DNA of 33,853 nucleotides from an uncultured Pseudomonadota bacterium (GTDB lineage Bacteria; Myxococcota_A; UBA796; SXON01): NCBI GenBank assembly GCA_903844155.1, contig CAIMSU010000355.1, positions 1 to 33,853 on the forward strand, in the 5' to 3' direction. A program made the position numbers and the translations under genes. The notes beneath the pieces are model-generated. The model searched no databases. It worked only from the letters and a program-made list of their open reading frames with translations, and was not told the origin of the DNA. This document shows, piece by piece, positions 1 through 33,853 of this stretch (positions within the stretch are counted from its first letter, which is position 1; each line of letters opens with the position of its first letter).

Positions 1-120
1 AGTCGCTCGATTCGCCCAAGCGAATCGAGTTAGGGCCCGGCCCGGGGGGTAGGCCGCCCACGGCGGCCGGAGGGGGGCAGGCGCTCGCGCATGCCCCCCT
101 CAGAAAACAGGGTAACGCTT
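1..120. repeat. Hairpin-rich intergenic repeat (left copy)
   Basis: This stretch holds three perfect inverted repeats: CTCGATTCG/CGAATCGAG at 6-14/21-29, GGCCGCC/GGCGGCC at 52-58/62-68, and GAGGGGGGCA/TGCCCCCCTC at 70-79/92-101. The last two, with the bases around them (about 46-120), match the reverse complement of the repeat at 33590-33660 near the other end of the window. It lies downstream of the minus-strand gene ending at 167. No T-run follows the stems in that direction, so a classical intrinsic terminator is not obvious. It looks like a dispersed palindromic repeat family. Confidence 0.7.
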
Positions 121-166
121 CGCGTTGGAACTGCCGAAACCGCCGGTAGTCGCCGAAAACTCGAAT

Positions 167-1117
167 CTACAACGCATCCGCGTTCGTCGCCTTCGCCTTC
201 AACTCGGCGATGCCGATCTGGGGGTTTGTACCCGGGTAGACGTCGAGGATCTTGATCGTCGGGTCACCGAAGCCGCCGCCCGTGTAGCCGTTGAAGGAAG
301 GCACCTCGGCCCACACCGTTCCGCCCTTGATGTCATCCGGGAGGTCCGTCGTCGCGGTCACCGTGCCGCAGGTGATCTCCACCTTCTTCGGCCGGGCGTA
401 GTCCTTGCCGGCCGAGATGAAGCCGATCTGCGAGAGGCCCGTGTTCGACAGCGTGATCGACGCGCCGTCGGGTGCGGTCGCGAAAAAGGTCTTCGGGTTG
501 GCGTCGAGCATCTGGGGCGCGTCGTGCCCGTCGAGCGCGGCGCTGGACTCGCCCACCTTCGGCGGCATGTCGAATTCCTTGAGGACCGCCTTGAATTCCG
601 AGACCGCGAGGTTCGGGAAGTCCTCGCCCGGGTAGACGTCGAGGACCGTCATCCGCAGCCGACCGCCGAACATCGTGTCGCCAACCTTGGCGTCCGGAAC
701 GTCGAGGATCTGCCACCCGGGCTTGTCTGCCAGGTCCAGCGTGGTCGACCCGACCTGCGTCTCCACGTCGTCGTCGTTCTTGGAGTACACGTCGATCCGA
801 ACCTGCTTGAGCCGCGGAAAATCGGCCCAGGACTTCTCACTCGACGCGTTCCCGGGGACGATGGCGATCTTGTCGAGGTCGCCCCGCGGCAGCTCGATCT
901 CCATCCACTCGCCCTTGTTCTCGCTCTCGCCCGGCACCATCCACATGGTGTCCATCTTGCCGTCGATGGCGGAGGTGGCCGTGTAGTAGTTCTTGCCCTT
1001 GTTGGAGTCCACCTTGAACGCCGACTGCCGCGCGCCTGCGTAGGCGTGTGAGGAGAGGAGCAAGCCGACGGCGGCGGCGATGGACGCGGCTGACCGGGAG
1101 AAACGGGAGGGGTTCAT
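167..1117 (-). CDS. Secreted discoidin-like (NADase-type glycan-binding) protein
   Basis: A protein of 316 aa with a signal peptide (MNPSRFSRSA, then a hydrophobic core ending near SHAYA). The mature part reads as two related beta-sandwich modules. The first, about residues 30-180, contains YYTATSAIDGKMDTMW, GEWMEIELPRG and KIAIVPGN. This is the pattern of discoidin (F5/8 type C)-like domains annotated as NADase-type glycan-binding domains. The second, about 185-315, repeats the theme (AALDGHDAPQMLDANPKTFF). Both modules carry an ILDVYPG/VLDVYPG segment near their ends. The ATG at 1117 is chosen because GGAG lies 5-8 nt upstream and the signal peptide begins there. Export and carbohydrate or surface binding are inferred from the fold. 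No catalytic motif is seen. Confidence 0.75.
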   Translation of the reverse strand: MNPSRFSRSAASIAAAVGLLLSSHAYAGARQSAFKVDSNKGKNYYTATSAIDGKMDTMWMVPGESENKGEWMEIELPRGDLDKIAIVPGNASSEKSWADFPRLKQVRIDVYSKNDDDVETQVGSTTLDLADKPGWQILDVPDAKVGDTMFGGRLRMTVLDVYPGEDFPNLAVSEFKAVLKEFDMPPKVGESSAALDGHDAPQMLDANPKTFFATAPDGASITLSNTGLSQIGFISAGKDYARPKKVEITCGTVTATTDLPDDIKGGTVWAEVPSFNGYTGGGFGDPTIKILDVYPGTNPQIGIAELKAKATNADAL

Positions 1118-1143
1118 GGGGTCTCCGATGCGACAAATGTGGG

Positions 1144-1162
1144 CCGCCACATAGCATGGCGG
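1144..1162. promoter_or_regulatory. Inverted repeat in the divergent promoter region
   Basis: CCGCCA/TGGCGG arms with a 7-nt spacer lie between the divergent genes starting at 1117 (minus) and 1220 (plus). The position would suit an operator or overlapping promoter element. There is no further support. Confidence 0.2.
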
Positions 1163-1219
1163 TCGCCGCTTGGAGCCCGCAGCCGGGCGGCTTTCTTCCG
1201 CACGGGTTAGTCCTTCCCC

Positions 1220-1579
1220 ATGTCGCACTCGTTGACCTTTGGTGAGACCCCGTCGTCCGATGACAAGCTCTGGGGCGTCGCCGCCCACCTCGTCTGCATG
1301 GTCTTCCCGGTAGTCGGCATCTTCGGAAGCCTCGCGATCTACCTGATCCATCGTGACAAGCCCTTCATCGCCTACCACGCAGCGCAGAGCCTGGGCCTGC
1401 AAGCCGGAATCTGGATCGCGGGCGTGATTGTGTCGGTGATCTCGGGCGTGACGTGCGGCCTCGGGGCAATCCTCTACCTGCCGCTGGCCATGGCCTACTT
1501 CATCCCGTTGTACGGCGCCTACATCGCCTACGAGGGCCAGTGGAAGGGCTACCCGCTCATCGAGAAGCTGGGGCGCTAG
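1220..1579 (+). CDS. DUF4870 (Tic20-like) membrane protein
   Basis: A 119-aa protein with the layout of the DUF4870 family. A short polar N-terminus is followed by a first membrane helix at about 18-43 (LWGVAAHLVCMVFPVVGIFG), the conserved loop with DKPFIAYHAAQSL (47-59), and two more helices at about 60-80 and 83-105. The C-terminus GQWKGYPLIEKLGR is also typical. The function of the family is not established. The start is the ATG at 1220, with no Shine-Dalgarno; TAGTCC sits 6 nt upstream, a near match to the leaderless-type element seen at other genes here. The gene converges on the lipoprotein gene ending at 1585, with only 5 nt between the stops. Confidence 0.85.
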   Translation: MSHSLTFGETPSSDDKLWGVAAHLVCMVFPVVGIFGSLAIYLIHRDKPFIAYHAAQSLGLQAGIWIAGVIVSVISGVTCGLGAILYLPLAMAYFIPLYGAYIAYEGQWKGYPLIEKLGR

Positions 1580-1584
1580 GGCGT

Positions 1585-2505
1585 TCAGCCGGCCGCTGGA
1601 ATGGCAAGGACGATCCCCGTGATGTCCGTGTCGCCGACGTCGAGCGGGTTGCACGGGCACGAGACCATCGGGTCGCCTTGCGTCGGGCCGTCGTGCTGCG
1701 GGTCCACGAACGCCTCGATGATGATCTGGCCGTAGCTCTTCGGGAACTTCTGGCTCCAGGTGCCGTCCTCGGTCTCAAGCTTCATGATGTGGGTCCGACC
1801 GCCCTGCCCCGTCGGATCGACCTTGAAGAAATCCACGACGACCGCGGGATTCGGGCTCGTGACCGTTCCTGAGACATGGACGAAGTCGCTTGCACCGGGG
1901 AACGGGTCTGGCCCCGTCGGCTGCCCCCCGCTGCCCTGCCCCGACGGTTGCGGACCCTGTCCGCCACCCGTGCCGCCCGACCCGCCGGAAGCGGTAGCGC
2001 CCCCGGGCTGGGCTGCGGGGGCCGTGCCGCCGTCGTCTGGCATGCCGCGGTTCTTCGGGTCGAGGGCGAGGACGAAGGCGTCCGGGTCTTTTCCCGAGAG
2101 GTGCAGGTCCTTCCTGGCGAACGGGTCACCCTCGGAAGGCCCGTCGACGTCGGGATCTTGAAAGGCCTGGAGGTGAATGAGCTTCACGTCCACGGGGGCG
2201 TAGAACTCAAAGGGTCCAGGCCCATTGTCCAGGTGCAAGGCGCCGACCCGGCTCTGACCGTTGTCGCCCTTCGGGTCGTCGATGCTCACGTCGATCTGGA
2301 CGGGCACCGTCATGGTCGAGGTGATCGTGCCGACGATGTGGATGCGCGGGTCCTTCAGCCCCGGCCAGACGCCATCGCCCGTGCCGCCCTTGTTGGGGTC
2401 GGACTGGTCGTCGTTGTGCCCCGCCGTGAACGAAGGGTCCAACGGGATGAATTCGCCGGTGGTCTTCTCGAGACAGCCGCCGAGGATGAGGAGGGCGCCG
2501 AGCAC
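1585..2505 (-). CDS. Lipoprotein with two related beta domains
   Basis: A 306-aa predicted lipoprotein. The start is taken as the GTG at 2505, whose first base is the last base of the stop codon of the upstream OmpA gene (TAGTG), implying translational coupling. This gives a very short signal, MLGALLILGG, before lipobox Cys11. Two related modules follow, at about 52-150 and 207-304, joined by a Gly/Gln/Pro-rich linker (about 160-204). Each module starts with a VxGT(I/V)TS strand and ends with a near-identical loop: DPDVDGPSEGDP at 117-128 and DPQHDGPTQGDP at 268-279, followed by hydrophobic FVLALDP/IVLAIP. The Asp-rich loop may bind a metal, but that is inference. An in-frame GTG further upstream inside the OmpA gene is a less likely start. 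The family is not recognised. Confidence 0.75.
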   Translation of the reverse strand: MLGALLILGGCLEKTTGEFIPLDPSFTAGHNDDQSDPNKGGTGDGVWPGLKDPRIHIVGTITSTMTVPVQIDVSIDDPKGDNGQSRVGALHLDNGPGPFEFYAPVDVKLIHLQAFQDPDVDGPSEGDPFARKDLHLSGKDPDAFVLALDPKNRGMPDDGGTAPAAQPGGATASGGSGGTGGGQGPQPSGQGSGGQPTGPDPFPGASDFVHVSGTVTSPNPAVVVDFFKVDPTGQGGRTHIMKLETEDGTWSQKFPKSYGQIIIEAFVDPQHDGPTQGDPMVSCPCNPLDVGDTDITGIVLAIPAAG

Positions 2506-3527
2506 TACTTCACCGGACGCCAGGCCACGCCCGGAACACCGGACCCGGCTGGCGGTGGGTTGGCGCCGACCATGTAGAGCGCGCGGCGGTTGAGCTGGTT
2601 GTCCTCGCCGTCGCCGGTCTGGACGGCGAGCAGCGACTCGCCAAAGCCGTAGGTGTAGATCGGCTGGTTGTAGCCGTTTGTCCGCAGCCAACGCGCGATC
2701 GCGTCCGCGCGCCGGCCCGAGAGATCGCTGTTGTGGCCGGCATCGCCGACGGTGTCCGTGCAGCCGGCGATGTAGAGCTTCACCGGGACGACGGAGCCGT
2801 ACTTGTCGAGGACGTCCTTGAGTTGTTCGAGCGTGGCCTGCAGCTTGTAGGCTTGATCGGCGGTGATGTCGGCGCTGTCGCTCGCGAAGAGGACGTCGTC
2901 GTGCGGGATGTTCAAAAACCACGGCGAGTAGGTGAAGCCGGCGTAGGCATTGTCGTTTTTCAGGGTGACGTCGAGGAGCACGATCTCCCCGGGGTCGCCG
3001 CTGAACGGCACGGAGACCTTGCCGGGGCCACCCGAGAGCGGGATCGTGGTCCGTTCCAGCTCCGCTTTGTGGGCGCCGTAGGTGATGATGTCCGCGCTGG
3101 TGATCGCCGCGGAGGTGTTGACGGTGACGGTCTTTGCGTCCAGGTCCGCGCTTGCGTGCGAGAGGTCGATGGACAAAGCGCCCTTGTACGCGTAGTCGAC
3201 GGGCACCGTCGTCTCGGTGACGGAGCCGTCCGCGTACGTGGCGCGAAGGAAGACGTCTGCATGCGTGACCTTCGTGTCGCGCGGCCATTCCACACGGATC
3301 TGCTTGCCTTCCGCGAGGTTCGATTTGGTCACCTCGATCGTCTTCCCACCCTCGCTGATCGAGATGAACAGCGTCTGGACGGCGCGGCCGGGCGTGATGA
3401 GGATGGCGGGGTTCTCGTTCGGCCCGGGCGCCGGGGTGTAGCCGTACGCGAGATCGTCGGCGTGCGCAGGGGCGATTCCCAGGCCGGCGAGGCACAGGGC
3501 GAGGAGGCAGGCGGAGACGGGGCGCAT
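2505..3527 (-). CDS. OmpA-family outer-membrane/peptidoglycan-binding protein
   Basis: A 340-aa protein. The signal peptide MRPVSACLLALCLAGLGIAP is cleaved near AHA-DD (residue 23). The middle (about 30-195) is a beta-rich region of unrecognised family. The C-terminal third is an OmpA-C domain: an initial beta segment DDVLFASDSADIT, helix DQAYKLQATLEQLKDVLDKY, strand VKLYIAGCTDTVGDAGHN, the signature LSGRRADAIARWLRTNG, and YGFGESLL followed by NQLNRRALYMV. This domain binds diaminopimelate of peptidoglycan in family members. A Pro-rich tail follows. The ATG at 3527 has no Shine-Dalgarno but has TACAAT exactly 6 nt upstream. The stop overlaps the GTG of the downstream lipoprotein by one base, so the two products are probably made together at the envelope. 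Confidence 0.9.
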   Translation of the reverse strand: MRPVSACLLALCLAGLGIAPAHADDLAYGYTPAPGPNENPAILITPGRAVQTLFISISEGGKTIEVTKSNLAEGKQIRVEWPRDTKVTHADVFLRATYADGSVTETTVPVDYAYKGALSIDLSHASADLDAKTVTVNTSAAITSADIITYGAHKAELERTTIPLSGGPGKVSVPFSGDPGEIVLLDVTLKNDNAYAGFTYSPWFLNIPHDDVLFASDSADITADQAYKLQATLEQLKDVLDKYGSVVPVKLYIAGCTDTVGDAGHNSDLSGRRADAIARWLRTNGYNQPIYTYGFGESLLAVQTGDGEDNQLNRRALYMVGANPPPAGSGVPGVAWRPVK

Positions 3528-3533
3528 CGGAGG

Positions 3534-3539
3534 ATTGTA
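3534..3539 (-). promoter_or_regulatory. Candidate leaderless -10 element of the OmpA gene
   Basis: TACAAT (minus strand) is followed by 6 nt (CCTCCG) and then the ATG at 3527. This spacing would place transcription start at the A of the start codon. No convincing -35 box is seen at 16-18 nt. Confidence 0.45.
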
Positions 3540-3604
3540 GCCTGACCGAGGGCAAGGTCCCACCGTGGCGGCCGCGGAGGAAGGCGAGGAGGGGGAGAAG
3601 AACT

Positions 3605-3706
3605 TACCGCCAAGGAAGAACATCAAGGCGCCAAGGTCGCCAAGGAAGCAAAGCAGAAGCTGCATTTCTTGGCGATCTTGGCGGCCTTGGCGATCTTGGC
3701 GGTTTA
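3605..3706. repeat. CCAAGG/CTTGGCG inverted-repeat element
   Basis: The left arm (about 3605-3645) is built from CCGCCAAGG, GCGCCAAGG and TCGCCAAGG blocks. The right arm (about 3665-3706) is built from CTTGGCGATCTTGGCGG blocks, themselves repeated twice. The arms are imperfect reverse complements, so the region can form a long stem of alternating units. It sits in the 364-bp gap between divergent genes starting at 3527 and 3892. No gene is evident in the gap; translations across it are low-complexity. Confidence 0.7.
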
Positions 3707-3891
3707 ATTTCTTCGGCGTTCCCCGCACCAACCGCGACCGATCGTGCGGGGGTCGCCAGCCCCGATGCAACAATCCTCCTCCCCCAATTCGTGTCTTCGC
3801 GTGGAGAAATGCACGCCGAGAATCGTAACGGGTCGGAGGCGACGGCCGGCCTCGGCGAAGCGGATAGTAGACCCTTCAGCCCGGGATCCCC

Positions 3892-4536
3892 ATGCTCCTC
3901 CTCCTCCTCAGCGCTTGCTCCGGCAAGCCAGCCGCGGGCGACAGCGCCGCAAACACCCACGACACCGCCACGAATTCCGACACCGACACCGATTCCGACA
4001 CGGACAGCGACACCGACGCGGACTCCGACACGGACACGGACGCGGACTCCGGGGCCGCCCTCGCGGACATCCGCGACACGATGACCACGACGTCCGAAGG
4101 CTGCGACACGCTCGGCGGGGACGCGGTGGATGGCGCCCGCGAGTACTTCTGGGGAGAATACCATCTCCAAAGCGGAACATCCTGGACCGGTGAGGAGTCG
4201 ATCTACTACTACGCCAACGCGACGTGGAAGAGCCACGGCGGAGCCGATTGCGTGGTGTTCTGGACGATGACGGGCACGGACACCCCCTCCGACCTCTCAA
4301 ATTGCGCGACGTGCGAGCTTGGGCTTTCGGTCTCCGCGACCGTCGACACGACGACCACGACCTGCCCCTCCAGCCTGTACAGCGGCTCGGACACCTGGGC
4401 CTCCGACTACGCCCTGGATCTTGCCACAGATGGTACTTCAACCTGGTATTTCACGGGCAGCGGCCACACGATGGGGACCGGCTACTGGGTGACGGGCGGG
4501 GCCAATTTCCTCTCAGCCTCCTGCGCGTGGTTCTGA
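3892..4536 (+). CDS. Lipoprotein with TDSD linker, unknown domain
   Basis: A 214-aa predicted lipoprotein with an extremely short signal, MLLLLLSA, before lipobox Cys9. Residues 10-55 form a disordered linker of alternating Thr/Asp/Ser. Similar linkers occur in three other lipoproteins in this window. The globular part (about 58-214) contains paired Cys (Cys-Ala-Thr-Cys), a Trp/Tyr-rich strand region (EYFWGEYHL, SIYYYANATW) and ends in CAWF. It probably forms a disulphide-stabilised beta-sandwich outside the inner membrane. The family is not recognised. A possible -10 (GATAGT) is at 3863-3868; the Shine-Dalgarno is weak. The TGA stop directly abuts the TTG start assigned to the next gene. Confidence 0.7.
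   Translation: MLLLLLSACSGKPAAGDSAANTHDTATNSDTDTDSDTDSDTDADSDTDTDADSGAALADIRDTMTTTSEGCDTLGGDAVDGAREYFWGEYHLQSGTSWTGEESIYYYANATWKSHGGADCVVFWTMTGTDTPSDLSNCATCELGLSVSATVDTTTTTCPSSLYSGSDTWASDYALDLATDGTSTWYFTGSGHTMGTGYWVTGGANFLSASCAWF
3958..4055 (+). repeat. Low-complexity GACACSGA(C/T)WCC-type coding repeat
   Basis: Degenerate tandem GAC/ACC/TCC codons encode the Thr-Asp-Ser linker of the lipoprotein that starts at 3892. Units are 6 nt or multiples, so expansion or contraction stays in frame. Confidence 0.6.
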
Positions 4537-5514
4537 TTGGGCGTCCGCGAGAAGCTCGCTGCGCGGCTGATGGCCGGCGTTGTTCCCTCGAAATCGTCCG
4601 GCTTGCTGCCCGTCGCACCGTCGGCCGCGGTCGCAGTCCGGCCCGAACCGCCGAAGGGCGCGTCCAACTACGTCATCCTCATCCTCGACTCCTGCCGGTT
4701 TGACAGTTGGATCCGGGCAAAGCCGAAGGTGATGTCGCGGCTGGGCGAGGTAGAGAAGCGCTACTCCTACGCAACATGGACGGCCCCGAGCCACTACAAC
4801 CTGCTCATCGGCCTGCTCCCCCACACGAGCCCGCCGCACGTGTACGCGAGCGAGTACTACAAGGACGACTTCCTCAAGTTCAAGGAGCGCTTTCGTCTCC
4901 CAGACATGACGTTTGGCGCGATGGTTCCGAGCCTCTGGCTCCCGCGCTACCTGCAGGGCATCGGGTACCGGACGAACATGTACGTGAGCATGCCCGTGCT
5001 CAACCCGGAAACGCCGATCAACGCGGGCTTTGACACCTTCGAGCTGCTCGACCGCCACAACGACGTGAGCCAGGCGTTCGAGAAGATGCGGTTCTACGCG
5101 GATCGTCCGTCCTTCTTCGTCATCAACACCGGCGAGACCCACTACCCCTACGCCACCCCGGACGAGCCGGAGAACCACTGGCCGCGGATCTCCGGCGTCA
5201 ACGGCGTGTTCAAGCACCTCGACGACCACGTGCTCGCCTCCACGGACGCCGCCCTTCGCGCCGGCGCGGTCGTCCGCTCAGAGCCGTTCTTTGACGAGGC
5301 GAAGATGGACCTGCTGCACCGTCGGCAGGTCCGCGCCGTGGAGTGGGTGGACCGGCAGGTCGAGATGCTGTTCGACCTGTGCCCGGACAACACCTACATC
5401 ACCATTACGGCCGATCACGGCGAGCTTTTCGGTGAGTCCGGCTACTTCGGGCATGGACCGATCAACCACGAGAAGTGCGTGGAGGTGCCGTTCGTGGAGG
5501 GGCGGTTGAGGTAA
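4537..5514 (+). CDS. Sulfatase-like (alkaline phosphatase superfamily) protein
   Basis: A 325-aa protein if started at the TTG at 4537, which directly follows the upstream stop; an ATG at 4570 (residue 12) is an alternative. There is no signal peptide. Sulfatase/alkaline-phosphatase features are the metal-site strand YVILILDSCRFDSW (Asp51, Asp56), the nucleophile segment WTAPSHYNLLIGLLP (81-95), NTGETHYPY (197-205), and ITADHGELFGESGYFGHG (290-307, Asp293, His294, His306). The canonical sulfatase position is Cys or Ser in C/S-x-P-x-R; here it is Thr82 with His86 instead of Arg. The protein is therefore more likely a phosphatase, phosphotransferase or other hydrolase than a formylglycine-dependent sulfatase. 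The substrate is unknown. It converges on an SRPBCC gene with a 17-nt gap. Confidence 0.75.
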   Translation: MGVREKLAARLMAGVVPSKSSGLLPVAPSAAVAVRPEPPKGASNYVILILDSCRFDSWIRAKPKVMSRLGEVEKRYSYATWTAPSHYNLLIGLLPHTSPPHVYASEYYKDDFLKFKERFRLPDMTFGAMVPSLWLPRYLQGIGYRTNMYVSMPVLNPETPINAGFDTFELLDRHNDVSQAFEKMRFYADRPSFFVINTGETHYPYATPDEPENHWPRISGVNGVFKHLDDHVLASTDAALRAGAVVRSEPFFDEAKMDLLHRRQVRAVEWVDRQVEMLFDLCPDNTYITITADHGELFGESGYFGHGPINHEKCVEVPFVEGRLR

Positions 5515-5531
5515 CGGGCAAGGCGGCGCCG

Positions 5532-5975
5532 CTACGTGCCCAGAACGCCCTTTTTCACGTTCTCCGTCATCGCCCGGAAGCCCTGCTCCAGCCGCTCGCG
5601 CATCCCGAGCTGCTCGGCGAGCGCGCCCAACGCCCCGCCCGTGTCGATGTCCGCGTGCAACGTCACCAACGTGTTCGTCGACGGCTTCTGCGTGCGCAAG
5701 CTCCAGTGCAGCTTGCCCGTGGTGCGCTTGCCGCCGAGCGTGACGTGGACGCGGCGACCGCCATGGTCCTCGTCCACATGGTCAAACTGGTACGTCATCG
5801 GCCGGGTGCGGAATTGCGTAGGAACAAGCACCTCCCAGCTCCCCTGCCCCGTCGGCTTGAGGCCGCCCCAGGCGCCGGTCAGGATCGCCTCGTGGTGGCT
5901 CGGGTCCGCGAGCCACGCCAGCACGTCGTCGCGCCGCACGCCTTCAATCAGCACATCGGTGGTGTAGACAGACAC
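5532..5975 (-). CDS. SRPBCC-family protein (polyketide cyclase/START-like)
   Basis: A 147-aa protein with the SRPBCC order. An N-terminal strand (SVYTTDVLIEG) is followed by helix RDDVLAWLADPSHH, a beta-meander (SWEVLVPTQFRTRPMTYQFDHVD, RRVHVTLGG, KLHWSLRTQ, NTLVTLHADID) and a long C-terminal helix (LAEQLGMRERLEQGFRAMTE). Such proteins hold hydrophobic ligands or act as cyclase-like enzymes. No specific ligand can be deduced. It starts 17 nt after the stop of another SRPBCC gene on the same strand, so the two are probably cotranscribed. Confidence 0.75.
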   Translation of the reverse strand: MSVYTTDVLIEGVRRDDVLAWLADPSHHEAILTGAWGGLKPTGQGSWEVLVPTQFRTRPMTYQFDHVDEDHGGRRVHVTLGGKRTTGKLHWSLRTQKPSTNTLVTLHADIDTGGALGALAEQLGMRERLEQGFRAMTENVKKGVLGT

Positions 5976-5992
5976 GCGGCAACCCTAACGCC

Positions 5993-6397
5993 TCAGCCCC
6001 CCTCGAGCACGTCCCGCAGGCCGGTCAGCCACGTGCGCCAGGCAGCGTCGAGGGGTGCTGAGATGGCGTCGTCGTCGAGCGCACCCCCGCCGTGAAGCAC
6101 GTGGATCGCCGATTCCTTGCCGTCACGGGCGACGGAGAAGGTCAGCGTGGTGCCGGCCCAGGGAGCCGCGGAGTGCTTGTCGAAGAGGATCTCGGCCTTC
6201 GCGGTCGGTCGCCAGGCGTTGATCATGCCGCTGAGCTCGTCGCCCGAGGCGAGGGTGCACAGGAACCGGCCGCCTTCTCGCCCGTCGATCCGTCCAGCGC
6301 TGCCAAGCCATTTGACGATGCCCTCGGTCGTCAGGAGCGCGTTCCAGACCATGCGGGTGGGGGCGGCGATCGTGATCGGGCGACGGATGGTGCTCAA
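5993..6397 (-). CDS. AHSA1-like SRPBCC protein
   Basis: A 134-aa protein in the Aha1 C-terminal-like (AHSA1) branch of the SRPBCC fold. It opens with ITIAAPTRMVWNALLTTEGIVKWLG, the standard strand plus helix with a Trp, followed by GGRFLCTLASGDELSGMI and TTLTFSV strands, and ends in a helix with WRTWLTGLRDVLEGG. The TTG at 6397 is chosen because GGAG lies 5-8 nt upstream and the domain begins immediately after it. In-frame translation upstream is low-complexity. It forms a tandem pair with the next SRPBCC gene. Confidence 0.75.
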   Translation of the reverse strand: MSTIRRPITIAAPTRMVWNALLTTEGIVKWLGSAGRIDGREGGRFLCTLASGDELSGMINAWRPTAKAEILFDKHSAAPWAGTTLTFSVARDGKESAIHVLHGGGALDDDAISAPLDAAWRTWLTGLRDVLEGG

Positions 6398-6460
6398 GAG
6401 GCTCCGGGCGCTGCAGGGCGGACGTGCTGACGGCCGCGCCGTATAGCATACGTTGGCCGG

Positions 6461-6502
6461 GCCGGCCGCCGAGCCGGGCGCTCGGCGAACCTCGCGGCCG
6501 GC
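6461..6502. repeat. Nested inverted repeat in the 6398-6679 gap
   Basis: An outer near-perfect stem (GCCGGCCGC-C-GAG with CTCGCGGCCGGC) encloses an inner perfect stem (GCCGAGC at 6468-6474 and GCTCGGC at 6480-6486). The gap lies between the stop of the epimerase gene (6680) and the start of the SRPBCC gene (6397), both minus strand, so the stem could act in transcript termination or processing. A symmetric CGTATAGCATACG at 6439-6451 may contain a -10 for the SRPBCC pair. Nothing else is seen in the gap. Confidence 0.4.
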
Positions 6503-6679
6503 TCGGCGCTGATCTTTCGGCGTTCCAAGGCCACGAACCCCGCCAGCCGCCCAGTAGGGCAGCCGGCACCGAACGTGCATGGAACGCCGCGCGGGGGGCC
6601 AATCCGACCAGCCATCGCCGCAATTTCAGGTGGATGCGAACGCTATGTTTGCCGAGCGCCCGGACTGGCCCCCCGGCGT

Positions 6680-7675
6680 TCAGTCGAGGTAGCCGTACTG
6701 CCGAAACCAGCCCAGCGTCCGCGCAATGGTCGTCGCCATCGGGGTCACGGGCACCCCAAGCTCGCGACGGGCGCGCTCACCAGAGCGATAGCGGCCCTCC
6801 TGCATCGCGCGCAGGAGCACTGGATCGAGGCCGGCAAAGCGGTGGGTGTCGATGCGTTGCAGCGCCCGCCCTGCCCTGCCTGCCATCGACAACGCGAGGT
6901 TGGGGATCGGGAGGAACGGCGGCCGACGCCCGACCGCCTCCGCCGACAACGCCAGGAACTCCCGGTAGGAGAGGTTGTGGTTGCCGAGAAGGTAGCGCTG
7001 GCCGGGCTCGCCGCGCTCGATGGCAGCGATGTGCCCGATGGCGCAATCCTCGGCGTCAATGAAGCATTTTCCACCGCGCGGGTAGAGAGGCACCGCGTGA
7101 CGGGCGACGGTGAGCAGGAGCTGCCCGCTCGTTGGCTTGAGGTCCCAGGGGCCGAGGACGTAGTCCGGGTTGACGACGACACCGCCGGCTGCGATCGTCT
7201 GGCGTTCTCCCTCCAACTTCGTCTCGTAGTAGGCGCGGAGCGGGCCACGCGTGCCGTAGACGCGATCGGGGCTCAGCAGGGTCTGCTCGTCGCCTGGCGC
7301 GTCCCGCGGGCCGTACCCAACCGTGATGCTCGACGAGCAGTACAGGAAGCGCGCGCCGGCGTTGCCAGCGGCAGCGATGAGGGTGCGCGCGGCGTCGACG
7401 TGCACGTCTCGCATCCGCGCCTCGCCGCCTGGCCCAGGGTCGAAAGTCCCCGCGACGTGCAAAACGCCGTCGACGCCCCGCACGGCGGACGTCAGCGCGG
7501 CGACATCGGCAACGTCGACCTTGACGATGGCTACGTCGAGGCCGTCAAGCGGACGAACTTTCCCCTCCGGCACCTTCCGGACGAGGCAACGGACGACGTC
7601 GCCCCGCGCCAGCATCGCTCGGACCACGTTCGCGCCGACGAACCCCGTCGCCCCGGTGAGCGCCCAGGTCTTCAA
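6680..7675 (-). CDS. NAD(P)-dependent epimerase/dehydratase (extended SDR)
   Basis: A 331-aa extended short-chain dehydrogenase. The Rossmann motif GATGFVG is at 8-14. VDVADVAAL is the usual acidic residue region after beta-3, VLHVAGTF (71-78) is the cofactor-contact strand, and SSS (114-116) with YYETK (149-153) supplies the Ser and Tyr-x3-Lys catalytic residues. The C-terminal half (about 165-331) is the substrate lobe, with PDYVLGPWDLKP. The nearest familiar relatives are dihydroflavonol-4-reductase-like or hopanoid-associated sugar epimerases, but the substrate is not determinable. The TTG at 7675 overlaps the TGA of the upstream gene (TTGA) and has AAGGG about 5 nt upstream, so translation is coupled. 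Confidence 0.85.
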   Translation of the reverse strand: MKTWALTGATGFVGANVVRAMLARGDVVRCLVRKVPEGKVRPLDGLDVAIVKVDVADVAALTSAVRGVDGVLHVAGTFDPGPGGEARMRDVHVDAARTLIAAAGNAGARFLYCSSSITVGYGPRDAPGDEQTLLSPDRVYGTRGPLRAYYETKLEGERQTIAAGGVVVNPDYVLGPWDLKPTSGQLLLTVARHAVPLYPRGGKCFIDAEDCAIGHIAAIERGEPGQRYLLGNHNLSYREFLALSAEAVGRRPPFLPIPNLALSMAGRAGRALQRIDTHRFAGLDPVLLRAMQEGRYRSGERARRELGVPVTPMATTIARTLGWFRQYGYLD

Positions 7676-8274
7676 GCGCCCTTGCCGGACCTTGCGCGCT
7701 TGACCGGCGCCGCCGATCCGCCGCGCCCGCCCCACATCTGGAACGCCCAGCCGAGCGCCCCGAGGATCAGCACGTGCTGCAGCTTGTCGCCGTAGCCGAC
7801 CGCGCGGAGCAGCAGGAGCGCGCCAAACATCGCCGTCACGCCCTTGATTACGGACTGGTGGACGAAGGCCGCGAGCGTCCCGCCAAGCAGCGCCGCCACG
7901 CCTTCCACCATGCTGGTCGCCGGCGCCCCGCCGTGCGTAAGCGGCCAGCTCACCTCGGCGAGCAGCACCGCCACGCCCGCCCCGAGCGTGCCGACCGCCA
8001 GCCGCTCCGTCAGGTAGAACGCGACCGCGACGCCGATCGCCATGATCCCGGCTGCGATGAGCCCCACGCGCGCATCGTGGACCTGCGCGCCGACCGCTGC
8101 ACCGCCGATCACCCCGACCAGCAGGCCAGACGCGACGCGCACCCACCGCCACACGCTCGCGCCCCAGCCGAGCGACGCGACGCCGAGCACCATCGTCGCA
8201 CCCGGGAGCAGCGGCTTGACCTGTTCCGCGTACGGGCCGAACAGGGCGGCGATCTGGGCGAGCGGATCGGTCAT
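7672..8274 (-). CDS. Polytopic membrane protein (DUF4203/TMEM198-like)
   Basis: A 200-aa, strongly hydrophobic protein. After an N-terminal amphipathic stretch (DPLAQIAALFGPYAEQVKP) come about seven membrane segments, then a short basic tail (APVKRARSGKGA). Glycine-rich repeats such as GLLVGVIGGAAVGAQV and GTLGAGVAVLLAE suggest the DUF4203/TMEM198-type fold. That assignment is by appearance only. The ATG at 8274 lies 43 nt from the divergent ATG at 8318. The stop overlaps the epimerase start by 3 nt. Confidence 0.7.
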   Translation of the reverse strand: MTDPLAQIAALFGPYAEQVKPLLPGATMVLGVASLGWGASVWRWVRVASGLLVGVIGGAAVGAQVHDARVGLIAAGIMAIGVAVAFYLTERLAVGTLGAGVAVLLAEVSWPLTHGGAPATSMVEGVAALLGGTLAAFVHQSVIKGVTAMFGALLLLRAVGYGDKLQHVLILGALGWAFQMWGGRGGSAAPVKRARSGKGA

Positions 8275-8317
8275 GGGACGACGGTCTATCCGGGTTACTC
8301 CCGCGCGTGGAGATCGG

Positions 8318-8809
8318 ATGAGCGCACTCTTTACGTTCGGGCCGTGGGTCGGCGGCGCGTGCTGCTGCCTCGCCTTCTTCGTGCTGCTGGTCGTGATCGC
8401 GTCGTTCCTGTTCCGCGGAAAACGGGCCAAGCCCGAGGACATCGACGGCCTCCCGCCGGCGCCCGAGTCCGGCACGCAGAGCCGCGCGAGCCTGACGATG
8501 CTGGAGTACGAGCCGACGCAGCGGACGCCCCGCCCGGGCACCACGCCGCGCCCCGCCGAGCCGCTCGTCGTCAACACCGGCCCCTGGCCTGCCTCGGAGC
8601 CGGACGGCGAAGGGCAGACCACGCTCCTTGACCGCAAGGCGCACCCGTCCCTCCCGCCGCCGCCCGCGCCGCCACCGGGCACGATCACGCTGTCGCCCAA
8701 CTCACCCCCTCGTTCGCCGCGGATCATCGAGCCGACGCGCACGTCGCAATCCGGATCGGCGCCGCCGCCCGCACCGCCGCCGCTCCCGAAGCCGCCAGGA
8801 AAGCCGTGA
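8318..8809 (+). CDS. Single-pass membrane protein with proline-rich tail
   Basis: A 163-aa protein. One N-terminal membrane helix (about 9-32, containing a Cys-Cys-Cys run) is followed by FRGKRAKPEDIDG and then a long disordered region rich in Pro, Ser, Thr and Ala (about 45-163) ending in PKPPGKP. No domain is recognised. TGGAG lies 5 nt before the ATG, so the start is well supported. The stop overlaps the GTG of the ygfZ-like gene (GTGA), making a two-gene unit. Confidence 0.7.
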   Translation: MSALFTFGPWVGGACCCLAFFVLLVVIASFLFRGKRAKPEDIDGLPPAPESGTQSRASLTMLEYEPTQRTPRPGTTPRPAEPLVVNTGPWPASEPDGEGQTTLLDRKAHPSLPPPPAPPPGTITLSPNSPPRSPRIIEPTRTSQSGSAPPPAPPPLPKPPGKP

Positions 8810-9795
8810 GTATCGCCGAAGCGCGGACGACGTTGTGGCTGGCCGAGACTGCGCTTGCCCGCTCGGGCGCGGGCGTATTTGCCGGTCCAACGGGCATCCT
8901 CACGTTCGTCGGGCCGGACGCGCGCCGGTTCTGCAACGGCATGTTCACGAACAACATCCGGAACCTCGCCGTCGGCCGTGCGAACCAGAACGCCATGGTG
9001 GATGACAAGGCGCGGCTGCAGGGTCTGCACGACGTCGCCTGCCTCGCCGACCCGACGGACCCGGACTCCGGCAAGCCCGTCGGGCACTTCCGCGTGACCC
9101 TCGAAGGCGTGACCGTCGAGCAGTTCATGACCCGCTACGAGAAGTACATCATCTTCGACGACGTCGAGCTGACCGACGTCTCCGATGCCTGGCGCGTGCT
9201 GACGGTGCAGGGGCCGGACGCCGCTGGGAGGCTGACGGCAGCGGGGCTCCCGGTCCCGGCGACGGAGGGCGACGTGGTGGCAGTGGCCGGCGACCTGACT
9301 GGGGCGACCGTCACCCGTCGCGCGCGCTCAAAGGCAGGCGGCTACGACGTTTGCCTGCCCGCGGGAGAGGTCGAGGCGTGGACCGAAAAGCTCGGCCCGC
9401 AGCTCGACGACGCCGTGCTGGAGCGCCTGCGCGTGGAAGCGGGGATCGTGCGCTGGCCGGTCGACATGGGCGAGCGCTCGCTGCCGCACGAGCTTGGCGT
9501 CGTCCCGCGGATGTGCAGCTTTGAGAAGGGTTGCTACATCGGGCAGGAGGTCATCAACCGCATCGACGTGATGGGCCAGGTGCAGAAGCGGGTGTGGGGC
9601 CTCGTCTCGGACGTCCTGCTGGAGCCGGGAACGGAGGTGCGGATGGGCGACGACGTCGTCGGCAGCGTGCTCTCCGGGGTGCAGGAGGACGGTTTCTGCC
9701 GCGCGCTGGTGCTGCTGAGGAAGGCGGCTTGGACGCCGGGACTCGTGGTGGACGTTGGCGGACAATCGGCCAGGGTCTCGGACCTCCCGTTCTGA
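8806..9795 (+). CDS. ygfZ: YgfZ/GcvT-type folate-binding protein
   Basis: A 329-aa protein of the YgfZ family, which binds tetrahydrofolate and helps maintain or repair certain iron-sulfur enzymes. The diagnostic motif KGCYIGQE is at 241-248, preceded by ELGVVPRMCSFE. The N-terminal GcvT-like part contains GPTGILTFVGPDARRFCNGM and VDDKARLQG. The C-terminal beta-barrel starts near 255. The GTG start at 8806 overlaps the upstream TGA by 4 nt and has AGGA about 8 nt upstream. Its stop directly abuts the stop of the convergent ferredoxin gene with no spacer. A 2Fe-2S ferredoxin next door fits an iron-sulfur role, but the link is only positional. Confidence 0.88.
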   Translation: MSIAEARTTLWLAETALARSGAGVFAGPTGILTFVGPDARRFCNGMFTNNIRNLAVGRANQNAMVDDKARLQGLHDVACLADPTDPDSGKPVGHFRVTLEGVTVEQFMTRYEKYIIFDDVELTDVSDAWRVLTVQGPDAAGRLTAAGLPVPATEGDVVAVAGDLTGATVTRRARSKAGGYDVCLPAGEVEAWTEKLGPQLDDAVLERLRVEAGIVRWPVDMGERSLPHELGVVPRMCSFEKGCYIGQEVINRIDVMGQVQKRVWGLVSDVLLEPGTEVRMGDDVVGSVLSGVQEDGFCRALVLLRKAAWTPGLVVDVGGQSARVSDLPF

Positions 9796-10191
9796 CTACG
9801 TCCCCTTCACCGACTCCATCGACCACACCTCGCGCACCTTGATCTTCGCGCCCGGGCCCACCACCCGCGCGTGACACGCCAGGCGGATGCCTTTCTCGGG
9901 CTTCTCGGCCAACAGCTTCGCCTCGGCCGGGCTCGGCTCTCCAAGCCCGGTCGCGTCCAGCACGTCGACGACGCAGTGCCCGCAGTGCCCGTCCGGGCAG
10001 CCGGTGGCGATGGGGGCGTCCAACGTCTGGCTCGCCATGACGAGCGTGTACCGCAGCTCCGACAGCACCTCCGTGGTCTTGCCGTCGGGCGTCACGAACG
10101 TGACGGGCACGCGCTCATCGACCCTCGGCCCGCCTCCCCCACCGAGGCCGAGCGCCGTCTTGAGCTTCGCCCGAATCCCGAACCGGCTCAT
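9796..10191 (-). CDS. 2Fe-2S ferredoxin
   Basis: A 131-aa protein. A basic, Gly-rich N-terminal extension (MSRFGIRAKLKTALGLGGGG) precedes a plant/adrenodoxin-like ferredoxin fold. The cluster ligands are Cys65, Cys70 and Cys73 (GCPDGHCGHC, C-x4-C-x2-C) and Cys106 (RLACHARV). It would carry one electron in the cytoplasm; the partner is unknown. The start codon overlaps the stop of the LOG-family gene (ATGA), so the two are coupled. Confidence 0.9.
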   Translation of the reverse strand: MSRFGIRAKLKTALGLGGGGGPRVDERVPVTFVTPDGKTTEVLSELRYTLVMASQTLDAPIATGCPDGHCGHCVVDVLDATGLGEPSPAEAKLLAEKPEKGIRLACHARVVGPGAKIKVREVWSMESVKGT

Positions 10192-11018
10192 GTCCCCTCC
10201 TCGTTCGCGACGATGGCGGCCGTGAGGAAGTCGAACGCGTCGTCGACGCTGTCGGAGCGGTGCATCAGCAGCAGGTCCTTCTCCGAGATGGTGCCCCACT
10301 CGACCATCGCGTCCATGTCGAGCACCTGGTCCCAGTAGTCCTTGCCGTAGAGCACCATCGGCAGGCGCTTCTTGATCTTTCCCGTCTGGCGCAGGGTCAG
10401 CACCTCGGCCATCTCGTCCATCGTCCCGAACCCGCCGGGCATCACCACCATCGCCTTGGCGAGGTAGGCGAACCAGTATTTGCGAAGGAAGAAGTAGTGG
10501 AACTCAAACGAGAGCTCGGGGGTCGCGTAGCGGTTCACCTTCTCCTCGAACGGCAGCGAGATCCCCAGCGCGACGCTGCGCCCGCCGGGCACATCGGCCG
10601 CCCCGCGGTTCGCCGCTTCCATGATCCCCGGGCCCCCGCCCGAGCAGATCAGGTACTGCCGTTCGCGAGCAACGCTCCACCGCGTGAGCCGCTCGGCCAG
10701 GGCGCGGGTCTCATCGTAGTACCGGCCGATCCGGCAGGCCCGCTCGGCCTGCGCCACGGCGCGATGCAGGTGCGCCCTGTGCTCGGCATGGGCGCCCGTG
10801 TGGCCCTCCGCGAGCTCGCGCTTCGCGTCCGCGAGCATCGCTTTTGATTCCGTGAGCGATTTCACGCGCGCCGACCCGAAAACGACGATGGTGTCCTCGA
10901 CCCCCGCGGCCTTGAAGCGCCGCTGCGGCTCCTCGTACTCGCACAAGATGCGGATCGGCCGCGCCTCGTCGCTGGTCAGGAACTCAAGATTCTTGTAGGC
11001 TTTCTCGGTAACGGTCAT
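10188..11018 (-). CDS. LOG-family (TIGR00730) phosphoribohydrolase-like protein
   Basis: A 276-aa member of the lysine decarboxylase-like/LOG family, whose characterised members release nucleobases from nucleoside 5'-monophosphates. The two nucleotide-site motifs are intact: GGGPGIMEAANRGA (127-140) and PGGFGTMDE (194-202). An N-terminal extension and a helical insertion (about 60-115) make it longer than the roughly 190-aa LOG enzymes and place it with the larger PpnN/TIGR00730-like type. Despite old lysine-decarboxylase labels, no PLP motif is present. It starts with the ATG at 11018 and ends overlapping the ferredoxin start. Confidence 0.88.
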   Translation of the reverse strand: MTVTEKAYKNLEFLTSDEARPIRILCEYEEPQRRFKAAGVEDTIVVFGSARVKSLTESKAMLADAKRELAEGHTGAHAEHRAHLHRAVAQAERACRIGRYYDETRALAERLTRWSVARERQYLICSGGGPGIMEAANRGAADVPGGRSVALGISLPFEEKVNRYATPELSFEFHYFFLRKYWFAYLAKAMVVMPGGFGTMDEMAEVLTLRQTGKIKKRLPMVLYGKDYWDQVLDMDAMVEWGTISEKDLLLMHRSDSVDDAFDFLTAAIVANEEGT

Positions 11019-11079
11019 GGAGTCCGATTGTGCGGGCCCAGCCTATCAAGAAAGGTCGACGGCGGCGCTCCGCCGCGTG

Positions 11080-12150
11080 TCAGCCCAGATCGATGATGAC
11101 GATCTCGGGTCGACACCAGAAGCGCAGGCGGGGCGCCTCCAATCGCTCCATGCCGATGCCGCGGGAGACGATGAGGGTACCGCCCCATGGCATCGTCGTC
11201 ACGCCTGCCGCCCAGGCGCGCGGGACCTTGGTGAGCGTGATCAGGGGTCCGAAGCCGGGGATCTGCACCTGACCGCCATGGGTGTGGCCGGCGAGGAGGA
11301 GGTCGGGGTGCGCGTCTGCCGCGCCGAGGGCGTAGTCAGGCGCGTGGCCGAAGACGATGTGGAGGCCGTCGTGGTCGACGTCGCCGGGGCCGACGGGGAT
11401 GGGCGGCGCGGGCGAGCGGCTGTCGGGCGTGGCGAGGGCCGTGAGCCAGAACGGGCGTCCGTCCGACTGCTTCAGCGCGAACGTCGCGCTGTCCTTGACG
11501 ACGTGGACATCTGTGTCCGCGAACCCCATGTCCCAGGCATCGCCGTCGACGTCCCCGCGAACGGCCCAGGCGCCAAGGGGGGCGTCGATGCGGCCGATGA
11601 TACGCGCGAGGGCGGCGGTCTGGGCGATGTACGCCGCGTTGTCAGCGACCTGAACGTAGTCGCCGGCGAAGAGCACGAGGTCGGGGTGCTCGGCGCGGAC
11701 GGCCTCGATGACCCGGCGCTCGTAGGAACCGGCATCGTCGGTCTGGATGTCGGCGAGGAGCGCGATGCGCATGTGCCCCTCCGTCGACGGGATCGCGACG
11801 TGGGTGACTTCGAGGCGTTCGGGCTCGATTCCCCAGGACCAGAGCCCGAGGGCGGCGATCGCCGCGGCGGCGCCGAGCGCGGGGCGCGTCCCGGCCACCT
11901 CCCCTCGCCTGCGAGCCAATACCGCCCAGCCGCCGAGCGCAATCGGGAGATGGACAAAGCCCCACCAGGCAAACCCCTGCGCCGTCGCGAAGATCGCGCA
12001 GGTGACCCCGTGAACGACGCCGATGCCGGCGAGGCCCAGGGCGACGCTCGGGGCGATGAGCGCGCCGGCGCAGACACGCTCCAACCTGCGCCACGACGCG
12101 ATCGTACTTGCAGCGAGGCACACGTTGACGACGACGCCATAGGTGGTCAT
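11080..12150 (-). CDS. Membrane-anchored metallophosphoesterase-like protein with altered active site
   Basis: A 356-aa protein. Residues 1-110 hold about three to four membrane helices, and the calcineurin-like domain runs from about 125 to 350. Recognisable blocks are LLADIQTDD (131-139), FAGDYVQ (161-167), VRGDVDGD (197-204), FGHAPD and AGHTHGGQV. Compared with the usual D-x-H / GD-x2 / GNHD / H / GHxH set, the first His is Gln136, and the GNHD Asn-His are Asp200-Val201. This resembles YaeI-type phosphoesterases, but metal-site chemistry must differ or be lost. The ATG at 12150 has no Shine-Dalgarno and has TAGACT exactly 6 nt upstream. It lies 61 nt upstream of the LOG-family gene on the same strand. 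Confidence 0.8.
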   Translation of the reverse strand: MTTYGVVVNVCLAASTIASWRRLERVCAGALIAPSVALGLAGIGVVHGVTCAIFATAQGFAWWGFVHLPIALGGWAVLARRRGEVAGTRPALGAAAAIAALGLWSWGIEPERLEVTHVAIPSTEGHMRIALLADIQTDDAGSYERRVIEAVRAEHPDLVLFAGDYVQVADNAAYIAQTAALARIIGRIDAPLGAWAVRGDVDGDAWDMGFADTDVHVVKDSATFALKQSDGRPFWLTALATPDSRSPAPPIPVGPGDVDHDGLHIVFGHAPDYALGAADAHPDLLLAGHTHGGQVQIPGFGPLITLTKVPRAWAAGVTTMPWGGTLIVSRGIGMERLEAPRLRFWCRPEIVIIDLG

Positions 12151-12156
12151 GGCGGG

Positions 12157-12162
12157 AGTCTA
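12157..12162 (-). promoter_or_regulatory. Candidate leaderless -10 element of the metallophosphoesterase gene
   Basis: TAGACT (minus strand) is followed by CCCGCC and then ATG at 12150, the same 6-nt spacing as at four other genes in this window. Confidence 0.4.
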
Positions 12163-12229
12163 CGCCGCGGAGTCCGGGGTCTGCGCGCACAGCGGGTGCA
12201 ATCCTGGTGCGGGAGGTGGTCATGGTGAG

Positions 12230-12241
12230 CCGACCGGTCGG
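12230..12241. promoter_or_regulatory. 12-bp perfect palindrome, possible operator
   Basis: CCGACCGGTCGG lies in the 294-bp gap between divergent genes starting at 12150 and 12445. Similar GACCGGTC cores occur in operators of TetR-type regulators, but no such regulator is encoded in the window. The rest of the gap shows nothing clear. Confidence 0.2.
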
Positions 12242-12444
12242 TCCGCTGACGCCTGGCGCGTCGTAAGTGCCGAGGACAGCGGTGTCCCCATGGTTGCGCT
12301 GTTCCAGGCGTCGAAGGCGCGAAGTGTCAGCCCGACCACGACACCCTCGTCGCACCCCCTCCCCTCCCCTGCCCACCCGATCCACCGCCAACGCCCAAAA
12401 TCGCCCCTGGCACGCCCCTTGCGTTCCAACACTGCGAGGTTCAA

Positions 12445-12900
12445 ATGTCCATCCCCCGATTCTCACCCTTCCCCCTGCCGCTCTCCGCCCTCACCCTCCT
12501 CCCCGCCCTCGCCGGGTGTCCGAGCCCGGCCGTCACGACGGAGCCCGTCCCCAACGGCGACTTCAGCTTCTACATGGCTGATCCCGCCGATGTCACCGCA
12601 GACGCCATGGCCATCTCCGTCGACACCGACGCCCTCACCCTCGCCGTGACGCTCCAGGACGGCTCAGTCGTGAACGAGACCCTCGTCGCCCACGCCGCCG
12701 ACGCGCTGTACACCGACTGTTACACCAACTCCAGCCACGCCACGATGGACACCTACGACGTCGTCGGCGACCCGATCCTCGTCGACGGCGTGGCGTTGCA
12801 GTCCCCGGTGTTGGCGTCGAAGTGCGGCGGGCGCCCGATGCTCGGGGAGTGGTCCTCGAGCGGCGCGAGCTTCGCCGGGGTGATCCTGTACTTCGAGTAG
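12445..12900 (+). CDS. Small lipoprotein, unknown function
   Basis: A 151-aa predicted lipoprotein. The signal region MSIPRFSPFPLPLSALTLL leads to lipobox ALAGC (Cys25). The mature part (about 126 aa) looks like a beta-sandwich, with alternating strands (AISVDTDALTLAVTLQDG), two Cys (DCYTNS and SKCGG) that could form a disulphide, and a C-terminal strand GVILYFE. No family is recognised. No clear Shine-Dalgarno precedes the ATG. It converges on the CapA-like gene with 15 nt between the stops. Confidence 0.65.
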   Translation: MSIPRFSPFPLPLSALTLLPALAGCPSPAVTTEPVPNGDFSFYMADPADVTADAMAISVDTDALTLAVTLQDGSVVNETLVAHAADALYTDCYTNSSHATMDTYDVVGDPILVDGVALQSPVLASKCGGRPMLGEWSSSGASFAGVILYFE

Positions 12901-12915
12901 GCGCCGCCGCTCGGC

Positions 12916-13980
12916 TCAACGCCAGCTCAAGGTCCCGTCTGCCGCCACGCTCACGCCAGTCTCTGGAAAGTCCGCGGCGGACAGCTCGGCGATCATCCTG
13001 CCGCCAAGGCCCGTCGGGTCGAGATGCGGGACGCTCTCGTTGTCGAGGGCGACGCCATGCACGGAGGCGGCCGTGAGCCCCCCATCGGCGCCGAGGGAGA
13101 CGTCGAGCAACACGGACGTCCCCGCGTAGCTCCCGCCGGTGCCGAACTGCCGGTAGCCGGTGTAGTTTCCCAGCGAATAGGCGATCAAGCGGCCTTTGTA
13201 GACCTCCATCGCCCGCAACACATGCGGGCCGGTTCCGAGCACGAGGTCGGCGCCCGCGTCCACTGCGGCGCGGCCGAGTGCCTTGACATCGCCCCGTGGC
13301 TCGCCCCAGGCCACCTCGGTCTGGCCCGGGACGTGGCGATGTTCGGGCCCCTCTGCCCCGCCGTGAAAGGCGAACACCACGATGTCGGCGGTCGCCGCTG
13401 CCGCCGTGACCGCCGCCCGCACCTCGGCGAGATCGTTGTCGTTGACGCAGCAGGACCCCGAGTGGGCGGCGACCATCGCGATGCGCTTTCCGCGGACCGT
13501 CAGCCCTGCGACATCGCCGCGGCGCCCGGCGTGCGCGATGCCCGCCTTGTCCAGCGTGCTCATCGTCGAGGCGAGCCCCTCGTCACCAAGGTCGTTCGCA
13601 TGGTTGTTCGCGAGGGAAACCAGGTCGATCCCCGCAAAGGTCAGCGCGGCCACGTAGCGGGTGGGCGTGCGGAAGGCGTAGCAGTCGGTGCTCGTCGGCG
13701 AGCACTTTGGCGAAGCGAGCCCGTCCGCCAGCGGACCCTCAAGGTTAAGGAACGCGACGTCCGCGCCCCGGAACAGCGCGGCCGTGTCCGTGAAGAGGGA
13801 CTTCCCGTCGTCGGGCGAGAGCCCGGCATCGCCCTTCACCCGATCCGAGCCCATCATGGTGTCGCCGCCGGCGACAAACCGGATCACAGGCGCTGGTTCG
13901 CCCGCAGCCGCTACGCCGACGAGGGTGCCGCAGGCAACGAGGGATCCGGACAGGGCGAGGAGCGGAGGGCGAACGGGCAC
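12916..13980 (-). CDS. CapA-family (PgsA-like) protein
   Basis: A 354-aa protein with a signal peptide (hydrophobic 7-26, AAAG) and a CapA domain, a metallophosphoesterase-related fold associated with poly-gamma-glutamate capsule synthesis or release. Motifs in order are GGDTMMGS (38-45), FLNLEGP (77-83), SLANNHANDLGDEG (122-135), FAFHGGAE, ADLVLGTGPHVL and YSLGNY. All the usual His/Asp/Asn metal positions are present. No pgsB/pgsC partner is nearby, so a polyglutamate role is not supported by context. The start is the GTG at 13980. It lies 30 nt downstream of the kinase gene on the same strand. Confidence 0.88.
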   Translation of the reverse strand: MPVRPPLLALSGSLVACGTLVGVAAAGEPAPVIRFVAGGDTMMGSDRVKGDAGLSPDDGKSLFTDTAALFRGADVAFLNLEGPLADGLASPKCSPTSTDCYAFRTPTRYVAALTFAGIDLVSLANNHANDLGDEGLASTMSTLDKAGIAHAGRRGDVAGLTVRGKRIAMVAAHSGSCCVNDNDLAEVRAAVTAAAATADIVVFAFHGGAEGPEHRHVPGQTEVAWGEPRGDVKALGRAAVDAGADLVLGTGPHVLRAMEVYKGRLIAYSLGNYTGYRQFGTGGSYAGTSVLLDVSLGADGGLTAASVHGVALDNESVPHLDPTGLGGRMIAELSAADFPETGVSVAADGTLSWR

Positions 13981-14010
13981 GATGAGTGCATGTAGCCCGG
14001 ACGCCCTGGC

Positions 14011-17000
14011 CTATCGCTCGTTGCCGAGCCCCGGCGCCAACATCCCCGTCATCTTCTGCGGATTCACCACCTTGAGCCCCGTGTAGGCGCGGTCGACGCC
14101 CGCCTGGTCACCCGCGCGCTCTGCGATCCGCCGTCGCGTCGCCGCAGCGTAGAGCGCCATCCCTTGCGCCTCAAAGGACCGCAGCGCGGCGTGCAGGTCC
14201 GTCATCGGGTCACCGCCCCGGAGGTTGGCCACCCCGGCGCGGATCAGCAGACCGAGCGGGTGTGCCCACGGCCCCCGCTCCTTGAGGAGGGCGTGCGCGT
14301 CCCTCTCGGCCTCCTTCAGGCTGTGGGCGCGGGCGGCGCCTTCCAGGGGCACAGCCGTCGCCAGGAGGGCGCGCCCCCGCGTGTGTCGGACCTCGATCCG
14401 GATGTACTCCATCGTCAGCAGCATCGCCCAACGCAGCACCACCCAGAGCGTGCGGGTGCGCGCCAGGGCTTCCTCGGCGCGGCCGTCGTAGAGCTCGGTC
14501 TGCGCGAGGGCCCAGTTGGCGTTGAAGTGCTGCACGCGGCCCTCTCCGGGCCATCCCGCCACCGCCAGCTCCAGCTCGCGCCGGGCGCGCTCGGGCTCGT
14601 CTGCGGCGAGTCGCACGATGTGCAGCGGGCGCATTGCGATCGTGAGCTTGTAGAGGTTGCCGGCTGCGGCGCCGTCGCGGAGGATGCGGTTGGCGCGCTC
14701 CTCGATCCGGTCCATGTCGCCAAGGTAGATATACTGGTCCATCAGGAATAATTCGCAGGTGGAGCGCTCCCAGACCGCGCCGGGGCAGTGCGCGGCGAGG
14801 ATTGTGAGCGCCTTCTTGAAGTCCGCCTCGGCCTCTCGCCAATGCCCGCACATGAAGTACAGGGTGCCGCGCTCCTGGGCGGTGAGCGCGAGCAGATGGG
14901 GATCGTTGAGCTGCACCGCCATCGCCTCCGCGCGCGCCGCGAGTGCGAGCCCCTGGGCGAGGTTCTTCTCGCCGCCGATGGAGACGGAAGCGGCCTCCGC
15001 GGCGTAGCTCCGGGCGATCCGCCGGGGCTCCCCCGCCTGAAGCGAGAGCAGCGTGTGTTGCGCGACGAACGCGCTGGAGCGGATCGGATCGATGCTGTGC
15101 AGGCCCGTCACCATCGCCCAGCAGACGTCGAGCTGCCGCAGGAGTGGCGAGTCGGCCGGCACCTGGGGCGAGGGCTCCATCCCCCGCACCCGCACCCTCA
15201 GGCGCTGCCAGAGCGTCGCGAGCACGGCCCGGAGCTGCGAGGCGTGAAAGTCGACGTCGACCTCCGCGAGCACCTTCTTTGCGATCGCGAGCCCGGCCTG
15301 CAGGTGCCCGGACATCATCAACTCCTGGGCCGCCCGGGTGCGCAGCACGAGCGCCTCGCCCGGCTGGGTGACGGCGGCGGCGAGGAAGGCGTCGGCGGCA
15401 GCGCGACCGTCACCCGACTGCGCGAGTGTCTCGGCGAGGCGCAGCTCGGCGGACTCGCGCTCGACGCGGCGGTCTGTCGCCTCGGCGGCCGTCAGGTCCA
15501 GAAAACGCCGGTACAGCGAGGCGGCGTGGGCAAAAGCGAGGGCGTCCTCGGCGATCCGCGCGGCCCGAAGCACCCAGGTGGCTGCCTCGGCGTGGTGCCC
15601 AGCCCCCTCCCAGTGCATCGCCAGGGCCTCCGCGTCCACCGTGCCGGGCGCCGCCCCCTCGGCCGCCTCCAGCGCGCTTGCGAGCCCGGTGTGCAACGCA
15701 GTCCGCCGCTCCGGGGAGAGATGCGTGACCGCCGCCATTCGCACCTGATCGTGATAACAATCGAGTTTCTCCGCCGATGAATCGCCGTGGATCCGAAGCA
15801 ACCTGAGCTGTACGGCGTGCCGAACGTCTCCCCGGCGGTCCTCGCTGGTCGTCGGCAGGAACGCCACCGGCGTTGGCCGACCAGCAACCGCGACCGCCTC
15901 GACCAGCTCGCGCACGCCCCTCGGCACGGCGTCGAGCCGCAGCCGTAGCATCTCCGGTACGCCGGCGAAGTGCGGGATGACCGCGCCGTCGCCGTCCACC
16001 TCGAGGTCGGTCCGCTCCCAGGCCGCAGCCTCCGCGAGCAGGTAGGGGTCACCCGCTGCCTCAGCGAGGAGCCGCTCGTCCACGGCGTTTCCGCCGGCCG
16101 CGAGGAGCACCCGCGCGTCATCCTCCCGCAGCGGTCCGATCTGCAGGTCCTCGATCCGGCGCACCGCGAGCCCGTTCTCCGCGATCCCCGAGCGAAACGG
16201 CGCGAGCGCCTGCAGCATCGGGCTGTTCGCCTCGTCCTCGTCGCGATGGCTGCCCAACAGCAGGAGGGGCGGCGGGGCGTCGGACTGGAGGAGTCGGGCG
16301 AGGAGGGCGGCGCTGTCGCCATCGCCCCACTGCAGATCGTCGATGGCGATCACGACGTGCCAGCGCCTGGCGAGGCGGCCGAGCAGGTCCTCGAGCGCGA
16401 CGGCGCCGAACGCCCGAACCACCCGCGGGTCTGCCGGGACCGCCTCGTCGGTCTCAAACGCCGGATGTCGGGCGAGGACCGGGAACAAGCGGGCGAGCGA
16501 CGTCGCGTGGCGTGGGACGAGGGGCGCGACCTCCCCGGGCGAGAGACCGTGCAGGTGGCGGGAGAGGGCGTCAATGACCGCGTCAAGCGCCTTGTGGGGG
16601 ATCTGCTCCCGCTCGTGGCAGCGACCGGTGAGCAGGAGGTTCGCCGGGTCCCTCCCCAGCTCGGCGAGAAAATCACCCACCAGGGCGGTTTTTCCGATGC
16701 CTGAACGCCCCCGCACAAAAACGCTGGCCGGCTCCCCGCCACAGACCCGCGCCCAGGCCGCCCGGAGCTGCGCCCGCTCGTGTGCGCGCCCGATGAGCGC
16801 CTCACGCGCGCGCCCCCTGCGGTCGCGGGTTCTCGCCGCCGCTGGCTTTGCGACCGCGAGGATCTCGGCCGCGCCCGCGCGGTGACGCGGGTCCGGCGTC
16901 AAGAGCGCGCGACAGAGCCGGGCCCACGCGGGGTCGACGGTGTCGGCCAGCGGCGGGTACCGTGCCCCCGATTTTGCCCAGATCATCCCATCAAAGTCGC

Positions 17001-17796
17001 CGCCGAAGGGAGGTCGGCTGGTCAACGCTTCGTAGAGGTGGACGCCGACGGCGTACCAGTCGGCGGCCGGGCCGACGGCCTCGCCCCGCATCTGCTCGGG
17101 CGCCATGGTCGCGGGGGTGCCGGCGACGACGTCGGCCGCTGCTCCGCTTTCGAGGACAAGACCGAAGTCGAGGACGACGACGCGGGGCGTGCCGTGCGGC
17201 GTTGGCGCAAGGATGACGTTCGCGCTCTTGATGTCGCGGTGGAGCTTGCCCTGGCGGTGCAGCGCGTCTACGGCCGCCGCGAGCTGGCCGAACACCTCGG
17301 CGACCTCGTCGAGCGCGGCGGGAAAGCCAAGCGGTGGTGACGACGCCCGGGGCCCTGGCAGCGGCGTGTCCAGGGTCGGGATCGAGCGCCCGGGCGGCTC
17401 GTCGCCCTGCCAGGTGGGGTTGGCCGCGGCGGCCTCGGGCCGGCGGCAGAGCTGGTCGATGAGGTGGCGACCGGGCACGTACTCCATCGTGAAGAAGCAC
17501 CAGAACGGGTCGGTGGCGTCGCCTTTCTCGGCGGGGTCGACGTACAGCTCCTGCAGCCGGACCAGGTTGGGGTGCAACACGTCGGAGAGCGCGCGAAACT
17601 CCTCCTTCAGGCGCAGGAGCGACGCGGGCGCGACGAGGTGGAGGGTCTTGAGCGCCACGAGCGTGCCGTCGCGCTGGTCCTGCGCCAGGTACACCGTCCC
17701 CATGCCGCCGCGCCCGACCACGCCGCGGATGTGGAAGCGTCCGGCGACGAGGCCCTGCGAGCCAGCGCGGCCGGGTTCTGGGCGTTCGGACGACAA
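14011..17796 (-). CDS. Ser/Thr kinase-AAA ATPase-helical repeat signalling protein (PknK-like)
   Basis: A 1261-aa cytoplasmic multidomain protein. The N-terminal Hanks-type kinase (about 21-315) has the Gly loop GRGGMG (28-33), Lys50 in VALK, the catalytic loop HRDIKSAN (186-193), DFG (210-212) and APE (232-234), so it should be active. A Pro-rich insert (about 120-160) separates parts of the lobes. An AAA_16-type ATPase follows, with IGRAHE, Walker A GRSGIGKT (363-370) and a Walker B strand VVIAIDDLQWGD. The remaining roughly 550 residues are alpha-helical TPR-like repeats. This order matches PknK-like kinases common in myxobacteria. The only available start is a TTG at 17796 with no Shine-Dalgarno; TACACT lies 6 nt upstream. 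Confidence 0.9.
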   Translation of the reverse strand: MSSERPEPGRAGSQGLVAGRFHIRGVVGRGGMGTVYLAQDQRDGTLVALKTLHLVAPASLLRLKEEFRALSDVLHPNLVRLQELYVDPAEKGDATDPFWCFFTMEYVPGRHLIDQLCRRPEAAAANPTWQGDEPPGRSIPTLDTPLPGPRASSPPLGFPAALDEVAEVFGQLAAAVDALHRQGKLHRDIKSANVILAPTPHGTPRVVVLDFGLVLESGAAADVVAGTPATMAPEQMRGEAVGPAADWYAVGVHLYEALTSRPPFGGDFDGMIWAKSGARYPPLADTVDPAWARLCRALLTPDPRHRAGAAEILAVAKPAAARTRDRRGRAREALIGRAHERAQLRAAWARVCGGEPASVFVRGRSGIGKTALVGDFLAELGRDPANLLLTGRCHEREQIPHKALDAVIDALSRHLHGLSPGEVAPLVPRHATSLARLFPVLARHPAFETDEAVPADPRVVRAFGAVALEDLLGRLARRWHVVIAIDDLQWGDGDSAALLARLLQSDAPPPLLLLGSHRDEDEANSPMLQALAPFRSGIAENGLAVRRIEDLQIGPLREDDARVLLAAGGNAVDERLLAEAAGDPYLLAEAAAWERTDLEVDGDGAVIPHFAGVPEMLRLRLDAVPRGVRELVEAVAVAGRPTPVAFLPTTSEDRRGDVRHAVQLRLLRIHGDSSAEKLDCYHDQVRMAAVTHLSPERRTALHTGLASALEAAEGAAPGTVDAEALAMHWEGAGHHAEAATWVLRAARIAEDALAFAHAASLYRRFLDLTAAEATDRRVERESAELRLAETLAQSGDGRAAADAFLAAAVTQPGEALVLRTRAAQELMMSGHLQAGLAIAKKVLAEVDVDFHASQLRAVLATLWQRLRVRVRGMEPSPQVPADSPLLRQLDVCWAMVTGLHSIDPIRSSAFVAQHTLLSLQAGEPRRIARSYAAEAASVSIGGEKNLAQGLALAARAEAMAVQLNDPHLLALTAQERGTLYFMCGHWREAEADFKKALTILAAHCPGAVWERSTCELFLMDQYIYLGDMDRIEERANRILRDGAAAGNLYKLTIAMRPLHIVRLAADEPERARRELELAVAGWPGEGRVQHFNANWALAQTELYDGRAEEALARTRTLWVVLRWAMLLTMEYIRIEVRHTRGRALLATAVPLEGAARAHSLKEAERDAHALLKERGPWAHPLGLLIRAGVANLRGGDPMTDLHAALRSFEAQGMALYAAATRRRIAERAGDQAGVDRAYTGLKVVNPQKMTGMLAPGLGNER

Positions 17797-17802
17797 GCCG
17801 GG

Positions 17803-17830
17803 AGTGTAATGCGGCGATAACCTCGATCAA
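17803..17830 (-). promoter_or_regulatory. Candidate leaderless promoter of the kinase gene
   Basis: On the minus strand, TTGATC (17830-17825), a 16-nt spacer and TACACT (17808-17803) are followed by 6 nt and the TTG start at 17796. Of the candidate leaderless sites here, this is the only one with a plausible -35. The -35 overlaps the start codon of the divergent amine oxidase gene. Confidence 0.45.
17818..17823 (+). promoter_or_regulatory. Candidate leaderless -10 element of the amine oxidase gene
   Basis: TAACCT is followed by CGATCA and then ATG at 17830. It overlaps the divergent kinase promoter, so only one polymerase could occupy the site at a time. Confidence 0.35.
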
Positions 17831-19515
17831 TGTCCCGCTCCCCTCTCCTATCCACCCTCCGCCGTCACCTTGCCCTCGCGCTCCACCAGCGTGACTCTGG
17901 CATCGCCGACCCGGTCGAGGCCGCCGCGTCCCTGTCAGCCCTCCGACTCTCCCGTCGCGCAGCCCTCCTGGGGATCGGGTCCGCCGCGGCGCTCGCAGCC
18001 TGCCGGCTCAAGACCGGGCCCGGGGACGACAGTGGTGGGTCTGACTCCGCGACGGACTCCTCGGTCGACACCGCTGCAAACCCGCTCCAGGTCGCGATCA
18101 TCGGCGGCGGCATCGCCGGCTTGCACTGCGCCTATCGTCTCACGCAGGCCGGGCTGGCGCCAGTCGTGTACGAGGCGTCCACGCGCACCGGCGGGCGGAT
18201 GTACACCGGCCGCGATCTCTTCCTTGACGGGCAGATCTGCGAGCTCGGCGGCGAGCTGATCGACACCGACCACCTCACCCTCTGGGCGCTGGCCGATGAG
18301 TTTGGCCTGCAGCTCGACGATCGGTGGGCGGGCGACGACGCCCTCACGGAGACGTGGTGGATCGGCGGCGTGAACGTCCCAGTCTCGACGTTGATCGCCC
18401 AGCTCCTCGCCATCCTCCCCACGGTCAACGCCCACATTGCCGAGTCCCAGGGCGGCGCGGTCGGCTTTGCGCGCTGGAACAACACGTCGCTGAAGGATTG
18501 GCTCACCACCTACGTTCCGGTCGCCAGCTCGCCCGAGCTGAACGCCGCGTTGGACGTGGCCTATGCCGGGGAGTATGGGCTGGACACATCGCAGCAGTGC
18601 TGCATGAACATGCTGTGGATGCTCGCCACCGTCAACGCTTCGGACACGGCGGACTTCCAGACCATCGGCAACAGCGATGAGCGCTACCACACTCACCTCG
18701 GCAATGATTCGTTCCCGGCGGCCCTCGCGGCGACGATCGCGCCCGACCAGATCCGCGTCGGCATGACCCTCACCTATGCCGCCGCCAACTCGGATGGCAG
18801 CTACACCCTTGGCTTTCTGACGGCGGACGGCAACTCGGCGACCATCGCCTGCGACCACGTGGTGTTCGCCCTCCCTTTCACCACCCTGCGCCTCGTCGAC
18901 CTCTCAGGCCTCGCGCTGTCGTCGCAGAAGACCACGATCATCCAGACCCTCGGCTACGGCACGAACGCCAAGGTCATGGCGGGCTTTTCCCGGGCGGTCT
19001 GGCGCGAGGACCACGCCTCGACTGGCGATTTTTCGACGGACCTGCCAGTCCAGGCCTGTTGGGATTCCTCGATCGGCCAGACCGGCGGGAGCGCGATCCT
19101 CACCAATTTTCTCTCCGCCGCGCAAGGCGTGGCGTGCGGCGATGGCAGCGCTGGCGACTGGATCGTCGGCGTTCTCCCGGACATCGAGGCGGCCTGGCCG
19201 GGGACGACCGCCGCCTACACGGGCACCGCGGTCCGAATGCACTGGCCGACGGTGCCCACCATGCTTGGAAGCTACTCCTGCTATCTGGTCGGGCAGGCCA
19301 GCTTTCTCGGCCTCGAAGGCGTGCGGGAGGGCAACGTCCACTTTTGCGGCGAGCACACGTCGCCGGACTTTCAGGGGTGGATGGAGGGCGCTGCGCTTTC
19401 GGGCGGGTTGGTCGCGGCGGAGATCCTCGGGGATCTTGGCGTTGCGATGACGGCGAGCCACGCGCGGGCGGTGGGGCCGGGGATGGTGCGACGCTGGCGC
19501 AAAAGGCCGGTGTGA
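17830..19515 (+). CDS. Flavin amine oxidase family lipoprotein with Tat-type signal
   Basis: A 561-aa FAD-dependent oxidoreductase of the monoamine oxidase/phytoene desaturase superfamily. A 40-residue N-terminal segment precedes a Tat-like signal SRRAALLGIG (41-50) and lipobox LAAC (Cys58). A Ser/Asp/Thr linker (about 66-84) leads to the FAD-binding Rossmann motif VAIIGGGIAGLHCAYRL (88-104) with YEAS and GGRM (114-124), and GGELID follows. The C-terminal FAD-contact block is FCGEHTSPDFQGWMEGAALSG. It would fold with FAD in the cytoplasm and be exported folded, then lipid-anchored. The substrate is unknown. The next gene also encodes a twin-Arg signal protein. Confidence 0.88.
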   Translation: MSRSPLLSTLRRHLALALHQRDSGIADPVEAAASLSALRLSRRAALLGIGSAAALAACRLKTGPGDDSGGSDSATDSSVDTAANPLQVAIIGGGIAGLHCAYRLTQAGLAPVVYEASTRTGGRMYTGRDLFLDGQICELGGELIDTDHLTLWALADEFGLQLDDRWAGDDALTETWWIGGVNVPVSTLIAQLLAILPTVNAHIAESQGGAVGFARWNNTSLKDWLTTYVPVASSPELNAALDVAYAGEYGLDTSQQCCMNMLWMLATVNASDTADFQTIGNSDERYHTHLGNDSFPAALAATIAPDQIRVGMTLTYAAANSDGSYTLGFLTADGNSATIACDHVVFALPFTTLRLVDLSGLALSSQKTTIIQTLGYGTNAKVMAGFSRAVWREDHASTGDFSTDLPVQACWDSSIGQTGGSAILTNFLSAAQGVACGDGSAGDWIVGVLPDIEAAWPGTTAAYTGTAVRMHWPTVPTMLGSYSCYLVGQASFLGLEGVREGNVHFCGEHTSPDFQGWMEGAALSGGLVAAEILGDLGVAMTASHARAVGPGMVRRWRKRPV

Positions 19516-19572
19516 TCCCGACGACGATGAGGCGGCGCGCCCGTCGCCAGCCGCAAAGGTTACGGCGCGGAC

Positions 19573-20973
19573 GTGCACCGCCGCAGGTTCCTCGCGACCG
19601 CTTCCTCCGGGCTCCTCGGCCTCGCGATCCGACCCGCCATCGCCGTGTCGCCAGGCACCGGGAATTTTGCCATCGCGCAGGACGGCGACACCTTCTGGTT
19701 CAGCGACCCGGCGGGCGCGCTCACGGTCAGCCTCGGCATCAACCACGTCGAGCCCTCGCTGCTGCTGCAGCCCTACAATCGCAGCGCCACCCTGGCCCGA
19801 TATGGGCCTGACTTCGCGCGCTTCGGCACGTTTGATGCACGCGGCGAGGGCGCCCGGAGATGGGCGGCTCAGGTCTACACGGATCTTGCCGACTGGAATT
19901 TCAACACGCTCGGCTTCCACACCGGCATCCCCCGAGCGCTGCTGGATCCCCGGGTCGCCTTCTGCCCCGTCCTGAACGCCGGGGGCGTGTCACCCGAGGC
20001 GAGGCCGGGCGAGCTCGTGGACGTCTACGCGAGCGACGTCGCGGCCACGATCGACCGCGAGACGCAAGCGGCCTGCGCGACGCTTCGCACGGCCCCGAAC
20101 CTGCTCGGGTACTACTTCACCGATCGGCCGCGGTTCGGCGTGCGCCCGGGAGGGCCACAGAACCGCGTTCATCCCTGGGTCAACGCCCTCTGTGCACTTC
20201 CCAGCACAGCGCCCGGCAAGGCCGCATGGCTCACCGTGCTCAAGGGCAGGCACTCGAGCGCCGGTGACGCCGCCGCCACACACGGGATTCTGGAGGACGT
20301 GGCGACCTGGGACGGGCTGGCTCGGATTCGCGCCTGGCCCCTCGACGCCGACAGCCCCAGCGCGGCCCTCGACCGGGAGCTGTTCCTCGCCCAGACGGTG
20401 GACCGCTGGTATGCCCTCCGCGCGGACGCGATCCGCCGATACGACCCCGACCACCTCATCCTCGGAGACAAGCTCGGTGGGGGGACGGCAGCGCCGGGGT
20501 ACCGGGAGCCCCGCCACCCCAACCTTCCGGACTGGCTGATGCCGATCCTCGCGCGCCACGTCGATGTCGTGTCCGTCGAATGGTACGGCGAGTTTGAGGA
20601 TCAAGTGGCCGCCCTGCGCGCCATCCACCTCGCCACCGGCAAGCCCATCCTGTTGGGCGACTCCTCGTTCTCGCAGGTACAACCGCAGCAGCTCGGGGAT
20701 GCCAAGGGCGTTCACGAGCCATCGCAGGCCGCTGTCGGCGCGGCGTATGCCCGTTATCTGCGTGCTGCGCTGGGCGAGGGCTACATCGTCGGCTGGCACT
20801 TCTGCGGGTACATGGAGAGCTGGTGGGGAGGCGGTCGGGGCAAGCCGCAGAACGGGCTCAAGGATCCGTTTGACGTCCCTCATGCAGACGCCGTGGACGC
20901 GATCCGGGTCGCGAACGCGGCGGCCTGCGATTGGCACGCTCGGCCGACCCCCACCCAAGCAGCGAGCCCGTGA
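19573..20973 (+). CDS. Agarase-like glycoside hydrolase-fold secreted protein
   Basis: A 466-aa protein. The GTG start at 19573 begins a twin-arginine type signal MHRRRFLATASSGLLGLA ending near PAIA. The mature part has the pattern of agarase-like TIM-barrel glycosidases: FWFSDPAGALTVSLGINHV near the start, then WAAQVYTDLADWNFNTLGFHTG, GYYFTDRP where family members usually have a D-N-E acid, DVVSVEWYGEF, and KPILLGDSSFS where a Glu is common. Key Glu positions therefore appear changed. The polysaccharide substrate cannot be inferred. Its TGA overlaps the GTG of the next gene (GTGA). The family call is by pattern only. Confidence 0.6.
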   Translation: MHRRRFLATASSGLLGLAIRPAIAVSPGTGNFAIAQDGDTFWFSDPAGALTVSLGINHVEPSLLLQPYNRSATLARYGPDFARFGTFDARGEGARRWAAQVYTDLADWNFNTLGFHTGIPRALLDPRVAFCPVLNAGGVSPEARPGELVDVYASDVAATIDRETQAACATLRTAPNLLGYYFTDRPRFGVRPGGPQNRVHPWVNALCALPSTAPGKAAWLTVLKGRHSSAGDAAATHGILEDVATWDGLARIRAWPLDADSPSAALDRELFLAQTVDRWYALRADAIRRYDPDHLILGDKLGGGTAAPGYREPRHPNLPDWLMPILARHVDVVSVEWYGEFEDQVAALRAIHLATGKPILLGDSSFSQVQPQQLGDAKGVHEPSQAAVGAAYARYLRAALGEGYIVGWHFCGYMESWWGGGRGKPQNGLKDPFDVPHADAVDAIRVANAAACDWHARPTPTQAASP

Positions 20974-23162
20974 TCGCGTTCCTGGCCTTGCGGCTGGCCG
21001 AGGCCCACGTGCCGCACGACACGGTCCGCGCGTTGGCTGCGCCCGCCGACCTTGACGAGGGGGTTCCGTGGACGCTCCTGGCTGACCCGCAGGGCATCTA
21101 CCTGCTGTTGGACAGCACGGACGGCGGCGTACGCTGGGCCATGGTTGGCGGCGAGCCCGTGGTGGACGACCTGACCGACGCCACGTATCTCTCAGACGGC
21201 ACCGAGGTGCTGCTCGGCGGCGGGGAGCTCTGGGAACGGCAGGGGGACGAAGCATGGTCGCCCTTCGTCGCGCCGACCGGGACCGCCGCGCTTGAACGGG
21301 ATGGGGACGATCTGCTCCTTGCCGCCGCGGACGGCGTGTACGTCGGCCCACCCGCCGGGCCCTGGACCCTGGAGCTCGCTGGAGCGGTCACTGGATTCGG
21401 CGCCGGCCCTGTGGCGTTTCGCGGGACGTCCGTGTACGCCCGCGAGAACGGCGCGTGGGCCGCGCTCGGTGACCTGCCGGTGGAGGTGACGGCCGCAGCG
21501 AGCGGGGCCGATGGCGCGGCGTTCGCAGGCAGCCAGGACGGTCGGGTCTGGCGCCGGGAGAACGACGCATGGGTCTCGTGCGCTGCGCTCGGCAACGCGG
21601 ACGTCCCGGCGATCGTGGGCATCACCACGGCGGACGCCCTGGTCTACGTCGCGACAGGGTCCCACGCGCCCTGGCGGAGCGATGACGGCTGTGCAACCTG
21701 GCGCGACGTCGGGGTCGGCGAGGACGCCCAGTACGGGAGCGACGGGGACGCGCAGCGCCCCTCCGACGCCTGGCCGGTGCTGTACGCGTCGGGGGATCAC
21801 GTGGTGGTGGGGGGTTGGGCCGGGCTCTACTCGAGCGCGGACGGGGGCACGACCTGGGTCGACTCCCCCGTCATCCCCGCGGACTACACCCGCAGCGTCG
21901 CCTTCGACGCCTCCTTCGCCGAGGACAGCCTCGTGTACCTCGCGGCGTACGGGGCCGGTCCGCTCGCCACGGACGACGGCGGGGCGTCGTTCACCGCCAC
22001 GAACGCGGGCTTGAAGGAGGTCAACGCGCAACGCGTTGCGGTGCCTGAGGCCGGATCCAGGGACCTGCTGGTCGTGGACGGGCACGACGGGTTCCGTTCG
22101 CGGAACGGGGGAGAGTCCTGGGTGAAATTCGGCGGCGAGCAGGTCGGGGATTTCTTCGCGTGGGAGGACGTCGGCGACGTGTGGCGGGTGGACCTTGAGG
22201 GCAACCTCGATGAGACCACGAACGGGGGGCTGACCTGGCAGCGCCTCGACGACGTCACCACGGCGCTCGGCGGGTCGGCGCCCAGGTCCGCGGCCCGGTT
22301 CGGCGCAGGGCGCTGTGTGACGGCAGAGGCGCCGGAACGCGTCGTTTGCGACACAGGCGGTGGCTGGTGCAGCGTCTTCGACGGCGACGTCGGCACACCC
22401 ACCGCGCCAGTGGCGGTCGGGGATCGCCTCGTGTTCGGCGATGAGGACGGCGTGCACCTCAGCGACGACGACGGGGAGACCTGGACGACCGTGGACCCTG
22501 CCCCCGGGGACCCGATCCAGGTGATGACCTCCTCAGACGATGGCACGTTGTTCCTCGCAACCCGCACCGCCCAGGTCATGCGGAGCCAGGATGAGGGGGT
22601 CACCTGGTCTGCCCTCGGCGGGCGACTGCCAGCCCACGTCTACACCCTCGCGCCCCGACCCGGCTACGCCGAGACGCCCGACCTGCTCATCGGCACCCAC
22701 GACGGCACCTTCCTCTGCCAGGGCGCAGCCGGCCCCGTTCGGTGGGCTCAGTACCAGCGCATCGACGCCTCCGGCTACCTGGCCACCTGCACGGATTGCC
22801 CGGACCCTGCGCCCGCGCTGGGCCGTGGGATGGGCGACACCCAGCCGCTCCGGAAGGACAGCGTCCTGACCGCATGGGTGCGCGGCGACCAGGTGGACAC
22901 GCTCGGCGCCGGCGGCTGCACGTCCGGGGACCTCGTCGCTACCATCGATGGCGTGGACGTCGGCGACCCGCGCGAGGGCGTGGATCTCTCGCCGGGGTGG
23001 CATCGCGTGGAGATCCGGGCGCCGAACGGCAGCGCGTCTGTCGACGCGATCGAGGGCCGGACGGCGTCGGCCACCGTGACCGTACCGACGCCGACCCGCG
23101 GCTGCGCCGGCGCCCTGGTCTGGCTGACCCTGCCGTTGCTATGGAGAGGTCGGCGGCGATGA
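20970..23162 (+). CDS. Asp-box (BNR) beta-propeller protein with MYXO-CTERM-like anchor
   Basis: A 730-aa protein with at least six Asp-box motifs: SADGGTTW, TDDGGASF, SRNGGESW, TTNGGLTW, SDDDGETW and SQDEGVTW. These indicate one or two sialidase/Ycf48/sortilin-like beta-propellers (about 30-590). A beta domain with paired Cys (CTDCPDPAP, GGCTSGD) follows. The extreme C-terminus is TRGCAGALVWLTLPLLWRGRRR, that is Cys, a hydrophobic segment and an Arg cluster, as in MYXO-CTERM or GlyGly-CTERM sorting signals. The GTG at 20970 overlaps the upstream TGA by 4 nt. An in-frame TTG at 20931 would add 13 residues. The N-terminal MIAFLALRLAEA may be a short signal peptide. No catalytic residues of a sialidase are evident. 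Confidence 0.75.
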   Translation: MIAFLALRLAEAHVPHDTVRALAAPADLDEGVPWTLLADPQGIYLLLDSTDGGVRWAMVGGEPVVDDLTDATYLSDGTEVLLGGGELWERQGDEAWSPFVAPTGTAALERDGDDLLLAAADGVYVGPPAGPWTLELAGAVTGFGAGPVAFRGTSVYARENGAWAALGDLPVEVTAAASGADGAAFAGSQDGRVWRRENDAWVSCAALGNADVPAIVGITTADALVYVATGSHAPWRSDDGCATWRDVGVGEDAQYGSDGDAQRPSDAWPVLYASGDHVVVGGWAGLYSSADGGTTWVDSPVIPADYTRSVAFDASFAEDSLVYLAAYGAGPLATDDGGASFTATNAGLKEVNAQRVAVPEAGSRDLLVVDGHDGFRSRNGGESWVKFGGEQVGDFFAWEDVGDVWRVDLEGNLDETTNGGLTWQRLDDVTTALGGSAPRSAARFGAGRCVTAEAPERVVCDTGGGWCSVFDGDVGTPTAPVAVGDRLVFGDEDGVHLSDDDGETWTTVDPAPGDPIQVMTSSDDGTLFLATRTAQVMRSQDEGVTWSALGGRLPAHVYTLAPRPGYAETPDLLIGTHDGTFLCQGAAGPVRWAQYQRIDASGYLATCTDCPDPAPALGRGMGDTQPLRKDSVLTAWVRGDQVDTLGAGGCTSGDLVATIDGVDVGDPREGVDLSPGWHRVEIRAPNGSASVDAIEGRTASATVTVPTPTRGCAGALVWLTLPLLWRGRRR

Positions 23163-24587
23163 GCGGACCGGCACGCCGCTGACCCAGACCTGCACGATGT
23201 CCTCGGTGTGCTTGATGTCGGTCGTCGGGTCACCGTTCACGAGGAGCAGATCGGCAACAGCGCCGGGCTTGAGCGTGCCCGAGGCCTGCGCATCGAGGAA
23301 CGTGCCGTTGCCGTAGGTCGCGGCTTTCAGCACGTCGAGGATTGGGACGCCAGCGTCCACGAGCAGGCGCAATTCCTCGTGGATGGACCCCGGGAAGGTG
23401 CCGATGGACCCGTTGGAGTCGCTGCCGACGAGCAGTGGGATGCCGGCCTGGAACATGGCGAGGGTGTTGGCGACGCGGTCGGCGCGATGGGCCTGGAGCG
23501 CGTCCGCCCACCCCTTGAAGCTGGAGCCGGTCAGCGTTCTCTCGTGCTCCAGAAGGACCGCCGGGGCGAGGCTTGCCAACACAGCGGCCGGCTGTGTCGC
23601 GATCTCGGAGGCAGTGGGATGAAATTCGCCTACTGCAAGCTCGTCGAACCGGTGCCAGTTCACGAGCGTCGGTTCAAAGGCGATGCCCGATGCCTTCAGT
23701 GTGGCCACCTGTTCGGGCGTCAGCAACGACGTCTCCACGCCGTGGGCGAGCAGATCGACGCCCACGCGCGCGCAGATCAGCGCGTCCTCAGCGCTGTCGA
23801 TATGCGCGGCGACCTTGAGATGCCGCTCGTGTGCACGCTTGGTGGCCGCCGCCATCAGCTCCTCGGACAGCCTCGGCGCCGGCAGTTGACCGGACGGTCG
23901 CGGTGGGATCGAGGCACCCATCAGCTTGACGAACGTGCCTCCGCCGTCCGCGATCCGGTCCACCTGCGCCACGACGTCCGCAACGTCCTTGACCGCGACG
24001 AAGTCCCGGTTTTTGAGACTTGCATAGGCTATCGAACCATACACCTCCTTCGCCATGTCGAGCGGGTAGCCGCCCTCCACCGTCAAACCGGGGCCCGCGT
24101 AGCGGATGTGCGGGCCGACCCACCCGCCAGCGGCGATCTCACCTTTCAACCGCTGCAATGTCTTCAGGTCCCCGCCGAGGTCGAGCACGGAGGTGACTCC
24201 GCTGTACACCAGCGACTGCGCCGCGTGCTTCGGGTCCGGCAGTGTCAGGAACCAGGGCGGACCGGCGCCCAACGCAAGGTGAACGTGCAGGTCGATCAGG
24301 CCGGGGAGCAGCGTACGTCCATCCCCGGGAATCACGAGATCGGCGGGCAGGTGCGGTGACACGGAGGGACGGATGTCGGCGATGACACCACCGACGATGC
24401 GGACGTCCAGGTGCTCGCGAACCTCCGGCCTGCCGTCGTTCGCGTCGAACACGCGTACATCCTCGATCAACACCGAGCCGCCCTTCGCGGGCGCGGGCGC
24501 GGTGAGCTTCGGCGCCGAGACGAGGTGGATGCAGCCGGTCAGGGCCAGCGCAGGGAGCAGGGCGATCGGCTTCAAACGTACAGACAT
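23139..24587 (-). CDS. Lipoprotein amidohydrolase (imidazolonepropionase/prolidase-like)
   Basis: A 482-aa protein with signal MSVRLKPIALLPALALTGC (lipobox Cys19) and an amidohydrolase-superfamily TIM barrel. Metal ligands visible are LIDLHVHL (His101, His103), a Lys in TFVKLMG that may be carboxylated, AAHIDS, LLAHGVE, and the late Asp in VGSDSNG. The C-terminal beta-sandwich GTLKPGAVADLLLVNGDP closes the fold. Such enzymes hydrolyse amide or imino-peptide bonds; the substrate is unknown. The protein would act outside the cytoplasm. The last 24 nt overlap the 3' end of the convergent beta-propeller gene. The ATG at 24587 has no Shine-Dalgarno; TTAGGT lies 6 nt upstream, a weak match to the leaderless-type element. 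Confidence 0.88.
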   Translation of the reverse strand: MSVRLKPIALLPALALTGCIHLVSAPKLTAPAPAKGGSVLIEDVRVFDANDGRPEVREHLDVRIVGGVIADIRPSVSPHLPADLVIPGDGRTLLPGLIDLHVHLALGAGPPWFLTLPDPKHAAQSLVYSGVTSVLDLGGDLKTLQRLKGEIAAGGWVGPHIRYAGPGLTVEGGYPLDMAKEVYGSIAYASLKNRDFVAVKDVADVVAQVDRIADGGGTFVKLMGASIPPRPSGQLPAPRLSEELMAAATKRAHERHLKVAAHIDSAEDALICARVGVDLLAHGVETSLLTPEQVATLKASGIAFEPTLVNWHRFDELAVGEFHPTASEIATQPAAVLASLAPAVLLEHERTLTGSSFKGWADALQAHRADRVANTLAMFQAGIPLLVGSDSNGSIGTFPGSIHEELRLLVDAGVPILDVLKAATYGNGTFLDAQASGTLKPGAVADLLLVNGDPTTDIKHTEDIVQVWVSGVPVRSSPPTSP

Positions 24588-24788
24588 TCGTCGACCTAAC
24601 CCGAGTTGGACTGGTCTCCATGTCCCCTCGCGCGACCGCCAGCGAGCAAGCCGGGGTCGCCGCCCCCGCCAGCGTGGAGAACGCCGCGATGCGGAGCAGT
24701 CGCCCAAAGGTTCCTGAGGAAGAGGCAGAAACCCGGCCGAGCCCTGCCGCCTCCCCGTCACACGCCGCCGTCTGCCGCCGTTCAACGC

Positions 24789-24794
24789 TACAAT
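24789..24794 (+). promoter_or_regulatory. Candidate -10 element of the radical SAM operon
   Basis: TACAAT lies 17 nt before the ATG at 24812. A strong Shine-Dalgarno GGAAGG (24802-24807) lies between them, so a short leader is expected here. No matching -35 is seen. Confidence 0.4.
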
Positions 24795-24811
24795 CCCCCG
24801 TGGAAGGTGCC

Positions 24812-26485
24812 ATGTCCTGGGTCGCGCTCGTCGGTCCTGAAATCGAGGAAAACCTCTCCCTCCGCTACCTCGCGTCGTCGCTGGCACGGGCAGGCTATCG
24901 GAGCGAGATCCTCGGATTCAATGGGGACAATGACTTCGGACGCGTGCTCGCCGCGATCCTGGACGCAGACGAAGCACCGGTCGTGGTCGGCATCTCGCTC
25001 GCGTTCCAGTGGCGCGCGCGGGATTTCCTGGCGTTGGCGATGGCGTTGCGGGAGGGCGGGTACACCGGGCACATCACCACGGGCGGGCACTTTGGTACGT
25101 TTGCGTGCAAGGAGGTGCTGGCCGAGTTCGACGAGGTCGACAGCGTGTGCCGCCAGGAGGCCGAGGAGACGCTCGTCGCGCTCGTGCGGGCGGTCGAGAA
25201 CGGCACGCCCCTGTCCGCCATCGCCGGCCTCGCTTACCGCGAGAAAACGGCCGATGGGCCGGATGAAGTCCGCCTCACCTGCCTGCCGACGATGCCGGAC
25301 CTCGCCTCCCTCCCCCGTCCCGACCGCCGTGGCGCGCCAGCCGCCTGCTTCGACCACGCCATCGCGCCGATCGTGTCCTCGCGCGGCTGCTACGCGAATT
25401 GCACCTTCTGCTGCATCGCCGCGTGGCACGAACAGACCATGCCCGGCAAGCGCTACCGGGTGCGCGACATCGGCGACGTCGCCGACGAGATGGTGGCCAT
25501 GCAACGCGAGCGGAACGTGGAGGTCTTCGTCTTCCACGACGACAATTTCTTCCTGCCCGGGCACTCGAAAAACCTCGTTCGCATCAACGCTCTCGCAGAC
25601 GCCCTGGAAGAGCGCGGCATCGGGCGCTACGCGACCGTTGTCAAGGCGCGGCCGACGGACGCGGACCCCGCCGTGTTCCGCGCGCTCGTTGAGCGGCTGC
25701 ACTGCATCCGGACCTACGTCGGCATCGAGACAGACGCGGATCAAGGCCTGGAAACGCTCAATCGCTGGGCCCAGTCCAGGCACAACCACGCGACCATCGC
25801 GCTTGCCCGCGAGCTTGACCTCTACACCTGCTTCAACCTGCTCTTGTTCGACCCGGACACGACCGTGGAGAGCCTGGAGACGAACATTTCGTTCATCGAG
25901 GCAGCGCCCGAGTTTGCGTTCAATTTTGGGCGCGTGGAGCTGTACGCCGGAACCCCGCTGCTCCAGCGCATGCTCGCGGAGGGCCGGTGTACGGGCGACT
26001 GGATGCAGTGGGACTACAAGCTCCACGATCCCGCTGTGGAGCGTATCTTTGATCTGACGATGAAGCTTTTTCACCCCCGCAACTTTGGGGACGGCGCGCT
26101 CGCCAACCACCTGATGGGCACGCGCTTTGACGCAGAGGTCTGCCGGTACTTTCACCCCGACGTCTGGCGAAAATCCTGGGGCGACGAGGCGAAGGACCTC
26201 TCGCGGGCACTGTCGACGGACACGGCCCAGAGCCTGCGAAAAATCCTCGCCCACGTGACCGCCAACGAGGCACGTACGGACCGCGCGTTCGTCCGCGCCC
26301 TCGCGCCCGAACTGCGTGCCGCCGAGGAGGTCATCGGCGAACGAGCCCGGGACTTCGCGCGCGCAATGCAAGCGGCGATCGGGCGCGGCGCACCCCTGAC
26401 AATCCTGGGCGATCGCGTCGCGACGCCGCTCCAAACCCAACGACGGGCTGAGAGCAGCCTGGTCAGCTCCGGCGAGGTGGTGTGA
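24812..26485 (+). CDS. B12-binding-type radical SAM protein
   Basis: A 557-aa protein. The ATG at 24812 is preferred over one at 24620 because GGAAGG lies 4 nt upstream and the family N-terminus starts there (LVGPEIEENLSLRYLASSL). Residues 1-130 resemble a cobalamin-binding Rossmann domain, including TTGGHFGTF (89-97); the DxHxxG motif for lower-ligand exchange is not seen, as in many of these enzymes. The radical SAM core has RGCYANCTFC with Cys193, Cys197 and Cys200 (C-x3-C-x2-C), followed by VFHDDNFF and YVGIETDADQGLE. The C-terminus (about 430-557) is helical, without a SPASM-type Cys cluster. Its TGA overlaps the start of a small lipoprotein gene, and a paralogue follows. The operon suggests modification of these proteins, which is inference. 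Confidence 0.85.
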   Translation: MSWVALVGPEIEENLSLRYLASSLARAGYRSEILGFNGDNDFGRVLAAILDADEAPVVVGISLAFQWRARDFLALAMALREGGYTGHITTGGHFGTFACKEVLAEFDEVDSVCRQEAEETLVALVRAVENGTPLSAIAGLAYREKTADGPDEVRLTCLPTMPDLASLPRPDRRGAPAACFDHAIAPIVSSRGCYANCTFCCIAAWHEQTMPGKRYRVRDIGDVADEMVAMQRERNVEVFVFHDDNFFLPGHSKNLVRINALADALEERGIGRYATVVKARPTDADPAVFRALVERLHCIRTYVGIETDADQGLETLNRWAQSRHNHATIALARELDLYTCFNLLLFDPDTTVESLETNISFIEAAPEFAFNFGRVELYAGTPLLQRMLAEGRCTGDWMQWDYKLHDPAVERIFDLTMKLFHPRNFGDGALANHLMGTRFDAEVCRYFHPDVWRKSWGDEAKDLSRALSTDTAQSLRKILAHVTANEARTDRAFVRALAPELRAAEEVIGERARDFARAMQAAIGRGAPLTILGDRVATPLQTQRRAESSLVSSGEVV

Positions 26486-27024
26486 TGGCTGGTGACGAGA
26501 ACCCGAGGAAGATCCTGGCGCCCGAGATCCTGCCGCCGCCCAACGAGGACCGTACCGGGAGCGTGCGCGATCGCACGCGTCGACGCCTCTCAGCGCTGCT
26601 GTCGGTGTCGTCCGTCGGCGGCGTTGCGCTGGCGACGAGCTGCATCTACGGCACGGTCGACATGATGCCCGAGCCTGTGCAATGCACGGACCAGGACCCA
26701 AGCCAGTGGGGAGCGGACCTGTTCGTGAGCGCCAACTGGTCGGGCGACACGATCCGGCTGCGCGTGCGACCCACCGGTGCCAAATCGCTGAGCGTGGACA
26801 GCGCAGTGACGGTCACCGGCGGCACCCTCGTGACCGTCGACGGCTCCGATGCCGCCGACGTGATCTTCACGCTGAACCCGGTCCCGGCGGGCATGACCGT
26901 GGTGGTGGATGGAACGCTGCTGTGTGGGACGCAAGCCGGGAATTGGGAGGCGACGCTCGATTTGTCCGGCGGTAGCGACTCAGGCGCCGATACCGCGGGC
27001 GGGATTCCGGTGACGGTCCGTTGA
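26485..27024 (+). CDS. Small lipoprotein A of the radical SAM operon
   Basis: A 179-aa protein started at the ATG at 26485, which shares its A with the upstream TGA; the GTG at 26482 is an alternative. A hydrophilic leader (1-27, with ILAPEILPPPN) is followed by R28-D29-x2-R32-x2-L35-x2-L38-L39, a hydrophobic stretch and lipobox ALATSC (Cys53), then IYGTVDMMPEP. The core (about 67-160) contains VTVTGG (108-113) and VVVDGTLLC (139-147). A Gly/Ser/Asp tail ends in IPVTVR. Lipoprotein B is a paralogue with the same motif and core. No known family is recognised. The long leader before the membrane segment is unusual for a plain lipoprotein and could be a recognition leader. Confidence 0.7.
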   Translation: MAGDENPRKILAPEILPPPNEDRTGSVRDRTRRRLSALLSVSSVGGVALATSCIYGTVDMMPEPVQCTDQDPSQWGADLFVSANWSGDTIRLRVRPTGAKSLSVDSAVTVTGGTLVTVDGSDAADVIFTLNPVPAGMTVVVDGTLLCGTQAGNWEATLDLSGGSDSGADTAGGIPVTVR

Positions 27025-27518
27025 GCCGCGCGCGCGACCACGTTCGCGGGACCCTGGAGCGCATGCTCCGGGCGTCCAAGCTGCCGATCATCGTGGCCGC
27101 TGCGCCGGGGTTGTATGGGTGCGACCACGCGCCGGCACCGCATCGGGAGACCGGCACGCACGACACCGGCCCGACCTGCACCACCGAGCACAGCCGAGAG
27201 TGGGTCGCCAGCCTCTCCGGGACTGGAGAGCTGCGCAACGACGAGCTGGTGCTTCTTCTTGGCTCGTCACTCCCGGACCTGAGCTACGACCAGACCGTCA
27301 CGGTCACCGGTGGCGCCGCCACCTACGTCATCGCGGGCAACCCGCTACGACTGGACATCAAGGTCGACGACGGCGTCACCACGGTCACCGTCGACGGCAC
27401 CGTCCTCTGCAGCGGCAGCCATTCCGGCGCCTTCCACCTTACCGTCACGACCGGCGCGCCGGGCGACCCCGGCGCGCCGGGCGACCCCGTCACGCCCGTC
27501 ACCCTCGGCTTTTCCTGA
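27021..27518 (+). CDS. Small lipoprotein B of the radical SAM operon
   Basis: A 165-aa protein started at the TTG at 27021, which overlaps the stop of gene A (TTGA). An ATG at 27063 with GGAG close upstream would give a 151-aa product. The TTG is preferred because it includes R5-D6-x2-R9-x2-L12-x2-M15-L16, the same spacing as the motif in protein A. A hydrophobic segment and lipobox GLYGC (Cys34) follow. The core shares VTVTGG (93-98) and VTVDGTVLC (122-130) with A, and both have a Cys pair (Cys53 and Cys130 here). The tail has GAPGDP twice, from an exact 18-bp duplication. The function is unknown. It converges on the next gene with 4 nt between the stops. Confidence 0.7.
   Translation: MSRARDHVRGTLERMLRASKLPIIVAAAPGLYGCDHAPAPHRETGTHDTGPTCTTEHSREWVASLSGTGELRNDELVLLLGSSLPDLSYDQTVTVTGGAATYVIAGNPLRLDIKVDDGVTTVTVDGTVLCSGSHSGAFHLTVTTGAPGDPGAPGDPVTPVTLGFS
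27453..27488 (+). repeat. Perfect 18-bp tandem duplication
   Basis: Two identical 18-bp units, GGCGCGCCGGGCGACCCC, lie at 27453-27470 and 27471-27488 and encode GAPGDP twice in lipoprotein B. Perfect identity suggests recent slippage or duplication. Confidence 0.85.
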
Positions 27519-27522
27519 CCCA

Positions 27523-28965
27523 TCACTCCGTCGACCCGCCCGCCCCCCCATAGCGTCCCATGTCCGTCGCGGTGCCGTCATCATCGTTGCCAGCCGTTGG
27601 ATTTCCAGCGTTGGAGCACGGGCTTGACGATTTCAGGTGGTAATCGGAGGTGCCCGTGAACTTGGGGTCCTTGGAGATGTCTGTGATGTCCGTGACCGGT
27701 GAAATCCCAAGGTAGGGAACCGCCGCCGTTACGTCCGAATACGTCAATCGCGCGGTGCTGACCGCGATCGCGTCCCCGACGACGGCATAGTCGGTCGCTG
27801 TGATGATCGAGCTGTCGATGGTGAGGGTGCTCGGCGGGTTCGTGCCTTCCTCCAACGTGATCGCCTGATCGAGGTTCGCCAGCGTGCTGCTGGCGAAGGT
27901 TGCGGCCACCCCCCGCATGTAGAAGCCGTCGGTGGTGCTGCCGACCTCGTCCGCGATGAGCGAATGGGTGATTGAGACGGTGCCACCCACAAAAACCCCG
28001 GCTACGCCATACCCGCCCGTGTCCCCCGACGCGTGAACGTGGTCGAACCGGATTATCCCGCCGCCCGCGTCGATGACGCTGCCCTCATAGGCGTTGTTCC
28101 CCGAGAACGTCACGTCGTCGAGCGTCAGGCTGGTTCCGGCAAAGCTGATGCCACCGCCGTAGCTGATGGTTCCATGAATGTCTGTGGTCGCAGCCTTTTC
28201 GTCCGGGAGCTTGTTGCCTGAGATCACCGTCGCGGTCAACGTGAGATTGCCGCCGGTCTGACGGACCCCGCCACCGACGTACTGATCGACGGTCGCGGCG
28301 CCGACGGTGTAGGCGGTCGCGTAGCCACCGCCGTCCGACAGGGTCAGCCCGGTGATTGCCATCGTTCCACCTGCCATGGTCAGCACCGAGCCGCTGCCAG
28401 CCGCGTCGACGATCGTCGCGCCAGCGCCGTCCACGCCGACAATTTCCATGTCCACGGACGGCGCGACGAGGTTCTCGGTGTACGTCCCGCCAACAACGCG
28501 AACGCAACGCGTCGTCGTCTCAACGGCGGCAGCGGCGGCGAGCGCGGCCTTGATGGTGAGGTACGGGTCGGTCTTCCGGCCTGAGGCACGACTACTACCG
28601 GCGTTTGACGCCCACATGGGGATGCTGGCCGTCCCGTCGTTGCAATCGTAGTCGTTGTCGACCCAGCCAGGCGGCGCGAACGCGGCGTACCTGAAGGAGT
28701 TGGGGTCACCACAACCGTCGCTGTCCGTGTCGGCGTAGAATTTCAGCAACCCGGCCGTGTCACTGCCGCTGTCCCCGTCCGTGTCGGTATCGGATTCGGT
28801 GTCCGTATCTGAATCGGTATCGGAGTCTGTGTCCGTATCGGTCGCCGTGTCGGCGGTTGTGGCGCTGTCGCCGGACCCAACCCGTCCGGTGACCGTGGAC
28901 TCGGGAATGTAGAAGCACGCGGGCAAGCACGCCGTTCCGGCAAGAACAAGGATGCTCCGTGTCAT
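27523..28965 (-). CDS. Beta-helix lipoprotein with TDSD linker and MopE-like motif
   Basis: A 480-aa predicted surface lipoprotein with signal MTRSILVLAGTACLPA and lipobox Cys17, then FYIPESTVTGRV. A Thr/Asp/Ser linker (about 37-66) is followed by a MopE-type metal-binding motif (about 76-115: DTDSDGCGDP ... NDYDCNDG). The rest (about 130-460) is a right-handed parallel beta-helix: TYTENLVAP, repeated LTL/TIDS/ITG turns, and short stacked Gly-Gly-Gly-(I/V) strands. The C-terminus DPKFTGTSDYHLKSSSPCSNAGNP is typical of such proteins. The ATG at 28965 overlaps the stop of its upstream paralogue (ATGA). Binding or adhesion is inferred. Confidence 0.8.
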   Translation of the reverse strand: MTRSILVLAGTACLPACFYIPESTVTGRVGSGDSATTADTATDTDTDSDTDSDTDTESDTDTDGDSGSDTAGLLKFYADTDSDGCGDPNSFRYAAFAPPGWVDNDYDCNDGTASIPMWASNAGSSRASGRKTDPYLTIKAALAAAAAVETTTRCVRVVGGTYTENLVAPSVDMEIVGVDGAGATIVDAAGSGSVLTMAGGTMAITGLTLSDGGGYATAYTVGAATVDQYVGGGVRQTGGNLTLTATVISGNKLPDEKAATTDIHGTISYGGGISFAGTSLTLDDVTFSGNNAYEGSVIDAGGGIIRFDHVHASGDTGGYGVAGVFVGGTVSITHSLIADEVGSTTDGFYMRGVAATFASSTLANLDQAITLEEGTNPPSTLTIDSSIITATDYAVVGDAIAVSTARLTYSDVTAAVPYLGISPVTDITDISKDPKFTGTSDYHLKSSSPCSNAGNPTAGNDDDGTATDMGRYGGAGGSTE

Positions 28966-30373
28966 TCTTCCGTCCCGGTGGGCCCGCCGTAACGGCCCAT
29001 GTCACTGCGGCGTCCATCGTCGTTGTACACGTTTGGGTCTCCTGTGTGCGCGCAAGGGCTCGTGGGCTGGAGGTGATAGTCTCCCGCACCGACGAACTGG
29101 GGATCGCCTGAGATGTCGGTGCCGTCGGCCGGGGACGCGATGCCGCTGAACGGAACACCACCGACGTACACATCCGAATACTTCAGGACCACGCTGCTGC
29201 CAGTCCCAAGTTGGAGGACCGCCCCGCCACCCGCGCTGATGATCGAGTTTTCAATGCTGAGCGCGCTCAACTGCCCGCTCGACCCGTCGAGGGTGAAGGC
29301 CGTAGGCAGGTTGTAGAGGGTGTCGTTGACGAGGTCGACCTCGGCGCCCTGCAGGGTGAACCCGTCCGTTCCCTCGTTCGCGATGATCGAGTTGGACAGG
29401 GAGAGTGACCCCAACTGAAACTCGCCCGCGCCTCCAATCGATGCGGAGTCCCCCGTTTGGGTGACATGCGTGCCGCTCATCCGGGTGCCGGACTCACCGA
29501 ACCCACCGCCGAAGTAGGCATAATTGCCGCTGATGAGGACATGGTCCAACACGAGGGTGCCGCCGCTGGCGTAAAATCCTCCGCCGACGCTGGAGATCCC
29601 GGTGACCGTGGACGACGCGGCCACGAAGGTCGGGAGCGAATTGTTCGTCAGCGCGACGTCCGTGAGCGTGACCGAGCCACCAAGCTGGTAGAGGCCGCCG
29701 CCCGAGTACGTCACGTAGTTGTAGGTGCCATCCGTGTAGTTGACTTTGGTCCCAGCGCCATGCGATAGCGTCAGCCCGCTGACCGCGACCGTTGCATTCT
29801 CCACGCTGAGCGCGGAGCCAAGGTTTCCGCCGATGATGACGTTGTCTCGCCCGTCCACCCCTGCCATGTCGAGGGTGCCGTACGCGACCAGCAGCGCCTC
29901 GGGGTACGTGCCGGCGAAGATGCGGACGCACTTCTTCGGCGCGGTGAGGACCTGCGCAGCGGCGATGGCCTGGGTGATCGTCGGAAATGGCCCGGCCCTC
30001 GTGCCGTCCGAGGTCGCGTTCGGGGTGCTGGACGCCCACACCGGGACCCTTGGCTCCCCATCGTCGCAATCGTGGCGTTCTCGACCCGTCCGCCCGGGTT
30101 GGACGCAGCCTGCACGCCAGTAGCCAGCTCACCCGAGCCATCGCCGTCGGCGTCGACATACCACCAGTGGAGGGCGCCCGTGTCATCCGGCGCGGAGTCG
30201 GGGTCGGTGTCTGAATCCGTATCGGTATCGGTATCGGTATCGGTATCGGTGTCCGAATCCGTATCGGTGTCCGCATCGCCGGTCGGGACCCGTCCTGTCA
30301 CGTCCGACTCGGGGATGTAGAAGCATCCCGCGAGGAGTCCGACGGGCACGAGCACGAGCAAGGAATGGGTCAC
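28962..30373 (-). pseudogene. Frameshifted paralogous beta-helix lipoprotein
   Basis: This gene has the same plan as its downstream neighbour. It has lipobox Cys17, then FYIPESDVTGRV, a TDTD linker, a MopE-like motif, a beta-helix and the ending DPQFVGAGDYHLQPTSPC. It is broken by a -1 frameshift near 30072. Frame one runs from the GTG at 30373 to PGGRVENA. The homologous continuation DCDDGEPRVPVWASS is in another frame and runs to the stop at 28962. Adding one base restores GRVENANDCDDG, aligning residue for residue with GWVDNDYDCNDG of the paralogue. Everything else is intact, so a very recent mutation or a sequencing/assembly error is likely. The GTG start has TACCCT exactly 6 nt upstream. 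About 470 aa are expected if repaired. Confidence 0.85.
30219..30248. repeat. Hexanucleotide microsatellite (GTATCG)5
   Basis: Five perfect tandem GTATCG units (plus strand) lie within the Thr-Asp linker of the frameshifted lipoprotein, flanked by degenerate units. Changes in copy number would alter linker length in frame. Confidence 0.85.
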
Positions 30374-30379
30374 CCCCAG

Positions 30380-30385
30380 AGGGTA
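30380..30385 (-). promoter_or_regulatory. Candidate leaderless -10 element of the frameshifted lipoprotein gene
   Basis: TACCCT (minus strand) is followed by CTGGGG and then the GTG at 30373. It lies in the 20-nt gap after truB, so the lipoprotein pair may have its own promoter. Confidence 0.3.
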
Positions 30386-30393
30386 TCAAGTCG

Positions 30394-31413
30394 TCAGCGC
30401 CGACGAGGCCCCCGCGACAGATCTCGCGGCTGATCACCGGCCGGGCGAGCGGCTCCGCGCTCCCACTGAAGGGGTTCCGTGCTCGACTTTGCGGCCGTCC
30501 CAACACCCAGAAGCTCGTCACCCGAGAGCAGCAGCCAGGCCTTGGCGTCCGCGATGGGCGCTGGCGGAAACTGGCCGGTGGTCTGGAAGCGGCGCGCCTC
30601 CAACGCGGAGAGCGTGATGGCGGGGATGTGCTTGAGCGCCTCGCGCGGGGAGATCAAGTACGGTTGGAGGCCAGCAAAGACCTGGTCGCGCGCCTTCCAC
30701 GGGATGCGCTCGCCCTGCCTCGCCGGGCGGAGGACCTCGTGCCAGGCGGGGTTGTCCGCCACGATCTCGGACAGCCGCGACATGGGGAGCGCGTGCTCGA
30801 TGCGGAACGGGCCGGAGCCGTCGCGCCGCAATTCGTCGAGGTGGCCGACGGTGCCAAGGGCCTCGGCGACCTCCTCCGCGATCACGCGGGCATAGGTGCC
30901 ACGCGAGCAGCGGATGAGCACGCGGATGCGCGAACTACCGGCCTCAAACGAGGGGTGCAGGTCCATCGCGTCGATGCGGATGGGGCGGGGCTCTGCGACG
31001 ACGTCCTGGCCCTTGCGCGCGTACTCGTAGAGCGGCTTTCCCTTGATCTTTACCGCCGAGTAGCGTGGCGGGCGCTGCATCCTCGCGCCGACAAAGCTGG
31101 CCAGCACGCGCTCGACTTCGCCGCGGAGGAGGTGGGGGACCGGCGCCTCGGCGATGACGACACCCGTCGGGTCGCCCGTGTCCGTGAGCTTGCCGAGCGC
31201 GATGACGGCGTCGTAGATCTTCTCGCTCTCATCGAGGTACTGGATCAGGCGCGTGGCCCCGCCGAGCGCCAACGGCAGGACGCCAGTGGCGAAGGGGTCG
31301 AGCGTGCCGGTGTGGCCGACCTTCTGGAGCCCGGTGACGGCGCGCGCGACGGCCACCACGTCGTGCGACGTGATGCCGGGGGGCTTGTCCATGACGAGAA
31401 AGCCGTCGGTCAT
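30394..31413 (-). CDS. truB: tRNA pseudouridine(55) synthase TruB
   Basis: A 339-aa enzyme that isomerises U55 in the T-loop of tRNAs. The N-terminus FLVMDKPPGITSHDVV and the catalytic motif GHTGTLDPFATGVL with Asp39 are standard. RYSAVKIKGKPLYEYARKG and IRCSRGTYARVIAEEVA are the other conserved blocks. A C-terminal PUA-like region (about 265-310) is followed by an Arg-rich tail (QPRDLSRGPRRR) that goes beyond the usual length. The ATG at 31413 overlaps the rbfA stop (ATGA), the usual rbfA-truB pairing in bacteria. Confidence 0.97.
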   Translation of the reverse strand: MTDGFLVMDKPPGITSHDVVAVARAVTGLQKVGHTGTLDPFATGVLPLALGGATRLIQYLDESEKIYDAVIALGKLTDTGDPTGVVIAEAPVPHLLRGEVERVLASFVGARMQRPPRYSAVKIKGKPLYEYARKGQDVVAEPRPIRIDAMDLHPSFEAGSSRIRVLIRCSRGTYARVIAEEVAEALGTVGHLDELRRDGSGPFRIEHALPMSRLSEIVADNPAWHEVLRPARQGERIPWKARDQVFAGLQPYLISPREALKHIPAITLSALEARRFQTTGQFPPAPIADAKAWLLLSGDELLGVGTAAKSSTEPLQWERGAARPAGDQPRDLSRGPRRR

Positions 31414-31856
31414 TCGTCGCTTCCCGCGTTCGCCGGGTTCGTTACGGACGGATCGTCTCCGGCATCTTCGGGACTGGCGGCGACCTCGTCGGCCGGCTTC
31501 GGCAGGTTCGCGAGGACATCCTGCATGTGCATCGCGTACTCGAGGTTCCGGTCGATCTCAAAGCGCAATTCGGGCGCATGACGCGCGCCGAGCGCACGCC
31601 CCACCGGCCCGCGCATGTGCTTCGCAGCCTGCTTCAACCCCTCCGCGATCACCTTGCGATCGCGCTGGACCCCGCCGCCGGAGCCCTTCGAGTCCATCGG
31701 CAGGTACTGGATGTGCGCGACGGAGAGATCGGGGTTGACCGAGACCCCGGTGATGCTGATGATGCCGATGCGGGGGTCCTTTACGTCGGTCAGCAGCATG
31801 CGCGCGACCTCGGCTTGGACCGCCGAGGCGATCCGATCGGCTCGTCGAGTGGACAT
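31410..31856 (-). CDS. rbfA: Ribosome-binding factor A
   Basis: A 148-aa 30S maturation factor that acts on 16S rRNA helix 1. The KH-like fold shows RADRIASAVQAEVARMLLTDVKDPRIG, ITGVSVNPDLSVAHIQYLP and APELRFEIDRNLEYAMHMQDVLANL. A Lys/Gly-Ser-Gly-Gly insertion occurs in the middle, and an acidic, low-complexity tail (about 125-148) extends it beyond the usual 120-130 aa. It starts 2 nt after the enoyl-CoA hydratase stop and overlaps truB. infB and nusA, often upstream of rbfA, are not present; beta-oxidation-type genes are there instead. Confidence 0.95.
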   Translation of the reverse strand: MSTRRADRIASAVQAEVARMLLTDVKDPRIGIISITGVSVNPDLSVAHIQYLPMDSKGSGGGVQRDRKVIAEGLKQAAKHMRGPVGRALGARHAPELRFEIDRNLEYAMHMQDVLANLPKPADEVAASPEDAGDDPSVTNPANAGSDE

Positions 31857-31858
31857 GG

Positions 31859-32652
31859 TCAGTTCCCGGTGAAGGAGGCCGGCCGCTTGCCGAGGAAGGC
31901 CGCCATGCCCTCCTTCTGGTCTGCGGTCGAAAAGCAGAGGGCGAAGAGGTCGCGCTCAAGGAGGAGGCCGCTGCGGAGGTCGGCGTCATTCGCGGCGTTG
32001 ACAGCCTGCTTGCAGAGACGGACTGCGACTGGGCCCACCGCGGCGATCTGCTCCGCGAGGGCGACGGCGGCGTCGAGGACGGGAACGTCGCTGACGACGC
32101 GGAGGGCGAGGCCGATCGCGACGGCCTCCTCCGCTTTGACGTTCCGGGCGGAAAAACAGAGCTCCGCCGCCCGCATCGTCCCGACGCGGCGTACGAGGCG
32201 TTGCGTCCCGCCAAAGCCGGGGATCACGCCAAGCTTGACCTCGGGCTGTCCAAAGACGGCGTTGGGGGCCGCAAGCACGAGGTCGCAGGCAAGAGTCAGC
32301 TCGCACCCCCCGCCCAGTGCGAACCCGTTGACGGCCGCGATGACCGGGATCGGCAGGCCCGCGAGCGCGTCGAACACGACCTGCCCGCGGTGCGCGAACG
32401 CCCGGGCACCCTCCACGTCCAACGCGGACATTGCCGCGATGTCCGCCCCGGCCACGAACGCCTTGGGCCCGGCGCCCGTGATGACGACCGCAGCCGCCCC
32501 GTCGAGCAGCCCCTCGTCGACGCACGCCGCCCCAAGCGCGTCCAGCACGTCGGCGTTCAGCGCATTCAGCGCGTTCGGCCGACTGATCGTGAGGATCACC
32601 ACGCGCCCGCGGCGCTCGCTGCGCACCACCGGCTCGGCAGTCTCGCCCGGTG

Positions 32653-32656
<4 letters not shown>
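31859..32656 (-). CDS. Enoyl-CoA hydratase/isomerase (crotonase family)
   Basis: A 265-aa crotonase. The first oxyanion-hole loop is [12 protein letters not shown] (65-76) and the second is [16 protein letters not shown] (110-125). The two catalytic Glu of hydratases are present at Glu119 and Glu139 ([20 protein letters not shown]), so it should hydrate 2-enoyl-CoA. It would work with the adjacent 3-hydroxyacyl-CoA dehydrogenase in beta-oxidation or butyrate-type metabolism. The ATG at 32656 overlaps the TGA of that gene (ATGA). Confidence 0.94.
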
Positions 32657-33513
<857 letters not shown>

Positions 33514-33536
33514 GGGGAGGACTCCGTGCGCGCGGG

Positions 33537-33637
33537 GGCTATCAAGAAACTGGGGGTGATGCCAAGCGCGAGATCGCGTTCAGATCGAGGCGCTACCTTC
33601 TCTTTTGAGGGGGCGCTGAAGGCGCCCCCTCCGGCCG
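33537..33637. repeat. 101-bp direct repeat, copy 1, with hairpin
   Basis: This is identical over 101 bp to 33753-33853; the base before each copy differs. It contains the hairpin GAGGGGGCGC/GCGCCCCCTC at 33607-33616/33622-33631. A second hairpin, GGCCGCCC/GGGCGGCC, follows immediately at 33633-33652. The hairpin pair is related, in inverted orientation, to that at 46-120. The 33514-33853 region contains no credible gene. The repeat lies upstream of the hbd-like gene. Confidence 0.9.
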
Positions 33638-33752
33638 CCCTCAGGGGCGGCCTACCCACCGCTGACCAATTCGATGAATTCCCGGCCACCGAACGGCGCT
33701 TGCCTGACGCGGAGTTTCGTCCGTCGTGGGACGGGCGCGCCGCCCGGTGGAC

Positions 33753-33853
33753 GGCTATCAAGAAACTGGGGGTGATGCCAAGCGCGAGATCGCGTTCAGA
33801 TCGAGGCGCTACCTTCTCTTTTGAGGGGGCGCTGAAGGCGCCCCCTCCGGCCG
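33753..33853. repeat. 101-bp direct repeat, copy 2 (runs off the window end)
   Basis: A perfect copy of 33537-33637 at an offset of 216 bp, cut by the end of the window. It could be a real second unit of a tandem array with a 216-bp period, or an assembly-graph overlap at a contig end. Confidence 0.85.

Follow-up and report, generated by a model that had tools for sequence, protein, structure and literature searches.

The window analysed here, a 33,853-nt stretch of DNA, contains three overlapping genes on its plus strand. The first (24812..26485; 557 aa) encodes a putative cobalamin-binding radical SAM enzyme, the second (26485..27024; 179 aa) a small lipoprotein, termed lipoprotein 1, and the third (27021..27518; 165 aa, TTG start) its paralogue, lipoprotein 2. 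The stop codon of the enzyme gene (TGA, 26483-26485) shares one nucleotide with the ATG of lipoprotein 1 at 26485, while the stop codon of lipoprotein 1 (27022-27024) lies in a 4-nt overlap with the TTG of lipoprotein 2 at 27021. The coordinates, frames and overlaps of 1-4 nt given in the first-pass annotation were all correct. It had also described an intact C-x3-C-x2-C motif and a cobalamin-type N-terminus in the enzyme, and both were recovered: the motif is C193-x3-C197-x2-C200, and the N-terminus matches the B12-binding Pfam domain PF02310 (E=2e-13; 50.6 bits vs a gathering score of 32.1). A match to Radical_SAM PF04055 was found as well (E=2e-8). The B12-binding domain covers residues 11-125 and the radical SAM core residues 187-355, followed by a C-terminal region with GDRVATPLQTQR. 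Judged by these domains and the CxxxCxxC motif, the enzyme is a cobalamin-type radical SAM protein, for which cobalamin binding and SAM cleavage are predicted. It falls far below every NCBIfam equivalog cut-off, the best being that of HpnR (74.8 vs 650 bits). HpnR, BchE and HpnJ are among its best sequence matches, together with ApyD, a RiPP enzyme.

The trio is flanked by genes for an amidohydrolase and for beta-helix proteins. The amidohydrolase gene (23139-24587, minus strand) is divergent from the radical SAM gene and encodes a lipoprotein-like signal; its best NCBIfam match is an Xaa-Pro dipeptidase model, below the cut-off. On the other side, the minus strand at 27523-30373 encodes a tandem pair of paralogous beta-helix lipoproteins (CFYIPES...VTGRV, DTDSDT repeats). 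The gene of the second one looks frameshift-split between frames 29771-30373 and 28962-30041.

The two small proteins are paralogous, as had been proposed (BLASTP E=1e-6, 29% over 101 aa). They had also been assigned to no known family, and neither has a meaningful match in Pfam or NCBIfam: in NCBIfam, lipoprotein 1 had no match and lipoprotein 2 only an irrelevant urease match (E=0.16). The N-terminus of lipoprotein 1 comprises the leader KILAPEILPPP, RDRTRRRLSALL and a hydrophobic segment ending in LATSC. Directly behind it lies the candidate modification motif YGTVDMMPEP (26647..26676, plus strand), an instance of the family motif (Y-x-V/C)-D-P-[ML]-P-x-P, which follows the signal peptide. 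Past the motif come Cys67 and a seven-strand beta sandwich with Cys147. In the structure model of lipoprotein 1, a helix spans residues 27-50 and a confident beta sandwich residues ~79-159. A fold search with the beta domain returned no PDB match at E<=0.001. The best match at a second look was the N-terminal domain of DsbD (Z 7.7, rmsd 3.0, 98 aligned), a resemblance of the model that may reflect just the common Ig-like arrangement, and no function was assigned from the fold. In lipoprotein 2 the lipoprotein signal is weaker (TTG start, LYGC), and the motif is degenerate (YGCDHAPAP, at a lipobox-like Cys; 27114..27140, plus strand). The sequences VTVTGG and VDGTxLC, put forward in the first-pass annotation as shared features, are present in the window pair but are local to it; since neither recurs as such beyond the pair, they were dropped as a family signature in favour of the family constant, D-x-x-P, to which that annotation had given no name.

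Another locus of this kind lies on contig C308 of the host genome, and its enzyme is 65% identical to that of the window. There, two small exported proteins are encoded upstream of the enzyme gene, whereas those of the window lie downstream. Their motifs read YGVVDPMPTP, YGVVDPMPPP and YCVVDMMPEP. The feature common to the small proteins of the two loci is this short stretch right behind the signal peptide.

Next, we sampled relatives of the enzyme by scanning one genome per species, which yielded 80 enzyme loci. Automatic labels (groups A, B and C) misplaced L018, L019, L022, L053 and L097 through a threshold effect, and L069 and L084 on account of cut contigs; these groups were corrected by eye. 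The close relatives (~50-70% identical; Myxococcota, Acidobacteriota and Planctomycetota) are stand-alone enzymes and form one fully supported clade in a quick tree. Linkage of the motif to this clade is nearly constant: D[PM][MLI]P is encoded on the strand of the enzyme within 1.3 kb in 26 of the 28 testable loci, L023 having been left out as its contig stops 181 bp after the enzyme. The two exceptions are L031, which has VVDPPPPP in place of the usual motif, and L041, where no recognisable partner was found near the enzyme. The motif is 17.6-fold enriched near the enzyme, with 36 matches in 71.5 kb vs 13 in the remaining 454 kb of flanks (p=3e-21, uncorrected for common descent). The partner gene usually begins inside or at the stop codon of the enzyme, and the genes overlap or abut in most loci (4-nt overlaps occur e.g. 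in L020, L021, L022, L025-L028, L030, L033 and L038). Lipoprotein genes are downstream in most loci and upstream in L012 and L019. Enzymes of the second stand-alone subclade (L029-L041) often end in a VGxxCxHxRP-like sequence, where the first subclade has GDRVATPLQ.

The partners share one architecture. RxRxxxHLxxLL is followed by a hydrophobic segment, often ending in Cys, and then by (Y-x-V/C)-D-P-[ML]-P-x-P, of which VVDPMPPP is the commonest form in the close relatives; behind the motif come a Cys and a beta domain holding a second Cys. The segment directly preceding the motif is signal-peptide-like, and lipobox assignments throughout were judged by eye. One Myxococcota subset has a leader like KLMPEILPKP, and the L031 and L040 partners, in which the Cys is absent, resemble plain secreted proteins. 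Across 27 aligned partners, in which mean column identity is 21%, the Asp of the motif and the Pro three residues after it are invariant, and the beta domain is much less conserved than the motif. The partners at L035 (113 aa) and L036 (96 aa) contain little besides a signal peptide and the motif in duplicate. Outside the close clade, L046 (Gemmatimonadota) has a like arrangement, with VDPPPPPLQC.

In 35 more distant enzymes (~35-45% identical), a hydrophobic segment follows after ~520 residues, mostly preceded by net positive charge, and 24 of the 35 have a lipobox-like Cys. Most of these fused tails contain one to seven acidic-proline motifs, in forms such as DPLPPP, HMCEMAPPP, HPTEMAPEP, EAAPPPY and EAPPPP; a few showed no motif by the pattern used. 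A search of the phylum added 20 loci, about four of which were judged to be copies of known loci; the tails of this set were scored by eye. All readable new members of this set have a Cys behind the membrane segment, and motifs are present in all but two of the set (partial in L124, none in L129). Tandem MVVDPLPxD-like units occur in L128 and L130, and one five-contig genome (G128) holds four enzymes, L129 among them. A third enzyme clade, from Geobacter relatives, Brocadia, Nitrospinae and ANME archaea (L064, L066, L067, L072-L074, L078, L082, L083, L087, L088, L093, L094 and L097), has neither a motif tail nor a motif partner that we could find; most of its members end in PIPYxxFKxR.

The fused relative at L051 was modelled with AF2. 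The model is confident at residues 1-520, and its fold is nearest to OxsB (Z 25.9), followed by MgmA (24.3), AprD4 (24.2), CysS and TsrM. In this model the tail is disordered and the motif is not positioned at the active site; docking of the tail was given up on account of the disorder.

We then asked whether the lipoproteins occur apart from the enzyme, a question raised by the first-pass annotation. The enzyme family is present in 35 of 379 genomes of the phylum. A profile of the signal-plus-motif segment of the partners gave 12 matches at E<=2.5e-4 in six genomes, all of them enzyme-bearing and every match within ~2.5 kb of the enzyme; in the 379 genomes, no confident lipoprotein match lay away from the enzyme. 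The test is partly circular: the profile was built from enzyme-adjacent genes, and therefore the lack of orphans is better shown than the linkage. One genome that had no part in building the profile (G348) has two partners, one on either side of the enzyme. Weaker matches in genomes without the enzyme were near noise, and some off-enzyme matches that we read (E 3e-4 to 0.01) were not motif lipoproteins, bar one in G279. That one, YGVVDPLPPPYLC, lies at the end of contig C88 (L099, minus strand) in a genome where the enzyme was not detected; given its position at the contig end, the assembly may simply lack its enzyme gene. Viral contigs gave one weak match. The DNA pattern VVDP[ML]PxP alone matches many genomes without the enzyme and was therefore unusable as a test.

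The two gene orders, the fusions and the conservation of the motif over the domain together make the motif the likely target of the enzyme. We consider it reasonably probable that the trio represents a two-component RiPP-like system: the adjacent prolipoprotein would carry the motif, and the B12 radical SAM enzyme would modify it there. Under this model, the cytosolic, B12-dependent enzyme would recognise the prolipoprotein encoded beside it and modify the (Y-x-V/C)-[D/E]-P-[M/L]-P-x-P motif that follows closely on the signal peptide. We place this step before export because radical SAM enzymes are cytosolic. The modified protein would then be exported, lipid-anchored where a lipobox Cys is present, and would display in the envelope a modified proline-rich stalk and a beta sandwich, probably disulfide-bonded. 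C-methylation is the commonest chemistry of the B12 radical SAM class, and our tentative choice among the possible reactions is C-methylation of the invariant acidic or Pro residue or of a neighbour; other chemistries may apply instead. An enzyme-substrate pairing had been suggested in the first-pass annotation. Adjacency, both gene orders and the fusions support it, and the outcome named there as refuting it, small-protein homologues widespread without the radical SAM gene, did not appear among the confident matches. From the pairing we infer the modification itself. The fold comparison, with the protein-methylating MgmA close behind OxsB, also favours the model. Against it stand the degenerate motif in lipoprotein 2, L041 with no recognisable partner, the variant at L031 and the L051 model with its disordered tail.

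A further point against a protein substrate is that the named families closest in sequence, HpnR, BchE and HpnJ, have lipids or small molecules as substrates. By the same token the window enzyme could act on a small molecule or lipid, with the lipoproteins and tails serving as membrane partners, carriers or anchors, and the fusions would indeed tether the enzyme to the membrane. Anchoring leaves unexplained the invariant D-x-x-P, the up to seven tandem repeats and the partners that are barely more than a signal peptide and motifs, and in the loci that we read, without counting, no other biosynthetic gene was seen recurring beside the pair. We regard this explanation as unlikely. The conserved motif could alternatively serve in the envelope as a proline-rich signal for binding or sorting, with the enzyme modifying the lipoprotein elsewhere or not at all. 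It is rich in Pro and adjoins the lipid anchor, and some variants (DPPPPP) resemble plain proline-rich ligands. A general signal would nevertheless be expected on many lipoproteins, yet the 379 genomes gave no confident match off the enzyme, and conservation is much lower in the beta domain than in the motif. A binding or sorting role seems improbable to us.

Several fused variants group H, M, C and E (HMCEMAPPP, MCEMMMEP), which raises the idea that the motif, once modified, binds metal as do the bufferins, signal-peptide RiPPs that chelate copper and set a precedent for modified, exported chelating peptides (PMC12452194). The commonest form in the close relatives, VVDPMPPP, offers neither Cys nor His as a ligand within the motif, however, and no metal genes were noticed beside the pair in a non-systematic reading of the loci. 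Metal binding appears very improbable.

Returning to modification of the motif by the enzyme, the enzymes of the distant relatives carry motif repeats of their own, placed after an internal membrane segment that usually has a lipobox-like Cys. These proteins might be self-processing: the enzyme, as the entire cytoplasmic front part of a lipoprotein precursor, would modify the motifs of its own tail, the tail would be exported and cut at the internal lipobox, and the window pair would perform the same chemistry in trans. This extension, which we advance as a speculation and think rather doubtful, would define a new class of modified envelope lipoproteins spanning at least Myxococcota, Acidobacteriota, Planctomycetota, Verrucomicrobiota, Gemmatimonadota, Bdellovibrionota and Spirochaetota. 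If the two-component model is true, B12 radical SAM enzymes make an unnamed family of modified bacterial envelope lipoproteins. The analysis provides a searchable motif and natural fusions of the enzyme with its candidate substrate, which reinforce the pairing. With natural candidate substrates as small as 96-113 aa, mass spectrometry could test the chemistry directly.

As in RiPP systems in general, a ribosomal precursor gene with a conserved motif adjoins a putative modifying enzyme. An open-access literature search found no description of a B12-radical-SAM/lipoprotein system or of an enzyme fused to its candidate substrate. The B12 radical SAM RiPP C-methyltransferases of TIGR03975 (rSAM_ocin_1) and ApyD likewise combine B12-binding and radical SAM domains and share a presumed ribosomal-peptide substrate; unlike them, the window enzyme reaches only 42.8 of 281.85 and 61.5 of 750 bits, respectively, and a classical RiPP precursor is absent here. 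MgmA (9ccb), the methyl-coenzyme M reductase glutamine methylase, modifies a whole protein and is a radical SAM enzyme of similar fold (Z 24.3, 364 aligned, rmsd 3.2, against the L051 model), but identity is ~20%, its substrate is another one and it has no lipoprotein partner. The NCBIfam families TIGR04133 (rSAM_w_lipo) and TIGR04134 (lipo_with_rSAM) also pair a radical SAM gene with a small lipoprotein gene; that pair is not known to be of the B12 class. When TIGR04133 was searched against the host genome, the matches with E<=0.001 did not include the window enzyme, and none of them exceeded the 425-bit cut-off. TIGR04134 gave no matches, although its control matched nowhere either. Judged by the enzyme, the TIGR04133/TIGR04134 pair appears to be a different family from that of the window.

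The earlier remark that it would be unusual for a radical SAM enzyme to modify a lipoprotein needs a qualifier: the TIGR04133/TIGR04134 pair is already named, and MNIO enzymes make RiPP-lipoproteins (PMC12636315). In the bufferins, ~16% of Buf2 carry lipoprotein signals (PMC12452194); those are MNIO-modified Cys peptides, whereas the enzyme here is a radical SAM protein. The closest precedent is the MNIO-made RiPP-lipoprotein DybA, from the DybA/DybH system of a 2025 preprint (PMC12636315). There, a cytosolic metalloenzyme recognises a conserved motif and modifies a precursor whose signal peptide is of the lipoprotein type, the product being lipidated afterwards; the same course is proposed here. 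The two systems differ in that the enzyme adjoining the lipoproteins is a B12 radical SAM protein and not an MNIO, in that the motif is (V/C)DP[ML]PxP near the N-terminus and not a C-terminal CPACGMG, and in the enzyme-substrate fusions found here. If the proposal is true, the very recent idea of RiPP-lipoproteins extends from MNIO to a second enzyme class.
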